From NCBI RefSeq assembly GCF_900343145.1, contig NZ_LT996886.1:2604001-2668000 (forward strand): a DNA stretch of 64,000 nt, in the 5' to 3' direction. The notes below the pieces were generated by a model, which did no database searches, was not told the DNA's origin, and saw only the letters and a list, made by a program, of their open reading frames with translations. The stretch is from Tessaracoccus timonensis (GTDB lineage Bacteria; Actinomycetota; Actinomycetes; Propionibacteriales; Propionibacteriaceae). The first letter of the stretch is position 1; each line of letters begins with the position of its first letter. The translations under genes were made by a program, and so were the position numbers. Below, piece by piece: positions 1 through 64,000 of the stretch.

Positions 1-2790
1 GTCGCGGAACAGCGGCATCAGGGACAGCCGGAACTCGCCCTCGTCGGGCCCGACGAGCAGCCGCGGCTGCGTCACCTGCTCGGGCGCGAGGTTCGACACC
101 TGCTGCGGCCCCGACTACGTGCTCTGGCTGCGCGCCGCCCTCACCTCCACGGGGATGGTCACGTAGGCGCGCTTGGCGGTCCGGTCCCCCTCCGGCACGA
201 CGTCGATCACCTCGAACACGACCGCGGCCGGCCCCCGGTAGTCGACGTGCGGCGTGAACTCCACGCCGCCGGTGGCGGGGACGGCGCTGCCCGTGGTGGC
301 GGCGATCGTGTCCGTGCTGGTCAGCTTCACGGCGCGACCGTCCGTGCCGACGAGGAGGTCCTCGAAGCTGACGTGGGCCGGCTGCCCGGCGGTGGCCTCG
401 AGGGTGCGGCCGGGGTCGCGGACCATCGGCACCACGTCGTCGGTGCCCGGGACGGTGACGAGCCCGAAGCTGGACTCGCCGTCGCCGTCGACGAGCCGGT
501 ACCGCACCTGCTGCATGTGGGCGCCCACCGGCACGGTGAGCAGCCCGCCGTCGGTCACGCGGGCCACGCGCTCGTCGTCGGGATCCGCCTCCGGCAGCTC
601 GATGCGCAGCCGCTCGTGGGCGCCGTCGGGGTCGAAGTCGTTGGCCCGCACGTCGACCTCGACGAAGTCCTTGTCGATGATCTCGCCGACGCCGACGATG
701 TCGTCGCGCGCCACCGGCGGCAGGAGCGGCGCCGACTCGTCGACGGTGATCGCGAAGGTGCCGTTGCCGTACTGCTCGCGGAGGTCCTGGAGCCGGTAGG
801 TGCCGGTGTAGACGCCGGGCTCCTCGATCGGGTCGACCTTGATCTCCCGGTCGTTGACGATCTCGGCGTGCAGGGTGTCGTCGTCCATGGAGACCGGGTC
901 GTCGGCCGCGAAGGAGAACCCGTCGCCCTCGATGTCGTAGTCGTTGGCGAGCGCCGCGATCTGGATCGGGCGGCCGGGCCGGACCAGCACGTCGTCGTGC
1001 ACGCCGATCGGCGGCTCGTTGATGTTGCCCGGCGGGGCGATGCCGATGCTCACCTGGCCGCGGCCCACCTCGCCGTGCGCGTCGACCACCTCGTAGTGGA
1101 AGGTGTCGGTGCCCTGGCTGGAGGGGAACGCCTCGTAGGTCAGGTACTTCTCGCCGACCTCCTTGACACGCCCCATGCCGGGGCCGGAGCCCAGCCCGAC
1201 GAGCCGGACGGCGTCGCCGTTGGGGTCGATGCCGTCGAGGCGAATGGGGATGCGGGTGAGCGAGCCGGACAGCACCCGGTCCACGACGTCGTGCGGGGTG
1301 GGTGCCTCGTTGGCGGCGTCCTCGCTGACGACGGTGACGGCGAGCGTCGCCGACGCGACGTTGCCCTCGGTGTCCGTCACCTCGTAGGGCAGCGCGATCT
1401 GCTGCGACTGCGAGCCGGCGGGGATCTCGACGCGGATCGTGTCGCCGTCCACCCAGGCTCCCTCGCCCAGCGGGTTCTCCAGGATCCGGGTGACCCCCAG
1501 CCCGAGCCCGATCGGGGAGGTGTCGTTCTCCAGCACGTGCGCGGTGGCGACGCTGCCGGCGCGCACGCGGATGTCGTCGTCGAGGGCCTTCGGCTGCACC
1601 GAGCCGGTGTCCTCGTCGGGATGACGACGATCGTGCCGCGCGCGGTGTGGCGCCCGTCGGAGACCACGTACTCGACGGTGACGGGCGCGCTCGGCTGCGA
1701 GTTGGCCGAGATGGTCATGAGGTGGCGGCGCTCCATGACCACCTTCAGCGACGGGTCGGCGCTGAACGACTGCACCACGAGCACGTCGCCGTCGACGTCG
1801 GTGTCGTTGAGCAGCGGGTCGATGAACACCGAGCCGCCGGGCGGCAGCAGCGCCACGTCGAGGGCCGCGATGGGCGGGTTGTTGGTCCCGGTCTCCACGA
1901 CGGCGACCCGCACCACGCCGGTGGACACGGGGCCGCTCTGCACGTTGTAGGTGAGGTAGTAGGTGCCCGGCTGCGTGGCCGAGAAGGAGAGCCAGCCCTC
2001 ATTGTAGTTGGAGACCACGTTGCACGTGCTGCAGTCGCCGGCGTCCACCTCGGTGAGGATGAGGTTCTCGCCGATATCGTTCTCCAGCGGCCGCACGACG
2101 ACGGTCTGCTCCACGGGCACCGTCGCGAAGTCACCGTTGGCCAGTGGCGGCACGAGGTCCTCGACGACGTTGACGAGCAGCTCCCCCATGGACTCCGTCT
2201 GGCCGTCGGAGACCGTGAGGTTGATCTTCTTGACGCCGGGTGTCTTGCCGACGTCCTGGTAGGTGATGGTGCCGTCGGGGGTGAAGCTCACGAGGTCCTC
2301 GGAGCCGGGCGGGAGGCTCGCGGCTTCGAGGATGAGCGGGTCCCCCTCGGGGTCGCGCCAGTCGAGCAGGACGCGCTTGGTGAATTTGCCCCCGAGCCGC
2401 ACGGACATGGGTTGCGCGAGCTCGAACGGGTAGGGGGCCTTGTTCTGCTTCGCCGCGTCGGGGTCGGCGACGGTGACGCTGACCGTGGCGGAGTCGCGCA
2501 ACTCCCCGTCGCTGATCTCGTAGGAGAAGGTCAGGGTGCCGGCGGTGGTCTCCGGGGGGATCGTGATCTGCAGCCCGGCGCCGCCCCGGACGATCTGCAG
2601 CGAGGCCCCGTCGATCTCGGCCGGGGCGTTGATCGTCAGGATGTCGCCGTCGGGGTCGGAGTCGTTGTCGAGGACCTGCAGGATCGTCGCGCGGCCCTTG
2701 CGGGCGGTGAGCTGGTCGTCCTGCGCCACCGGGGGACGGTTCTCCTGCGACCGGTCCGGCGGCGTGTTGGTGAGCGGCGCGTCGGGGGGT
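1..2790 (-). pseudogene. Ig/cadherin-like repeat surface protein, 5'-truncated and degraded, runs off window
   Basis: This is the 3' part of a very large gene of tandem beta-sandwich repeats. Each repeat begins with a phrase like PPVAQDD, ARDDIVG or ALDDDIRV and contains a DNDSDPDGD-like calcium-binding loop, as in Ig-like/cadherin-like repeat proteins of Actinobacteria. Three lesions are visible. The 5' part is missing at the IS110 end near 2790. One base is missing near 1620, so the frame ending in GTIVVIP must shift to continue as DEDTGSVQPKALDDD. An in-frame TAG at 115-117 is followed, in the same frame, by a further open stretch (SGPQQVSNLAPEQ...) to the window edge. The segment is about 70% GC by eye, against about 60% around trpS. 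No complete product is possible from this allele unless the frameshift and stop are sequence errors. Confidence 0.75.
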
Positions 2791-2806
2791 GTCCCTATGG
2801 TTCCTG

Positions 2807-4003
2807 TCAAGCGGCGGCTGGTGTTCTTGGTTGGTAGTAGGTGCCGTTGCGGAGCATGGCGTGAAGGACGTCGACGCGTCGTCGGGCGAGGCAGACGAGG
2901 GCGGCGTTGTGTTTCTTCCCAGCGGCGCGTTTGCGGTCGTAGTAGGCGCGTGAATCAGGATCGTGGAGGGCTGCGAAGGCCGAGAGGAACAGTGCTCGTT
3001 TGAGGTGTTTGTTCCCGCCGCGTGAGGGAAGCTCTCCGCGGATGCTGGATCCGGATCGCCGGGTGACCGGGGCCAAGCCAGCGTAGGCCGCGAGATGGCC
3101 TGCGGTGGGGAACGCGGAGCCGTCACCGACGTCGAGGAGGAGTCTGGCTGCGGTCCTGATGCCGACTCCAGGCATTGACATCAGGAGCTGGGAAAGAGGG
3201 TGCGCATCGAGGGCCTCCTCGACTTGTTTGGCGGCCTCAGCGCGCTGCGTGAGCAGGCCCTGGAGTTGGGCTGCGAGCTGGGGCAAGACCAGCTCGGCTG
3301 CCCGGGTGCCGGGGACGGTCACGGTTTGCTCTGTCAGGGCCTTCACGATGGCCTCGACAAGGCGCTCGTGCATGCGTGGCGCCAGCGCTTTGGCGGTGGT
3401 GGTGAGACGGCGCCTACCGGCGTCGGCGAGTCCGGTGGGGCCGCAGTACTTGGCCAGTAGGGCCAGCACTGCGGGGTGGCTGATGTTGCCGCCGATGGCG
3501 CGTTCGAGCGCGGGGTGGATCTGGGTGAGGAGGCCGCGGATCCGGTTGGAGACGCGGTTGACTTCGCCTGCGAGGTCGTCGTCGAACCCGACGATCACGG
3601 CGAGGTCGGCGATCAGGTCGTCGTCGCCGCCGACGCGTCGCAGCGCGTGGGGCATGGTGCGGCCGGCCTCGGCGATGATGTAGACGTCGCGGGCGTCGGT
3701 CTTCGCGTTGCCCGGGTGGAGATCGGCGATGCGGCGCATCGCCAGTCCCGGTAGGTAGGCGACCTCGATACCCATCGCGCGAGCCACCGTGACCGGCAGG
3801 GCGCCGATCGTGGCGGGCTGGTCCACGATCACCAACACCAACCCATGGGCGGTGAGCTTGGCGAACACCTCACGTAGAGCAGTCTCATCCTGGGGCAGGG
3901 CCTTGTCATGCAGTCGTTTCCCGCCAGCGTTGAGGGCGGTGGCGTGGTGGTGTTCTTTGCCGACGTCGAGGCCGACGAACACGTTGAAGCGGTGTTGGTC
4001 CAT
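2807..4003 (-). CDS. IS110-family transposase (DEDD recombinase)
   Basis: 398 residues. The N-terminal DEDD_Tnp_IS110 domain opens with FVGLDVGKEHHHA, giving the first catalytic Asp at residue 13, followed by IVDQPATIGA and GNAKTDARDVYIIAEA. The C-terminal Transposase_20 domain carries MPGVGIRTAARLLLDVGD, LAAYAGLAPVTRRSG and GNKHLKRALFLSAF; its serine-recombinase-like chemistry is known from the family. A longer frame exists upstream, but the ATG at 4003 has a strong GAGGAGG ribosome site six bases before it and gives the usual family N-terminus. The gene looks intact. It needs a structured RNA from the non-coding end beside its start codon, by analogy with IS621. Confidence 0.92.
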   Translation of the reverse strand: MDQHRFNVFVGLDVGKEHHHATALNAGGKRLHDKALPQDETALREVFAKLTAHGLVLVIVDQPATIGALPVTVARAMGIEVAYLPGLAMRRIADLHPGNAKTDARDVYIIAEAGRTMPHALRRVGGDDDLIADLAVIVGFDDDLAGEVNRVSNRIRGLLTQIHPALERAIGGNISHPAVLALLAKYCGPTGLADAGRRRLTTTAKALAPRMHERLVEAIVKALTEQTVTVPGTRAAELVLPQLAAQLQGLLTQRAEAAKQVEEALDAHPLSQLLMSMPGVGIRTAARLLLDVGDGSAFPTAGHLAAYAGLAPVTRRSGSSIRGELPSRGGNKHLKRALFLSAFAALHDPDSRAYYDRKRAAGKKHNAALVCLARRRVDVLHAMLRNGTYYQPRTPAAA

Positions 4004-4127
4004 AGCGGTCCTCCTCAGAGGGTTCCATTCTGGCCGCAAGTCAGGCGAAGATCGTCGGCACCCACGTTACGAGAGGCCACGCTGTCATGCAGCGGGCCGT
4101 GTCCCTATCAGCGATCAACCCACGCCA

Positions 4128-4217
4128 CCAGGACCCGGTGACAACACCCCCCGGATCATCAACGACAGGGGCAGTAAGTCATGCCGGGCCTGGCGACCAG
4201 AACCCCGACCATCGGGG
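4128..4217 (-). ncRNA. Putative IS110 bridge-RNA region in the non-coding element end
   Basis: The non-coding end upstream of the transposase can fold into a six-pair hairpin (4203-4208 with 4212-4217, CCCCGA/TCGGGG, three-base loop). Next to it is a longer helix pairing 4128-4138 (CCAGGACCCGG) with 4184-4193 (CCGGGCCTGG, one bulged A) around a 45-base internal region. A homologous segment at 44291-44379 keeps both helices with changed sequence. In IS110 relatives with a long upstream end, this region encodes the guide RNA that binds target and donor DNA. RNA identity is inferred from position and fold. Confidence 0.55.
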
Positions 4218-4221
4218 ATAC

Positions 4222-4757
4222 CTAGGGCATGTCTGACAATCGTTTTGACCATGCGAGCACAGCATTCAGGACCACAGCGGCCCTGTAGATGATCGCGTAC
4301 TTGTCATACCGGGTCGCCAGACCCCGCCACTGCTTCAGGTGAGCGTACTGACGCTCGATGACGTTGCGGCCCTTGTAGGCGTCCGCGTCGAGGCTGACGG
4401 GGCGCCCGCCGCGGGCACCGCGCCGTCTGCGGTGGCCCTGCTGGTCGGCCGGTTCGGGGATGACCGCTTTGATCCCACGGGCACGTAGGTGGGTGCGGAT
4501 CGCCCGGGAGGAGTACGCCTTATCGCCCAGCACGGCCTCGGGGCGGGTCCGGGGCCGCCCTACTGGCCGGGTCACGCGCAGCTGCTCCAGAAGAGGAAGC
4601 AGCATCGGGGAGTCCCCTGCCTGGCCGGGGGTGATCAGGCTGACCAGCGGCAGCCCGGTCCCATCGACGAGCTGATGGATCTTCGTGCTCAGCCCGCCAC
4701 GGGAGCGCCCGATGCCGTGATCGGCCGGCTCCTCACGCGGATTCTTGTAGTTCGATC
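4222..4757 (-). CDS. IS5-family transposase, C-terminal catalytic frame (orfB)
   Basis: This frame carries the rest of the DDE domain: EEPADHGIGRSRGGLSTKIH, LPLVSLITPGQAGDSPM, VLGDKAYSSRAIR (second Asp) and YKGRNVIERQYAHLKQWRGLATRYDK (the Glu). Its first internal ATG is at 4605, but similarity begins further upstream near 4757, so it is normally made as a fusion with orfA by frameshifting. The stop codon TAG (4222-4224) is completed by the TA of the target duplication outside the element. Expression as an active enzyme depends on the frame change at the G run. Confidence 0.8.
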
Positions 4758-5163
4758 CATCCCCCTGTGTGGCGGGTGATGTTCGTCGCGTGCTGGGGGG
4801 CGCGGGCGATCGTGGAGTCCACCGAGACCGACCAATCGATCAGGCCTTCGGCGTCAGCGGCGGCGGTCAGCGTGGCCAGCACCGTGTCCCAGGTGCCTTT
4901 TTCGGCCAAGCGCCGATGCCAGGTCCACACGGTCTGCCAGGGCCCGTAGACCTCGGGCAGATCCCTCCAAGCGATTCCGCACCGGTACCGGTAGATGATC
5001 GCCTCCACCATGGCGCGGGCGTCGGCGAACGGCCTGCCGGCGCGGCCGGTCCGGGTCGGGAGCATCGGGGCGATCAACTCCCATTGGGCGTCGGAGAGCA
5101 TCTGGAACCGGGACATGTCCCCAGGGTCTCAGCTGACTCGTGCATCTATTCTCAGACACGCCC
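4225..5163 (-). mobile_element. IS5-family (IS427-like) insertion sequence
   Basis: 939 bp bounded by imperfect 17-bp inverted repeats: AGGGCATGTCTGACAAT at the left end and AGGGCGTGTCTGAGAAT read inward from the right, 15 of 17 matching. TA lies just outside both ends, the two-base target duplication usual for this group. It contains the two transposase frames below. Its left end sits against the IS110 non-coding end and its right end lies only 12 bases from the trpS stop codon. Confidence 0.88.
4733..5116 (-). CDS. IS5-family transposase, N-terminal frame (orfA)
   Basis: 127 residues. It has the DUF4096-type N-terminal helix-turn-helix domain (LSDAQWELIAPMLP, YRYRCGIAWRDLP, GPWQTVWTWHRRLAEKGTW) and reaches the first catalytic Asp in the motif SVSVDSTIARAPQHA. 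The frame then ends shortly after a run of five G near 4765. The continuing catalytic domain lies in another frame (next entry). Removing one G from the run would join the two as ...RHTGDGSNYKNPREEPADH. This may be recoding or an inactivating indel; the sequence alone cannot decide. Confidence 0.85.
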   Translation of the reverse strand: MSRFQMLSDAQWELIAPMLPTRTGRAGRPFADARAMVEAIIYRYRCGIAWRDLPEVYGPWQTVWTWHRRLAEKGTWDTVLATLTAAADAEGLIDWSVSVDSTIARAPQHATNITRHTGGWIELQESA

Positions 5164-5175
5164 TAACAGTAGGGC

Positions 5176-6267
5176 TCAGTAGTACACCATCTGCATCGCG
5201 GTGCGGACCTCATCCAAGGTCTGTGCCGCGATGTCGCGTGCCCGCTCGTTACCCGCTCGCAGCACGCTCTCCAGGAAGCCCAGATCTTGTTCCAGCTCCG
5301 TACGGCGGGCGCGAATGGGGGCAAGATACTCGTTGAGCGCTTCGGTGACGAGCTTCTTGAGGCCGCCGCCACCGGCGTCGCCAAGCTCGGCGGCAACGTC
5401 GACAGGGTCACGGTCGAGTGCGAGCGCTGCAATGTTAACCAGGTTGGACACCTCGGGACGATGCTCGGGTTCGTAGGTGATGTGGCGGTCGGAATCGGTG
5501 ACGGCACGCTTGATCAGCTTGGCAGTCTCGTCAGCAGTGAACCCAATCTCGATGGTGTTGTTCCGAGATTTGCTCATCTTCGCGCCATCGAGACCAAGCA
5601 CAGTGCCTGACTTGCTCAGCAGCGCTTCGGGCTCGGGGAAGACGGGGGTGGCCTCGTCGGCGCGCCCATAGCGCTCGTCGAAGCGCCTGGCGATGACACG
5701 GGCCTGCTCGAGGTGCGGCAGCTGGTCTTTACCCACTGGCACGAGGTTCGCTTTGCAGAACAAGATGTCAGCTGCCTGGTGCACCGGGTAGGTGAGCAGC
5801 AGGCCAGACATCGGTCGTCCGTCGGTAGCCTCCAGTTCCGTCTTCACCGTTGGGTTGCGGCGAAGTTCTGCGTCGGTGGCGAGCGAGAGGAACGGCAACA
5901 TGAGCTGGTTCAGCTCGGGTAGCGAAGAGTGCGTGAAGAAGGTGACCTCTTCCGGGTCCAGCCCCACAGAAAGGTAGTCGGTCAGCAGCGAATAGACGCG
6001 ATCCCGGATGGGACCCACGCCGTCGCGATCAGTGATGACTTGGTAGTCGGCGATGAGCACCATCGTCTCGACGCCTGCTTTCGCCAGGCGGACCCTGTTC
6101 TCCAGCGACCCGAACAGGTGTCCGATGTGCAGGTTGCCCGTGGGGCGGTCGCCTGTCAGGATCCGGAATTTGCTGGGATCCTTGGCGATCTCCTGTTCAA
6201 TGGCCAGGCTGCGTTGCGTGGAACGCGCGAGCGATGCTTCCGGATCAAAGTGGGTCGAAGTCGTCAT
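5176..6267 (-). CDS. trpS: Tryptophanyl-tRNA synthetase
   Basis: Charges tRNA-Trp with tryptophan in the cytoplasm. 363 residues, class Ic. The HIGH signature is at residues 47-50 within RPTGNLHIGH, and the KMSKS loop is in GAKMSKSRNN in the second half. TDAELRRNPTVKTE and LTYPVHQAADILF are typical of bacterial TrpRS. The N-terminal extension of roughly 30 residues before FRILTGDRPTG is longer than in the shortest homologues. A TACGCT box lies seven bases before the ATG, with GGAG in between, so the mRNA may be leaderless. An IS5 element ends 12 bases after the stop codon, so any native terminator has been displaced. Confidence 0.96.
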   Translation of the reverse strand: MTTSTHFDPEASLARSTQRSLAIEQEIAKDPSKFRILTGDRPTGNLHIGHLFGSLENRVRLAKAGVETMVLIADYQVITDRDGVGPIRDRVYSLLTDYLSVGLDPEEVTFFTHSSLPELNQLMLPFLSLATDAELRRNPTVKTELEATDGRPMSGLLLTYPVHQAADILFCKANLVPVGKDQLPHLEQARVIARRFDERYGRADEATPVFPEPEALLSKSGTVLGLDGAKMSKSRNNTIEIGFTADETAKLIKRAVTDSDRHITYEPEHRPEVSNLVNIAALALDRDPVDVAAELGDAGGGGLKKLVTEALNEYLAPIRARRTELEQDLGFLESVLRAGNERARDIAAQTLDEVRTAMQMVYY

Positions 6268-6274
6268 GCGCTCC

Positions 6275-6280
6275 AGCGTA
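6275..6280 (-). promoter_or_regulatory. -10 box of trpS
   Basis: TACGCT on the minus strand, seven bases before the ATG, fitting a TAnnnT element that places the transcript start at the start codon. Confidence 0.45.
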
Positions 6281-6309
6281 GCGTCTTGCGTTGGCTTCGC
6301 GCCTACACG

Positions 6310-7161
6310 CTAGACGACGCCGCCTCGCCGACGAATCCGAGCGATCAATTCGTTGTACGCCTGCACCCTGGTCGTGTTGCAGCCGAGCTCGTGATTGACC
6401 TTGCCTGTGCCGTGGTAATCCGACGATCCCGTACGGATGAGGCCGAGGCGGGCGCCCATCTGGAACAGCAATTCCCGCACCTCAGGGCTGTGGTCCTGAT
6501 GCTCCACCTCGATACCGTCAAGTTGATGCTCGTGGATGAGTCGTTCCAGCACCTCCGAGGTGAGCACCTGTCGGCATCCGCGCGACCACGGGTGGGCGAT
6601 CACGGCAACGCCGCGGGCGCCGTGGATGAGGTCGATTGCTTCTTCCAACGGGCAGGCATAGCGTTCGGCATACCCGGGCTGGCCCTCACCAATCCACGTC
6701 TGGAAGGCCTCCGTTCGGCTCGATACCACCCCTTTTTGCACCAGGATGTCAGCCACGTGCGGGCGCCCCACCGCCGACGCGTCTCCCGCGTGCTCGTACA
6801 CTTCGTCGATAGTGATGTCGATGCCTGCGGCCCGCAGGTTATCGATCATGCGTGGCAGGCGCTCCGTCCTGCCGGCGCGAATGCGAGCTAGTTCTGCCTT
6901 CAAGTCTGCGTTGCGCGGATCACAGCCGTAGCCAAGTAGGTGTACCGACTTCCCCTCGAACTTCGTCGACATTTCGAGACCATTCAGTACTCGGAGCCCC
7001 GACCGCTTCCCGGCTTCCTGCGCCTCCGTGATGCCGGCGAAGGTGTCGTGGTCGGTCAGCGCGACGACGTCCAAGCCGGCAGCGATAGCTTTATGCACCA
7101 GCATCGTGGGGGAATCTGTGCCGTCCGAGACATTCGAGTGAGTGTGCAAGTCGATCCGCAT
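6310..7161 (-). CDS. PHP-domain phosphoesterase (TrpH/RNase AM-like)
   Basis: 283 residues. The N-terminus MRIDLHTHSNVSDGT and the motif ALTDHDT are the first metal-binding motifs of the PHP fold; AVIAHPWSRG and TGSSDYHG supply later His/Asp ligands. Relatives with this layout hydrolyse 3',5'-nucleotide bisphosphates or trim RNA 5' ends; which substrate applies here is not shown by the sequence. The frame is open back to 7224, but the Met at 7161 fits the conserved N-terminus. It is transcribed towards trpS, 42 bases away, and may share a transcript with it. Confidence 0.85.
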   Translation of the reverse strand: MRIDLHTHSNVSDGTDSPTMLVHKAIAAGLDVVALTDHDTFAGITEAQEAGKRSGLRVLNGLEMSTKFEGKSVHLLGYGCDPRNADLKAELARIRAGRTERLPRMIDNLRAAGIDITIDEVYEHAGDASAVGRPHVADILVQKGVVSSRTEAFQTWIGEGQPGYAERYACPLEEAIDLIHGARGVAVIAHPWSRGCRQVLTSEVLERLIHEHQLDGIEVEHQDHSPEVRELLFQMGARLGLIRTGSSDYHGTGKVNHELGCNTTRVQAYNELIARIRRRGGVV

Positions 7162-7238
7162 GGCCCCATGGTAGTTGCCCGCGCTCGCCCGCACGCGGAG
7201 TGCGCATTTTCCGTCCCGGACCATGCATGAGTGGCCAT

Positions 7239-7244
7239 TAGACT
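7239..7244 (+). promoter_or_regulatory. -10 box, leaderless start of the DUF2505 gene
   Basis: TAGACT followed by seven bases (aggcccc) and the ATG at 7252. There is no Shine-Dalgarno sequence, so a leaderless transcript is likely. Confidence 0.55.
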
Positions 7245-7251
7245 AGGCCCC

Positions 7252-7722
7252 ATGCAGTTGATCTTTCAGCACTCTTATCCGGCTCCCCCTCGCGACGTCG
7301 CGGCGCTACTGCGCAACGAAGCATTCCTCGACGACGTTGCCCAGCACGCCGGGGCGGTGCAGCATACCGTCTCAGTCGGCGACGTCGGCACGCGCGTCGA
7401 CATGATGCTGCCCGCACCCGAACAGGTGCAAAAAATCCTGGGCAAGACGGTGAAGGTTTCGATTCTCATGGCCTTCTCCGATGAGTCCTCGGACGGCACC
7501 ATTCCCGGGACGGTGAACGTCGACGTGCCCGGCATGCCCGTCGAGGCGAGCGCTACGTCGAAGCTCGCGCCGACGAGTACAGGCACTGTGGGCGACTATG
7601 AAGGAGAGCTCAAGGTCAAAATTCCGCTCGTGGGCAAGAAAGTCGAGGCCCAGGTGGAGCCATTCATCGTCCAAGCGTTTGCCGGCATGGAGCGCCGCGC
7701 TCGCGTGTGGCTGACGCGCTGA
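7252..7722 (+). CDS. DUF2505-family protein
   Basis: 156 residues beginning MQLIFQHSYPAPP. It resembles the actinobacterial DUF2505 family, which has a predicted START/SRPBCC-like fold (VDMMLPAPEQVQKILGKTVKV, GDYEGELKVKIPLVGKKVE, and a final helix FIVQAFAGMERRARVWL). No membrane segment or signal peptide is seen. Function is unknown; a lipid- or small-ligand-binding role is only inferred from the fold. The start at 7252 is preferred over 7231 because of the TAGACT box seven bases upstream. It is divergent from the PHP gene and convergent with the next gene, with eight bases between stops. Confidence 0.75.
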   Translation: MQLIFQHSYPAPPRDVAALLRNEAFLDDVAQHAGAVQHTVSVGDVGTRVDMMLPAPEQVQKILGKTVKVSILMAFSDESSDGTIPGTVNVDVPGMPVEASATSKLAPTSTGTVGDYEGELKVKIPLVGKKVEAQVEPFIVQAFAGMERRARVWLTR

Positions 7723-7730
7723 CCGCGGAA

Positions 7731-8189
7731 CTAGCCGCGTCGGTACTCCACGACGTCGTTCCATAGCAGGTCGTGTTCCTGCAGCAGGGCTTGCACTTCT
7801 GGCAGCTCCCAGGCGTCGTCGATACTCGAGCCTGCGGGCACGGTCGGGAGTTCCACCCCGGGTGCGTCTTCGAACCACGCCGTCATGGATTCATGCGGAC
7901 AGCGCACAAGCAAGCACTCGCCGTTCGCCGAGTCTTCACCCGCCTCAATGAGCGCGGCGTCGACCTCCGCGACGATGACCACGCGCTCGCCGAATTCGAT
8001 CAGCCCGGAGATGGACGCCAACACCATGGCCGCGTACTCGGCATCTTCGGACATGTCTGCGGTGTACCCCAACTCGTCGAGCAGTTCGCGCGTCACTGTA
8101 AATGCGCGACGTTGTTCAACGGGGATCTCCCCTGTGAACATGGGGAGTTCTGCTGCAGCAATGGGAATGAACACAAGCTTTCTAGCCAC
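7731..8189 (-). CDS. DUF6912-like conserved actinobacterial protein
   Basis: 152 residues beginning VARKLVFIPIAAAELP. The sequence is acidic and soluble, with LPMFTGEIPVEQRRAFTVTRELLDELGY near the start and VEYRRG at the end. I place it in the small actinobacterial DUF6912-type family from the N-terminal pattern; no function is known. The frame is open to 8243, but the GTG at 8189 lies six bases after a TACGCT box and gives the conserved beginning. It converges on the DUF2505 gene and diverges from the lipoprotein gene. Confidence 0.6.
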   Translation of the reverse strand: MARKLVFIPIAAAELPMFTGEIPVEQRRAFTVTRELLDELGYTADMSEDAEYAAMVLASISGLIEFGERVVIVAEVDAALIEAGEDSANGECLLVRCPHESMTAWFEDAPGVELPTVPAGSSIDDAWELPEVQALLQEHDLLWNDVVEYRRG

Positions 8190-8299
8190 ACACCAAGCGT
8201 AGGCGCACTTCCGAGGACACGTCGGCGCTACGCGCCCACACACAGGCTGATTGTTCGACGCTTTTCCGATACGGTCGTCACGTCTAGAGAAAGAAACGC

Positions 8300-8635
8300 A
8301 TGCTACGTAGAACGATGCTCGCCGCTACCGCCTCAATGCTGATCCTCACCGCGTGCGGCGGCGCCGGCTCCGCCGACCCAGTGACAGTGAACCTCGACGT
8401 TCCCGAGGGCGGCATCGCGACGCCTATCAAGCAGTCGGTTCCGCTCGGATCCGAGCTCACCCTGATCGTGACGACGGCCTACGACGACGACATCCATGTC
8501 CACGGCTACGAGCACTCGTTCCCCACGAAAGCCGGTGAACCGCACGAGATCACCTTCACCGCCAACATGGCGGGCGCCTACGAAATCGAAAGCCACGGCG
8601 CCAACCAGGTGTACATGAAGTTGGTTGTCGAATGA
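8300..8635 (+). CDS. Small lipoprotein with cupredoxin-like domain
   Basis: 111 residues. The signal peptide MLRRTMLAATASMLILTACGG ends in a lipobox (LTAC) with the acylated Cys at residue 19. The mature part is beta-rich: VPLGSELTLIVTTAYDDDIHVHGYEHSFPTKAGE followed by AGAYEIESHGANQVYMKLVVE. Spacing and the His residues in HVHGYEHSF and ESHGANQVYM suggest a plastocyanin/cupredoxin fold that might bind copper. The expected Cys ligand is absent. The stop overlaps the start of the next membrane-protein gene (ATGA), so the two are translationally coupled. Confidence 0.65.
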   Translation: MLRRTMLAATASMLILTACGGAGSADPVTVNLDVPEGGIATPIKQSVPLGSELTLIVTTAYDDDIHVHGYEHSFPTKAGEPHEITFTANMAGAYEIESHGANQVYMKLVVE

Positions 8636-9906
8636 TTCTTCTCCACGGCATCGCATCCCGGTCAGACCTCCCGCTTCCGTTCTGGCTCGTGCTACTCGCC
8701 GCGGCGGTGGTGCTGCTCATCACGTTCTACTTTCTGTTCTTCGCGTGGAAGCGCTCGCGATTTGAAGATGACGACGGTGTGCCCATGCCGCGTCTCACCA
8801 GAGCAATCGATAGCCTTCCTGGCCGCATCATCGCTCGCACCTCGGTGGGAGCGATCTGGATTCTCAGCGCGATCGCCCTCATCTTCGGCGCTGACCGCAT
8901 CGATAATCCAGTGGTGGGCTTCATCTACGTCTGGCTATGGGTCGGGCTCGTTGTCTTCTCAGCGTTCCTCGGGAAGGCGTACAAAGCGACGAACCCCATT
9001 CGCACGCTCCTCGCGTTCCGCGGCAGCGCTGTGATAGCTCCCGACGGCCCCGGCTCCCGCGCGCCCGCGGCGCTCGCGCTCGCGGGCTTCCTCTACATGG
9101 AGCTCGTACTCCCCCAAGGCATCACTCTGCCGGCCCTGCGCATCGCGGCTGGACTGTGGCTGGCGTGGTGCATCATCGGATTCTTCGTGCGCCCCCACTG
9201 GATTGAACGGGCTGATCCGTTCGAGGTGTACGGCACGACAGTGGCCAGCTTGTCGCCTTGGAAACGCAAAGACGGCGTCGTGCACCGGATAAACCCGGTG
9301 CGCAACCTCGCGAGCTGGGCCCCACCAACGGCGACGTACACCGTCGCCGTGGTGCTACTGGGAGGTACCGCATTCGATGCCATGTCCAACACGCCTCGTT
9401 GGCAGCGCATGGTCCAAGACGTCACCACGCCCGCCTGGGTGCTGGGAACGATCGGGCTGGCCGCCACGATCGCGCTCGTCGCGGCGCTCTATGCCTTCGG
9501 CTGCAAGTTCCTCGACGACGGAGAGGGGCTGCGGTCCACGATGAACCGCCTCTCCCCTGGCTTGGTGCCGCTGATCGTCGGATATTGCCTCGCCCACTAC
9601 GGCACCTACCTGTATCTCGAGGGGCAACGCACCGCCATCAGGTTCAACGATCCTCTTGGCACCGGGCAGAACTGGTTCGGCTTCGCGGAGGCAGGTCCCA
9701 ACGTCGATCTGTTCGCCTTCCCCACCTTCGTAGCGTGGTTCCAGGTGTTGCTCATCGTCGGCGGGCATGTGCTCGGTGTTGTCGTCACGCACGACATCGC
9801 TCTGCGCCGCCCGGCCGGCAAGGTGATGATGCGCCAGTTGCCCCTACTACTCGTGATGGTGATGTTCACCGTCGGTGGATTGCTGCTCATGTTTGGCGGA
9901 AGCTAG
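8632..9906 (+). CDS. Polytopic membrane protein of unknown function
   Basis: 424 residues with about ten hydrophobic helices, the first at FWLVLLAAAVVLLITFYFLFF and the last at LPLLLVMVMFTVGGLLLMFGG. Between helices lie conserved-looking soluble pieces (GKAYKATNPIRTLLAF, PFEVYGTTVASLSPWKRKDG, NPVRNLASW). His residues cluster near membrane edges (YCLAHYGTYLYLEGQ, GGHVLGVVVTHDIAL) and could bind metal or haem, but no family motif is recognised. The overlap with the lipoprotein gene suggests an anchored extracytoplasmic partner. I do not recognise the protein and assign no reaction. Confidence 0.6.
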   Translation: MILLHGIASRSDLPLPFWLVLLAAAVVLLITFYFLFFAWKRSRFEDDDGVPMPRLTRAIDSLPGRIIARTSVGAIWILSAIALIFGADRIDNPVVGFIYVWLWVGLVVFSAFLGKAYKATNPIRTLLAFRGSAVIAPDGPGSRAPAALALAGFLYMELVLPQGITLPALRIAAGLWLAWCIIGFFVRPHWIERADPFEVYGTTVASLSPWKRKDGVVHRINPVRNLASWAPPTATYTVAVVLLGGTAFDAMSNTPRWQRMVQDVTTPAWVLGTIGLAATIALVAALYAFGCKFLDDGEGLRSTMNRLSPGLVPLIVGYCLAHYGTYLYLEGQRTAIRFNDPLGTGQNWFGFAEAGPNVDLFAFPTFVAWFQVLLIVGGHVLGVVVTHDIALRRPAGKVMMRQLPLLLVMVMFTVGGLLLMFGGS

Positions 9907-10002
9907 CTACTCTTCCTTGCCGGCTGTTGGGTGAGAAGAAAGTGTTGTCCGACGGTTTGTAGTACCTAGTTATTGGGCTGTTCCCCCACTTAGCGTGGGA
10001 GC

Positions 10003-10362
10003 ATGCTTCACAAAACCAGTGCACATGCCGGCGCTCAGCGCCCCCGTACATCCGGGTCACCCCCGCCTCGCCAAGCGATCGGGCTCGCCACCGCGGTCGT
10101 CGAATCACTGTTTGGCCGACGCCCCCTCCACCACCTGCGCCAGCACCTGAGTGCGAATGCCTTTGAGAGCCTGGCAGCGGGTAGAGAATCGGGCCAATTT
10201 CTGCGATCGACCATCGGCTCCTGGCGTTGCCAGATGCCGACGTCGACAGCCGCCGAGGTCTGCATCAGCGTGTCCTTGCACGGCCGCTGGCTGGTGTGTG
10301 TGATGCGCCTCGATTTGCTCAAGCAGTGGCGTTGCTCCGAGTTTCACATCCTCGGCGCCTGA
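10003..10362 (+). CDS. Rv3235-family (DUF6459-like) protein
   Basis: 119 residues. The core LATAVVESLFGRRPLHHLRQHLS and the end ISVSLHGRWLVCVMRLDLLKQW.CSEFHIL match the pattern of the Rv3235 family, small proteins found near secA in Actinobacteria. Function is unknown. The ATG follows TAGCGT-gggagc, which could be a leaderless -10 box or a GGGAG ribosome site. The CCCAC-TTAGC-GTGGG hairpin just upstream covers the same bases. It is convergent with secA, separated by a hairpin. Confidence 0.6.
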   Translation: MLHKTSAHAGAQRPRTSGSPPPRQAIGLATAVVESLFGRRPLHHLRQHLSANAFESLAAGRESGQFLRSTIGSWRCQMPTSTAAEVCISVSLHGRWLVCVMRLDLLKQWRCSEFHILGA

Positions 10363-10365
10363 GCC

Positions 10366-10387
10366 CCGCACGCACGATGGCGTGCGG
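10366..10387. terminator. Hairpin between the Rv3235-like gene and secA
   Basis: Perfect eight-pair stem CCGCACGC/GCGTGCGG with a six-base loop, lying between two convergent stop codons. No long T run follows, so strength is uncertain; it can serve both directions. Confidence 0.5.
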
Positions 10388-10395
10388 CGTGAGCG

Positions 10396-13134
10396 TCACT
10401 GCTTAGCGCCGTGGCAGACCTTGTACTTCTTGCCAGAGCCGCAATAACAAGGCTGGTTTCGGCCGGGCTTCTTCTTCGCTGCCGCCTGCGCACCAGACTT
10501 CGTGGCCTCACCAGATTCGTCTGGAGCCGAGTACTGCAGTGAACTGCGATCAGTTTCCTTGCGTTCCAAGCCCTTTGCTAGCGGCTCAGCATCAGCATTC
10601 GCCGATGCTGCATCATCACTCGGGTCGCCAGCATCGGTGTCGGTGTCAGCGTCCTCTTGCTTCGGCACCTCGAGATGGAACAAGAAGCCGGTGACTTCCT
10701 CCATGAAGGCGCCCATCATGGCGTTGAACATGTCGCCGCCCTCACGCTGGTACTCAGTGAGGGGATCACGCTGGGCCATAGCGCGCAGCCCGATGCCGTC
10801 GCGCAAGTAGTCCATTTCGTAGAGATGTTCGCGCCACTTGCGGTCGAGCACGGTGAGCAACACCTGGCGCTCGAGTTCGCGCATGCGCTCCTCGCCGATC
10901 TCTTCCTCTCGGCGGTCATACGCCTGGTCAACATCGTCGACGAAGCGCTCCACCATGCCTGCCTGATCGGGCAAATCCTCTTCGAGCTCGTCGAGCGAAA
11001 TGCTCACCGGGTAGAGCGTCTCCAGCTGGGTCATCATCTGCTCGAGGTCCCAGTCTTCCTCGAAACCGGCAGTGTGCTCGGTCACCACGTCGGACACCAG
11101 ACGTTCCGCTGTCTTCCGCAGCTGCGGAGAGACGTCGACGCCGTCGAGCACGCGTCGGCGGTCGCCATAGATGGCGTGACGTTGACGGTTCATGACGTCG
11201 TCGTACTTCAAGACGTTCTTGCGCATCTCGAAGTTTTGGCTCTCCACCTGCTTCTGGGCGCCCTCAATCTGTTTGGAGACCATTTTGGAGTCGATGGGCA
11301 TGTCGTCGGGAACATTGAGCATCGTCATTGCCCGCTCCAGCAGCTCAGGGCGGAATAGACGCATCAGGTTATCGGCCAGGGACAGGTAGAAGCGGGATTC
11401 TCCCGGGTCGCCCTGTCGGCCAGAGCGGCCACGTAGCTGGTTGTCGATGCGCCGAGACTCGTGGCGCTCGGAGCCGATGACATAGAGACCACCGGCCTCC
11501 TTGACCTCATTGTGTTCGCTGGCGACCTGTTCTTCGAGCGCCTTCAGCGTGTCGGGCCACTGTGCTTCGTACTCTTCGGGCGTTTCGAGGGGGTCGAGGC
11601 CCTGCTTGCGAAGCTGCAAGTCAGCGAGAAATTCGGGGTTACCGCCGAGCATGATGTCGGTACCGCGGCCAGCCATGTTCGTGGAGACGGTCACGGCGCC
11701 CTTGCGGCCCGCCTCCGCCACGATGGATGCCTCACGCTCGTGATACTTCGCGTTCAGCACGTTGTGTGGGACGTTCGCGCGCTTCAGCATGGCCGAGAGA
11801 AGCTCCGACTTCTCAACGGAAGCCGTACCAATGAGGATGGGCTGGCCTTCTTCGTGGCGCTCCACCACGTCGTCGATGATGGCCTGGAACTTCGCCTCTT
11901 CCGTGCGGTAAATCAGGTCGGGGTTGTCGATGCGGATCATCGGCTTGTTAGTAGGAATGGTGATAACGCCTAGGCCGTAGATCTTCTGGAACTCCGATTC
12001 CTCTGTCTTCGCGGTACCCGTCATGCCTGCGAGCTTGTCGTACATGCGGAAGTAGTTCTGCAAAGTGATGGTGGCGAGTGTCTGGTACTCGTCCTTGATC
12101 TTGACGGATTCCTTCGCTTCGAGCGACTGGTGCAGACCGTCGTTGTACCGGCGCCCTTCGAGGGTTCGGCCGGTGTGCTCGTCGACGATGAGCACCTCGT
12201 CGCCTGCAACGACGTAGTCTTTATCGCGCTTGAAGAGTTCCTTGGCCTTGATGGCGTTGTTCAGGTACGAGATGAGCGGGGTGTTCGCGGATTCGTAGAG
12301 GTTGTCGATGCCCAGGCGGTCTTCCACCTTCTCGATGCCAGAGGCGAGAATCGAAACGGTGCGCTTCTTTTCGTCGACTTCGTAGTCCTCGTCGCGACTG
12401 AGGGTTTTCACCATCCGGGCGAAGACAGGGAACCATTCCTTCGAGTCTTGTGCGGGGCCAGAGATGATGAGCGGAGTACGGGCCTCGTCGATGAGAATCG
12501 AGTCAACCTCGTCGACGATGGCGTAATGGTGTCCGCGCTGCACCATGTCTTCTTTGCGCAACGCCATGTTGTCGCGCAGGTAGTCGAAGCCGAATTCGTT
12601 GTTGGTGCCGTAGGTGATGTCTGCTGCGTAGGCGTCACGGCGCTGCGCCGGCGTCATCTGCGCCAAGATAGCGCCCACCCGAAGCCCCAGGAAGTGATGG
12701 ATTCTGCCCATCTGCTCCGACTGGTACTTGGCAAGGTAGTCGTTGGTGGTGACGATGTGCACACCCTTACCCGACAGCGCGTTGAGATAGCTCGGCAACG
12801 TGCCGACCAACGTCTTACCTTCACCGGTCTTCATCTCGGCGATATTGCCCCAGTGGAGGGCGGCGCCGCCCATGAGCTGCACATCGAAATGACGCTTGCC
12901 GCTCACGCGCACCGACGCTTCACGCACCGCCGCGAAGGCCTCGGGCATGAGCTTGTCGAGAGACTCTCCGTCGGCGACGCGCTCCTTAAATTTGTCTGTT
13001 TCAGCTCGGAGTTCCGCGTCGGAGAGGGCCTGAAAGTCTTCTTCGATCGAATTGACTTGGTCTGCCACCTTTTGCAGCTTCTTCAGCTGCGAGCCAGAGC
13101 CCAAGCCGCTCAGGAATTCCATGAAACCCACGTC
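10396..13134 (-). CDS. secA: Preprotein translocase ATPase SecA
   Basis: Motor of the Sec pathway: it binds preproteins and drives them through SecYEG with ATP. 912 residues from the GTG at 13134, which has AAGGA eight bases upstream; a TTG at 13155 and an ATG at 13122 are alternatives. Visible features are Walker [17 protein letters not shown] near residue 100, Walker [31 protein letters not shown] and [20 protein letters not shown] of the second nucleotide-binding fold. The C-terminal zinc finger is [17 protein letters not shown]. Gene order hpf-secA matches mycobacterial secA1, so this is the housekeeping copy. Confidence 0.97.
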
Positions 13135-13202
13135 GAGTGTCCTTCGATTGCACAACAGATGCCTTAGCCATCCTAGCGCCGTCGCGCAATACGCGTGGAA
13201 AT

Positions 13203-13244
13203 GTTCACGGGCGTCCAGCGTGACTACGCCGAACGCCCGTGAAC
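13203..13244 (-). terminator. Intrinsic terminator downstream of hpf
   Basis: Perfect 11-pair stem GTTCACGGGCG (13203-13213) with CGCCCGTGAAC (13234-13244), between the hpf stop codon and secA, followed on the minus strand by an AT-richer stretch. It would separate hpf from secA transcription. Confidence 0.65.
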
Positions 13245-13260
13245 GATCAGATTGGCTAGG

Positions 13261-13866
13261 CTACTTGTCGACGTTCAAGTGGATGACGCCGTAGTTGTAC
13301 GCCTTGCGCCGGTAGACCACCGACGGCCTGCCCGTCTCAGCATCTTCGTAGAGGAAGAAGTCGTGTCCGACGAGTTCCATCTCATCCAGAGCCTGTGCGA
13401 GCGTGAGCGGTACTGCGTCGAACTCCTTCTCACGTACCACCAGCGGGCCATCTCCCGTGACGACGAGGCCGGCAACCTCCTGCTCCGGCACCGCATTGTC
13501 GTCCTGAGGCTCCGGCATAGGCGGAATGGGAGCAATATCGCCGATCGCTGAGCGGAGCCCCCGGTGGTTCTTCCGTCGGTCTGCTGCTTTCCGGAGCTGC
13601 GCCTTCAACCGGTCCAGCGCCGCTTCGAAGGCGAGCATCTTGTCGGACGACCGGCCTTCTGCCCGAACGACCGGGCCTTTACTGCGCAGAGTGATTTGCA
13701 CAACGACGGCGTCTTCGGGATCTTTCGTGGCCTCACGAGCGTGAAATTCAACCTCGGAGCGGATCACCCGATCCCGCAGTTTCTCAACGGTTTCGAGCCG
13801 TTCGGCAACGGTCTCTTTCAGCTCGGGGCTGAGGTTGCAGTGCCGGCCGGTGACAACGATGTCCAT
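13261..13866 (-). CDS. hpf: Long-form ribosome hibernation promoting factor
   Basis: Binds the 30S decoding region and drives 100S ribosome dimers in slow growth. 201 residues, the long form. The N-terminal S30AE domain starts MDIVVTGRHCNLSPELKETVAERL. A charged linker follows, then the C-terminal dimerisation domain (VVREKEFDAVPLTLAQALDEMELVGHDFFLYED, RKAYNYGVIHLN). The frame is open to 13944, but the ATG at 13866 has GGAGG four bases before it and gives the family N-terminus. It sits between comF and secA as in other Actinobacteria. Confidence 0.93.
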   Translation of the reverse strand: MDIVVTGRHCNLSPELKETVAERLETVEKLRDRVIRSEVEFHAREATKDPEDAVVVQITLRSKGPVVRAEGRSSDKMLAFEAALDRLKAQLRKAADRRKNHRGLRSAIGDIAPIPPMPEPQDDNAVPEQEVAGLVVTGDGPLVVREKEFDAVPLTLAQALDEMELVGHDFFLYEDAETGRPSVVYRRKAYNYGVIHLNVDK

Positions 13867-13993
13867 GACTCCTCCATGAGTAGAAAACGCGAAACCGCAA
13901 AGTTCAGTGGTGTTGCTGAGCTCTGCGGTTGTTCCATATGACAACGTTACCGCCTACTTCCAAAGCTGGTGACTGTGGTAGTGAATTTGTTCA

Positions 13994-14641
13994 CTATTGC
14001 GCTGGTTCATCGACGTTCGCGATCACGGCAGCGGCAAGCACGTCGACGCCCGAGTGTTTCAAGGCCCGAATGCCCTCCGCGAGGGAGGCACCGGTGGTGA
14101 CGATGTCGTCAACGACGACTACCCTGCCGGCGCGCATCGTCGAGCGCATCGATGCGTGCATGTTCCGGCTTCGTGACGCGCGACCGAGCTCGAGTTGATC
14201 GGTGCCCCTTGAAGTTCGACGGAGCCCCCGCCTGCTGCGGAGTCCCGTCGCGCGTGCTGTGGCGGCTGCCAGGCGAGCTGCATGATCGAATCCTCTGGCC
14301 CGCACCGAGCTCGGGCGAGATGGGATGGGCACCAACCAGGTGTCGCTGGGCAGCTCCAGTGCCTTGACTGCCACAGCGAGTCGTCTGGAGAGAGAGCGCT
14401 CAATGTGGAGTGCGCCATCGTCCTTGTACCGGGGAATGATCTTGCTTAGATAAGGGCGATATGAGTTGGCCGCCACGATCGTCGGCACACCGGGGCGCTC
14501 GACAACCGTCGGGGTGACGTCGAGCGCAGATACGCATTCGGCGCACAACCCCCAACCCGGCTTGTCGCATCCAGGACATTGCGCCCCGAGTAAGAGATCT
14601 GCGAGGGCATCGATAATGTTCACACTCCACAGTGTGTCCAC
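13994..14641 (-). CDS. ComF-family phosphoribosyltransferase-like protein
   Basis: 215 residues. The N-terminal zinc ribbon has Cys at 22, 25, 33 and 36 (CPGC..CAEC). The PRT domain has VPIPSRPSSVRARGFDHAARLA and the PRPP loop VVVVDDIVTTGASLAEG. ComF of competent bacteria works in DNA uptake; in Actinobacteria the same-family gene beside hpf is kept without a known competence system, so its role is unclear. The GTG at 14641 is preceded by AGGGGG at close spacing. lpqB ends 44 bases upstream, so the gene probably belongs to the mtrAB-lpqB transcript. Confidence 0.85.
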   Translation of the reverse strand: MDTLWSVNIIDALADLLLGAQCPGCDKPGWGLCAECVSALDVTPTVVERPGVPTIVAANSYRPYLSKIIPRYKDDGALHIERSLSRRLAVAVKALELPSDTWLVPIPSRPSSVRARGFDHAARLAAATARATGLRSRRGLRRTSRGTDQLELGRASRSRNMHASMRSTMRAGRVVVVDDIVTTGASLAEGIRALKHSGVDVLAAAVIANVDEPAQ

Positions 14642-14685
14642 TCACCCCCTACCTATTTGCATTCTCCACAGGGTGAGTTTGCCGG

Positions 14686-16374
14686 TCAGCCAGCGAACGC
14701 CAAATCGGTGACCTTGACATCGACGTGCGCCCACCGGTTGGGCGCCGTGTACCGCCATACCGCTCCGCCACTGCCGCGCAATGCGATGAGGCCACCACCT
14801 TGGCGGGGTAATGCGGCGACGCCTTGGATAGGCTCGCGGAAACTGCCAATCTCTTCGACGAGTGCCCCGTCTGCGCTGACGACAACCACACCCCAGCTCT
14901 CATCGACGTCGCCAGCAAGCACAACTGTGGACTCCGAGTTCCATTGCACATCGTTAATGCGGGTGATCGATTGTCCGCTCGGACCTGTGGGAGGTAGTTC
15001 TTGCCACCGGTCGAATACGCCAGGTTTGGAGGCAACCATCTGCCCAAGGTGAGTACTTCCGTTGCGCTCCCCCAGGACCGCCGCCACGGCTCCAGTCTGG
15101 TGTACCGAGAATCCGCGCAGGGCCATGCTTGCAGGGAGCCGGACGTCCATCATTTCCACTTCATGCTGCGCCGACACCCGGAACATTCTGGTCATGCCCT
15201 GAGCATCGTCGCCCAGGGCATAAAAGTAACCGAGCGCCCATTGCCCGTCGTGAATGTTCGTGAATCCCGGTGTGATGGGAGTCAGGGTTTCATCTCGCGG
15301 CCCGACGGACACAGTTTGGCGGTCTTCCCCGATCAACGCCATATGCGTGCCGTCGATAGAGATGGCTACCTCCGCTGATGGCGGCAACTCGCCCACCACA
15401 GGCACGAATCGTCCGTGGTCGTTCAGCGTGCCAGGCGTGTGATCTTGTACCGCGAACAGGTCCTGCGACTGTGTCCGTGACAACACGGAATACCCCTGCT
15501 GGGTTGCCAGTTCGAGCACTCCGTCGGCGCTTTGCCCAGGCAGGGTAAACTGGGTGCCGTCGACGGTAACCTTCAACGCCGTGACGCGTGGCACCGACGT
15601 GAGCGACCACAGCAGCTGCGCTCCGAGGCGCCGTCGTTGTTCCGGAGGCATCGACGGCGCTACCCCAGTGAGATCTACCGTCGCGACCCCGTCCTCGTCG
15701 ACGCTCGCGCCACCATCACCGAGATTCGCTCCTGATGGAATGGCGTTGCGCACGACGCTCTGCATGCGTTCGGAAGGCCCGCGCAGCACGGCTTCAACGA
15801 TGCGGCCAGGCGAGACTTCGCCTTCGGGAATAGTGAGCAGCTCCGGCACGCCCACTTCGTTGTGTTGTGCGGAGAAGTAGATGGTGACCTGCCGATAGTT
15901 GCGAGTGAACAGATACCTGGAGAGCAACACACCGTCGGGTGGATTGCTGATGCGCCACTGCCCATGCTCTTCGACAAGTCCAAAGTCGTGCCTCAGCGGC
16001 TCGCCGCTCGGCTGGAAGCGGTCCGCTTCGTCAATCTCCCCAAGCAGGACGCCTTGGAGGAGATAGTGGCCGTCAGCTTGTAGCACAGACCCCTGGAACA
16101 CCTGCGTTGACCGTCTCGGCTCCCAATGCTGAGCAGCTTCAGCGGTGAGATACGTGCGAGCGGTGCGATACGTGGTGTCGGCTTCAGACATGGCTAGCAA
16201 GAAGCCTTCGATAATCTGTGCGGGTTCATCATCGCCCCGCGGAGGCTGCGGAGCGATTTCAATGCCCGCCGAATCTTCAGGAATGGGAACCTCTTCGATG
16301 GGGCCTTCCGTAGGAATGGACGCGCAGCCCGGGCACACCAGGATGAGCATGAGAAGCAGTACCCGAAATCTCAT
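14686..16374 (-). CDS. lpqB: MtrAB-associated lipoprotein LpqB
   Basis: 562 residues. The signal peptide MRFRVLLLMLILVCPGC ends in a lipobox-like CPGC, with acylation likely at Cys 17. The first third contains the GerMN/sporulation-type domain (VTIYFSAQHNEVGVPELLTIPEGEVSPGRIVEAVLRGPSE..). The last half is a beta-propeller-like LpqB domain (ISIDGTHMALIGEDRQTVSVG, INDVQWNSESTVVLAGD). In mycobacteria LpqB binds the outside of MtrB and tunes its signalling and cell-wall homeostasis. It overlaps the mtrB stop by ATGA. Confidence 0.93.
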   Translation of the reverse strand: MRFRVLLLMLILVCPGCASIPTEGPIEEVPIPEDSAGIEIAPQPPRGDDEPAQIIEGFLLAMSEADTTYRTARTYLTAEAAQHWEPRRSTQVFQGSVLQADGHYLLQGVLLGEIDEADRFQPSGEPLRHDFGLVEEHGQWRISNPPDGVLLSRYLFTRNYRQVTIYFSAQHNEVGVPELLTIPEGEVSPGRIVEAVLRGPSERMQSVVRNAIPSGANLGDGGASVDEDGVATVDLTGVAPSMPPEQRRRLGAQLLWSLTSVPRVTALKVTVDGTQFTLPGQSADGVLELATQQGYSVLSRTQSQDLFAVQDHTPGTLNDHGRFVPVVGELPPSAEVAISIDGTHMALIGEDRQTVSVGPRDETLTPITPGFTNIHDGQWALGYFYALGDDAQGMTRMFRVSAQHEVEMMDVRLPASMALRGFSVHQTGAVAAVLGERNGSTHLGQMVASKPGVFDRWQELPPTGPSGQSITRINDVQWNSESTVVLAGDVDESWGVVVVSADGALVEEIGSFREPIQGVAALPRQGGGLIALRGSGGAVWRYTAPNRWAHVDVKVTDLAFAG

Positions 16375-17951
16375 TCGAGACTCCCTTCATCGTCGGTAGG
16401 CGCGACAGGGAGCGGGGATACGAGCACCTTGTGGTCGCGGCTTCGAGGCAACGTGAGGCGAAATTGCGCCCCTTCGCCGGACCTCCCCCACGCGGAGAGC
16501 CATCCGCGATGGAGCTTGGCGTCTTCCAATGAGATGGAGAGTCCGAGCCCGGTGCCTCCGACGACACGAGTTCGGGCGGGGTCAGCACGCCAGAATCGGT
16601 CGAATACTTTTGCCGATTGGTCGCCGTCGAAGCCGATACCGTGATCGCGTACCGTCAACGCGACGGTGTCCTCATCTGCTGCCACCGTCACGACGACAGG
16701 TTTGCCTTGTCCGTGATCGATCGCGTTACTGAGCAGATTGCGCAATATTCGCCGCACGCGCCGCGCGTCGAGTTCGGCACGAGTGTCGTCGCTCAGCACG
16801 CGCATACGCAGCTCGATGCCCTGGCGTTCGGCAAGCGGACGTTGCGCCTCGATTTCCTCCTCGACAAGCCGGGAGAGGTTGTCTTCGTCGAGTGCAAGCA
16901 CCGCTGCACCGGCATCGAATCGGGAGATTTCCAGGAGATCAGCCAGCAGTTCATCGAAGCGCTCAATCTCGCTCCACATCAGTTCCACCGTTCGACGTGA
17001 ATCAGGGCCGACGTCATCTCGGCCGGCGTACAGCAGATCTGAGGCCATTTTGATGGTGGTGAGTGGCGTGCGCAGCTCGTGCGACACGTCGCTCACAAAT
17101 TGGCGCTGCACGTCCGAAAGACTCTCCAGCTGACGAATGCGAGTCTGGAGTTCGCCTGCCATTTGGTTCATCGAGGAAGCGAGCGCTTGAATCTCGACGG
17201 TGCCTCGCTCCTCCATGCGCTCGTCGAGCTGGCCGGAGGCGAGCCTCAGCGCGGTGACGCTCGCGCGTCGAATGGGGGTCACCACTTGCCAGGTCACGGC
17301 GTAGACGATGACGAGCATGGCCCCCAGAAGCAACGTGAAGCTAATAATCACCGCACTTTGGATGAGCCGCAGGGTTTGACTTTCTGCCGTCATGGGGAAC
17401 ACGTAGTAGACGGGGACTCGTTCATTCATTGCGGTAATGAGGCTTGCTCCCACCACAAATCCTGGTTCGCTCGCCTTGGCAGGATCCGCCCAGTGCACGG
17501 AGGTTGGGGTGATGTACATGCCGTCGGTCTCGTGCACCTTCGCGCTCAGCGCGTTGGGCACCGACGATGCCTCGAGCCCTCCCGACACGAGCGTGGAAGT
17601 AGATGATTGAATCACCATTTGGTACTGCGTGGTTTGCGCGCTGGTTTGCTCGGCCAGGCGGTTCAGCGCTTCCGCAACGGACATGCCTCTCGCGTCAGAT
17701 CCACGTAACTGTTGCTGCATGAACGCGTGGGCGCTGTTCGCCTCATTGACAACGGCTTGTCGTTTGGCTCTCACGACGCCGCCGGTCACCATCTGGATGA
17801 GGAAGAAGCCTGCGAGCCCTAGCACCAGGAGGGTTGAGAGCATCGTGGTGACGAGCACTCGAAACGGGAGCGACGACCACCAGACGCGAAATGCTCGGCG
17901 GGGTGCCCCGCTATCCCCGCGTTGTTTCGCCTGCACGGTAGCCGATGCCAC
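16371..17951 (-). CDS. mtrB: Sensor histidine kinase MtrB
   Basis: 526 residues. One membrane helix near 30-55 (VLVTTMLSTLLVLGLAGFFL), an extracytoplasmic sensor region, a second helix near 190-215, then HAMP (VTPIRRASVTALRLASGQLD). The phospho-acceptor His is in SDVSHELRTPLTTIK; the ATP-binding boxes are NLLSNAIDHG (N), DHGIGFD (G1) and GGTGLGLSI (G2). It phosphorylates MtrA to control cell-wall and division genes. The GTG at 17951 overlaps mtrA by 41 bases and has no clear ribosome site; a GTG at 17936 is an alternative. Confidence 0.95.
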   Translation of the reverse strand: MASATVQAKQRGDSGAPRRAFRVWWSSLPFRVLVTTMLSTLLVLGLAGFFLIQMVTGGVVRAKRQAVVNEANSAHAFMQQQLRGSDARGMSVAEALNRLAEQTSAQTTQYQMVIQSSTSTLVSGGLEASSVPNALSAKVHETDGMYITPTSVHWADPAKASEPGFVVGASLITAMNERVPVYYVFPMTAESQTLRLIQSAVIISFTLLLGAMLVIVYAVTWQVVTPIRRASVTALRLASGQLDERMEERGTVEIQALASSMNQMAGELQTRIRQLESLSDVQRQFVSDVSHELRTPLTTIKMASDLLYAGRDDVGPDSRRTVELMWSEIERFDELLADLLEISRFDAGAAVLALDEDNLSRLVEEEIEAQRPLAERQGIELRMRVLSDDTRAELDARRVRRILRNLLSNAIDHGQGKPVVVTVAADEDTVALTVRDHGIGFDGDQSAKVFDRFWRADPARTRVVGGTGLGLSISLEDAKLHRGWLSAWGRSGEGAQFRLTLPRSRDHKVLVSPLPVAPTDDEGSLE

Positions 17952-18603
17952 GCACGGTAATGACGATCTCCGGGTTTTCCGGATCTTTCTCCACCTTGGC
18001 CCTCAACCTCTGCACATGCACGTTGACGAGACGAGTGTCAGCTGCGTTGCGGTAGCCCCAGACCTCGTCGAGCAGCTCCTCACGCGAGAAGACCTGTTTC
18101 GGGCGCTTGGCGAGTGCGAGAAGCAGATCGAATTCGAGGGGCGTGAGGCTGATGTGCTGTTCCCCGCGCTTGACGGAATGCGCTGCCACCGATATCACGA
18201 GATCGCCGATGCGGAGGAGATCCTGGCCTTCGTCGGCTGTGCGACGAAGTCTCGTGCGGATTCTCGCCACAAGTTCCTGGGTTTTACAAGGCTTTGCGAC
18301 GTAGTCGTCGGCCCCCGCTTCGAGGCCAGCCACCACGTCGGCAGTATCTGATTTCGCCGTGAGCATGATGATCGGCACCCCAGAGTGCTGGCGAAGTTGT
18401 CTGCACACTTCGACGCCGTCCATGCCTGGCAGCATCAGATCCAGCAAGACGAGGTCAGGGCGCGAACGATGAAACTCTGCCAAGGCGGCGTCGCCGGAGG
18501 CCGCGCTGACGGTGCGGAAACCTTCCTGACGCAACACGATCTGCAGCATCTCGGACAGTGCCGCATCATCGTCCACAATGAGCACGAGTTTCCCGTCGGA
18601 CAC
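17911..18603 (-). CDS. mtrA: Response regulator MtrA
   Basis: 230 residues, OmpR/PhoB type. The receiver domain has the acidic pocket at 11-13 (VDDD), phospho-acceptor Asp 55 in VLLDLMLPG, and Lys in MLTAKSD. The winged-helix domain has ISLTPLEFDLLLALAKRPKQVFSREELL and RLVNVHVQRLRAKVEKDPENP. MtrA is essential in several Actinobacteria and controls cell-wall hydrolase, replication and division genes. The GTG at 18603 follows an AGGAGG site; that site is inside a strong hairpin (see 18607-18647), so translation may be restrained. Confidence 0.96.
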   Translation of the reverse strand: MSDGKLVLIVDDDAALSEMLQIVLRQEGFRTVSAASGDAALAEFHRSRPDLVLLDLMLPGMDGVEVCRQLRQHSGVPIIMLTAKSDTADVVAGLEAGADDYVAKPCKTQELVARIRTRLRRTADEGQDLLRIGDLVISVAAHSVKRGEQHISLTPLEFDLLLALAKRPKQVFSREELLDEVWGYRNAADTRLVNVHVQRLRAKVEKDPENPEIVITVRGIGYRAGETTRG

Positions 18604-18606
18604 ACT

Positions 18607-18647
18607 GCACCTCCTGTCGCCGCCAGCTTAGCGGCAACGGGAGGTGC
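18607..18647 (-). promoter_or_regulatory. Hairpin covering the mtrA ribosome-binding site
   Basis: The arm at 18607-18623 (GCACCTCCTGTCGCCGC on the plus strand) pairs over 17 positions with 18631-18647, with one C-A mismatch, one G-T wobble and a seven-base loop. On the mtrA mRNA the 3' arm contains AGGAGG, so the Shine-Dalgarno is buried when folded. It could also act as the terminator of the operon upstream, but no T run follows. Confidence 0.55.
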
Positions 18648-18661
18648 AACGTGAGACATAC

Positions 18662-19417
18662 TCAGAGCGCGCCTTGTGCACTGCTAGCTCTCATCGCGCT
18701 TCCAGCCTCAGAAAGCCGAGCGGAGATCTGCGCGGCCTGGGCGCGCCACGGGCCGTTCATATTGGCGCTGAACTGCGCAGCGCACGCGCTCAGTATCCCT
18801 GCGAGCATGGGTGTCCGGGTACCAATGCCGAAGCCAGCGGGGTTGGGCGTCGGCGGGCGTAAGGCAATCGTCTTTCCCGGGAGCAGCGCCCCTTGTGCTG
18901 CCATCACGAAATCCATCAAGAGTTGGTCAGTGGCGTCACTCGCGTCAAACATCAACGGTGCGACCTTGACGACGGCTTCCTCGAACCTGTCGTGCTCCTC
19001 AATCTGGCGGTCGGTGAAGGTTTGCCAATGTCGCTTAGCTTCACCAGACCATCCATTGTTGATGCCTCGGCTCTGTACCTTCTTCATCAGGTCGCGTAGC
19101 TCAAGCACGTTGTCGTTCAGATATGCCCATGAGTGGCCGCGGTCTCGCATGCGGCTGGACGATTCCTTGCTCTGCCCGGCCCACACTGTGATTCCTTCAA
19201 CCTGTCCCAGGGCAGCATTGCCTTTCGCGCTCGCCACCTGCAATGCTGCTTGCGCTGCAGTTGCTAGGGCCGTGCCTGCTGCACCGACGAGACCCATGGT
19301 GGACGCCATGCTCAACGACATCGTGATCTCTTGCTGATCGTTGAGGATCGCTTGCGTGAGCGTACTGCGAAGCTCGGTCACGCGGTTGTCAAGGTCTGAG
19401 TAAATGTCACGCATCAC
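18662..19417 (-). CDS. Putative type VII secretion-related helical protein (third gene of operon)
   Basis: 251 residues, mostly helical. An N-terminal coiled region (DLDNRVTELRSTLTQAILNDQQEI) is followed by an Ala-rich stretch that could be membrane-active (MGLVGAAGTALATAAQAALQ). A WxG-like turn is in GWSGEAKRHWQTFTDRQIEEHDRFEEAV, the pattern that separates the two helices of WXG100/LXG-type T7SS proteins. The C-terminus is Ala-rich. The ATGA overlap with the preceding gene shows coupled translation. Family assignment is inference from the W-S-G turn and operon company; I do not recognise a named homologue. Confidence 0.5.
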   Translation of the reverse strand: MMRDIYSDLDNRVTELRSTLTQAILNDQQEITMSLSMASTMGLVGAAGTALATAAQAALQVASAKGNAALGQVEGITVWAGQSKESSSRMRDRGHSWAYLNDNVLELRDLMKKVQSRGINNGWSGEAKRHWQTFTDRQIEEHDRFEEAVVKVAPLMFDASDATDQLLMDFVMAAQGALLPGKTIALRPPTPNPAGFGIGTRTPMLAGILSACAAQFSANMNGPWRAQAAQISARLSEAGSAMRASSAQGAL

Positions 19418-21108
19418 GGAATCTCCCTGTCAGAGAGCTGGGCATTTAGCATTTCGGTCTGGTCATAGGCGTCGGCGCTCAGCGCCATGTGCTCTGACGT
19501 GTACTGGTTCTTACCTGTGCGATGCTCGGTGGAGGTCACTGACGCAGTGCGCATGGACTCATAGGCGGGCTGCACCATGCCGTTCATCACTCCGAAGGTG
19601 GGGGCGTCACCAGCGAGGCTGTCGAACTGACTCCGCAGCTTGGCTTGTGCTTTCGCAATCGAGTCCCACGCCTTCGACTCGCCACGCAATTCTTCGCTCT
19701 GCACCGAGAAATCCTTCGCGGTCGCGTTCGTATGCCCAGCCCGCTGACCAACCCCATCAGCGGATTGGATGAAGTCGTGCGAACCGGCGCTCGACTGACT
19801 CGGCGCACCTGACATGTGCGAGTACTGGGTGGACTGCAGGTCAGACACCTGATGTTTCACGCCGGACGACGCCGATGGCCCGGCGCTTCCCCCATGGCCC
19901 GAAGTAGCCTCGCGGTAGCCGTCGCGGCTGAGTCCTTCGACGCCCTGACGCACGCCACCCTTCGAGCCAGGAGCGCCATCCGCTGGCCCGGAAACACCGT
20001 GCGTGGCATTGTACGAGCGCTGGCTATCCGAAAAGCCCAGCCCGGAGCGCGATACCCCGTCGTTCACCTTGCCCTGTCCGGCATGCCAACGTGCCATCTC
20101 TTCGTTGGAGACATATCCGTCACCGTTGAGATCAGCACCTATGCCACCACGGATACTGGGCGCAGGAGCTCCGAGTCCCCCATTTCCTGCCCCGCCACCG
20201 TTGTAGTAGGGATTCGGATACAGGTTGCCGTCTGGGCCTTCGATGAACTGCTGGCTCGTGTCGATTCCGGCACCACGCATCGCCTCGGCGAACGCCGCCG
20301 GATCGGTGCTTTGCACGTCGCCTCCCGCGGCGAGGACGCCTGAGGACGGTGGCGAGAACATGGCGCCCGTCGCACGAGAGCTCTGCATGCTTGCCAGGGC
20401 TGCCGACGATGCGCCGCCATTCATAACCTGGTAGTTCACAGCCTGCTGGGCGGAGGCAAGATTTTGTGCTCCGCCGACGCCTCCGAGGGTGGCGCTCGGA
20501 AGCATCATTCCGCCGGGTGCGCTGCCGCCGCCGGCCGCGGAGCCTGCAGCAGGGTTGCCGATGCCTGCTCCCGCCATCGGCATCATTGGGCCCATGCTGT
20601 TGCCCGCACCCTTGTTACCGCCGCGGGTTCCTGAGCCACGCATGGCCATGGATGTCCGCGTAACGTCGGCACGTTCGTCGTCTTCGTCCAGCGTGAGGCC
20701 CGGAATGTTATCGGGGTTGTCGTAGGCACCCCACGGGTCTTCCGAGTGGTCGACGCCCGATGCGGCCAGCTGCTCATTATCGAAGTGCACGGCCCCATCA
20801 GCAGCCATCACACCGATAGATCCGGCCGCCGCTGCCTCAGTCGCAGCGGGAAGCGGAGTCGACGCGGGAGTGAGTCCAGCGTTCCCCGCACCTTGCGCTG
20901 CGGCGGGTGCTCCTGCCGGCGCGGCACCCGTCGCGGTACCACCGGTGCCGGCGTTGCCAGTGATTGACACAGGGCCACGCCCGCCCTTCGCTTCCTTCTT
21001 CTTCGAACCGCGCACACCGCGATAGTTCAACGTCGCCTCTTGCTCGCGATCTACAAAGTCGTCGTTGACGGTGTCACTCGTACCGTTCCGCAAAATCTTG
21101 TCAGTCAT
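19414..21108 (-). CDS. Large Gly/Ala/Ser-rich protein with an EF-hand (putative T7SS substrate)
   Basis: 564 residues of mostly low-complexity Gly/Ala/Ser/Met sequence with no signal peptide or membrane helix. A single canonical EF-hand loop DLNGDGYVSNEE lies at about residues 326-337 (Asp 1, Asn 3, Asp 5, Glu 12), so it may bind calcium. The last 110 residues are more ordered and helical (DFSVQSEELRGESKAWDSIAKAQAKLRSQFDSLAG), with spacing reminiscent of T7SS substrate helices. Start and stop overlap both neighbours by ATGA. An exported, calcium-responsive cell-surface or toxin-like protein is possible; no function is assigned. Confidence 0.55.
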   Translation of the reverse strand: MTDKILRNGTSDTVNDDFVDREQEATLNYRGVRGSKKKEAKGGRGPVSITGNAGTGGTATGAAPAGAPAAAQGAGNAGLTPASTPLPAATEAAAAGSIGVMAADGAVHFDNEQLAASGVDHSEDPWGAYDNPDNIPGLTLDEDDERADVTRTSMAMRGSGTRGGNKGAGNSMGPMMPMAGAGIGNPAAGSAAGGGSAPGGMMLPSATLGGVGGAQNLASAQQAVNYQVMNGGASSAALASMQSSRATGAMFSPPSSGVLAAGGDVQSTDPAAFAEAMRGAGIDTSQQFIEGPDGNLYPNPYYNGGGAGNGGLGAPAPSIRGGIGADLNGDGYVSNEEMARWHAGQGKVNDGVSRSGLGFSDSQRSYNATHGVSGPADGAPGSKGGVRQGVEGLSRDGYREATSGHGGSAGPSASSGVKHQVSDLQSTQYSHMSGAPSQSSAGSHDFIQSADGVGQRAGHTNATAKDFSVQSEELRGESKAWDSIAKAQAKLRSQFDSLAGDAPTFGVMNGMVQPAYESMRTASVTSTEHRTGKNQYTSEHMALSADAYDQTEMLNAQLSDREIP

Positions 21109-21806
21109 GCGATTCCCTTGGACATCTTTGATTGAAGAGCAGCCGATAGCTTTCTACATTCCTCGGCCAATTCTTCCCGCTCGCCAGGTACGAAAACGGG
21201 TGGGACATAGCTGTCGTATGCCTTACGGTGCACTTTCAGCACCTGGTCAGCGATCTCACTGGCGCCTGCTGACGCCAGCCAGGACTTGTTGAACTCAACC
21301 TTCTCCGTGAGCCCAGCCAGCGACAAGGTGACCGTGACGTTGCCGTCGCGGCCACTCGCACGAACCTTCTCACCCTCGAAATCTGCCCAGCGGACGTTCT
21401 CTGGGGCGCGGGCATCGAGTTCACGAATGCGGTCCATGAGGTCGAGATACTGTTCTTCGAGGTCTTCATGCGTGCCCTCGAACTCCACCTCGACGGGTTC
21501 TGGCTCCGGAACCTCGAGGTTGCGCGACTGCCCGAAACGAAGGTTCGCACAGAAAAACGCTTCGAAGAATGCGTCGCTCAGCGAATGACCCGCCAACCGC
21601 TCACGCCACCGGGCGGAGAGTTTTACGCGCTCGAGGTGGCGGGTGTCTTCGTCCACCCAGATGCGGACCACCTGTCGCGCGTCGGTGAAGCCGTGGGAGA
21701 AGTGCCAAGCCTCGACGTCGCTCTCGGCCTCGTCCGTCGATTCATCAGGCACGATGTCTGAGCTTGGCGGCGCCAGCAGCTCGTCGTCCATCACATCGTC
21801 GGTCAC
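21105..21806 (-). CDS. YbaB/EspL-like protein, first gene of the putative T7SS operon
   Basis: 233 residues. The N-terminal half, after an acidic tail, reads WHFSHGFTDARQVVRIWVDED and SARWRERLAGHSLSDAFFEAFFCANLRF. The C-terminal half VRASGRDGNVTVTLSLAGLTEKVEFNKSWL..ASEIADQVLKVHRKAY has the beta-beta-helix layout of YbaB/EbfC-type proteins, to which the ESX-1 protein EspL belongs. The GTG at 21806 has GGAGG four bases upstream, and the stop overlaps the next gene by ATGA. A chaperone or regulator for the downstream substrate is plausible but unproven. Confidence 0.5.
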   Translation of the reverse strand: MTDDVMDDELLAPPSSDIVPDESTDEAESDVEAWHFSHGFTDARQVVRIWVDEDTRHLERVKLSARWRERLAGHSLSDAFFEAFFCANLRFGQSRNLEVPEPEPVEVEFEGTHEDLEEQYLDLMDRIRELDARAPENVRWADFEGEKVRASGRDGNVTVTLSLAGLTEKVEFNKSWLASAGASEIADQVLKVHRKAYDSYVPPVFVPGEREELAEECRKLSAALQSKMSKGIA

Positions 21807-21877
21807 GTTTCCTCCATTTGACGTACCGAGATGCAGTCAACCACATAGTGGGGTCAACGTCGGGGCGTTCTTCGGCC

Positions 21878-22441
21878 TCAATTGAGAATGGGCAGCGGGG
21901 TCCATGTGGACCATCTGGAAACGGCACCGCCCAGACGTCGTAGTACCCGCCGCCAGAGGTCGTCAGGCACCCCGAAGACTTCCTCGGCGCGAGCGGTCGT
22001 GCGGAACCAAGATCCGCGAATGAGTTCGCCTTCGAGCTGGCCCGATTCCCAGCCAGCCAAGGCGACGTACATCCGCATGTGTGCGAACGCTCCTTCAACA
22101 AGTTCGACAGGAGTGTCGAGGTCGACGAGGCCAACCTCTCCGAAGATCTGCTGCCATCCGGGCGGGCTCACCTCAGGGTTGGCGAGCTGCGCCAGCGCCA
22201 CCACAGTCTGTTCATTGACCGGGCCCCCGAGAAACGGTACCGACGGCGGCGAGAGCAGCGGTTCCCATTGGGAGAGCTGCTCGGGAATGTCGAGATCGCT
22301 GGGGCGGTTGAGCACGACACCAAGGGTGCCTGCGTCGTTGTGTTCCAACACCAACACGACGGTCTGGTCAAAGTAGCCGCCTTTTCCAGGCTCGGTGGAG
22401 ATCAGCAGCTGTCCAGCGGCAGGGGGCCCGAGCAGTTCCAT
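21878..22441 (-). CDS. UPF0301 (YqgE/AlgH) family protein
   Basis: 187 residues. The family signature is clear: GQLLISTEPGKGGYFDQTVVLVLEHNDAGTLGVVLNRPS near the N-terminus, then FLGGPVNEQTVVALAQL and YVALAGWESGQLEGELIRGSWF, ending in LWRRVLRRLGG. The family is widespread and of unknown biochemical role; AlgH is linked to alginate regulation in Pseudomonas, which should not be carried over here. A TAGAGT box lies six bases before the ATG, so the mRNA is probably leaderless. It precedes the T7SS-like operon by 71 bases on the same strand. Confidence 0.9.
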   Translation of the reverse strand: MELLGPPAAGQLLISTEPGKGGYFDQTVVLVLEHNDAGTLGVVLNRPSDLDIPEQLSQWEPLLSPPSVPFLGGPVNEQTVVALAQLANPEVSPPGWQQIFGEVGLVDLDTPVELVEGAFAHMRMYVALAGWESGQLEGELIRGSWFRTTARAEEVFGVPDDLWRRVLRRLGGAVSRWSTWTPLPILN

Positions 22442-22447
22442 ACTGGC

Positions 22448-22453
22448 ACTCTA
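22448..22453 (-). promoter_or_regulatory. -10 box, leaderless start of the UPF0301 gene
   Basis: TAGAGT on the minus strand, six bases before the ATG at 22441. No Shine-Dalgarno sequence is present. Confidence 0.5.
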
Positions 22454-22523
22454 GCCCGCTCTCAGCCGTTGCCCGGTCAGATGGCCTGCTGTCGTCGGTC
22501 TTCTGCCACCAAAAGCATCAATG

Positions 22524-22561
22524 TGTGAGATCTGTTGCGGAAAACCGCAACAACTCTCACA
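22524..22561. repeat. Long inverted repeat in the algH-ASCH intergenic region
   Basis: Two nested arms: TGTGAGA (22524-22530) with TCTCACA (22555-22561), and GTTGCGG (22534-22540) with CCGCAAC (22545-22551), around an AAAA loop. It could be an operator or an RNA hairpin. It lies between divergently transcribed genes, so a terminator role is unlikely. Confidence 0.5.
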
Positions 22562-22694
22562 CTTTGTGGGTTGCATGATCCGCTTTCACACTCTTGGCTT
22601 CGATCTCACAGTCTCTCTTAGCTCGAGCGCAGTGAGTCTGCCCCGATCTTGCTGGCACCAGCACAGAACACCTCGTCCGGCCCACTCTTCTCGA

Positions 22695-22700
22695 TACCCT
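22695..22700 (+). promoter_or_regulatory. -10 box, leaderless start of the ASCH gene
   Basis: TACCCT followed by six bases and the ATG at 22707, with no ribosome-binding sequence. Confidence 0.5.
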
Positions 22701-22706
22701 TGACCG

Positions 22707-23156
22707 ATGACAAAGCCCACTACACCTCCTCTCTCCGAGATTCCTCGCGGCGAGTACGCCTTTCCCGGACCGCTTCGCGACTCCTTGGTGGAGGCAATCC
22801 TTAGCGGAGTCAAGACCGCGACAACCTGCCTGCTCGCCCAATTCGACAAAGGCGAAGATCCTTGCAACCAATTGGGCTCACTGGAGGCAGTTATCGACTC
22901 GAATGGAAATGTCGCGTGTGTGACACGAACACTCGAGGTCCAAATCGTCCGGCTGGGTGATGTCACCGACGAGCACGCCATCGCGGAGGGCGAGGGTTAC
23001 CGGACAGCTGCCGAATGGCGTGCTGGGCACGAAGATTTCTGGCGATCTGAAGAGTTTGTCACCAGTTATGGCGAGCTCCAGTTAGACGACGACACCCTGG
23101 TGGTGTGCTGCCGCTTTGCCGTCGATCCACGGTACCCAGTGAACGCCACCAGCTGA
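22707..23156 (+). CDS. ASCH-domain protein
   Basis: 149 residues. The ASCH fold is recognised from FPGPLRDSLVEAILSGVKTATTCLL near the start, the central strands VACVTRTLEVQIVRLGDVTDEHAIAEGEGY and RAGHEDFWRSEEF. ASCH proteins are small RNA-binding or N4-acetylcytidine-processing proteins; the YqfB-type activity is known for only some. The Lys in SGVKTATT is the usual conserved basic residue. The ATG is at 22707, six bases after a TACCCT box. The remnant IS110 element begins about 35 bases after the stop codon. Confidence 0.82.
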   Translation: MTKPTTPPLSEIPRGEYAFPGPLRDSLVEAILSGVKTATTCLLAQFDKGEDPCNQLGSLEAVIDSNGNVACVTRTLEVQIVRLGDVTDEHAIAEGEGYRTAAEWRAGHEDFWRSEEFVTSYGELQLDDDTLVVCCRFAVDPRYPVNATS

Positions 23157-23189
23157 GGTGGACTAGCTGGCACGATTTGCCAAGGGCAA

Positions 23190-24165
23190 GTTTTGCGGCC
23201 TGATGCATAACGTCTCTTCGTAACGTGGGTGCCGGCAGCTGACGCATCACCGTCCTTTGGCTACCGTCGCTTCAGTGAAAGGACGATGGTCGAAATCAGC
23301 GAGGCCACCGGTATCGACATCTGGTGCGGGCTAAATGTGGGAAAGCAAGTCCATCACCCCTGCGCACTGAACTCTGCCGGGAAGAAAGTATTCGACAAAC
23401 CTCTACCCCAAGACCAGAGCAGGATGGAGGCGATACTCTGCACCCTCGCCGAGCACGGCCGGGTCCTTATGATCGTCGACCAACCCACCGCAATCGGCGC
23501 CTTGCCGATCGCGGTTGCCCGGGCGATGGGCATCCTGATCGCCCACCTACATGGCCTGGCGATGCGCTGCACTGCAGGCCTCTATCTAAGCAATGCGAAG
23601 GCCGACGCGCTTGACGCGTTCATCATCGCCGACGCCGCCGGACCATGCCTCACACCCTGCACGGGGCCAATACGGGTGAGGAAACCCTCGCCGAACTCAA
23701 GACTCTAGTCGGCTTGATCGGGTGATGCTTACCCTCTTTCCGAGATCCAGACCTCGATACAAGGCGTTGGGGATCAGGACAGCCGCACAGATCCTGCTCA
23801 GGGCCGGCGATGCCTCTACCTTCCCCACTGTCGGACACCTCGCAGCCTATGCCGGGCTCGCACCCGTCACACGGCGGTCCGGCACCACGCTCCGCGGCGA
23901 ATTCCCCGCACGTACTGGGAATAAGAACCTCAATGAGCTCTGTTCCTGTCCGCCTTCGTAGCACCCCGAACAGAGCCGACCAGCCGGCCCACTATGGCTG
24001 CAAACGAACCCAAGGCAAGAAACACACCGCCGCCATCAACTGCCTAGCCCGCCGACGCTGAAATTCCCCATTCGCCATGCTCAAAAACCAGGAGCCCTAC
24101 TGGACACCCACACCGACCCCAGAACTATCGTCCATACCCCTCGCCGGTTGATAAGGAACATAGGG
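23190..24165 (+). mobile_element. Degenerate IS110-family element
   Basis: A dead relative of the element at 2790-4220, in the opposite orientation. Its left part keeps the string CGTAACGTGGGTGCCG found just upstream of the intact transposase, but the distal hairpin region of the non-coding end is gone. The right end near 24150 reads AAGGAACATAGGGACAC, close to the intact element's terminus. The boundaries are estimated from these matches. Confidence 0.7.
23286..24061 (+). pseudogene. IS110-family transposase remnant
   Basis: The first part reads WCGLNVGKQVHHPCALNSAGKK, IVDQPTAIGALPIAVARAMG and SNAKADALDAFIIADAAG. The catalytic-region GLDVG of the intact copy is GLNVG here, and KTDARD is KADALD. 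After about residue 130 the frame breaks and the central region is deleted. A second frame gives LGIRTAAQILLRAGDASTFPTVGHLAAYAGLAPVTRRSG and a third gives the tail KRTQGKKHTAAINCLARRR. Loss of two acidic residues, an internal deletion and two frameshifts make it inactive. Confidence 0.85.
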
Positions 24166-24197
24166 ACACTCCTACGCCACGGGCATCACATGACCGG

Positions 24198-24857
24198 CTA
24201 GTGCGCACCCTTCGGCGGCTGCGACTCAACATCTTGTTGCAGGGGATCTTCGGGCCCGTGTGCGGCATGATGCCCCCGTCCTGCTGAGAGGAAGGCCCTG
24301 ATCACCGTCTTTCCTGAACTCCAGATGAAAGCCCAAAAGCCCCGACTCTTGTCGTCGGCAGGGCGACGATCGGAGGGCTCGTTTCGCTCTTCATCCAGAG
24401 TCCGGTGATAAGCGTCGTAGTCCTGATCAGCCCTCGAAGTGCCCACGGCAGTTTTATCCTTCACGAACGCCATGACCAATACACACGCGATAAACAAGGC
24501 GACTATGCCAATTGCGATACTCCCTAGCGAAGCAGCCCAGCCAAACTTTGACAGCGGCGAGAGTGTGGCACAGAAGGCGAAAGCCGAGCCAAAGAATAGT
24601 ACAGACCAAGCCCTGGATTCTGAATCTAGGCTCTGCATCTCGAGATGTCGTTCGGGCGGAACCCAGACGAGCTTCGTGGGGTACTTGTACCTTTCACCCC
24701 AACTGTCCAGTTGGGCCTCCTTGGCTCCCTCAGGATCAAGCTGTTGAACGCGACGACGATATGCCCAAGTCTCCTCGAGTTGCATCTGCATCTGCATCAT
24801 GGTTCCAACCATGAGCAGCCATGTTCCGAGTGATGCAAGGAGATCCCAACCATTCAT
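24198..24857 (-). CDS. Small membrane protein of unknown function
   Basis: 219 residues. An N-terminal hydrophobic helix (LLASLGTWLLMVGTMM) is followed by a soluble Gln/Arg-rich stretch (RRRVQQLDPEGAKEAQLDSWGERYKY). Two close central helices are WSVLFFGSAFAFCATLSPL and GSIAIGIVALFIACVLVMAF, and the C-terminal tail is polar and charged. No known domain is recognised. A TAGACT box lies six bases before the ATG, suggesting leaderless expression of a real gene. It sits between the dead IS110 copy and the IS481/IS256 island, so it may be accessory. Confidence 0.5.
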   Translation of the reverse strand: MNGWDLLASLGTWLLMVGTMMQMQMQLEETWAYRRRVQQLDPEGAKEAQLDSWGERYKYPTKLVWVPPERHLEMQSLDSESRAWSVLFFGSAFAFCATLSPLSKFGWAASLGSIAIGIVALFIACVLVMAFVKDKTAVGTSRADQDYDAYHRTLDEERNEPSDRRPADDKSRGFWAFIWSSGKTVIRAFLSAGRGHHAAHGPEDPLQQDVESQPPKGAH

Positions 24858-24869
24858 GGTAAAAGTCTA

Positions 24870-25392
24870 GCGATCTTGGCCCGACGACCTGGATTTGCAC
24901 TCCGTCCTTCAGTGCCTGCGCAGTGGGCAGGGCCTTACGAGCCGTTTCCGTGGTGCCGCATTGTCAGGTCCCCGAGAAATTGGGGTTGTGCTTCTCAAGG
25001 TTTTCCTCGCGTAGTAGGGGTTAGCTGGCGTGTTGTCGGATACCGCTGATTGGGGGGAGTTCAGGGCGATCCAAACACCCGGGAACTAGGTGTGAGTCTC
25101 GCCAGCCCCTACCCAGCTGTGGCGATTCGCACTAGGCAGGGTGCAGCTCATCGACCATGCGTTGAAGAAGTATCTGGAGCCGTTCACCGGGTGAGCGGCT
25201 CTTGTTTTGTCCAGGGGTCGTCGTGCTCACGCTTGAGCTTTCGCGGCGGTGGGCTTGCTCAGCGTAGTGGTCGGTGAAAGTGCCTGATGGCGCGTGAATG
25301 TATCAACGCCCAGCGGGCACATAGTGGAGGCGGCGGTGTCTGAGGTCACGACATATTTGACGGGGTGTGCCTGGGGAAGGCGTTGTGATCCT
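24870..25392. other. Intergenic stretch without a supported gene
   Basis: About 520 bases left of the IS481 element. No reading frame shows protein-like conservation. It contains one sub-terminal IS481-like motif (25341-25362) and, at 25324-25336, a 13-base copy of the tmRNA 3' end (separate entries). The rest may be decayed mobile DNA. Confidence 0.4.
25324..25336 (+). repeat. 13-bp direct repeat of the tmRNA 3' end (left copy, att-like)
   Basis: GTGGAGGCGGCGG here is identical to 28222-28234 inside the 3' end of ssrA. The copies lie in the same orientation about 2.9 kb apart and enclose the IS481/IS256 island, the geometry expected of attL/attR for an element integrated at the tmRNA gene. 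Confidence 0.45.
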
Positions 25393-25497
25393 TGACAGGT
25401 CAGTCGCGTCATTGTTGACACTTAGGGTTACCTCAGCCGTGTCGGTGACGCTTGACTGGTGAGTCGGGACATGTTTGACACCATGAACAGTCCCAGA

Positions 25498-26937
25498 GCT
25501 TGTCAAGTTGTTTGTGTAAGTGGTCTGTTTTTAGGTGGTTTGGGGGAATCGTTCGGGGTAGCGTAGTGCGAGTTCGTTGAGGGCTTTGGTCCAGCCTTGG
25601 ATGGTGGCGCCTTCGACGAGCTTGCCGGGGGCCTTCCGGTTGGTGCCTTTGGGTAGGCCTGCTTCCTTGGCTCGTTCACGGGCTCGTTTGTCTTCGATGT
25701 TGCGGATCGCGAGCCAGAGCAGCTTGACTACCGAGGCGTCGTTGGGGAATTGGCCGCGGTTTTTGATGATTTTGCGCATCTGGTAGTTCAACGACTCGAC
25801 CTGGTTGGTGGTGTAGATCACCTTGCGGGTCGCGGGCCCAAAATCGAGGAACGGGATGAACCGGTCCCAGGCGTCTTCCCAGGTTTTGACCGCCATCGGA
25901 TATTTCCGGCCCAGGACCGAATCAGCGAACGCGGTCAGCGCCATCAAGGCGTCGTCGTCGTCGACGGCGGTGTAGATCGGTTTGAGCATGGCGGCCACGG
26001 CCTTACGATCCGAGTAGGACACGTAGCGCATGGAGGCGCGGATCAGGTGGACCACGCAGGTCTGCACCAGCGCGCCAGGCCAGGTCGCCTCGATCGCTTC
26101 GGGGAAGCCGGTGAGCCCGTCGCAGCACACGATCAACACGTCCTGGACGCCGCGGTTGGCGAGCTGGGCGCATACCGCTGCCCAGAACTTCGCGCCTTCG
26201 GAGGCTTGGACCCAGATCCCGAGCACGTGTTTGATGCCGTCGAGGTCGACACCAACCGCGATGTGGGCATGCCGGTTGACGACCCGGTTTTGGTCACGGA
26301 CCTTGACCACCAGCGCGTCGAGGTAGATCACTGGGTAGAACGCCTCCAACGGCCTGTTCTGCCAGGCGGTGACTTCCTCCATCACGGCCTCGGTCACATT
26401 CGAGATGGTCTCGTGTGACAACTCGGTTCCCAACGTCGCGGCGAGATGGTGCTGGATCTCGCGGATGGTCATCCCGCCGGCATACAAGCTGATGATCTGG
26501 TCCTCAAGCCCACCCAGACGCCGTTGCCCATTGGGCACCAGCCTCGACACAAACGACCCGTTACGGTCCCGGGGCCGATCCAACTCGATAGGCCCGACCT
26601 CGGTGGCGACGGTCTTCGGTGTGGTGCCGTTACGTGAGTTGCCCGACCCCCTACCAGCGGGGTCGTTCTTCTCGTAGCCCAGATGAGAGGTCAGCTCCGC
26701 GTTCATCCCGCGCTCCAGCACGGACTTGATCAACTCGGGCAAGAACCCGCCCTCTCCGGTCAACGAGATCCCCCGCTCACTAGTCGAGGCCAGCAAGTGG
26801 TCAAGCAACTGGTCATCGATCAACTCACGGCGCAACTCACGCGCCGGGCTGACTGGCTTGTCATTATTCTCGGTCATGGTCATAGTCAATCTCCTTCAGA
26901 TCAGCTTGACCTCTTACACAGACCATTTGACACCCCC
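25498..26937 (-). mobile_element. IS256-family insertion sequence
   Basis: 1440 bp with imperfect inverted ends: GTCAAGTTGTTTGTGTAAG near the left and GTCAAATGGTCTGTGTAAG read inward from the right. It is flanked by the identical 8-bp target duplication CAGTCCCA (25490-25497 and 26938-26945). It is inserted in the fourth codon of the IS481 transposase. The perfect duplication suggests a recent insertion. Confidence 0.92.
25531..26889 (-). CDS. IS256-family transposase
   Basis: 452 residues, full length for the mutator/IS256 family. The DDE residues fit Asp 191 (PVIYLDALVVK), Asp 257 (CCDGLTGFPEA) and Glu 365 (TTNQVESLNYQ). The conserved helical insertion contains CVVHLIRASMRYVSYSDRK. The start codon ATG at 26889 is preceded by AAGGAG seven bases upstream. 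The frame is undamaged and the target duplication is intact, so the element is likely able to move. Confidence 0.96.
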   Translation of the reverse strand: MTMTMTENNDKPVSPARELRRELIDDQLLDHLLASTSERGISLTGEGGFLPELIKSVLERGMNAELTSHLGYEKNDPAGRGSGNSRNGTTPKTVATEVGPIELDRPRDRNGSFVSRLVPNGQRRLGGLEDQIISLYAGGMTIREIQHHLAATLGTELSHETISNVTEAVMEEVTAWQNRPLEAFYPVIYLDALVVKVRDQNRVVNRHAHIAVGVDLDGIKHVLGIWVQASEGAKFWAAVCAQLANRGVQDVLIVCCDGLTGFPEAIEATWPGALVQTCVVHLIRASMRYVSYSDRKAVAAMLKPIYTAVDDDDALMALTAFADSVLGRKYPMAVKTWEDAWDRFIPFLDFGPATRKVIYTTNQVESLNYQMRKIIKNRGQFPNDASVVKLLWLAIRNIEDKRARERAKEAGLPKGTNRKAPGKLVEGATIQGWTKALNELALRYPERFPQTT

Positions 26938-28219
26938 CAGTCCCAACCGCAACCTCGCCATCGTCACAGCTGTCAGAGACCAAGGCGGCACACCCACCAA
27001 CGTCGCCAAGCGCGTTGGCATCTCACGCCAACGCGTCCACCAGATCCTCAACGCCTACGACGCAGGCGGCGCCGAGGCAATCGCACCGAAATCGCGTGCC
27101 CCTCACACCCACCCACACGCGCTACCGGACGCGTTACGCAACGAAATCATCGACATCCGCAAACAGCTCACCCGGCACGGACTTGACGCAGGACCCGAAA
27201 CCATCACCTACCACCTCGAACAGGCCGGCAAACGTGCCCCGTCAACTTCGACGATCCGTCGCATCCTCACCAACGAAGGCTTGATCACCCCGCAGCCGCA
27301 AAAGAAGCCAAAAAGCTCCTACATCCGCTTCGAGGCCGCAATACCCAACGAATGCTGGCAAGCCGACATCACCCACCTCTTCCTTGCCGACAACACACGC
27401 GTTGAAGTCCTCGACTTCCTCGATGACCACTCGCGATACCTGTTGTCAATCACCGCGGCCGCCGCATTCACAGGCCCCGCCGTCGCCGCCGAACTCACAC
27501 GTTTAATCCACACATACGGCCCACCAGCATCCACGCTGACGGACAACGGACTGGTGTTCACCGCACGCCTAGCCGGGCGCAAAGGTGGGAGAAACGCGTT
27601 CGAAAAAGTGCTCGTCGCACACAAAATCCAACAGAAAAACGGCCGGCCGGGCCACCCCCAAACCCAAGGAAAAATTGAGCGGTTCCACCAAACCCTCAAA
27701 AAATGGATCAAAGCCCGACCCCCAGCACAAACCATTGATGAGCTGCAACAACTCCTCAATGAGTTTCGCCAAAACTACAACTGCACCCGACCCCACCGCG
27801 CCCTGGGCAGACGCACCCCACAGCAGGCATACACCACCGGAGTCAAAGCCACGCCCAACGACAACCCCAAAAAAGAATGGCGAACCCGAAACGACACAGT
27901 CGACAAAAACGGCAAAGTCAGCGTGCGCTACGCCGGCAAACTTTTCCACCTCGGCATCGGACGCGCCTACAAACACAAGAAAATCCTCATGGTCATCACC
28001 GACAACCACATCACCACATCACTGGTTGAAACCGGAGAAGTTCTCACCGAGCACTACATCGACACCGCCCGCGACTACCAAAAGGCCTACTGGAAACACG
28101 GCGACCCACCACTTCACCCCAAATGAACAAAACCGGCACCCCAGAACAAAAACAACTGGGATGCCGATCCGTCCAGCATGTCGCGACTCATGCGTCAAGC
28201 ATGACGCGACTCATGACAA

Positions 28220-28588
28220 TGGTGGAGGCGGCGGGAATCGAACCCGCGTCCTTGAAAGGTGAGGCAAGTCTTCTCCGGGCGCAGCTGATGGTGGCGTTGT
28301 TCTTGGTCTTGGCACTCACATCAGCACGTCGCCAACAGACCCAGTATCAGTGAAGTCCCACCTAGTCCCTGACACGCAGGCTAGGCAGCAAGCCCTCTAA
28401 ATGAGGCCAGATTCCGAACCGAAGGCTCGTTCGGGCTGACCCTTCGATCGCTGATCAGGCAGCGAGAGCGAAGTCAGTGCTGTTCTTGTTGGCACTTATT
28501 AGTTTCCATACATCGTTTACGAGATGAGCATGGTTTCTCGGCCCGCTTCCCTTGCGACTACCGTCCCAAGTCGAAACCGATCGCCCCC
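28220..28588 (-). ncRNA. ssrA: Transfer-messenger RNA (tmRNA)
   Basis: 369 nt. It rescues ribosomes stalled on broken mRNA and tags the product for proteolysis, together with SmpB. The 5' end GGGGGCGATCGGTTTCGAC pairs with the 3' end CGCCTCC-ACCA in a seven-pair acceptor stem whose third pair is the G-U needed for alanine charging. A T-arm GGTTCGATTCC precedes it. The reading frame encodes the tag ANKNSTDFALAA then TGA. CCA is encoded. The gene is read towards the IS481 element, which begins directly after CCA, so no native terminator remains. smpB lies 30 bases upstream on the same strand. Confidence 0.95.
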
Positions 28589-28617
28589 TGTTGAGTTGTC
28601 TCTCTATGATACACGTC

Positions 28618-29097
28618 TCAGCCGCGGTAGCGATTTCGCTGGGCCATGGCCCGTCGGGCTTCCCTGTCGAGCTCCCGCTCCTTGATGGTTTGGCGCTTGT
28701 CCCAGTCTCTTTTACCAGTGGCGACGGCAATCTGCACCTTGGCGTATCCGTCCTTGAAGTACATCTGCAGGGGCACGAGCGTCGTGCCAGCCCCCTCGAG
28801 CTCGCGAGCGAGCTTCTTGATCTCTTTCGCGTTGAGCAGCAGCTTGCGTGTGCGTCGGGCTGAGTGGCTCCCCCGCCACGACTGGTGCTCGTACTCGGGG
28901 ATGTTGGCGTTGATCAGCCACGCCTCGCCATTCTCGATAGTGGCATACGCGTCGCCGATCGTGGCGCGCCCGTGACGCAGGGTCTTCACCTCCGTGCCCG
29001 TGAGCACCAGGCCAGCCTCGTAGGTGTCCCCGATGGCATAGTCGTGCCGCGCCTTCTTATTCTGGGCGATCATCTTCTGGCCGGTTTCTCTAGGCAT
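28618..29097 (-). CDS. smpB: SsrA-binding protein SmpB
   Basis: 159 residues. It binds the tRNA-like part of tmRNA and brings it to stalled ribosomes. Typical blocks: [30 protein letters not shown] near the start, [54 protein letters not shown] and a basic C-terminal tail. The frame is open to 29184, but the ATG at 29097 fits the family and lies six bases after the near-consensus box TATACT; a leaderless mRNA is likely. It is followed directly by ssrA, so the two partners are adjacent. Confidence 0.96.
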
Positions 29098-29103
29098 TAG
29101 GCC

Positions 29104-29109
29104 AGTATA
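29104..29109 (-). promoter_or_regulatory. -10 box, leaderless start of smpB
   Basis: TATACT on the minus strand, six bases before the smpB ATG; one base from the TATAAT consensus. Confidence 0.6.
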
Positions 29110-29135
29110 GATTCCCTCGTGAAGTGCCGCAGAAC

Positions 29136-30686
29136 TCAGCCGAACCAGCGGCTCATCGGGTTCTTCACCCGACCGTTCTCCCACACCATGAGGTGCAGGT
29201 GGCAGCCGGTGGAATACCCGGTGGTGCCGACGTAGCCGATGGTCTGCCCCTTCGACACACGCTGCCCAACACGGACGGTGTACCGCGACGCGTGGTTGTA
29301 CCCCGTCGTCACGTTCACGCCGCCGATCCTGCCATGATCGATCATGAGCCTGTTGCCGTAACCGCGGTTGTAGTAGCGCTCGGTGACGACACCGTCGTAG
29401 GCAGCTTTCATGGGCGTGCCGCAGGCCGCGCCGAAGTCGGTACCGTCGTGCAGCTTGTACACACCCGTCACCGGGTGCACACGCATACCAAACCGCGACG
29501 TGATACGTGCGGGCACGGGGTTCATGAACCCGCTGGAGCTGCTGCTCGACGACCGCTTCTGAGATGAACGGCTCGACTTGCGGGAGCTCGTTGCCTTCTT
29601 TGTCGAACCAGAGCTTGTCTTAGGCTTCGACGCCGACGCGCTCTTCTTCGACGCAGTGGCCTTCTCGGCAGCAGCGCGTTCCGCAGCCTGCTGCGCTGCC
29701 GCACGCTTGGCAGCGGCTTCGCGCTGACGCTTTGCTGCCTCCTCGCGGCGCTTGCGCTCCTCCTCCGCACGCTTACGGTCGCGCTCAGCGATCTGGCTAT
29801 CGAGATTCTCGGCCTCCGCGATACGCGCCTGAATACGCTGCTCGACGGCTGCCGCGTCGGCTTCCATATCCTGCTGAATTGACTCCTCGCGCTCCAGCGC
29901 CGACGCCGCTTCCGAAGCAGCCGCATCGCGCTCTGCGACGAGATCCTCCACCCGTGCAGTCAGACCAGCGGCCTCGTCCTTGGCTGCCCTGCTCTCCTGC
30001 AGCTGTTCTGCCGCCGCCTGGCGCGCCTGCGCAGCCTTGCGCTCTGCCTCGTCGGCACGGGCCTGGGCCTGGTCGAGCTGCACGCGCAGCCGCTCAGCCT
30101 CATCCAACTCGAGTGCAGACACGTCGAACAGGGTGTCCCCGAACTGGGCCTGGTGATTGAGCTGGCTAGCATCCGCTTCGGTGAGCAACAGCGCCAGGTT
30201 CACCAACGGGCCCTGCTTCTGCGTTACGAGGCTCACTTCCTGATCGATACGCGTATTCAACGCGTTGTAGGCAGCCTGCGCGGCCGCGACGTCGGCCTGA
30301 GCCTTCTCCAGCGCGATCTCCGCGGCTTCAAGCTCGTCCTGACGCTGCCGATCGAGTGCTTCCGACTCGGCCACCCGCTCTTCGGCAGCGGCCAGCGCTG
30401 CACGTGCCTCGGCCAGTTCAGACTCAGCCTGCTGCAACGCATTGATGGCGCGGGTGTTCACTTCGTTCGCGTCGGACACAGCCCCCCGCTGGGTAGCGAT
30501 CTGCCCGGAGAGATCAGCACGTCGACCCTCCAACTGGCTGATCTGGTGGCGAACACGATTGCGTTGGTCGTCGAGTTCATCAGCCGACGCGAGTGGCGCC
30601 ATAGAGACAAACATCGCCCCCGCCGCCATGACGGCGAGGCTTGTTTTTACGATCATGCGGACGGGCTTGGGGGGAAGGACCCGCAT
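29136..30686 (-). CDS. Exported coiled-coil M23 peptidase (EnvC/RipC-like partner of FtsEX)
   Basis: 516 residues. A signal peptide ([25 protein letters not shown]) is followed by about 300 residues of heptad coiled coil and a Ser/Lys-rich linker. The C-terminal LytM/M23 domain has [11 protein letters not shown], the metal-binding HDGTDFGA and GCHLHLMVW. The H..D and HLH ligands are present, so it may be active, unlike EnvC. It lies 14 bases after ftsX with AAGGAG before its ATG. By analogy with EnvC in Gram-negatives and RipC in mycobacteria, FtsEX probably works on its coiled coil to allow septal peptidoglycan cleavage. Confidence 0.85.
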
Positions 30687-30700
30687 GAGGTCTCCTTTCG

Positions 30701-31603
30701 TCAGACCTGCACGTATTTACGTGTAGCGAAGAGCGTAGGAATGATGGCGAGTGCGATACCCACCACAGCAATGATCAGGATTGCACTCAACAGATCGGGC
30801 CACCCAATCCAAGGTAAAGCTGTGATTAAGGTTTGCGCGTTCTGCACGACGATGAAGTAGTAGCCCACCGCCAGCGTGGCCGACGCAATGAGGATGCCGA
30901 TCAACCCCGCAATCAGCGACTCCAGGAGGAACGGGAGCACGATGTAGAGGTTAGAGGCACCCACCAGGCGCATGATCCCAATCTCTCGCCTCCGAGTGAA
31001 TGCCGCAATACGGATGGTGTTACTAATCTGCAGCGCCGCGGCAACCAGCAAGAAGATCGACATGACGATCGTCGCCCACTGCACCGCAGACAGGGCCTTG
31101 AACATCGGGTCGAGCACGTTGCGCAAGTCTTGCACCTGCTGCACGCCTTGCAGCCCCTTCGCCTCGCTCACTACGCCCTGGTAATTCTCGGGATTCTTCA
31201 GCTTCACACGGAAGGAATCCTGCATCTGATCCGCGGTGCGCGACGGAAGGATCGGCGAGTTCGCATAGACACGCTTGAACTCCTTAAATGCGTCTTCCTT
31301 CGACTCGTAGAACACCTGCGAGACCTCGGGGTTCGCCTTTAGCGTCTCCTCAATGGTCTGCCGTTGGGCGTCCGTTGTGCCCACCCCAGGTTCACAATTG
31401 CCGCCCGAGGAAGCCTCGATGCACAAGAACACGGAAATCTCGATCTTGTCGTACCAACGCCCCTTCACCAGGCTCACCTCCGACGAAGTGAGCAGGCCCG
31501 CACCAAACAGCGTCAGCGAGACGCCCACGGTGACGATGACTGCGATGGTCATGGCCAGGTTGCGACGCAGACCCGACCAAGTTTCGCGAAGCGTATGCCT
31601 CAT
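30701..31603 (-). CDS. ftsX: Cell division ABC transporter permease FtsX
   Basis: 300 residues. It starts LRETWSGLRRNLAMTIAVIVTVGVSL with the first membrane helix, then a large extracytoplasmic loop of about 120 residues (VSQVFYESKEDAFKEFKRVY..) that contacts the peptidoglycan hydrolase. Three further helices follow near 175-300 (VMSIFLLVAAALQISNTIRIA, ESLIAGLIGILIASATLA, LSAILIIAVVGIALAIIPT). The motif RRREIGIMRLVGAS between helices is the MacB/FtsX cytoplasmic coupling segment. It starts 11 bases after ftsE with AGGAG upstream. Confidence 0.95.
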   Translation of the reverse strand: MRHTLRETWSGLRRNLAMTIAVIVTVGVSLTLFGAGLLTSSEVSLVKGRWYDKIEISVFLCIEASSGGNCEPGVGTTDAQRQTIEETLKANPEVSQVFYESKEDAFKEFKRVYANSPILPSRTADQMQDSFRVKLKNPENYQGVVSEAKGLQGVQQVQDLRNVLDPMFKALSAVQWATIVMSIFLLVAAALQISNTIRIAAFTRRREIGIMRLVGASNLYIVLPFLLESLIAGLIGILIASATLAVGYYFIVVQNAQTLITALPWIGWPDLLSAILIIAVVGIALAIIPTLFATRKYVQV

Positions 31604-31614
31604 GTGTGGTTCTC

Positions 31615-32301
31615 CTAAGCCTGGCCGTAAATACCCTTGGACTGATCGCGTACTAGCTCTCCGCTCTTGAGCTCCAGCACGCGTCGTCGCATTTGGTCGA
31701 CGATGGATGCGTCGTGGGTGGCCATGATGACCGTGGTTTCCGTGCGGTTAATGCGATCGAGCAACTTCATGATGCCGACGCTCGTCTCCGGGTCAAGGTT
31801 GCCGGTGGGCTCGTCGGCGATGAGAATCTTCGGGCGGTTCACGAAGGCTCGCGCGATGGCGACGCGCTGCTGCTCACCGCCGGAGAGCTCCTCCCCAAGC
31901 CTGTCGCCCTTGCCCTCGAGTCCGACGAGTTCCAGCGTCTCGGGCACGATCCGGCGAATGTGCTTGCCAGATTTGCCGATCACCTGCAGCGCGAACGCAA
32001 CGTTCTCGTAGACCGTCTTCCCAGGCAGCAGACGGAAGTCTTGAAACACCATCCCCATCTGGCGACGCAGCTGTGGCACCTGCCACTGGTTCATCGTCGA
32101 GAGGTTCTTGCCTGCGACGTAGAGGTTGCCCTTCGACGGCTTGTGCTCGCGAAGGATCAGACGAAGGAAGGTGGATTTTCCTGAGCCGGACTGGCCGACC
32201 AGGAACACGAACTCGCCTTTTTCGATCTCCAGGTTGATGTTCCTGAGTGCAGCAGTTTCCTGCCCAGGATAAAACTTGGTGACGTCCTCAAATTTGATCA
32301 C
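31615..32301 (-). CDS. ftsE: Cell division ATP-binding protein FtsE
   Basis: 228 residues. A complete ABC ATPase: Walker [10 protein letters not shown] near residue 37, signature [14 protein letters not shown], Walker [13 protein letters not shown] and switch His in [38 protein letters not shown] is the usual FtsE beginning. Together with FtsX it transmits the state of the divisome to periplasmic hydrolases. The start codon is GTG with GGAG upstream. Confidence 0.96.
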
Positions 32302-32398
32302 GCAACAAACTCCGACCGCGTAGGGGAAGCTGAGAAAATCTCAGTGGGTCGAGTTGAGTCTAAGTGCCGAGCAAAATCGTCGCGACTGTGACACGCCG

Positions 32399-33511
32399 TC
32401 ACTCGTCGGTTTCGGTGCGCTTGCGCCAGCGGATACCCGCGTCGATGAAATCGTCGATTTCACCATCGAACACAGCAGCCGGGTTGCCCTCTTCATGCTC
32501 GGTGCGGAGGTCTTTCACCATCTGGTAGGGATGCATGACGTAGGAACGCATCTGTGCACCCCACGAATTGCCGCCGTCGCCCTTCAGCGCGTTCATCTCG
32601 GCCTCGCGCTCCTGGCGCGCACGCTCCAGCAGGCGCGCTTGCAGCACTCGCAATGCAGCCGCCCGGTTCTGAATCTGCGATTTCTCGTTCTGACAGCTCA
32701 CGACGATGCCGGTGGGAATGTGCGTGATGCGCACCGCCGAGTCAGTGGTGTTGACCGACTGGCCACCCGGCCCCGACGAGCGGAACACGTCGATACGAAT
32801 GTCTTGTTCGGGAATGTCGATGTGGTCGGTGTCTTCCGTGACAGGAAGTACCTCGACGCCAGCGAACGACGTCTGACGTCGCCCCTGGTTGTCGAACGGC
32901 GAGATGCGCACGAGTCGGTGCGTGCCTTGCTCGACCGACAGCGTGCCGTAGGCGAACGGCGCCTTGACAGCGAACGTCGCCGACTTCAGGCCGGCCTCTT
33001 CCGCATACGACGTGTCGTACACCTCGACGGTGTATCCGTGGCGATCTGCCCAGCGCGTGTACATGCGCATCAACATCTCCGCGAAGTCAGCGGCATCGAC
33101 ACCGCCCGCCTCGGAACGGATGGTGACCAGCGCGTCGCGGGGGTCGTACTCACCAGAGAGCAGCGTGCGTACCTCGAGCGCCTCGATTTCCTTGCTGAGG
33201 CGCCGCAACTCGGCGTCGACTTCGTGCTCGGTGTCCTCGTCGGCTTCCTCTTCGGCAAGCTCGAGCATAACGGTGGCATCTTCTAACCGGCTACGCAGGC
33301 CTTCGAGGCGCTCCAGCTCGGAGTTCTTCTGCGACAGCGCCGACGTGACACGCTGCGCGTTGTCCTGGTCGTCCCACAGGTCAGGGGCTGCTGCCTGCTC
33401 TTGGAGCGTCGCGATCTCGTCCTTCAACTTCGGAATATCGGCGACCGTCTCGATCGACTGCAGCGAGTGATCGAGCTCCTGAATACGCATTTCGAGATCT
33501 TGGTGAGCCAC
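32399..33511 (-). CDS. prfB: Peptide chain release factor 2
   Basis: 370 residues; it ends translation at UGA and UAA. The stop-codon-reading tripeptide SPF is in [12 protein letters not shown], the catalytic GGQ loop is in [18 protein letters not shown], and [17 protein letters not shown] is the usual N-terminal helix. The frame runs uninterrupted from the start, so the autoregulatory +1 frameshift known from E. coli is absent, as in other Actinobacteria. The frame is open far upstream, but the GTG at 33511, eight bases after TAGAAT, gives the expected length. Confidence 0.95.
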
Positions 33512-33519
33512 AATCGATG

Positions 33520-33525
33520 ATTCTA
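33520..33525 (-). promoter_or_regulatory. -10 box of prfB
   Basis: TAGAAT on the minus strand, eight bases before the GTG start codon, with no ribosome-binding sequence between. Confidence 0.5.
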
Positions 33526-33580
33526 GCCGCGCTTCCGAAGACTCGCAGTCAGCTTGGCCGTGGAGGGGCGTCCGCTCGTC

Positions 33581-33586
33581 TAGCCT
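33581..33586 (+). promoter_or_regulatory. -10 box of hisN
   Basis: TAGCCT followed by seven bases and the ATG at 33594. It is divergent from the prfB promoter 56 bases away. Confidence 0.5.
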
Positions 33587-33593
33587 GGAGTGC

Positions 33594-34379
33594 ATGGTTG
33601 GACAATTCAATGACGACCTCAGGCTCGCGCACATGATGGCTGACAACGCCGACTCCATTACGATGAGCCGGTTCAAGGCCACGGATCTGAAGTTTCGTAA
33701 CAAACCCGACGACACGCCCGTGACGGACGCGGATACCGCCGTCGAGGAGTCCATCCGCATCACGCTGTCTCGCAGCCGCCCGCGCGACGGCATCGTCGGT
33801 GAAGAACTGGGCTCGACGGGTGAACGCGATCGCCGTTGGATCGTCGACCCCATCGATGGCACCAAGAATTTCCTCCGCGGCGTCCCCGTGTGGGCCACGC
33901 TGATCGCGCTCGAGCACGCCGGCGAGATCGTCGCTGGAGTCGTCTCCGCTCCCGCACTCGGGCGGCGGTGGTGGGCGTCGCTCGACGGCGGCGCGTACAC
34001 CGGTCGCAATATTCTCAACGCGACGCAGCTCCACGTGTCCCACGTCGAAGACGTCACCGACGCGTCGCTGTCGTACTCATCCCTCAACGGCTGGGTCGAA
34101 TCGCACTGCGGGCAGGGCTTCGTCAACCTCATGCGCGACGCCTGGCGCACCCGCGCCTACGGCGACTTCTGGAGCTACATGCTGGTGGCCGAGGGTGCCG
34201 TCGACATCGCGAGCGAGCCGGAGCTCGAACTGCACGACATGGCGGCACTCGACATCATCGTTCGCGAAGCTGGCGGCAGGTTCACCAATCTCGACGGCGC
34301 GGACGGCGTCGCAGGGCCCGGAGCGCTGGCGACGAACGGGCGCCTGCATGACACCGTGTTGGGCTACCTCAACAACTGA
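33594..34379 (+). CDS. hisN: Histidinol-phosphatase, inositol-monophosphatase type
   Basis: 261 residues. IMPase fold: GEELG carries the first metal-binding Glu pair and [20 protein letters not shown] the second metal site and loop. [22 protein letters not shown] is the third, and [21 protein letters not shown] completes the site. The pattern closely follows mycobacterial HisN, which removes phosphate from histidinol phosphate in histidine synthesis. An inositol monophosphatase role remains possible because the folds are shared. It is convergent with the serA-like gene, six bases apart. Confidence 0.85.
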
Positions 34380-34385
34380 CGCGTT

Positions 34386-35579
34386 TTACGGCAGGACGCG
34401 TACTTTGATGGTGCCGTCGATGCTCGCGAGCTGCTCGATCATGCCCTCCTCCGGCGCGCCTTCCACATCAGTGACCGCGTAGCCGATGTCGTCCTTCGTC
34501 GCGAGCGACTGCGCACCGATGTTCAAGTCGCTATTCGCAAGAATGCGGTTGAACGCCGCCATCACGCCCGGCACATTGTGGTGCAGGTGAAGGATGCGAC
34601 GGTATTTCAGCGGCGTGGTAGCGACCTCGGGCATGTTGACCGACATCGACGTAGAGCCTTCAAACTCGTAGTCAGCGAATTTTCCGGCCACGTAGCGCCC
34701 AATGTTCTCCTGGGCTTCCAGCGTCGATCCGCCCACGTGTGGCGTGAGGATGACGTTGGGCATTCCCCGCAACACGGACTCGAACTCGGTGCTGCGCTTC
34801 TTCGGTTCCTGCGGGAACACATCGATCGCGGCCCCAGACACGTGTCCGGAGGCAAGGGCCGCGTGGAGCGCTTCGTGGTCGACGACATGGCCGCGGCACA
34901 GGTTCAAGAACATGGCGCGGGGCTTCATCTTCGCGAATTCGTCGGCGCCGAAGAACATGGTGTTTTCCGCACGACCATCGACGTGCAGCGTCACGGTGTC
35001 GGATTCGGCGAGGAGTTCGTCGAGCGTCTCGCAGCGTCGGGCGTTGCCAAGTGGCAACTTATCGGCGATGTCGTAGTACAGCACGCGCATGCCGAACGAC
35101 TCGGCCAGCACGGAGAGCTGGGCGCCGATGTTGCCGTATCCGACGATGCCGAGCGTGCGTCCACGGATTTCGTGAGAGCCGATCGCGGATTTCTCCCACA
35201 CGCCGGCGTGCATGTTCTGGTTCTTCTCCGCGAGGCGGCGGGCCAGCATGACGATCTCGCCAATCACGAGCTCCACGACGGAGCGCGTGTTCGAGTAGGG
35301 AGCGTTGAATACCGGGAGGCCCGCTCGGGATGCGGCCGTGAGATCAATCTGGTTCGTGCCGATGCAAAACGCGCCGATGGCGCGCAGGTCAGGCGCGTTG
35401 GCGATGACCTCGTCGGTGATGGTGGTGGTGGAGCGAATACCGAGATAGTGCACGCCGTTCAGCGCCTCGACGAGTTCGTCTGGGCTGAGCGCCTTCGGAC
35501 GCGTGTCGACTTCGAAACCTCGTTCAGTCAAGAGGCGGTGGGCTTCGTCGTGGATGTTCTCGAGTAGTAGCGCTTTCAC
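34386..35579 (-). CDS. serA: D-3-phosphoglycerate dehydrogenase (SerA-like, with ACT domain)
   Basis: 397 residues; it catalyses the first step of serine synthesis, 3-phosphoglycerate to phosphohydroxypyruvate with NAD. The nucleotide-binding motif is GIVGYGNIGAQLS and the catalytic His is in LTPHVGGSTLEAQ. Arg and Glu sit in the usual 2-hydroxyacid dehydrogenase blocks. The C-terminal 75 residues form an ACT domain (HHNVPGVMAAFNRILANSDLNIGAQ) for serine feedback. Length and the FCIGTNQIDL block resemble the E. coli-type enzyme rather than the longer mycobacterial one. The start GTG is placed eight bases after TAGCAT. Confidence 0.92.
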   Translation of the reverse strand: MKALLLENIHDEAHRLLTERGFEVDTRPKALSPDELVEALNGVHYLGIRSTTTITDEVIANAPDLRAIGAFCIGTNQIDLTAASRAGLPVFNAPYSNTRSVVELVIGEIVMLARRLAEKNQNMHAGVWEKSAIGSHEIRGRTLGIVGYGNIGAQLSVLAESFGMRVLYYDIADKLPLGNARRCETLDELLAESDTVTLHVDGRAENTMFFGADEFAKMKPRAMFLNLCRGHVVDHEALHAALASGHVSGAAIDVFPQEPKKRSTEFESVLRGMPNVILTPHVGGSTLEAQENIGRYVAGKFADYEFEGSTSMSVNMPEVATTPLKYRRILHLHHNVPGVMAAFNRILANSDLNIGAQSLATKDDIGYAVTDVEGAPEEGMIEQLASIDGTIKVRVLP

Positions 35580-35587
35580 AACTGTGC

Positions 35588-35593
35588 ATGCTA
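35588..35593 (-). promoter_or_regulatory. -10 box of the serA-like gene
   Basis: TAGCAT on the minus strand, eight bases before the GTG start. No ribosome-binding sequence intervenes. Confidence 0.45.
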
Positions 35594-35626
35594 GCTCAGT
35601 GCAGCAATGCGCCCCGCGCCCCCGTC

Positions 35627-36358
35627 TCAGAGGCTGAGGGATGAGCGGAGCAATTCGCGCGTGTATGGGTGCTCCGGGTGATGGAACATTGCCTCGACGG
35701 GCCCCTCCTCGACGATGCGTCCCTCGGTAACGACAACCACACGCGTGCACAGCTTCTCGACGGTGGGTAGATCATGACTGATGATCACCATCGCCAAGTT
35801 CCTCGCCCGAGCCTCGTCGTGCAACACCTGCAGCACCTGGGCGCGCACAAGCACATCCAGCGCAGATACCGGCTCATCCGCGACGAGCAACTCCGGGTCC
35901 CCGATGAGCGCCCGGGCAATAGCGACGCGCTGCCGCTGACCACCGGAGAGCTGGTGGGGAAACCGTCGCGCCAACGCCGGGTCGAGGCCCACCGATTCCA
36001 TCAACGGAGCCAGTTCCTCTTGTTTGGCGCGTCGATGGAGCGGCTCGGCGATTATGGCTCCGACACGCATGCGGGAGTTCAGCGACGCGTTCGGGTCTTG
36101 ATACACCAGCGACGCCGAGCGGCGAAGCTCATCCAAGCCCTCGCTGAGCGGACGGCCCCGAAAACGCACCTCCCCTCGGGAGGGTTGCACCAAGCCGAGC
36201 AGCATCCGAGCAATCGTGGTCTTCCCCGATCCGGACCTCCCGACGATGCCTACCCGCTCCCCTGCGTCGATGGCGAGGTTCACGTCCTGCACCGCGATGA
36301 AGGGGGTGCCCCGTCGGCGATAGGTGACCTCCCCATCGACGATCTCAACCAGCGTCAT
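35627..36358 (-). CDS. Oligopeptide/dipeptide ABC importer ATPase (DppF/OppF type)
   Basis: 243 residues. Walker A GRSGSGKTT, signature [14 protein letters not shown], Walker B LLVADEPVSALD and switch His VIISHDLPTV. The C-terminus PEHPYTRELLRSSLSL is the oligopeptide-ABC tail. It is the last gene of the five-gene importer operon. The ATG at 36358 overlaps the stop of the upstream ATPase by ATGA and has GGGGAG before it. Confidence 0.93.
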   Translation of the reverse strand: MTLVEIVDGEVTYRRRGTPFIAVQDVNLAIDAGERVGIVGRSGSGKTTIARMLLGLVQPSRGEVRFRGRPLSEGLDELRRSASLVYQDPNASLNSRMRVGAIIAEPLHRRAKQEELAPLMESVGLDPALARRFPHQLSGGQRQRVAIARALIGDPELLVADEPVSALDVLVRAQVLQVLHDEARARNLAMVIISHDLPTVEKLCTRVVVVTEGRIVEEGPVEAMFHHPEHPYTRELLRSSLSL

Positions 36359-37110
36359 AGCTCTCCCCTCGCCGCCGCGATCAACCGCGCCGTGTACTCG
36401 CACTGCGGCCGCTCGATAATGCGTTCGATGGGGCCTTCCTCGACGATGCGGCCGCCTTGCATGACGATCACCCGTGAGCAGATTTCTTTCACCACCGCGA
36501 GGTCGTGCGAGATGAACAGCGCCGAGCGCTGGGTGAGTACCTCATCGAGCACGTGCAGAATCTGGCGCTGGACGATCACGTCGAGGGCCGTCGTCGGCTC
36601 GTCGCAGATCACTAAACCGGGTTTGTTCACGATAGCCATGGCGATCAGTGCTCGCTGCCTTTGCCCGCCAGAGAGCTGATGCGGGTAGGAGTCGGCGATG
36701 CGCTCGGGTTCGGTGAAACCCACTCGGACGAGTTCCTCGACGACGGTGCGGCGTTTGCCGCTGCGCTGATCGTGGAGCGCAATGACTTCAGCGATTTGCC
36801 GGCCGACGCGCATCGTCGGATCGAGCGCGGTCATCGGCTCTTGGAACACCATCGAGATGTCAGAACCGCGAAGCTTGCGGTAGTCGCGGTCGCGCATACC
36901 GACGAGCTCCCGGCCATCCCATTGGATGCTGCCGCTCACCTGCGCGGTTTCCGACAGCAGGCCCGCGATCGTGAGCGCCGTCACCGATTTTCCAGAGCCG
37001 GAGGCTCCAATGATGCCTAGCCGTTCGGTGCTACCGACTTCGAACGAGACGTCGTCGACGACCACCGTTGAGCCAAAACGGACGGTCAGCCCTTCCACCA
37101 CGAGTGTCAT
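36355..37110 (-). CDS. Oligopeptide/dipeptide ABC importer ATPase (DppD/OppD type)
   Basis: 251 residues from MTLVVEGLTVRFG. Walker A GASGSGKSV, Q-loop SMVFQEPMTALDPTM, signature LSGGQRQRALIAMA, Walker B LVICDEPTTALD and His LFISHDLAVV. It ends with the peptide-transporter tail (QCEYTARLIAAARG). The frame is open further upstream, but the ATG at 37110 overlaps the permease stop by ATGA and starts the conserved domain. Confidence 0.93.
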   Translation of the reverse strand: MTLVVEGLTVRFGSTVVVDDVSFEVGSTERLGIIGASGSGKSVTALTIAGLLSETAQVSGSIQWDGRELVGMRDRDYRKLRGSDISMVFQEPMTALDPTMRVGRQIAEVIALHDQRSGKRRTVVEELVRVGFTEPERIADSYPHQLSGGQRQRALIAMAIVNKPGLVICDEPTTALDVIVQRQILHVLDEVLTQRSALFISHDLAVVKEICSRVIVMQGGRIVEEGPIERIIERPQCEYTARLIAAARGEL

Positions 37111-37919
37111 GCGCGCTCCCTGAGCTTCGGATCCAGCACATCGCGCAACCCATCGCCGAGCAGGTTGAACCCGAGCGTCGCAATGGCGATGGCGAGCCCC
37201 GGCCACAGCGCGAGCATGGGCGTCGAGAACAGGTCGTTCTGCGCCTCGCGCAGCATCCGGCCCCATGTGGGCGTATCCGGCCCGCTCCCGAGCCCCAGAT
37301 ACGACAGACCAGCTTCAGAGAGAATCGCGATGCCGAAGCTCACCGATGCCTGCACCCACACCGCCGGCGCGATGTTGGGCCACACGTGGCGCCTCGCGAC
37401 GGTAACCGCGCCAACGCCTGCGAGCTTGGCGGCCTCGACGTAGGGCTGGCTCATCACCTGCAACGTCTCGGCTCGGGTGACCCGCACAAAGGCGGGAATC
37501 GTTGAGATTCCGATCGCCATCACGGCCGTCCAGGTGGAGCCGCCCAGCGCCGCGGCGAACAAGATTGCGAGCAGCAGCGCGGGGAATCCGTAGAGCACGT
37601 CGGCCAGGCGGGAGGGAATCTCGCCCCAGCCTCGCGGCAGCATCGCCGCTGCAACGCCCATGGGCACGCCGATGATGGCCGCGCCCACCACCGAGAGCAC
37701 ACCGACCAGAATGACGATTCTCGCGCCTGCCATGAGCCGGGACAGGACGTCGGTGCCGTATGCGTCGGTGCCCAGCACATGCGGCCAACTCGGCCCAAGG
37801 AGCGGCTCGGGGCCGTTGGCCGTCGGGCTGAACGGTGTCCACACCAAACCGACGCCTGCGACGATGAGCACCAGCGCGATGCATGCGCCGCCGATCCACA
37901 GCGATGAGTTCCGCAGCAT
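37107..37919 (-). CDS. Peptide ABC transporter permease (DppC type)
   Basis: 270 residues. The first helix is at SLWIGGACIALVLIVAGVGLV, then a periplasmic loop with GTDAYGTDVLSRLMAGAR, the DppC-type entry to the BPD transporter domain. The EAA-loop with the ATPase contact is VEAAKLAGVGAVTVARRHVWPN. It shares one base with the stop of the upstream permease (TGATG). With the neighbouring permease it forms the membrane channel of the importer. Confidence 0.92.
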   Translation of the reverse strand: MLRNSSLWIGGACIALVLIVAGVGLVWTPFSPTANGPEPLLGPSWPHVLGTDAYGTDVLSRLMAGARIVILVGVLSVVGAAIIGVPMGVAAAMLPRGWGEIPSRLADVLYGFPALLLAILFAAALGGSTWTAVMAIGISTIPAFVRVTRAETLQVMSQPYVEAAKLAGVGAVTVARRHVWPNIAPAVWVQASVSFGIAILSEAGLSYLGLGSGPDTPTWGRMLREAQNDLFSTPMLALWPGLAIAIATLGFNLLGDGLRDVLDPKLRERA

Positions 37920-38860
37920 CACGCCTCCCGTTTCAGCCGGGGGTCGATGGCTTGGTAGGTGACGTCGACGATGAAGTTGATGAACAGCACCGCCCACACC
38001 AGCAACAGCACGATGCCCTGTACGACGACGAGGTCGCGTTGCGTGACGGCGTACAGCAGTTTGGATCCGAGGCCGGGCAGCGCGAACACCTGCTCAATGA
38101 TGATGGCGCCGACGAGCAACGTCGCGATCTGCAGACCGATCACCGTCAGCAGCGAGATAGAGATGTTGCGCATGCCGTGACGCCACAGCGCCCCGAGTTT
38201 GCCCCAGCCCACGGCACGCGCGGTACGGAAGTAGTCCGTGTGCAGCACTTCGATGACCGCGCTTCGGACATACCTGCTCATCACGCTGGCCTGGACGATC
38301 GACAGGGCCGCTACCGGGAGCACCAGGTGCGCCGCCCACTGCCCCACCGATTGCGTGATGGGCACGTAGCCTCCCGCTGGTAGCCATTGCAGCCGCACCG
38401 CAAAGAGCACCACCAGCCAGATACCGGCCCAGAATGCCGGCACCGCGAGCCCAACCTGGGATAGCGCGGAGACCGTGATGCCGTCGACGTGGCGCCGCCT
38501 CACCGCCGCGAACGCGCCGACGGGCAGCGCAATAACCAGGGAACCCACAGTCGCCAGCCCCACCAGCCATCCTGACACGCCCAGCGCGGGGAGCACCGTC
38601 GCGGTCACCGATCGGCCGCTGATCATCGACGTGCCGAAATCTCCGACGAGCACCCCGCCCAGCCATTCGACGTACCGCACGAAGAAGGGGCGGTTGAGGC
38701 CCAGCTCCTCGCGCAGCGCTTCAACGTCTTCGGGCGTCGCGTTCGTGCCCAAGAGGACGTTGGCGATGTCGCCGGGGAGGAGATTCGTCGCAGCAAAGAT
38801 CAGTAGCGACGCGAGCAGCAAGCTGCCCGCGAACCATGCGAGCCTGCGGATCAGGCGCAT
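37919..38860 (-). CDS. Peptide ABC transporter permease (DppB type)
   Basis: 313 residues. The start MRLIRRLAWFAGSLLLASLLIFAATNLLPGD is the DppB N-terminal helix. LREELGLNRPFFVRYVEWLGGVLVGDFGTS is the typical periplasmic block, and YFRTARAVGWGKLGALWRHGMRN the ATPase-contact loop. It lies four bases after the binding-protein gene, second in the operon. Confidence 0.93.
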   Translation of the reverse strand: MRLIRRLAWFAGSLLLASLLIFAATNLLPGDIANVLLGTNATPEDVEALREELGLNRPFFVRYVEWLGGVLVGDFGTSMISGRSVTATVLPALGVSGWLVGLATVGSLVIALPVGAFAAVRRRHVDGITVSALSQVGLAVPAFWAGIWLVVLFAVRLQWLPAGGYVPITQSVGQWAAHLVLPVAALSIVQASVMSRYVRSAVIEVLHTDYFRTARAVGWGKLGALWRHGMRNISISLLTVIGLQIATLLVGAIIIEQVFALPGLGSKLLYAVTQRDLVVVQGIVLLLVWAVLFINFIVDVTYQAIDPRLKREA

Positions 38861-38864
38861 ATTT

Positions 38865-40382
38865 TCACTCCGACGATGCGATTGTGGTCACGTCGAACGA
38901 TAGCGAAATCTGGTCTTTCTGAACGCCGGAAATGCTCGGTTTGGTGATGATGATGTTGGGCAGCAGGAACAACCAATCCGCAGCTGCGTCCTCGGCCAGC
39001 AGCCGGGCTGCCTCCTTCTGCTTGGAGATGAACTCGTCTTCGGAGCCCTGGTCGGCTTCTTCCATGAGCTTCGTGAACTCAGGGTTGGAGTAGCTGGCGT
39101 AGTTGTCGGAGGCGTACATCTTGAGGTCGCGCGGCTCGACGTGAGCGACGATCGTCATGTCGTAATCGCCCTTGGTGAAGACGAGGTCCAGCCACCGGCT
39201 GAATTCCAGCTCCTCGATCTTCACAGTGACACCGACGTCGGCGAGCTGCGACTGGATGGAGCGCGCGGCAGCGGTGGCGTAGGGCACCGTCGGGACGCGT
39301 AGACGCAGGGTGAGCCCCTTTGCTTCCCCTGCCTGCGCGAGCAGCTCCTTGGCCTTGGCGGGATCGTGTGGGTAGGTCTGGCTCAGGTCTTCGTACCAAG
39401 GTTCGGTGGGAGGAACCATCGAACCGATGAGCGCGCCCTTGCCGCCCCAGGCGGAGTCGATGACAGCCTGCCTATCGATGGCGTGGTTGATGGCCTGACG
39501 TACTTCCTTCTTCGCCAATGCGGGGTTCTGGTGGTTGAAGGTGAGGACCACTTCGCCGTCGGTGTACCCCTCGAGTACGGAGAAGCGGGACTCGTCGGAG
39601 AACTGGCCCAGCGCCTGCGGCACAGTGAGGTTCGAGACGATGTCGAGCTGACCGGAGAGCATGGCGGTGTTCATGGCGTTCGGGTCTGCGTAGAAACGGA
39701 AGTTGGCCTCGTCGAAGTGGGGTGGCGTGCCCCAGTAGTTCTCGTTGCGCACCAGCTGCACCAGCGAACCGGGCTCCCATTTCCCCAGCTTGTATGGCCC
39801 GGAGCCTGCAGGGGTCTTGTTGAGTGACTTCACGTCGGCATCGGGGTTGACGATGATGCCGCCCGTAGATGAAAGCGCGGAGAGGAAGAAATTAGAGCGG
39901 GTACCGAGCTCGAGTTCGACAGTCTGTGCGTCCACCGCGCGTACCGCCTTGAGCGGTGCGAAGTCGGCCTTGACCTGGTTCTTGCCCTCGCCGTCGATAA
40001 TGCGCTGGAAGCTCTGCGCCACAGCGTCAGCGGTGACGGGCGAACCGTCGGCAAACTTTGCCGCCTTGTCGAGATGGAAAGTGTAGGTGAGTCCGTCGTC
40101 GGAAATCTGCCAGTCCGTGGCGAGCAGAGGCTGCACCTCGCGGTCAGGGCCGAGCTTCACCAGGGTTTCATACACGTTGTACAGGAGCACGAACGGCGTT
40201 CCGGCACCATCGACGGTGATCATGTCCATGCCGTTGGGTTCCACGGTGGCGCCGATCTCAACAGCTTTGGCCTCATTCGCCGGTTTCTCACCAGTTCCGC
40301 CAGTTGAGCCGCCCGAACATGCTGCCACCAAGACGACGGCCAACAGCACCGAAACGAGGTTGAGAAGGCGATGAGCCCGCAT
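38865..40382 (-). CDS. Peptide-binding lipoprotein (SBP_bac_5 family)
   Basis: 505 residues. The signal peptide ends in lipobox VAAC with the acylated Cys at about residue 22. The SBP_bac_5 signature block is VYETLVKLGPDREVQPLLATDWQISDDGLTYTFHL, with GSGPYKLGKWEPGSLVQLVRNENYWG further on. It captures the substrate outside the membrane for the two permeases downstream; peptide is the family default but nickel or other ligands occur in relatives. The ATG at 40382 has GGAG seven bases before it. Confidence 0.92.
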   Translation of the reverse strand: MRAHRLLNLVSVLLAVVLVAACSGGSTGGTGEKPANEAKAVEIGATVEPNGMDMITVDGAGTPFVLLYNVYETLVKLGPDREVQPLLATDWQISDDGLTYTFHLDKAAKFADGSPVTADAVAQSFQRIIDGEGKNQVKADFAPLKAVRAVDAQTVELELGTRSNFFLSALSSTGGIIVNPDADVKSLNKTPAGSGPYKLGKWEPGSLVQLVRNENYWGTPPHFDEANFRFYADPNAMNTAMLSGQLDIVSNLTVPQALGQFSDESRFSVLEGYTDGEVVLTFNHQNPALAKKEVRQAINHAIDRQAVIDSAWGGKGALIGSMVPPTEPWYEDLSQTYPHDPAKAKELLAQAGEAKGLTLRLRVPTVPYATAAARSIQSQLADVGVTVKIEELEFSRWLDLVFTKGDYDMTIVAHVEPRDLKMYASDNYASYSNPEFTKLMEEADQGSEDEFISKQKEAARLLAEDAAADWLFLLPNIIITKPSISGVQKDQISLSFDVTTIASSE

Positions 40383-40480
40383 AGTGCAACTCCTGCATGT
40401 GGTCAATAGGTCCGCATCAGTCTAACCGCACTCGCCCACTGAATCTTGCCTGGCTCCGCGTAGGCAAGCGGAAACAACAC

Positions 40481-40515
40481 GGGAGGGCGTTGGGCCTCAC
40501 ACCCAACGCCCTCCC
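40481..40515. terminator. Strong terminator hairpin downstream of the DUF4870 gene
   Basis: Perfect 14-pair stem GGGAGGGCGTTGGG/CCCAACGCCCTCCC with a seven-base loop. On the minus strand it is followed by a T-rich stretch (gtgttgtttcc), and it separates the DUF4870 gene from the importer operon. Confidence 0.8.
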
Positions 40516-40530
40516 AAAGATGGCGTGTAG

Positions 40531-40920
40531 TTACTTCACCAAGCGCAGCGCGAATGGGTAGCGGTAAGCCTCGCCCTTGTTCGCTGCGAGGCCAGCGAGG
40601 ATGCAGAAGACGAGATTGAGAATACCGATGATCCACGCGGTGATGATGCCGATAAACACGAATGCCAGCACGCCAGAGATGGCATACCCGATAGCAACCG
40701 TGATCTGGAAGTTGAGCGCTTCTTTGGCCTGATCAGTGCTGAATGCCTTACGGGGGTCGTCCTTGTTGACCAGCCAGAGGATCAGGGGCCCGACGAAAGC
40801 AGTGACGATGCCCAGCAGATGAGCAAGCATCGCCATGGTGTTTTCCGACGAGTTGCCCTGCGGCTGGTAACCGCCTGGATGGGGGTTGTTGGGCGGCGGG
40901 AAATCGTTCGCCTGGGACAT
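40531..40920 (-). CDS. DUF4870-family membrane protein
   Basis: 129 residues. A Pro/Asn-rich cytoplasmic N-terminus (FPPPNNPHPGGYQPQGN) is followed by three helices: MLAHLLGIVTAFVGPLILWLV, a central pair around ITVAIGYAISGVLAFVFIGI, and IIGILNLVFCILAGLAANKG. DKDDPR-like and F..QAKEALNFQI blocks mark the Tic20-like DUF4870 family. Function is unknown. The ATG at 40920 has AAGGAG six bases upstream, and a strong terminator follows the stop. Confidence 0.85.
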   Translation of the reverse strand: MSQANDFPPPNNPHPGGYQPQGNSSENTMAMLAHLLGIVTAFVGPLILWLVNKDDPRKAFSTDQAKEALNFQITVAIGYAISGVLAFVFIGIITAWIIGILNLVFCILAGLAANKGEAYRYPFALRLVK

Positions 40921-41268
40921 GGACGTCTCCTTCTCTTCTTTATCTACCGGGGCACACAACTCATGGCTGGTTCCCCACACATTCAAGAGTAGTGGAGATA
41001 GGGGGCACTACTGCCGACTACGCAGTGATTGTGTCGTATATGCAGCAATCTGACACCCCCTGCGATGTCGGTATCCCTATCGTTTCATCACTCAGGCAGT
41101 TCAGCTTGTAACAAAAGAACCAATGGTGCGAGGTGCATAATAGAGGGAGAGTTGCAGTCATGCTTAGAAGGGGGATCATGGAAGTCTCGTGTCTCTGGGG
41201 CCAGGCGCTCGTTCAGCAGCACGCAAGGGACGCTCACGAGCCACACCCTTCAAAGCAATGGACAGCCG

Positions 41269-41811
41269 ATGACTCGCGGTGAGCGAGAATCGCCTGTTCC
41301 AGACACGATGCTCGCCCTTATTGCAAGCCAATTCGGCGACTTCTACCGCGAGAACTATGTAAGCCTCCTCATGTTCGCCACCGGCCGGGTCTCCTCCCAG
41401 CACGACGCTGAAGAACTGGTCACCGAAGCGTTCATCGTGGCTTGGAAGCGCTACCGTGACGGCGGACTACTCGATCGGGCGTGGATCTTCGGAGTCCTGA
41501 AGAACAAGATCGGTGACCATCGGCGACGAGCACACACCACTCGCTCTTCCCCTGTAGCGGAGGTGCCCGACATGCCTACTACCGTCAACGGCTATGAGGC
41601 AACAGCGTTGCGCATAGATGTGCAGCGTGCATTAGTCAAGCTCTCTGATTCTCATCGCGAGGCGCTAATCCTCACGTACTGGTGCGACCTGAGCACCCAG
41701 GAAGCTGCGCAGGTCCTGGGGATCTCGCACGGCGCCTACCGGGTACGTCTCACTCGGGCAAAGCAGGAGTTGTGCCGTGTCACACGTGCCTTACACGAGC
41801 AAAAGATGTGA
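41269..41811 (+). CDS. ECF-type RNA polymerase sigma factor
   Basis: 180 residues from the ATG at 41269; the true start is uncertain because neither this ATG nor the one at 41308 has a good ribosome site. Region 2 is YVSLLMFATGRVSSQHDAEELVTEAFIVAWKRYRDG and region 4 is LSDSHREALILTYWCDLSTQEAAQVLGISHGAYRVRLTRAKQEL. A TATAAT-like box occurs in CATAATAGAG near 41143. The downstream partner gene, which would normally restrain it, is broken (next entry), so this sigma factor may be unregulated or dead. Confidence 0.75.
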   Translation: MTRGERESPVPDTMLALIASQFGDFYRENYVSLLMFATGRVSSQHDAEELVTEAFIVAWKRYRDGGLLDRAWIFGVLKNKIGDHRRRAHTTRSSPVAEVPDMPTTVNGYEATALRIDVQRALVKLSDSHREALILTYWCDLSTQEAAQVLGISHGAYRVRLTRAKQELCRVTRALHEQKM

Positions 41812-41821
41812 GGAGGCCTCA

Positions 41822-42200
41822 TGTTCGATGACGCAGAATAATTGATGAAACTGGCCGCTCCGCGCATCACCTACGACATGCAGGCCGAAGCCCAGCTCGC
41901 ACGCACCACAGGCAGTGATCCTGTGGGGCCAAGCCGCCCCCCAGAGCTGGCGCTCGGCCAAGGATTGCAGTCGCACTGGCCGCTCTCTTGTTGGTCGTAA
42001 GGACAATCTCCATCACTACGATGCAGCCTAAATCCGCGAGCGCACTCAGCCCGCCGCTGCTACAACCCAAGCTTGTCGCCGCAATAGCCCCCGGCGAATC
42101 TCTCATCACCCGCATGGCTGGTTCGACCAAGCCAACCAACACCTCGCCCGCGCAGAAGAAGCCCTCCAACGACTCACCCCACCCAGAAACTACCCACACT
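41822..42200 (+). pseudogene. Decayed partner (anti-sigma-like) of the ECF sigma factor
   Basis: A GAGGAGG site precedes the ATG at 41822, eleven bases after the sigma gene. The frame reads MFDDAE, a TAA, then LMKLAAPRITYDMQAEAQLARTTGS. A frame change near 41960 then leads to a probable membrane helix (RIAVALAALLLVV) and a soluble tail. The nonsense codon and shift mean no complete protein. The anti-sigma label rests on position and the single helix; it is inference. Confidence 0.5.
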
Positions 42201-42390
42201 AGGCGAACTACACGCCGAAGCGATCCCAGCCAACCACACCCGCGAAGCCCACGCCGCCAAGAACAGCCGCACGCTCATCGACGCCCTCCGCGCCACTGCC
42301 GCCGAAAAGGGCCACAGCGACAAACTCCACGAGCGACCCCGCCAACGCCAACAGCATCGAGACCGCGACGACCACGAACGCTAACCCCGG
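42119..42390 (+). pseudogene. Unidentified gene fragment with a frameshift
   Basis: Two frames join into a helical sequence: WFDQANQHLARAEEALQRL then, one frame over, LGELHAEAIPANHTREAHAAKNSRTLIDALRATAAEKG, ending near 42390. It overlaps the tail of the previous remnant in another frame. I do not recognise the family. Confidence 0.3.
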
Positions 42391-42571
42391 ACTCACTTCG
42401 CGCTCTGCTCGGCGCGGTCCTTGACCGTTCCACCCACAACGGCGACAAGCACATCAATCCGTCGCTTGGATGCGGCCTGTGGTGCCGGTCGCTGTAACAA
42501 ATCCACCACCTGGCGCAATGAAGATGGTAGAGGCCAACGACGACCTCAGTAAATGCCCGAAGGAGACTAGT

Positions 42572-43642
42572 GTGAACACCAACGGCCCCTCGAAAAAACG
42601 CTCAAAGCTCATCACGTCCTCGCTCGTGACGACACTGATGGTTGGTTCGCTGATCACCTTGCCACCGCCATCGGCTCAGGCAGACGCCCACGATCCTGTC
42701 GAGCACCAAGTTCTCCCGTTAGCCGCCGACATCGAAGCCATCTCGGACGCCTTGTTCGTTGACGGTGCGGTGTCTGTAGCGTCGTCTCGCGATGCCGGCT
42801 CTGCCTCAGCTCCGATGAGGGAGTACATCTCAGAGCTAGAGGCAGAAGCATCCTCACTGCGCGCGGCCGGAGGAGTGACTGTTCTGGACACCACAGCCGA
42901 GATCATGATTGAAGACTCCCAGACAGAACCGGGGGTAGTGCAGGGATATCTGCACGTGACTCGCACGGTTGCGGAACTGCCGCAGGGTGAGCTGTGGGAG
43001 GAAATGATTCCGATCACCTTGACCTCCACATCTGAAGGGGAGTTGCGTGTCAATCATGTCGAAGTGTCGCCGCTGGCGTCCTTAAATGCAGCGGAGCTCG
43101 CCGAGCGCACCACCACCCCTTCACTTGAGGAAGGGGCTGCTTCCATCGATCTCTCGGGTCCGGCGGCTCCACGCCCGCAGGCCATCAACGCAACGAAAGT
43201 AGTCAACTACGCCAAGAAGTGGTGGAACGGCAGGAATCGCGACTACCCGACCAAGTACAAGAACGACTGCACCAACTTTGCCTCTCAGGCGATGCACCAA
43301 GGCGGGTGGAAGACAGTCAGCGGCTGCTACCGCTCGGACAAAGCTTGGTGGTACAACGCCTTGAACACCTCATACTCGTGGGGCGGGGCAGAGAACTTCT
43401 ACCGCTTCGCGGTCAACGAATCAAAGCGAGCCAAGACCCTGCGCTACGTCAAAGATCTGTGGCTGGGAGACATCCTGCAATACAAGAGCAAGGGTGCTAC
43501 AAATATGTCCCACACCATGATCGTCACGAACTGGATCAACAAGATCCCATATCTAACGTATCACACCCGGGACACGCTCAACAAGCCCTTCACTGCGGTC
43601 AAACACCTGGACGTGACATGGTTCGCTCTCAACGTTCTGTAG
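42572..43642 (+). CDS. Exported protein with an Amidase_6-type domain
   Basis: 356 residues from the GTG at 42572, which has AAGGAG just upstream. A signal peptide (LITSSLVTTLMVGSLITLPPPSAQADA) is followed by a spacer region rich in Glu/Ser. The C-terminal 150 residues have the catalytic Cys block YPTKYKNDCTNFASQAMHQGGW and the His block NMSHTMIVTNW of the NlpC/P60-like Amidase_6 family. The family is thought to act on cell-wall or peptide amides outside the cell. The next gene overlaps its 3' end by 25 bases. Confidence 0.8.
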   Translation: MNTNGPSKKRSKLITSSLVTTLMVGSLITLPPPSAQADAHDPVEHQVLPLAADIEAISDALFVDGAVSVASSRDAGSASAPMREYISELEAEASSLRAAGGVTVLDTTAEIMIEDSQTEPGVVQGYLHVTRTVAELPQGELWEEMIPITLTSTSEGELRVNHVEVSPLASLNAAELAERTTTPSLEEGAASIDLSGPAAPRPQAINATKVVNYAKKWWNGRNRDYPTKYKNDCTNFASQAMHQGGWKTVSGCYRSDKAWWYNALNTSYSWGGAENFYRFAVNESKRAKTLRYVKDLWLGDILQYKSKGATNMSHTMIVTNWINKIPYLTYHTRDTLNKPFTAVKHLDVTWFALNVL

Positions 43643-44046
43643 TCATCGTTGCAGCCTGCATCGTCGTCGCGGTGGCGGTGATGGTGGCCGGATGGTGGTT
43701 CTGGTGGCACCCGAAGACCGAATTCTCCTGCGACGGCCGAAACGCCGGGGCGGATACCCCAACACTCGCCGCCTCCAGATTCGTCACCAGTCTCGTCGAG
43801 CGCGACACCGAAACCGCATGCACCATCCTCACCAACAAGATCGAACACGACGAGCTCCAGGCCCAACTAGAGAGTTTGTGGAAACAGCTCGGCGAGCCCA
43901 CCGACCCAGCAGACATCGACGTCACCATCGGTGATCAAGGTGGAAGCAGCTTCCCTCTCGCTCTGGAAGGTCCGCACGGCACCGCTGAACTGAGTATCTT
44001 GTCCTTCCAACGGTGGTACCGCGTGACCCTGCCTTTGCAGCAGTAA
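43618..44046 (+). CDS. Small membrane-anchored extracytoplasmic protein
   Basis: 142 residues. An N-terminal anchor (VVIVAACIVVAVAVMVAGWWFWW) is followed by a DUF4878-like soluble domain: TPTLAASRFVTSLVERDTETACTILTNKIEHDELQAQLESLW and then short strands to WYRVTLPLQQ. The layout resembles small NTF2-like lipoprotein domains, but there is no lipobox. It is coupled to the amidase gene by a 25-base overlap and probably works with it at the membrane surface. Function is unknown. Confidence 0.6.
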   Translation: MVRSQRSVVIVAACIVVAVAVMVAGWWFWWHPKTEFSCDGRNAGADTPTLAASRFVTSLVERDTETACTILTNKIEHDELQAQLESLWKQLGEPTDPADIDVTIGDQGGSSFPLALEGPHGTAELSILSFQRWYRVTLPLQQ

Positions 44047-44279
44047 CGCCAATCAGGGCCGGCTTCGGGACCCGCCGCTCCGGTGCCCATCAAACAGCGG
44101 CATCGATCACGAGCAAGCCTCCTCTTTCTCTTCAGCGTGAGGGCGCGGTGGCCCTTGGTGTAGCTACTGCAGCCAAGGGCTGCTTCGAAGTGGCAGCAAG
44201 CCACTCGTTGGCGGCAGCATCGCTCGTTCCTCCTAGCCACCGCGGCAAATTCCATCATCTGGCTCGAGTCCAAGTCCAA
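44047..44279. other. Intergenic stretch without a supported gene, left of the orphan IS110 end
   Basis: By analogy with the element at 2790-4220, a transposase start would lie here on the minus strand. A GGAGG-preceded ATG occurs near 44212, but the frame does not match the IS110 N-terminus. The transposase appears to be lost or too diverged to see. Confidence 0.4.
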
Positions 44280-44290
44280 GGGGGGTGTCT

Positions 44291-44379
44291 CTCGGTCGGG
44301 TGGCAACACCCCCCGGACCATCAATGGCAGGGCGAGACAGCCATGCCCGACCGAGCGACCAGATCCCCGACGTTCGAGG
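44291..44379 (-). ncRNA. Orphan IS110-type non-coding end (bridge-RNA-like)
   Basis: Homologous to 4128-4217 over about 80 bases, roughly 80% identical by eye, including the run AACACCCCCCGGA. It keeps both helices with different sequence: CTCGGTCGGG (44291-44300) with CCCGACCGAG (44346-44355), and CCCCGA (44365-44370) with TCGAGG (44374-44379). No transposase is recognisable beside it. Confidence 0.5.
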
Positions 44380-44591
44380 ACTCTTCCAAGGTAACGGGGT
44401 GGAGAAGATCAGGAGCCAGATCCGCTCGTAGTGTGGACACCTCCGCTACGGAAAGGGAGGTACTGGGCGTCGCCCCGCCGAACGCTGGAAAGAAGATTCG
44501 AGGAGAGATTGGTTGATCATTGAATGATCTCTTCCTCGTAGCCGATTACTTCGGCGTCGAGCTTGCGAGCCTTCTTCCCAAGAAAAAGGAA

Positions 44592-44621
44592 ACTCCCGCC
44601 CAATCGAAGTTGGACGGGAGT
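44592..44621 (-). terminator. Intrinsic terminator of the initiator tRNA gene
   Basis: ACTCCCGCCCAA pairs with TTGGACGGGAGT around a six-base loop; on the minus strand it is followed by TTTCCTTTTTC. Position and T run fit a classical terminator. Confidence 0.85.
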
Positions 44622-44631
44622 CCCGATCTCG

Positions 44632-44705
44632 TAGCGGGGACAGGATTTGAACCTGTGACCTCTGGGTTATGAGCCCAGCGAGCTACCGAGCTGCTCCACC
44701 CCGCG
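44632..44705 (-). tRNA. Initiator tRNA-Met (CAT)
   Basis: 74 nt without an encoded CCA. Acceptor 5' strand CGCGGGG, D-arm GAGCAGCTCGGTAGCTC, anticodon arm CTGGGCTCATAACCCAG with CAT and T-arm ACAGGTTCAAATCCTGT. The first base C faces a T at the 3' side, leaving the unpaired 1-72 position that marks initiator tRNAs. The anticodon stem carries three G-C pairs as expected for an initiator. A terminator follows. Confidence 0.94.
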
Positions 44706-44716
44706 GCGCTCGATCT

Positions 44717-44722
44717 ACTATA
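44717..44722 (-). promoter_or_regulatory. -10 box of the initiator tRNA gene
   Basis: TATAGT on the minus strand, 11 bases before the mature 5' end of the tRNA. Confidence 0.5.
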
Positions 44723-44752
44723 GACCTCTGACGGCAAAGCACCAAATCGAGC

Positions 44753-44758
44753 TACGGT
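44753..44758 (+). promoter_or_regulatory. -10 box, leaderless start of the AXE1 esterase gene
   Basis: TACGGT followed by seven bases and the ATG at 44766, with no ribosome-binding sequence. Confidence 0.45.
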
Positions 44759-44765
44759 TGCACCT

Positions 44766-45800
44766 ATGAACACGAACCCGACGACATTTCTCGGCGAGGA
44801 GGAGCCTCCGCACCAGCAGTGGCACGAGCAAGGCCGTATCGATGGCTGGCCAGGCGATGCTTCCTACGGGTGGCCCACCGCCAAACTCCTTCAGCCGCAG
44901 CCGCTGCCGGAAGCGCCGTCGGACTTTCTCGCGTTCTGGCACGATGCATACGCGGAGGCGGAAGCGCTGGCGCCGTCGCTCACGCTCGATTCGGAGCTCG
45001 ACGTGCTACCGGCGCTCGCTACTACGCATCGGCTGCATCGAGGCTCCTTCACATCCACCGGCGGGGTGCGCGTCGGATGCTTCGTGCTGCTGCCCCTGGA
45101 CGGCAAACCGACGATCAACCTCACTGTCGGCCATGGCTATGGCGGGCGCGCGTACCCGGAGCTCGACGAGGGCATCGTCGCTGCCACCGATGCCGTCATC
45201 CTCCCCGTGACGCGGGGACTCCCTGAGCTGTCAATCACTCTCGGCATTCCGTCGGATGCGTGGGGGCACGTGCTGCACGGCATCGCTGACCCGTCGACGT
45301 ATGTGTTGCGCGGATGCGTCCAAGATCTCTGGCGAGCGAGCGCGGAGCTCGACCACCTCGTCGGCACGCATCCCCGCACGTATCAAGGCGTGAGTTTCGG
45401 CGGCGGCACCGGTGCGCTCGCGCTCCTCAGCGACCACTACGAACGCGCCGCCCTGCACGTGCCCACCTTCGGCAACCACCCGCTGCGCGTCACCTTGCCG
45501 TGCATTGGCAGTGGCGGAGCCGTCGCGAAGTACGTCGAACAGCACCCCGAGGCGCTCGATGTGCTGGCCTACTTCGACGCCGCTACCGCCGCCTCACACG
45601 TCACGACCCCCACCATGGTGGGTGCCGCGCTGTGGGACCCTGCCGTACCTCCGCCCGGACAATTCGCGGTGTACCACGCGCTGGCAGGGCCGAAGGAGCT
45701 CGTCGTCACCAGCTGCGGTCACACCGACTACCCGGGCGCTCAGGAGGAGGATGCGCAGCGCACGAGCATGTTCAAGACCTGGCTACATGCGCTTCGATAA
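44766..45800 (+). CDS. AXE1-family deacetylase/esterase
   Basis: 344 residues, alpha/beta-hydrolase of the acetyl xylan esterase / cephalosporin C deacetylase family. The nucleophile Ser is in YQGVSFGGGTGALAL (residue about 205), the Asp in AALWDPAVPPPGQFAVY and the His in SCGHTDYPGA. The N-terminal F..FW block (PSDFLAFWHDAYAEAEAL) is typical. No signal peptide is seen, so it acts inside the cell on small acetyl esters; the natural substrate is unknown. Its stop codon TAA forms part of the -10-like box of the next gene. Confidence 0.88.
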   Translation: MNTNPTTFLGEEEPPHQQWHEQGRIDGWPGDASYGWPTAKLLQPQPLPEAPSDFLAFWHDAYAEAEALAPSLTLDSELDVLPALATTHRLHRGSFTSTGGVRVGCFVLLPLDGKPTINLTVGHGYGGRAYPELDEGIVAATDAVILPVTRGLPELSITLGIPSDAWGHVLHGIADPSTYVLRGCVQDLWRASAELDHLVGTHPRTYQGVSFGGGTGALALLSDHYERAALHVPTFGNHPLRVTLPCIGSGGAVAKYVEQHPEALDVLAYFDAATAASHVTTPTMVGAALWDPAVPPPGQFAVYHALAGPKELVVTSCGHTDYPGAQEEDAQRTSMFKTWLHALR

Positions 45801-45810
45801 ACTCCCGCCC

Positions 45811-47067
45811 ATGTCGTCGTACCCCATCGAACTCACCACGCTGAGCAACGGTCTACGCGTCGCAGTCTCCCCCGCCAATGCCCCAGGCGTCGCCCTGAAC
45901 ATCTGGTACGACGTGGGGTCTGTCGACGAGGCCCCGTCGCGCACCGGCTTCGCGCACCTGTTCGAACACCTGATGTTCCAAGGCTCCGCCAACGTCGCGT
46001 CCGGGGAACACATGGCGCTCATCGAATCGATGGGCGGCACTGTGAACGCTACAACGTCGTTCGACCGCACCAACTATTTCGAGACGGTCCCCCGCGGCGG
46101 CCTCGAACTCGCCTTGTGGTTGGAAGCCGAGCGCCTCAGCTCACTGTCGATCACCGAGGAGAACTTCGAAGCGCAGCGCGAGGTGGTGAAGGAAGAGAAA
46201 CGCGAGCGCTACGACAACCAGCCCTACGGCGACCTCCTCCAACTCCTCATCGAGCAGCACTTCCCCATCGAGCACCCGTACGGGCATCTGCCGATCGGGT
46301 CCATGCAGCACCTCGACGACGCCTGTCTCGACGACGTCGCCGCCTTCTTCGACGCGTGGTACCGGCCGTCGAACGCCAAACTGGTGCTCACGGGGCCGGT
46401 AGCCGTCGACGAAGGCTTCGAGCTGGCAGAGCGCTACTTCGGACACCTTCCTCGCCGCGACGCGGTGCCGGTGCGGGCCCCGTCGGAGGTTCCGCCACTT
46501 GCGGCGACGACGAGGACGGTACGACGTGACGTCCCACACTCGCTGGTGTATCTCTCTTGGCCGACCTCGACCGCGGCGGCACCCGATCAGCCGGCGATCG
46601 ACCTCGGGCTGTCCATTCTGGCCGACGGGCACGCCGCTCGACTGCATCGCAACCTCGTCAAGGGTGAGGGCGTGGTGCAGGAGGTCCATGCGCTCTCATT
46701 GACGCACCGCAACGCCCCGTCGATCGCGGTGCTCGTGGTGCGTCCGGGCGAGGGCGTCGATCCGAATCGCACGGCAGCACGCGCGCTCGAGGAGATCACC
46801 ACATTCGCGGAGCAGGGCCCGACGGATGCGGAGTTCGAACGGGCAGTCGCGCAGCACGAGCGCTCCTGGCTCTGGCAGCTGTCCACCGCAGAAGACCGCG
46901 CAGATCTGTTCAACGAGGCCTGGCAACTGTGGGACGACCCCGGTCGGGTAAATCGCTACCTCGACGACGTGCTCGCGCTCACCCCCGAGGATGTCCGACG
47001 CGCCGCCGCACGCTGGCTGCGCAGCGACATCGCACACCAGCTCCACTACCTGCAGAAGGAGGCGTGA
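45811..47067 (+). CDS. M16-family zinc peptidase, active subunit
   Basis: 418 residues. The inverted zinc motif HLFEH places ligands His 49 and His 53 and the catalytic Glu 52; the third ligand is a Glu about 75 residues on, in REVVKEEKRERYDNQPYG. The C-terminal half is the second M16 fold (VYLSWPTSTAAAPDQPAIDLGLSIL). Relatives such as PqqL and YmxG work as pairs with a second, inactive subunit, which is the next gene. The start at 45811 follows TAAACT by seven bases; no ribosome site is evident. Confidence 0.9.
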   Translation: MSSYPIELTTLSNGLRVAVSPANAPGVALNIWYDVGSVDEAPSRTGFAHLFEHLMFQGSANVASGEHMALIESMGGTVNATTSFDRTNYFETVPRGGLELALWLEAERLSSLSITEENFEAQREVVKEEKRERYDNQPYGDLLQLLIEQHFPIEHPYGHLPIGSMQHLDDACLDDVAAFFDAWYRPSNAKLVLTGPVAVDEGFELAERYFGHLPRRDAVPVRAPSEVPPLAATTRTVRRDVPHSLVYLSWPTSTAAAPDQPAIDLGLSILADGHAARLHRNLVKGEGVVQEVHALSLTHRNAPSIAVLVVRPGEGVDPNRTAARALEEITTFAEQGPTDAEFERAVAQHERSWLWQLSTAEDRADLFNEAWQLWDDPGRVNRYLDDVLALTPEDVRRAAARWLRSDIAHQLHYLQKEA

Positions 47068-48377
47068 TGCAACGCCCCGAGGTGCACCTCACGGATACCC
47101 CCTGGCAGTTCCCAACACCCAACATCCACACCCTGGGCAACGGCCTGACCGTGTGGCATTTCCCCATGCCAGGCCAGAACGTTGCGGCGTTCGAGCTCGT
47201 CCAACCGATTCGTCTCGTCGACGAGCCCCAAGCGCTTGAGGGTGTTGCGACGATCGCACTCCACGCGCTCGACGAGGCGACACGCTCGCACCCGGACATG
47301 CAAGAACTCGTCGACGCACAAGGGGCTGCATTCCACGCATCCGCCTCGCACCATTCCACTCGGATCGGCGGCCTGGTGCCCGCCCGGCGCTTCGCCGAGT
47401 TCGTACCGCTACTTGCCGAAATCCTGAGCGAGCCCGCCTACCTCGATGACGACGTCGCGCTGCATGTCGAGGCGCAAACCGCCGCCTACCTCACCCGGCT
47501 CAGTTCCCCCACCGCCGCCGCGAGCGTAGCCATGCGAGCAGCGCTCTACGGTGAAGACCAGCGACGTGGCCGCCCCGCAGCTGGCACCCCGGCGACGCTC
47601 GCGAACATCACACGCGACGATGTTGCCGCCTGGCATGCCACGCAGTTCTCCCCGCAACAAGCGACGTTGATCGTCGTCGGCGACCTGCCGTCAGTCGATA
47701 CCTCCGCACTCGAGGCATGGACCACACCTGCTCAGCGCACGCCACTCATCGAGTCTGAGGAGCCCCGCAAAGGGCGGACGATCATCGTCGATTTTCCTGA
47801 CGCGGTGCAGGCCACCATCCAAGTGGCTCAGCGAAGCATCCCCCGCACGCATCCGCTGTGGGCGTCCGCACGCCTGGCTGGGCATGTCATCGCGGGAGGG
47901 TTCGCGAGCCGGCTCAACCTCGAGCTGCGTGAGCGTCTTGGATACACCTACGGCATTGGCGGAGGATTCGCTCCTGATCCGACGGGCAGCCTGCTCCAGG
48001 TGCACACGAACACCCGCACCGACGTCGCAGCCGATGCGCTGCCACGCATCCTCGATGCGTTCCGTCTCGATGCGTCGATCCAGCCAGACGAGCTCGAGGA
48101 CGCGAAGGCGTTCAGAATCGGCATCGCTCCGCTCGCCAACGAAACGTCCGCAGACATCGCAGCGCAGGCCGCCGCACTCGCCGAAGCCGGCATGCACACC
48201 GGCTTCATCAACCAGCACACCGAGGCACTGAGGTCTGTCACTCCAAGCGAAGCCAGCGACGCGTGGCGCTCGCTGGTCGACCCCGACGACATGACCGTCG
48301 TGGTCGCCGGGGATGCGCGCACCTTGGTTCCGCAGCTCGACGAGTACTCTCCCGAGGTCGTCGAGCTCGGAACCTAG
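47067..48377 (+). CDS. M16-family peptidase-like protein, partner subunit
   Basis: 436 residues. The overall fold matches M16, but the HxxEH motif is replaced by ALHALDEATRSH, so no zinc site of the usual type is present. The C-terminal R/Y pair GGFASRLNLELRERLGYTYGIGGGF, used for substrate binding in the inactive chains of M16 pairs, is well kept. The ATG overlaps the upstream stop by one base (TGATG), with GGAGG upstream. It should form a heterodimer with the upstream chain. Confidence 0.88.
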   Translation: MQRPEVHLTDTPWQFPTPNIHTLGNGLTVWHFPMPGQNVAAFELVQPIRLVDEPQALEGVATIALHALDEATRSHPDMQELVDAQGAAFHASASHHSTRIGGLVPARRFAEFVPLLAEILSEPAYLDDDVALHVEAQTAAYLTRLSSPTAAASVAMRAALYGEDQRRGRPAAGTPATLANITRDDVAAWHATQFSPQQATLIVVGDLPSVDTSALEAWTTPAQRTPLIESEEPRKGRTIIVDFPDAVQATIQVAQRSIPRTHPLWASARLAGHVIAGGFASRLNLELRERLGYTYGIGGGFAPDPTGSLLQVHTNTRTDVAADALPRILDAFRLDASIQPDELEDAKAFRIGIAPLANETSADIAAQAAALAEAGMHTGFINQHTEALRSVTPSEASDAWRSLVDPDDMTVVVAGDARTLVPQLDEYSPEVVELGT

Positions 48378-48385
48378 CCCGTCGG

Positions 48386-51376
48386 TTACTCCCCGTCGAG
48401 CTCCTTGATGGCTTCTTCCACCTTGGCCTTGGCTTCGTCGTTCTTCTTCTGATACTCGGCCAAATTGCCCTGGCGCAGTGCCTTCTGTGCTTCCTCAAAC
48501 AGGGTTTGGGCTTCGTCCAACTTCGTCCGTGCCTGGTCGCTGCCTCCAGGTTCTGCCGGCTGAGGCGTTGGAGACGGGCTCGCTGAGGGCGGCGTCGTCT
48601 CGACCGGGGAGCTCGCAGGCTTCGACGGCTGTTCCGACGGCTTCTGCGCCCCCTCATCCGACGGCTTCTCCTTGGCATCGGATGCCTCTGGGGATGTACC
48701 CTCGACGCGCTCGCCAGTTTGTGCGCCAGCGTCGCCTTGGAACACCTGGTCGAGTGCCGCCTGCAGCGTGTCGCCAATACCCACCTTTTCGCCGAAGCGC
48801 ACGACGATAAAGCGCAGCGCCGGGTAGCCGCCCGACGTGGAGCTCGTTTGCGTGTAGATCGGCTGCACGTACAGCAGGCCACCGCCGAGCGGAAGTGTGA
48901 GCAAATTGCCGAAGATGGCCTTCGTGTCCGATCCCTCGCGGTTGAACGGCAACAGACGGTCCGCGACTTGCTCGTCGGTACGGATGGCGTTGTACGTCTG
49001 GCCTGGGCCAGGAATCTGCTGTTCGTCGGAGAGCTTCAGCACCCGCAATCGGCCGTAGTCCTCGCTCGTTGCATCGGCGTTCGCAGACATGTACACCGAG
49101 AGGTTCTCGCGGCCCTTCGGCACGAAGATCGTCGTGTTCGCGTAGTGCGGCTTCTGATCCTCTGGCCAGCGGATGGTGAGGAAATACGGCGGTTCCTTCT
49201 GCTTATTCTCGCCGCCGCGCACCGGATCGTTGGGCACCTGCCACACATCCGATTGCTGGTACCAGGTGTCACTGCTCGTCGTGTGATAGCGCCCCAGAAT
49301 CTCGCGCTGCACCTTGAACAGATCAGCGGGATAACGAAGGTGCTCCAACAGCTCCTGGGAAATCTCGCTCTTAGGCTTCACCGTTCCCGGGTAGACCTCA
49401 CTCCAGGTCTTCAAGATCGGATCGGTCTCATCCCACTCGTACAAGGTGACGGTGCCGTCGTAGGCATCGACGGTGGCCTTCACCGAGTTGCGGATGTAGT
49501 TGACTTCCTGCCCGGTCGGCTGAATCGCGCTGCTCTGCCCTCGCGAATCCGAGATAGCCGACGTGTAGTTGATGCGCTGCGAGTTCGGGAACTGATCGGT
49601 GGTGGTGTACCCGTCGATGATCCAGACGATCTTCCCGTTGACTACGCTCGGGTAGGGGTCGGAATCTAGCGTCAGCCACGGCGCGACTTCCTGCACGCGG
49701 TGCAGCGGCACACGGTTGAACATGAGCTTGGACTCGTCGTTCACACGCTCGGAGAGCATCAAATTGATGTCACCGAGACGAACCGCGAACATCAGCCTGG
49801 CCGCGAGGTTGCCGATGGGAACGCCACCTTGACCCGTGTAGGTGTAGCGCGACTCAGTACGCCCCTCACCACCAGTGGGGGTGTCGAGTTCGACGGGGGC
49901 TTGACCCTCAGGCGCGCCGACGACCACCCAGTCGCCCGATCGCTCGCCGTAGTAGATGCGAGGTTCGTGTTCATCAACGAGCCCCACCGTCGGGATACCT
50001 CCCGAGAAGAATACGGGCTCACCGTTGCTGTGCCGCTGGTTACCGTAAGCCGCGACCATGCCGTAGCCGTGCGTGTACACGGTGCGCTGGTTGTTCCACG
50101 TGACTTCTGCATTCGACGCCGCGAAATCCAGCTCGCGCACGGCCACGACTGCGTCGGTGGGTTTGTCATCGATCACGTAACGGTCGACGTCGAGGGTCTT
50201 CGGGAAGCGGTAGTAGCCACGTACCTGCTGCAACTGCTCGTAGGTATCGCCGACGATCGCCGGATCAATCAAACGAATGGCAGGAAGCGCCTCTGCATCG
50301 GCGCGCAGCTGGCCCGCCGCCACCTTGGTTGTGGCCTCGTAGTCTGTGATCTCGATGTCATCGATGCCGTACGCCTCACGCGTGGTCTTGAGGTGTTTGC
50401 CGATGTACTCGCGTTCCTTGTCGGGCTCGTTCGGGAGTACCTGGAATTCCTGCACGATCCACGGATAGGGGCCGCTCAGCAGCAGCGACGACACCAGCAG
50501 CAGCGCGACCGACACGGCGGGGATCGACCAGCGTACCCTCCACGCATTCGCGAAGCACACCAGCGCGACGAGCACGATGATTCCGGTGAGGATCAGTTGC
50601 GCGGGGATACGCACGGTGTCATCGGTGAACGCAACACCAGTGAAGTTGCGGTTGCGCGCAGTCAGGTACGCGTACCGGCCCAGGAAGGCGTTGGCAGCAA
50701 GCACAAGGAGCGTGATGCCCGCCAACACGGAGAGCTGACGGTGCGCACCAAGATTCGTCTTCGTGTTCCCTGCACTCGAGAGGGCCTTGACGTTCATCGA
50801 GCCTGTCAGGAAATGAACGATGAGGCAGCCGATCGTGGCGCTGACCATCGCCATCAGCAAGAAGCCGACGACGTACTTGATCAGCGGAAGGTAGAAGACG
50901 TAGAACGATGCGTCGAGGCCGAAGTACGGGTCGTTATGGCCAAACGGCTGTGCCCGCCAGGCAGCGAGGAATGTGTCCACCTGCGCGAGCGCGCTGATGC
51001 CCGAGAACAGGCCCAGAATTGTCGCAGGCACCGCCATGATGAACTTCGACTTCGCATCTAACGCGTCGCGGGCTTGGATCAGCAGCTCAGAATCGAGGTT
51101 CGCCCGTCGCACGTTCGGTCGCAACCGGTACGCGATGGCGAACGACGAGAACGTGATGCCGAACATGAGGAGCGCGAATACCGCAAACAGCACGATCTGC
51201 GTGACGAGCCGCGTCGTGAACACCGTTGCAAAATCCACCGACTGGAACCACCACCAGTCTGTGCTGATCCTGGCGCCGATCACCAACGCAAAGATGAGCG
51301 CCGCGAGGATGCCGATGAACCACGGCAGTACTCGGCGGCTTTCGCGGGGTGCTTCCGTGGCGTGTGCTTCACTCAC
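48386..51376 (-). CDS. UPF0182-family large membrane protein
   Basis: 996 residues. Seven hydrophobic helices lie in the first 330 residues, starting VLPWFIGILAALIFALVIGA. A long extracytoplasmic part follows with TYTGQGGVPIGNLAARLMFA, IVWIIDGYTTTDQFPNSQRI and AGYPALRFIVVRFGEKVGIGDTL-type blocks; the C-terminal 110 residues are low-complexity acidic/Pro-Ser-rich and coiled. Function of the family (Rv3193c in M. tuberculosis) is unknown. Its stop lies eight bases from that of the M16 gene, convergent. Confidence 0.92.
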   Translation of the reverse strand: MSEAHATEAPRESRRVLPWFIGILAALIFALVIGARISTDWWWFQSVDFATVFTTRLVTQIVLFAVFALLMFGITFSSFAIAYRLRPNVRRANLDSELLIQARDALDAKSKFIMAVPATILGLFSGISALAQVDTFLAAWRAQPFGHNDPYFGLDASFYVFYLPLIKYVVGFLLMAMVSATIGCLIVHFLTGSMNVKALSSAGNTKTNLGAHRQLSVLAGITLLVLAANAFLGRYAYLTARNRNFTGVAFTDDTVRIPAQLILTGIIVLVALVCFANAWRVRWSIPAVSVALLLVSSLLLSGPYPWIVQEFQVLPNEPDKEREYIGKHLKTTREAYGIDDIEITDYEATTKVAAGQLRADAEALPAIRLIDPAIVGDTYEQLQQVRGYYRFPKTLDVDRYVIDDKPTDAVVAVRELDFAASNAEVTWNNQRTVYTHGYGMVAAYGNQRHSNGEPVFFSGGIPTVGLVDEHEPRIYYGERSGDWVVVGAPEGQAPVELDTPTGGEGRTESRYTYTGQGGVPIGNLAARLMFAVRLGDINLMLSERVNDESKLMFNRVPLHRVQEVAPWLTLDSDPYPSVVNGKIVWIIDGYTTTDQFPNSQRINYTSAISDSRGQSSAIQPTGQEVNYIRNSVKATVDAYDGTVTLYEWDETDPILKTWSEVYPGTVKPKSEISQELLEHLRYPADLFKVQREILGRYHTTSSDTWYQQSDVWQVPNDPVRGGENKQKEPPYFLTIRWPEDQKPHYANTTIFVPKGRENLSVYMSANADATSEDYGRLRVLKLSDEQQIPGPGQTYNAIRTDEQVADRLLPFNREGSDTKAIFGNLLTLPLGGGLLYVQPIYTQTSSTSGGYPALRFIVVRFGEKVGIGDTLQAALDQVFQGDAGAQTGERVEGTSPEASDAKEKPSDEGAQKPSEQPSKPASSPVETTPPSASPSPTPQPAEPGGSDQARTKLDEAQTLFEEAQKALRQGNLAEYQKKNDEAKAKVEEAIKELDGE

Positions 51377-51888
51377 GCTTCGCTCCTCAAGGTTTGGGCC
51401 AGGGCATCGGGCAGGTTGGGGATGACATCGGCGCCTTGCAGTAGATCGTCGGGATGCGACTTGATGCGAGCCAACCCGTACCTAGAGCCGTCACGCAGCA
51501 CGCCGACGACGGCGCGCACGTCCTGGTGCTCTGGATGATTCCGCACAAACTCGACTGCTTCGTCGTCCCTCTCAGGCACGTCCGCTTCAAAGGCGCTCGG
51601 CAGAAAGGTGCGCTCCAAGCTGAGGGCAACACCTTCCACCGTGTCGGGAAAATAGATGCTCGCCAGGCGTTCGAATAGGTCTTCCCCAGCATGGAACTCG
51701 TCTTGTTCCACCGCGCTCATGCCATCGTCGGCACCGTCTGGCACACGCCCCGCCAACTGCGGTTCCATCTGCAGGAGTTCGCGGGTGCTAACGAGAGCAA
51801 ACAGGCGGGCGGGCTGGTCCCAGCCCAGCTCCGACACGTGCCGTTCGACATCGAGCAGCACCGCGATCAGTCGTGAAGGATCACTCAC
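51373..51888 (-). CDS. PPA1309-family protein
   Basis: 171 residues from the GTG at 51888, with GGAGG nine bases upstream. It starts SDPSRLIAVLLDVERHVSELGWDQPARLFALVST and contains AFEADVPERDDEAVEFVRNHPEHQDVRAVVGVLRDGSRYG. The family is named after a Propionibacterium acnes gene and is common next to UPF0182 in Actinobacteria. Function is unknown. It overlaps both neighbours, so the three genes form one translational unit. Confidence 0.85.
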   Translation of the reverse strand: MSDPSRLIAVLLDVERHVSELGWDQPARLFALVSTRELLQMEPQLAGRVPDGADDGMSAVEQDEFHAGEDLFERLASIYFPDTVEGVALSLERTFLPSAFEADVPERDDEAVEFVRNHPEHQDVRAVVGVLRDGSRYGLARIKSHPDDLLQGADVIPNLPDALAQTLRSEA

Positions 51889-52924
51889 AGGTTGCAACCT
51901 CCGCTTCGTTTCCTTCTTGGATGTACTGGAGCGATGCGATCGCGTCGCGCAACGTGGATACGGGGACGAGCCGCATCTTCGTCTTGAAATCGCCGACAGC
52001 CTCGCAGTTATCTCGCGGCAGGAGGAACACCGTCGCGCCTTCCTTCTCAGCGCCAGTCATCTTCTCCTGGATGCCTCCGATGGCACGCACCTGCCCACTC
52101 GGATCAATCTCGCCTGTACCCGCCACGGTGAGATCACCCATCAGTTTGCCGGCGGTGATCTTGTCGTAGATGCCCAGAGCAAACACCAGCCCAGCACTCG
52201 GCCCGACGATGTCGCTGCTCAACCCGTAGGTGACCTTTGGCGCGTACTCGTACCCCACCGCCAGGCCAATGCCGATGATTGCCCGCGATGGATCCTGCGA
52301 CGAGGCCACGGTCGTCACATCGGCCTTGTGCTCCTTGCCTGCTCGCAGCACTTTGAGGCTGACGACCGAACCAACGTTGGCCGAACCAATGGTTTTCGCA
52401 ACGTCGGCCGTCGTTTCGACTGGGTTCCCGTTCACTTCGACGATCAAGTCGCCAGGGTGCAGCACATCACCCGATGGCCCGTTGACGACGACGCTGGACA
52501 CCATGGGGCGCTCCGTGACGGGAATGCCCGCGGCACGCAGGGCCGCGACGATGGCGTTGTCGCGCGAGGTGTCCATGGAGGCGACGGCTTCCTGGGTGAT
52601 CTCGTCGTCGGATTTTCCGGGTGGGTAGATCAAGTCGCGGGGCATCGCGTCGGACCCCTCACCGAAGTACACCAGCATTGCCTCAGGAAGGCTCACCGTG
52701 GTGTCCACTTTCGACGTCGACACCAGCGTGAGCAGCAACCGGCCTGTGGGATCATGCGTCTCCACGCCATCGACGCCGATCACCGGGCCCTGCTCGGTCT
52801 CACCGAGCACATCAATGGGTTGGCCAGGCCGCCACGTGACGTATGGCGCGGGAGTCAGCACGAGGATCGCCGCGAACACGACGAACAACACCGACGACGA
52901 AATCGCCACGGCATTGCGGTTCAC
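51881..52924 (-). CDS. Membrane-anchored Lon-like PDZ serine protease
   Basis: 347 residues from the GTG at 52924, which has GGGAGAG upstream. One N-terminal helix (AISSSVLFVVFAAILVLT) is followed by a PDZ domain (VLHPGDLIVEVNGNPVETTADVA) and a C-terminal Lon-type S16 domain. The catalytic Ser is in VGPSAGLVFALGIYD and the Lys in GGIQEKMTGAEKEGA. Family members (YlbL in Bacillus, Rv3194c in mycobacteria) act outside the membrane in envelope protein quality control or SOS checkpoint release; which one applies here is not shown. Confidence 0.9.
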   Translation of the reverse strand: MNRNAVAISSSVLFVVFAAILVLTPAPYVTWRPGQPIDVLGETEQGPVIGVDGVETHDPTGRLLLTLVSTSKVDTTVSLPEAMLVYFGEGSDAMPRDLIYPPGKSDDEITQEAVASMDTSRDNAIVAALRAAGIPVTERPMVSSVVVNGPSGDVLHPGDLIVEVNGNPVETTADVAKTIGSANVGSVVSLKVLRAGKEHKADVTTVASSQDPSRAIIGIGLAVGYEYAPKVTYGLSSDIVGPSAGLVFALGIYDKITAGKLMGDLTVAGTGEIDPSGQVRAIGGIQEKMTGAEKEGATVFLLPRDNCEAVGDFKTKMRLVPVSTLRDAIASLQYIQEGNEAEVATCE

Positions 52925-53032
52925 GTCCTCTCCCTTCGCGCGTTCACCACGACACAGTACCAACGTTCAGCAAGGAGGATGACGCCCGCTTGCGCGGTAC
53001 GGTTCAATGGATGACCTAGGAGGTGGTCGCCC

Positions 53033-54355
53033 GTGACGCAACCAGGTGGCTTCAATTTCGAGGAGATCCGCAAGATGATGGAGCAGATGGGCATCCTCGG
53101 AGCCGACGGAGACATCGATTTCGAGGCCGTCATGCAGCGCATGCAACAGATGCAGTCCAGGGGCGGCGCCATGATGTTCGGCGTCCCCGGCGCGGATCAG
53201 AATCCCGACGCCGCGTGGCTCACCACCATCACCGCCGCCAAGCACACGCTCCAAGAAACTGGGCCAGACCCCGAGCTTCAACCGCGAGAGCAAGACGTCG
53301 TCGTCGACGCGGAACGTCTCGCGCAGTCGTGGCTGGACGAATTCACCACATTCAAGGCTCCTGGCCTGCCTGCGCGACTCAGCACCCGCGCACAGTGGCT
53401 CGATGACACCAGTGCAGGGTGGCGGTCGATCGTCGAACCGATCATCGACGGTCTCGCCGATGCACTGCAACGCAGCTCATCAGAGGGAGCTGCGGAGATG
53501 GAGGGCTTCGATCTCGGATCCATGATGGGTCCGCTGATGCGCCAGTCGGCATCGGCCATGTATCGAGAACGCTTGAAACGAGTGCTCGCCAAGGTAGCTC
53601 GGGACACTCTCACTGGCACGGAGATCGGTTTTAATCTTGCCGCCAGGAACGACGTCGTGGTGATCCCTGCGAATGTCGCCGACTTCACGCAAGATCTCGA
53701 CGCTGATGAGTCGGACATGATGCTGCTCCTCTTGCTCCGCGAGGCGGCCCGGCAGCGGCTCTTCGCCAACGTCGGTTGGCTCTCCCCGCAGCTCCAGGCG
53801 CTCATGACACACTATGCGCGCGAAATCACTATCGATCTCGACGCGATCGCCGATCGGTTGTCGCCAGACAATCTCGAACAGATGTCACTCGAAGATCTCA
53901 CCAGAATCGGTGAAGAGGTACAGGTGTCGTTCTTCCGCCCCGCGAGCACCGAGACGCAGATCGAGATCCTTGAACGCCTCGGCGCCCTCCTCGCACTCGT
54001 CGAGGGGTGGGTAGATCACGTGGTGCAGCACACCCTCAACAAATGGATGCCGCACGCGCCGGAGCTGGTCGAGGTACTCCGGCGTCGACGTGCCGCCGAA
54101 TCGCCCGTTCGGTCAGTGCTCCGTGAACTCATCGGGCTCGAACTCACGCCGCGCCTCGTGCGCGACGCGAACAACCTCTGGGGCGCGCTCGAACACGACC
54201 GGGGCGCCGAGGGCCGGGACGCGATCTGGTCACATCCCGATCTGATCCCCACCGCGAAGGATCTCGCTGACCCAATGGCGTTCGTCGCGAAGGGTAAGGA
54301 AGCCCCCGCATCGGATGACCTCGACGACGAACTGCGTAAGCTCCTCGACTCGTGA
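53033..54355 (+). CDS. DUF2342-family protein (putative zinc metallopeptidase)
   Basis: 440 residues from the GTG at 53033, with GGAGG nine bases upstream. It matches the actinobacterial DUF2342/Rv3195 group: N-terminal Met/Gln-rich helices (FEEIRKMMEQMGIL, FEAVMQRMQQMQS), a central VVVIPANVADF block and the region LLREAARQRLFANVGWLSPQ. In homologues as I recall them, the last block reads EAAHxRLF, supplying a His thought to bind zinc. Here that His is Arg, so catalysis is doubtful. It is divergent from the Lon-like gene. Confidence 0.8.
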   Translation: MTQPGGFNFEEIRKMMEQMGILGADGDIDFEAVMQRMQQMQSRGGAMMFGVPGADQNPDAAWLTTITAAKHTLQETGPDPELQPREQDVVVDAERLAQSWLDEFTTFKAPGLPARLSTRAQWLDDTSAGWRSIVEPIIDGLADALQRSSSEGAAEMEGFDLGSMMGPLMRQSASAMYRERLKRVLAKVARDTLTGTEIGFNLAARNDVVVIPANVADFTQDLDADESDMMLLLLLREAARQRLFANVGWLSPQLQALMTHYAREITIDLDAIADRLSPDNLEQMSLEDLTRIGEEVQVSFFRPASTETQIEILERLGALLALVEGWVDHVVQHTLNKWMPHAPELVEVLRRRRAAESPVRSVLRELIGLELTPRLVRDANNLWGALEHDRGAEGRDAIWSHPDLIPTAKDLADPMAFVAKGKEAPASDDLDDELRKLLDS

Positions 54356-54427
54356 GACGTTGATGCGCTGCAGTCACCTGCGAGTCCAGTTGACGTTTCC
54401 GCCGGAGTAGGGCCAAACTTAGTTCCT

Positions 54428-54483
54428 GTGAGTCCTGTGGGGCTCGCCCGCAGGGGAAGGCGGGTAGAGCTCGCAGGGCTCAC
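54428..54483. other. Large intergenic hairpin downstream of DUF2342
   Basis: Outer arms GTGAGTCCTG (54428-54437) and CAGGGCTCAC (54474-54483) pair with one G-T. Inner segments GGGCTC/GAGCTC and GCCCGC/GGCGGGT extend the stem around a short loop. No T run follows. It could be a strong hairpin terminator or a structured leader of the DUF5679 gene. Confidence 0.45.
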
Positions 54484-54570
54484 CTTATGTGAAGCACCGT
54501 GTCCGTCCATGATTGGGCACCGCGGTCGTTGCCGGCGCCGTCGGTGACATCCAACAACCTAGGAGGAAAC

Positions 54571-54732
54571 ATGGCTGAAGAGACTTGGGAAGGCGAGTTC
54601 TACTGCGTGAAGTGCAAGGCTAAGCGCAACGCCAAGGGCAACGTCGTCGTGAACGACAAGGGCACCAAGATGGCCAAGGGCAAGTGCCCCGAATGCGGCA
54701 CCAACCTGAACCGCATTCTCGGTCGCGCCTGA
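54571..54732 (+). CDS. DUF5679 zinc-ribbon protein
   Basis: 53 residues. Two CxxC pairs (FYCVKCKAK and GKCPECGTN) form a small zinc ribbon, as in the DUF5679 family of tiny actinobacterial proteins. It is Lys-rich and very likely well expressed: AGGAGG stands four bases before the ATG. Function is unknown; an RNA- or ribosome-associated role is only a guess from size and charge. A longer in-frame start at 54499 exists but lacks a ribosome site. Confidence 0.85.
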   Translation: MAEETWEGEFYCVKCKAKRNAKGNVVVNDKGTKMAKGKCPECGTNLNRILGRA

Positions 54733-54852
54733 TCGCAACCCTAACGCTGTGGGCTGGCATCTTCGGGTGTCAGCCCACGTTGCGTTCTGGAGTTATCCAC
54801 AGCCGACGATTCTCCCCTCACGTTGACCCCGACCACATGCGACACTGCATGC

Positions 54853-55374
54853 ATGATCGTGCTGGTCTCTGAACACACTTCCGAACCGTTCGCATCGACG
54901 ACGATGCGCTACCACCGTGTCTCCCCCGCCGAGGCATTGGCTGATCTCGGGTTCGCCGTCGGCGCTGAGTTTGTCGTGCTCGAATTCGCACCGGGAGCCT
55001 ATCCGCTCTTGGAAGCGCACGCTTTCCAACTCGGCCCAACGCTCTACGCCTGGGCGAATGCCGCCGCCGGAACGGTCGGGCCACTGCTGTGGCCCGGAGC
55101 AACACCATGCCCTTCCTGCATCGCCCTCCCCCGCCGCGACACCACACCTGCCGCTGCGCACCTTCGGGCGTGGGCCATGGCTGGCGCCGCCGTCGAGCTG
55201 TGTGCGCTGCAGCACCATCGCGACGCCGCGCTGGCCGGGCGCGCGCTGTGTTGGGACGAACGCAGCGGCAGTATCGCGACGACGCCTACTCACCGTCGCT
55301 CAGGCTGCCGCACCCCGGGCTGCGCCACACCAGTCGCAGCCGGCGACTCAGCCCTCATGCATGCTGGGCGATAA
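54853..55374 (+). CDS. Short cyclodehydratase-like (TOMM E1-type / Rv3196-like) protein
   Basis: 173 residues. The middle block VGPLLWPGATPCPSCIALPRRD resembles the VGPLV.PG.TPC..C segment of ThiF-like TOMM cyclodehydratase proteins, and the flanking EFVVLEFAPGAY and AVELCALQH fit the same fold. The nucleotide-binding half expected of full-length relatives is absent, and CPSC may hold metal. The gene sits at the position of Rv3196 between the DUF2342 gene and uvrD2. The start ATG is uncertain. Its 3' end overlaps the uvrD2 stop by 20 bases, in convergent orientation. It may be a shortened or degenerate copy. Confidence 0.5.
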   Translation: MIVLVSEHTSEPFASTTMRYHRVSPAEALADLGFAVGAEFVVLEFAPGAYPLLEAHAFQLGPTLYAWANAAAGTVGPLLWPGATPCPSCIALPRRDTTPAAAHLRAWAMAGAAVELCALQHHRDAALAGRALCWDERSGSIATTPTHRRSGCRTPGCATPVAAGDSALMHAGR

Positions 55375-57385
55375 CATCGAGCACCGCGGCTCCATACTTC
55401 GCGAGCTTTGAACGCCCGATGCCAGGCAAGGCCAAGAGCGCCTGCTCATCGGTGGGTTTGGCTTCCGCGATGGCCATGAGCGTGGCGTCGGTGAACACGA
55501 CGAACGCGGGCGTGCTGAGCTCGTCGGCGGTGCGTTTTCGCCAGGCCTTGAGCTCCGCGAAGAGCTGCTCGTCGACGGGAAGTTCGCATTCCTCGTGGTG
55601 CCTAAGCTTCCGCTCCGCTGCGGTAGCGAGCAGCCGCCCGCACACCACGCAGGTTCGCGAGCGGATGGATTTCGTCTCCCGGCGCTTGCCGGACGCCGTG
55701 GCGGCCTCGGTATGCGGGCGCGTGCGGATGCCGTCGAGGAACCGTGAGGGCGGCTGTTTGCCGCCGGCGCCGATGTAGTTCCAGCTCACCCGCAACCGCT
55801 GCCGAGCGCGAGTGCAGGCGACGTACAGCAGCCGGCGTTCTTCACTCAGCGCTGGCTCTTCGGTAGCGAGCGAGAACGGTACGAGGCCTTCGCGGGCACC
55901 GATGATCGCCACATCGTCCCATTCGAGTCCTTTGGCCGCGTGCATGGTGGACAAGGTGACCGCTTGCGCGACGGGGGTCTGTTCCCAGGAGACTCGCTCC
56001 CGCAGCCACGCACCGGCCTCGCCGGCCGTCCAAGCATCATGCTGTTCCTGCTCCTCGTCGAACAGCTGCTTGAGCGCAGTGAGCGATTCCCAACGCTCAC
56101 GCTGTCGCCCCTGCCCCGCCGGGGCTTCTGCTGACCAACCCACCTGCGCGAGCCCGGCTTCCAGCAGCGCGGAGGCATCACCGTCGGGTTCCAATTCGGC
56201 TTGCCGCAGCAGGATGCCGACGATCTGCCGCACCTCGCCGCGTTCGTAGAAGCGCTCGGTGCCGCGGACGGTGTAGGGAATACCGCGCTGGTCGAGTGCC
56301 GCCTCAAGCGCGGGCGACTGGGCATTGATTCGGTACAACACTGCGATTTCATTCCAGGGTGTGCCGGCGTCGTGCCTGTCGAGAATCCAGTTCGCGGTGG
56401 CCTCGGCCTCGTTCGTGACGATTCCTGCCGCCTGCACTACTGGCTCGTCACCGGAAGCGCGCGTGGCTCGCAACCGTTCGTCGCGTGGAGGCTTCAGCAC
56501 GTGTGTTGCGACGCGGAGGATTTCGGGCGTCGAGCGGTAGTTGCGCACGAGGTTCACCGTGACCGCGCCGTCGTAGTCATCGGCGAACTCTCGGAGGAAC
56601 CGGGGATCGGCACCGGCGAAGGCGTGAATGGACTGGTTCGGATCACCCACGACGCACACATCGGTGCGGCCGTCGACCCACAGTCCGATGAGCCGATGCT
56701 GAATTGCGGAGACGTCCTGGTACTCGTCGACAACGAAGTGACGGTACTGCGCACGGATTTGTTCGGCGATGGCCGGATGCCCATTGAGTAGCGCAGCGTT
56801 GCAGAGCAGAATGTCGTGGAAATCGACCACACCTTGTGCTTGCTTACCCTTCTCGTATCCGTCCATCACGGCCGCAACCTGTGTGGGCGAAGCCCCCGTG
56901 ACGTTCCTCCCCACCGCGAGTTCGGGGTAGGCGTCGGGAGAGACATTGCTCGATTTGGCCCACGAAAGCTCGGTTTCAAGGTCGCGGATCAACGCGGTGT
57001 CGACGTCGCCGAGCACATGGGTGGCTGCGCGGGCGATAATGCCGAACGCGTTCTCGGCCACCTCGGGAAACGGCGTGCCGTAGGCCTGTGGCCAGAAGTA
57101 GCGACACTGCCGCAGGGCAGCCGCGTGAATGGTGCGCGCCTGCGCGTGCCGTACCCCGAGCTGCGCCAGCCGCACCCGCATCTCGCCAGCGGCGCGGGTG
57201 GTAAAGGTGACGGCGAGCACGGCGCGCTGATCGTAGCGGCCGGAGCGCACGGCGTGCGCGACGCGGTGGGTGATGGCGCGCGTTTTTCCCGTACCCGCTC
57301 CTGCAAGCACGACGACGGGCGCGTCAAGCTCCAGCGCCACCTGCCGCTGTTCTGGATCGAGCGCGTCGAGTATTGCATCCGCCAT
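55355..57385 (-). CDS. uvrD2: ATP-dependent DNA helicase UvrD2
   Basis: 676 residues, superfamily 1A. Walker A GAGTGKTRAITHRV, Walker B FVVDEYQDVSAIQHRL, VVGDPNQSIHAFAGAD, VNLVRNYRST, LSTMHAAKGLEWDDVAI and VACTRARQRLRVSW are all present. A zinc-type module follows (CVVCGRLLATAAERKLRHHEEC), in which the second CxxC of the mycobacterial protein is reduced to one Cys with His nearby. An HRDC domain closes the protein (DEQALLALPGIGRSKLAKYG). The ATG at 57385 has GGGAGG four bases upstream. Confidence 0.95.
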   Translation of the reverse strand: MADAILDALDPEQRQVALELDAPVVVLAGAGTGKTRAITHRVAHAVRSGRYDQRAVLAVTFTTRAAGEMRVRLAQLGVRHAQARTIHAAALRQCRYFWPQAYGTPFPEVAENAFGIIARAATHVLGDVDTALIRDLETELSWAKSSNVSPDAYPELAVGRNVTGASPTQVAAVMDGYEKGKQAQGVVDFHDILLCNAALLNGHPAIAEQIRAQYRHFVVDEYQDVSAIQHRLIGLWVDGRTDVCVVGDPNQSIHAFAGADPRFLREFADDYDGAVTVNLVRNYRSTPEILRVATHVLKPPRDERLRATRASGDEPVVQAAGIVTNEAEATANWILDRHDAGTPWNEIAVLYRINAQSPALEAALDQRGIPYTVRGTERFYERGEVRQIVGILLRQAELEPDGDASALLEAGLAQVGWSAEAPAGQGRQRERWESLTALKQLFDEEQEQHDAWTAGEAGAWLRERVSWEQTPVAQAVTLSTMHAAKGLEWDDVAIIGAREGLVPFSLATEEPALSEERRLLYVACTRARQRLRVSWNYIGAGGKQPPSRFLDGIRTRPHTEAATASGKRRETKSIRSRTCVVCGRLLATAAERKLRHHEECELPVDEQLFAELKAWRKRTADELSTPAFVVFTDATLMAIAEAKPTDEQALLALPGIGRSKLAKYGAAVLDVIAQHA

Positions 57386-57493
57386 GTGACCTCCCAACCG
57401 GTCAAACTACCAAAGGCTACCGACAACGCTCCGCGCCAGCAGGAATGTCAGAGGCACCCAGTAGGCTGCTGCACACATCGGAAGGAGTAGGCG

Positions 57494-60412
57494 GTGCAGG
57501 TACGTCTGGGCACGAGTTGGCGGGCAATGGTGCCCGAGCTAGCCGCTGCCATCCGCGACGAACTGCGCTCGCCGTTCGCGCGTGGTCTGGTGGTGGTTGA
57601 TTCTCCTGGTTCCGCCAGGCTGCTCAGCCAAGAGATTGCCACGCTCGAGGGCATCTCTGCAGGCGTCGAATTCCTCACCATCGGGCAACTCACGGCCATG
57701 CTCACCGCCAACGCCTCCGTCGAGGCGCAGTGGGAGTCATGGCGCGGCAGCAGGCTCGTCACCGCTATCGCTGAGCAGGTTGATGCCGTCGCGCAGCTCC
57801 ACTCCCCGTTGCAGGCATTCCTGGCAATTCCGTCGCGCAAACTGTCTGCATGCTCCCGGTTCGCCCAGCTCTTCCGCAGCTACGCCGAGCACGTGCCGTC
57901 GATGGTGGAACGCTGGCTCGCAAGTGATGACGGCGAACTGCCTGAGCACCTGGCGTGGCAGCCTGCCTTGCTGCGCAACGTCTGCGCACTGTTGCGGTTC
58001 AATCCGGTGGAAGCGTCGCGGCAGCTTGCTAAGGCTGCAGCCAGGCTCGAGACGCCTGCCTGGGTGTTCTGCGTCGACGAAGTCGCGCCCTCGCAACGAC
58101 CGTTACTGCAAGCGCTCTCCCCTCGCGTGGTGTGGGGGGTCGAGGCCGCGCCGACGTGGCTTGGCGACGTTGCCCACGACGAGCCTGTTCGCGTCGGCAA
58201 ACCCCTCCGAGCAGTTCCTGAGGTGCAGATTCACGGCTCGCACTCGAAGCTGAGGCAGGCGGAGGTGCTGCGTGATGAGCTGCTGCGCTGCTTCGAGGCC
58301 CGCCCACATCTCGAGCCTCGAGACGTGCGCATCGTGTGCCCGAACCCCGACGCCTGGGCGCCCGTGCTCAATGCCGTGTTCCGTGCCTCGAGCCGCCACC
58401 CAGGTGGTGCGTTGCGCGTCGCGGAGGTTCGCACATCGCACAGCGGCAACCATGCGATTGACGCCATCCTCGCCGCCCTCGATCTCGTTACCGGACGCGC
58501 CACAGCCAATGAGGTGGTGGAGTTCCTGCTTCTGCCGGCCATTGCCTCACGCTGGGGGTTTGCCAACCGACGCACGGAGCTACTCGAATTGGTCCAAGCG
58601 GCGGAGGTGCACTGGGGCCTGGGCAGCAACCATCGAGCAGCGTTTGGCTTGCCTCGTGATGCCGTCAACACCTGGCAAAGCGGTATCGACGCGCTCCTCA
58701 CGGGCATTGCGATGGGTGGCGTGGCCGGCCCTCGCGGGGTGCTCGGTGTGGAGGAAACGACGTCAAACGATCTCGACCTCATCGGAGCGCTCGCCGAGGT
58801 CATTGGCAGGCTCTGGGCGCTGCGCGACGCCACGAGCGCAAGCCTCACCATGTCCGATTGGGCGGGAGTAGCCGTCCACACTCTAGAACAGCTCGTTGGT
58901 CTGGGCTTCGAAGATCGCTGGATGCAACAGCAGGCTGCAACGGTCTTCGGGCGCATTACGCTGGCGCACGAGTCATCGACGGCGCTCCTCAACCAGAGCG
59001 AGTTTCGCCGCATCATCGAAACCGAGTTGCCCTCCCGCTGGCACCGGCCCGCGCTGGGCAATGGCGAGCTGCACGTCGTCGCACCGCACGAGGCATGCCA
59101 CGTCGATGCTGGCCTGGTGGCCATGATCGGCCTCGACGACGTCGCCACCGGTGCATTACCCGACGAGCTTCCTGGCACGCTGCCAGACAAAGGCCGCGTC
59201 ATGCAGCGGCAACTTTTGGCACACGCCTTCGCAGCCGAGCAACTGCTCATCGTCACGGCAACGCACTCCGAACGCACCGGAAACGAGCTCGCGAGTCCGG
59301 TGAGCATACGGTTGATGCTGCGCCAACTTGGAGTGCCGTTCCCCACCGTTATGCAGCACGCCCCTCAGCCGTTCAATGCCAGCCAGTTCAGCACCGCATC
59401 ATCGGCATCGTTCGACAGCGCCGCGTTCGACGGTGCACGAGCCGCACTCGAGCCGAGCGATCATCCGGCCATCACCGAACGCCGCCGGGCTGCGCTCCGA
59501 CTCCCCATCCAGGCCCCCGTCGAACAACTCGCGCTCACGAAGCTCAAGTCGTTTCTAGTCGATCCAGCCAAGGAATTCCTCAGCCAGCAGGCGAGCATCT
59601 ATGCCGACGATGACACCACACTCGACGACCAGCTGCCGCTACAGCTCGACGGCCTCAACAGCTGGAGAATCAGGGAAGCGTTCATCCACGGGCGGATGCG
59701 CCACGTAGAGCCACAAGAGCTGCTGCGCCGCGCTGAACAGTCGCAGTTGGTACCCCAGGGTGCATATGGGCGTGCGATGACGGCGAATATTGGCCGAGAG
59801 GCCGACGCCATCGTCGCACAAGCGATGCGGCTGACGACGGAGCCACCCGAGCTCGTCGACATCGACGTCGAAGTGTCTGGAACTCGTCTCACGGGCAGCG
59901 CAAACGTGCATGGAAGCCGTATCGTCGTCGCGGCTGCAGGTTCGGGCACCCGAGCACTCCTCGAACCCTGGCTACAGCTTCTTGCCCTCGCATGTCAGGG
60001 CGTGCGCGTCAGCGCGGTGGTGCTTCGTCCCGGCAGAAACCGCACGAAGTACAACGAGCTGCGCCTGCCTTCCCCTGAACGCGCGACAGAGATACTCGAG
60101 CTGTATGTGCGCGCCCACACTGTGGGAAGGTCGCGGTTGTTGCCCGTGCCATTCGAGCCCGCATTCTCGCTCGTGATGGAACAGCGCACGGGGCGATTCA
60201 ACCGCCGAGATTGGACCCATCCTGCTCCATTTGCATTCAAAAAGTGGGCGCGCCCTAACGAACGCTGGATGTTGTTCTACACCGACCCAGCGAAGCAACT
60301 CTTCGACGATCCACCCACGAGCGACGAACCTCCCGGCCCCTCAAACAGCATCTTCGAACGGTGGGCGGCCGCCTTATACGAGCCGCTGGCCGAGCAAGGA
60401 GGCTCGTGGTGA
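57494..60412 (+). CDS. recC: Exonuclease V gamma subunit RecC
   Basis: 972 residues. It shows the RecC layout: an inactive helicase-like N-terminal half (RGLVVVDSPGSARLLSQEIA, SRFAQLFRSYAEHVPSMVERWL) and Chi-recognition region, with the PD-(D/E)xK-like inactive nuclease fold at the C-terminus (FALVSEHRT-like MEQRTGRFNRRDW). It directs the complex and senses Chi. GTG start at 57494 with GGAG upstream. It is the first gene of recC-recB-recD, with the stop overlapping recB by GTGA. Confidence 0.88.
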   Translation: MQVRLGTSWRAMVPELAAAIRDELRSPFARGLVVVDSPGSARLLSQEIATLEGISAGVEFLTIGQLTAMLTANASVEAQWESWRGSRLVTAIAEQVDAVAQLHSPLQAFLAIPSRKLSACSRFAQLFRSYAEHVPSMVERWLASDDGELPEHLAWQPALLRNVCALLRFNPVEASRQLAKAAARLETPAWVFCVDEVAPSQRPLLQALSPRVVWGVEAAPTWLGDVAHDEPVRVGKPLRAVPEVQIHGSHSKLRQAEVLRDELLRCFEARPHLEPRDVRIVCPNPDAWAPVLNAVFRASSRHPGGALRVAEVRTSHSGNHAIDAILAALDLVTGRATANEVVEFLLLPAIASRWGFANRRTELLELVQAAEVHWGLGSNHRAAFGLPRDAVNTWQSGIDALLTGIAMGGVAGPRGVLGVEETTSNDLDLIGALAEVIGRLWALRDATSASLTMSDWAGVAVHTLEQLVGLGFEDRWMQQQAATVFGRITLAHESSTALLNQSEFRRIIETELPSRWHRPALGNGELHVVAPHEACHVDAGLVAMIGLDDVATGALPDELPGTLPDKGRVMQRQLLAHAFAAEQLLIVTATHSERTGNELASPVSIRLMLRQLGVPFPTVMQHAPQPFNASQFSTASSASFDSAAFDGARAALEPSDHPAITERRRAALRLPIQAPVEQLALTKLKSFLVDPAKEFLSQQASIYADDDTTLDDQLPLQLDGLNSWRIREAFIHGRMRHVEPQELLRRAEQSQLVPQGAYGRAMTANIGREADAIVAQAMRLTTEPPELVDIDVEVSGTRLTGSANVHGSRIVVAAAGSGTRALLEPWLQLLALACQGVRVSAVVLRPGRNRTKYNELRLPSPERATEILELYVRAHTVGRSRLLPVPFEPAFSLVMEQRTGRFNRRDWTHPAPFAFKKWARPNERWMLFYTDPAKQLFDDPPTSDEPPGPSNSIFERWAAALYEPLAEQGGSW

Positions 60413-63400
60413 CGAACGTGTTTACCATCGACGGCCCCCTCCCCCGCTCCACCTTGCTGCTCGAAGCCAGCGCGGGCACCGGCAAGACCTTCACCATCGC
60501 CGGCCTCGCGGTGCGCTACATCGCCGAAGCTGGCATGAGCATCGATCAAATCCTCATGATCACCTTCAGCAACAACGCCGCCACCGAACTCCGAACCAGG
60601 GTATTCGACGCGGTGGATGCCTGTGCTGCTTCCCTGCGCAAGTTTCTTGCAGGCGAACAGATCACCGACGATGCCGACTACGCGGTTGTGGCACGGCACC
60701 TTGCTGGTCTCGGAGACGTGGAGGAGCGCGTCGCCAGGCTGGAATCCGCCCTCGACAACTTCGACCAGGCAGCCGTGTTCACCATTCACAAGTTCTGCCA
60801 GCGGGTGCTCCACGAGATGGGCGTGCTGGGTGACGCCGATCACGCAGAAGAGCTCTCCGCGGCAGAACAGCTCATGGAGGAATGCGGCGCCGACTGCTTC
60901 CTCGCCAAGTATCACGACGTGGAACAGCCACCGCTCGCACCAGATCGCGCACTGCGGTTGGCTCAGGACGCATGCAAATCTTCCGTCGAACTCGCTCCGG
61001 CGGATGCAGAAGAGACCATCTTCAGCAACGAGGTGCGCGCCATGTTCGCTGAGCGCAAGCAGGCACTCGGCATCCTCACTTTCGACGATCTCGTCGCACG
61101 GCTGCGTGCGGTACTGCTGCACGGGGCGAACGGCCCTGCGGCCATCCGCTGGCTGCAAAACGCCTACCGTGCGGTGCTCGTCGACGAGTTTCAAGACACC
61201 GACCCCGACCAGTGGGACGTCATCCAGGCGGCCTTCGTCGACGACGATAGGCCCACCATCTTGATTGGCGACCCGAAGCAGTCCATCTACGGGTTCCGCA
61301 AAGCCGATCTACGCACCTATCTTCGTACCGCAAAGATTGCTGACCGCCAGACGCTCGGCACCAATTTCCGCTCTGATAAAGGCATCGTGGACGGCGTCGT
61401 GCGCCTCATGGTGGGTCTCGATCTAGGCCATGGCGCTGTATGGGTGCAGGATGTGGAGGCGAGCCATCCCAACCGTCTTGATCTCGAGGTTTCCGAACGT
61501 ATTTGGATTCGGCAGGCTCGTGGCGAGCGTGTGCAAGAGCGGGTGCTCGATGATCTCGTCGCCCAAGTCGAGGCGTTGCTGGGACGGCGGGTCGGCGATC
61601 GCCTGGTTGAGCTCTCCGACATTGCCGTGCTCGTGCGTGCACGCTCAGTGGCAGCGCAGGTCACGCAGCGATTCAATGAACTCGGCTACGCCGCAGTGCT
61701 GTACGGCGCATCGAATGTGTGGGAGCAGCCTGCCGCAGACGATTGGAAACGTCTGCTTCGAGCGCTCGAGCCCGACGGTGGGTCTGCAGAGCGCGTGGTT
61801 GCGCTCACAGATCTGATCGGTATGCGCGTGGACGAGCTTGCAACGTCGAAAGGCACCACGCAGCTCGCCGACATGATGCTCAGTGCCAGGCAGGCCCTCG
61901 TCAATGATGGGCCAAGTGCGGCGCTCGACGTCATTCGTGAGCGCACCGCGCTCGAGGCACGGCTCGTCGGACAGCCAGGTGGCGAACGCTACCTCACCGA
62001 CCTCCTCCACATCGGAGAGCTGCTCGACGATTCAGGTCACCGCAGCACCGTGGCACTGCTGCGCACCATCGATGAGCAATCGAGACTCGACGGTCAAGCC
62101 GAACTTCGCGTGACCACCGACGCACCTTCCATCCGGGTGATGACGCTGCATTCTGCGAAGGGTCTCGAGTTCCCTATCGTGTTGCTTCCCGACATGTCCC
62201 CGCTTCGGCACTACCCCAAGCGCCCCTTCCATGTCGAACTCGACGAAGCTTCAGTGTTGTGGATGCGGCAAGAGCCCCAGGGAACGCACATCAGCGACCT
62301 GGCCGCCCGCCAAGCCCGGCAAGAAGAGCTGCGGCTACTGTACGTCGGGCTCACCAGGGCGAAACACCTTGCCATCGCGTGGCACACCGACGAGCGCAAC
62401 AGCAGCCGAGGCCCCCTCTCGGCGGTCATGTTTCATGACCGCTCGCAACCGCAGCTGGCAGACGCATACCCGTGGTCCACACCTTCGCCTGTACCGTTGG
62501 TGCGTGTCGATGCCGTCCCCGAGGCGCCCGTCGCGCCACGCAATACCCGCAAACGGACTACCCCGTCGTTGCATCTGGCTACGGCACACCGCTCGATCGA
62601 TCAGCAGTGGCGACGCACCTCGTACACCGGTCTCACGCAGGGCATGCACGATGCCCCCTCTGGCGCCGATGAACCAGCCACTGGCGACGAGCTCGTCGCT
62701 GATCCCGCCCTCAGTACCCTGGCTCCCATGGGCTCGCTGCCCGCAGGAGCTGAGTTCGGAACCCTGGTTCACGAAGCACTCGAAGTGCTCGACTGGACAG
62801 GTGATGGGCGCCCAAGCCGCATCGCGGAGATCGTCCGTACGCACGCCATCGCCTTCACCGAGTCCGAGCGCGCCATCTTGGCCGACGGTCTCGAAGCCGT
62901 CGTCACCACGCCGCTGTTGCCGCTCACGCAGCAGTCGCTCAGCGACGTCCCCACCCAATTGCGGCTCGCTGAACTCGACTTCGACCTTCCCATGGGAGGC
63001 GACAGCGCGGCCACCGTCGGGCAGCTTGCGCAACTCATGCAGGCACACCTCCCGGCGAACGACCCGCTCGTCGAGTACCCGAACCTCCTCGCAGCTTCGG
63101 AAGCTTCGCACAAGTTGCTCTCGGGCATGCTCACCGGCTCCATCGATGCGGTCCTGCGCACCGAAGCCGGGAAGTTCCTCGTCGTCGATTACAAAACGAA
63201 CCGGCTCGCGCCTTCGCCCGACGACGTACTCACGCTGGGCCATTACACACAAACTGCGATGGCTCACGCCATGATGGCCGCCCACTATCCGCTGCAGGCC
63301 ATCTGTTATTCCGCAGCGCTCCACCGTTACCTCTCCGTACGCCTGCCTGGGTATGTTCCCGAGCAGCATCTCGGCGGGGTCGGCTATCTTTTCATCCGCG

Positions 63401-63519
63401 GTATGGCCGGGCCCACTACCCCGGTGATCGACGGGCACACTTGCGGAGTGTTCTCCTGGTACCCGTCACCCGATCTGGTGGTTGCCGTGAGCGATCTGTT
63501 GGGAGGCCACCATGCATGA
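60409..63519 (+). CDS. recB: Exonuclease V beta subunit RecB (helicase-nuclease)
   Basis: 1036 residues. Walker A LLEASAGTGKTFTIAG, Walker B AVLVDEFQDTDPDQWDVI, motif III GDPKQSIYGFRKAD, motif V TLHSAKGLEFPIVLLPD and motif VI LRLLYVGLTRAKHLAIAW give the helicase. The C-terminal nuclease has GTLVHEALEVLDW, GSIDAVLRTEAGKFLVVDYKTNRL with the Asp/Lys, and HYPLQAICYSAALHRYL. It unwinds and degrades DNA ends, then loads RecA after Chi. The GTG at 60409 has AAGGAGG upstream and overlaps recC by four bases; recD starts eight bases before its stop ends. Confidence 0.95.
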   Translation: MTNVFTIDGPLPRSTLLLEASAGTGKTFTIAGLAVRYIAEAGMSIDQILMITFSNNAATELRTRVFDAVDACAASLRKFLAGEQITDDADYAVVARHLAGLGDVEERVARLESALDNFDQAAVFTIHKFCQRVLHEMGVLGDADHAEELSAAEQLMEECGADCFLAKYHDVEQPPLAPDRALRLAQDACKSSVELAPADAEETIFSNEVRAMFAERKQALGILTFDDLVARLRAVLLHGANGPAAIRWLQNAYRAVLVDEFQDTDPDQWDVIQAAFVDDDRPTILIGDPKQSIYGFRKADLRTYLRTAKIADRQTLGTNFRSDKGIVDGVVRLMVGLDLGHGAVWVQDVEASHPNRLDLEVSERIWIRQARGERVQERVLDDLVAQVEALLGRRVGDRLVELSDIAVLVRARSVAAQVTQRFNELGYAAVLYGASNVWEQPAADDWKRLLRALEPDGGSAERVVALTDLIGMRVDELATSKGTTQLADMMLSARQALVNDGPSAALDVIRERTALEARLVGQPGGERYLTDLLHIGELLDDSGHRSTVALLRTIDEQSRLDGQAELRVTTDAPSIRVMTLHSAKGLEFPIVLLPDMSPLRHYPKRPFHVELDEASVLWMRQEPQGTHISDLAARQARQEELRLLYVGLTRAKHLAIAWHTDERNSSRGPLSAVMFHDRSQPQLADAYPWSTPSPVPLVRVDAVPEAPVAPRNTRKRTTPSLHLATAHRSIDQQWRRTSYTGLTQGMHDAPSGADEPATGDELVADPALSTLAPMGSLPAGAEFGTLVHEALEVLDWTGDGRPSRIAEIVRTHAIAFTESERAILADGLEAVVTTPLLPLTQQSLSDVPTQLRLAELDFDLPMGGDSAATVGQLAQLMQAHLPANDPLVEYPNLLAASEASHKLLSGMLTGSIDAVLRTEAGKFLVVDYKTNRLAPSPDDVLTLGHYTQTAMAHAMMAAHYPLQAICYSAALHRYLSVRLPGYVPEQHLGGVGYLFIRGMAGPTTPVIDGHTCGVFSWYPSPDLVVAVSDLLGGHHA

Positions 63520-64000
63520 ACTGCCCGCATCGGCGACGGGCCTGCTCCGCCAGTACTGTGAGGCGGGCATGATCGGGCTCGCCGACTTCCATCTCGCCCG
63601 GCGCCTGAGCCAAGGCTATGAGCCCGACGAACGCGTGCTGCTCGCCTTCGCGCTCGCGGTTCGGGAGCTGCGGCTGGGTTCCGTATGCGTGATGCTGGCT
63701 AATGCTCACGAGCTGAAACCCCTGTCGGAGATCGACGACGGTGGTGGTGCTCTCACCGACCAAGCGCTGCCATGGCCCCACCCGCAGGAGTGGGTGGAAC
63801 TCGTCGCGAACTCTCGCCTCGTGGGGGACGGACGGCCTTTCGTCCTCGACGACGGCAGGCTCTACCTGGCACGGTTCCACGCCCAAGAGCGTGCGGTTGC
63901 TGAAGCGTTGGAACGCAGGAAAGCCCTGCCCATCGCCGACGATGCTGTGCCGTTGCCCTCTACGAACGAGCCCGACGAGCAGCAAGACGCCGCTGTCCGC
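63512..64000 (+). CDS. recD: Exonuclease V alpha subunit RecD (partial, runs off window)
   Basis: First 163 residues. After MHELPASATGLLRQY comes the RecD N-terminal block YEPDERVLLAFALAVRELRLGSVCVML and then DDGRLYLARFHAQERAVAEAL, which leads into the helicase domain beyond the window; the Walker A motif is not yet reached at 64000. The ATG at 63512 has GGGAGG five bases upstream and overlaps the recB stop by eight bases. Confidence 0.9.
   Translation, partial: MHELPASATGLLRQYCEAGMIGLADFHLARRLSQGYEPDERVLLAFALAVRELRLGSVCVMLANAHELKPLSEIDDGGGALTDQALPWPHPQEWVELVANSRLVGDGRPFVLDDGRLYLARFHAQERAVAEALERRKALPIADDAVPLPSTNEPDEQQDAAVR

Follow-up and report, generated by a model that had tools for sequence, protein, structure and literature searches.

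A bridge-RNA lineage of IS110-group elements in Tessaracoccus timonensis and the probable leftover of one of its copies

The closest described system to the locus considered here is the bridge RNA of IS621 and other IS110 elements. In the sections of the two reports that bear on the present comparison (PMC11208160; PMC11208158), the recombinase combines the domains PF01548 and PF02371, a long left end (LE) lies upstream of its gene, the right end (RE) is very short, and the RNA is composed of a 5′ stem-loop and two looped hairpins, the second of which matches the element's own ends. The IS1111 elements differ from the IS110 group in that their RNA is located in the RE. In this report, we describe IS110-group elements of T. 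timonensis, starting from a 64,000-nucleotide stretch (positions 2,604,001-2,668,000) of its single-contig genome (2.76 Mb), hereafter the window. The recombinase domains, the long LE and the very short RE are the same as in IS621, and so, in the complete copies, is the architecture of the RNA; in contrast to IS621 orthologues, however, among which the first loop is described as the less conserved one (PMC11208160, in the part concerned), the first loop here has a 3′ side that is rich in G and hardly varies. Two folded stretches in the window are LE RNA regions of such elements, encoded on the minus strand, which is the transposase-sense strand, and one of them, termed the orphan, is a recent leftover of an element with complete copies elsewhere in the genome and as such an ordinary relic (Table 1). 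The system is thus a known one, represented by a new actinobacterial lineage and a decayed copy. Among the titles listed, none dealt with natural orphan or split bridge RNAs; nothing was found on IS110 in Tessaracoccus, and IS110 combined with internal deletion led to work that, to judge from titles, seems unrelated.

Table 1 Coordinates of the orphan, its parts and other features in the window
Feature	Position	Strand	Basis
Internal-deletion derivative of an IS110-group element (orphan)	44280..44398	-	About 119 bp left of 1,479; 114/114 identity of 44285-44398 with the LE of complete copies
GGGGGGTGTC, the same 10 nt as the RE tip of complete copies	44280..44289	-	End comparison
GTGTC, common to RE tip and LE interior, join of the deletion	44285..44289	-	End comparison
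5′ stem-loop and target-binding hairpin, first half of a bridge RNA	44285..44389	-	Covariance model R1, 104.6 bits, E 3.4e-25
Target-binding hairpin, stem (CTCGGTCGGG, 44291-44300, paired with CCCGACCGAG, 44346-44355) and internal loop	44291..44355	-	Sequence, fold, covariation
5′ stem-loop, CCTCGA/TCGGGG on the minus strand	44365..44379	-	Sequence, fold
LE tip CCCGTTACC of the orphan	44390..44398	-	Highly conserved in the outer ends of relatives
IS110 transposase of an element distinct from the orphan's source	2807..4003	-	PF01548 and PF02371
LE of the 2807-4003 element with 5′ stem-loop, target-binding and donor-binding hairpins	4004..4224	-	Model match 4122-4227, 104.1 bits
IS5-type element, DUF4096 and DDE pieces over two frames	4225..5163	-	Proteins, ends read
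Strong intrinsic-terminator-like hairpin between tRNA gene and orphan	44589..44624	-	
tRNA gene, transcribed toward the orphan	44632-44705	-	

An earlier note on this DNA had proposed that the two regions align over about 80 bases and keep one fold by compensatory change. The regions are indeed 79% identical over 82 bases, and the two elements have transposases with 60% identity, so the ends are homologous. A covariance-model search, which had been suggested as a check, bears this out: a model built from 33 LEs of other genomes, with no row from the T. timonensis genome, finds exactly two places in the window at E values up to 1, both on the minus strand, with 104.6 and 104.1 bits. Rfam at gathering scores yielded one tmRNA and one tRNA in the window and nothing at either IS110 end. 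The model and the underlying alignment derive from 69 loci, from which L086, L098 and L101 were set aside; of the 66 retained, 58 have a usable LE with both motifs and eight do not. Removal of sequences at 95% similarity or more reduced the set to 34, and exclusion of L066, which is nearly the window's own element, to 33.

Across these 33 relatives, 664 of 692 cells (96.0%) are paired in the transposase sense versus 535 of 692 in antisense; the corresponding values are 87.2% for shuffled and 30-55% for slid controls. Changes on both sides are found in nine of the 21 pairs. Phylogeny was taken into account by a null model simplified after R-scape, in which one ancestral reconstruction is used and substitutions are replayed at random columns weighted by column variability. 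In 300 runs of this null, the paired cells had a mean of 74% and a maximum of 84.5%, so that the observed value was never reached, and the 15 branch-level paired double changes that were observed compare with a mean of 1.5 and a maximum of 6 in 300 simulations. The per-pair all-against-all form of the tree-aware test, which has little power, gave one pair in 21 with E<0.05. The null comparison covered the first hairpin, whereas the 5′ stem-loop and the second hairpin were assigned from folds and alignment. A mere chance similarity of two GC-rich hairpins would agree with the weak z-scores of single-sequence folding (-0.95 to -1.70); it is refuted by the covariance-model matches, the covariation also speaks against it, and its probability is negligible. 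In the second helix of the orphan, CCCCGA (44365-44370) pairs with TCGAGG (44374-44379), and the difference from the other region, previously read as a tolerated G-T change, is acceptable as a G-U pair if the RNA is made from the minus strand, but would amount to C-A on the plus strand. The strongest covarying pair of alignment A3, columns 57-106, is likewise significant, reads U-G or C-A and lies outside the given structure and its canonical helix. U-G and C-A wobble pairs are isosteric, and these columns perhaps form a conserved non-canonical pair.

Four complete IS110 copies of 1,479 bp each are located elsewhere in the chromosome, three of them 99.4-99.6% identical to the fourth (L014), and the recombinase frame is open in all four. 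At L014 the element extends from 994 to 2472 and the gene from 1017 to about 2252-2288, which leaves an RE of about 23 bp and an LE of about 184-220 bp; the LE is much longer than the RE and contains the RNA, as is characteristic of the IS110 group. The protein is assigned to this group via its 60% identity, over the whole length, to the domain-scanned 2807-4003 protein. In window orientation the right ends of the copies read GGGGGGTGTCCCTATG and the left ends AAGGTAACGGG, or ACGGTAACGGG in one copy. Five exact RE tips were counted, one for each open recombinase frame and none extra. In the plasmid collection a single record, an Arthrobacter plasmid, matched 62% of the query at 75%. Within the LE of each complete copy, the 5′ stem-loop is accompanied by a covarying first hairpin, which has an internal loop, and by a second hairpin with AUAGGGACAC and GUAACG in its loop. 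These copies are expected to work like IS110/IS621: a circle would form and the LE would be transcribed as bridge RNA, whose second loop would pair with the element's own ends and whose first loop would pair with the target.

The assignment of the second loop is supported by the ends themselves. AUAGGGACAC is letter-identical to the RE tip, and GUAACG is complementary to the LE tip CGTTAC. One base of the LE tip and its guide base change together: 53 rows have G/C, five have A/T and none is mixed (58 rows, near-identical copies counted), and at least three such changes are placed on the tree of the 33 sequences, which include four of the five variant loci. Because the loop matches both element tips and the variants change jointly, the second hairpin is the donor-binding loop, as described for IS621 in the part of PMC11208160 that deals with it.

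Against this background the origin of the orphan can be traced. Its 114 bases from 44285 to 44398 match three sites of the same chromosome at 100% and a fourth at 99%. At the other end GGGGGGTGTC is followed by TCTCGG of the LE, and comparison with the ends of complete copies places GTGTC on both sides of the join. The 5′ stem-loop and the target-binding hairpin are retained, whereas the recombinase gene and the donor-binding hairpin are gone, so that the orphan, unlike the IS621 bridge RNA (PMC11208160 and PMC11208158, in the parts cited above), has no second hairpin and holds one of the two loops. A tblastn search of its 3.1-kb locus (L143) gave no recombinase match. The interpretation of both regions as IS110 bridge-RNA regions, and of the second as a relic without recombinase, is thereby confirmed. 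The designation orphan is correct locally but not genome-wide, as complete copies with the same LE are present in the chromosome; likewise, the sequence of 44291-44379, whose absence beside any IS110 relative had been named as counter-evidence, adjoins IS110 recombinases in this genome.

We consider the orphan to be the remainder of a recently inserted IS110 element after internal deletion, most likely inert, with a probability of about 0.9. The point of entry of the element was probably a C-run, which reads as a G-run on the plus strand, in the interval from the end of the open frame at 44046 to the tRNA gene. Two short repeats on the transposase strand, AGAGACAC inside the LE and AGGGACAC at the RE tip, would then have been the endpoints of a deletion that joined them at GACAC and took out about 1,360 bp, including the recombinase gene and the half of the bridge RNA that binds the donor; the 10-nt RE tip together with the shared GTGTC is the signature of such an event. 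The RE part comprises just 10 nt, of which five also occur in the LE and some of the C's could stem from the target, the G-run of GGGGGGTGTC being possibly in part derived from the C-run seen at targets; a deletion that ended in flanking DNA instead of the RE tip is less likely. Insertion would have come first and deletion later. No empty site of the orphan was found, and at none of the nine loci compared does the left flank lie beside the conserved right flank, which is about 76% conserved from 44457 in three genomes of the genus (G029, G031, G010) and from 44484 in a fourth (G014); since the left flank is absent there, this order of events is not seen directly. The segment 44457-44600 is about 76% similar to sequence of the genus (L103-L106) that looks like a coding segment for a small DNA-binding protein, and seems to be a remnant here. 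On the other side, an Amidase_6 domain protein (42470-43642) adjoins the open frame 43219-44046, which has no Pfam match.

The sites occupied by the family look like plain C-runs. The end survey comprised 60 rows from 71 loci (the 66 loci, the four complete copies and the orphan), with near-identical copies, such as 12 from Helcobacillus, left uncollapsed. After ATAGGGACAC, each of five bases is C in 45-48 of 51 right-end rows, in which three seemingly false matches (L048, L049, L076) are still counted, and the next base is C in 21 of 51. The number of C's differs among copies of one element in one genome (L060, L062, L064), and a paralogous empty site for one complete copy in the same genome, with flanks 71-76% similar, has CCCC at the join; for the L016 site, no empty site with both flanks adjoining was found. 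The G-run on the 3′ side of the first loop could, to judge from its sequence, read the target C-run. In relatives the left guide of this loop varies. Its best score against target flanks, 1.9 of 7 with an uncorrected p of 0.046 among 16 tests, amounts to no convincing match; the left guide may be unused, or the guide boundaries may differ from the IS621 model. In the comparison of guide loops with element-host junctions, also proposed in the earlier note, the G-run is compatible with the C-runs, but the left guide fits no flank.

The second region belongs to the element with the transposase at 2807-4003. Its protein has both the DEDD RuvC-like domain (PF01548) and Transposase_20 (PF02371) and its alignment with IS621 spans residues 207-391 and takes in the SGSS motif that surrounds the catalytic serine, which, by the numbering of the paper, would correspond to S241 of IS621. 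The outer LE is interrupted at TA by the IS5-type element, which has TA on both sides, and a search of 4151-5400 that allowed one mismatch did not find GGTAACGGG beyond it; L066, from another actinomycete, has a nearly identical LE with the full tip. Because the outer LE is cut and the tip was not found beyond the insertion, the element itself probably cannot move on its own. The earlier note had offered the orphan as a possible partner in trans of this transposase. Location in the same window and the homologous fold (79% over 82 bases) speak in favour of a lost or second guide, but the orphan matches another element, the one with four complete copies, at 100%, and the gene at 2807-4003 has its own LE with both loops; the idea is extremely improbable. 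A third IS110 transposase on the plus strand (23310-24145) is broken into three pieces with one TGA and is followed by an RE-like TAGGGACACTCC at 24161-24172; no covariance-model match for an LE was obtained near it.

The orphan is most likely inert, as it has no recombinase, no donor-binding loop and no RE-LE junction promoter, and as a terminator-like hairpin separates it from the upstream tRNA gene. Two further readings would nevertheless ascribe a function to it. In the first, the orphan would be expressed as a natural split bridge RNA whose target-binding loop works in trans with the donor-binding loops of the complete copies. Separate target- and donor-binding loop molecules of IS621 support recombination in vitro, and the loops in one complex were suggested to come from two RNAs (PMC11208158, in the passages concerned); moreover, the orphan and the complete copies share an identical target hairpin. 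We nonetheless judge this highly unlikely: no promoter-like site was recognized in 44000-44760 with a sigma-70 consensus, the terminator-like hairpin follows the tRNA gene, and the perfect sequence is explained by recency. As the target loop is identical, no new specificity would arise, and action of the orphan in trans, if true, would add nothing new to what the complete copies can do.

In the second reading, which is unlikely, the 119-bp unit would be a miniature non-autonomous element for whose movement the complete copies supply recombinase and bridge RNA in trans. MITE-like derivatives of insertion sequences are internally deleted elements that keep both tips. The orphan resembles them in its internal deletion and its two tips, the sequence on its RE side, AGAGACAC, differs little from AGGGACAC, which the donor guide matches, and the bridge RNA of IS621 can be supplied in trans (PMC11208160, in the section concerned). 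Unlike such derivatives, it is present as a single copy in the genome with no sign of movement, five of the six model matches listed in the genome adjoin a recombinase gene, and the deletion copies of the genus have other breakpoints. In the genus, the covariance model gave at least 26 matches in at least 13 of 39 genomes (T. timonensis included), figures that are lower bounds with 100 candidates scored per genome. The loci of these matches comprise 19 with and seven without a recombinase match, the latter being the orphan, L122, L131, L132, L135, L137 and L142. L122 is interrupted by other sequence with a recombinase piece about 2.7 kb away, and L132 is a weak match (24.6 bits). L139 retains only a C-terminal recombinase fragment, and L128, L130, L133 and L138 have broken or partial genes. 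Like the orphan, L135 and L139 have kept the LE and lost part of the element by internal deletion; they differ from it in their breakpoints, in the recombinase-gene fragments that are kept and in their greater divergence. At L133 (G061 C17), which comes from a different species of the genus, a related IS110 LE lies near a tRNA gene very like that at 44632-44705; the distance is about 72 bp there versus 234 bp here, the orientation to the tRNA gene is opposite, and this may be coincidence.

The orphan shows more generally that a bridge-RNA fold standing alone in a genome may be nothing more than the relic of a deletion. Beyond the relic, the sequence by itself confirms that Actinomycetes have a lineage of bridge RNAs in which the donor guide matches letter for letter and a change of this guide is compensated. 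If targeting of C-runs with an unmatched left guide holds, the bridge RNA of this lineage would be a natural case in which hardly any of the target is read.
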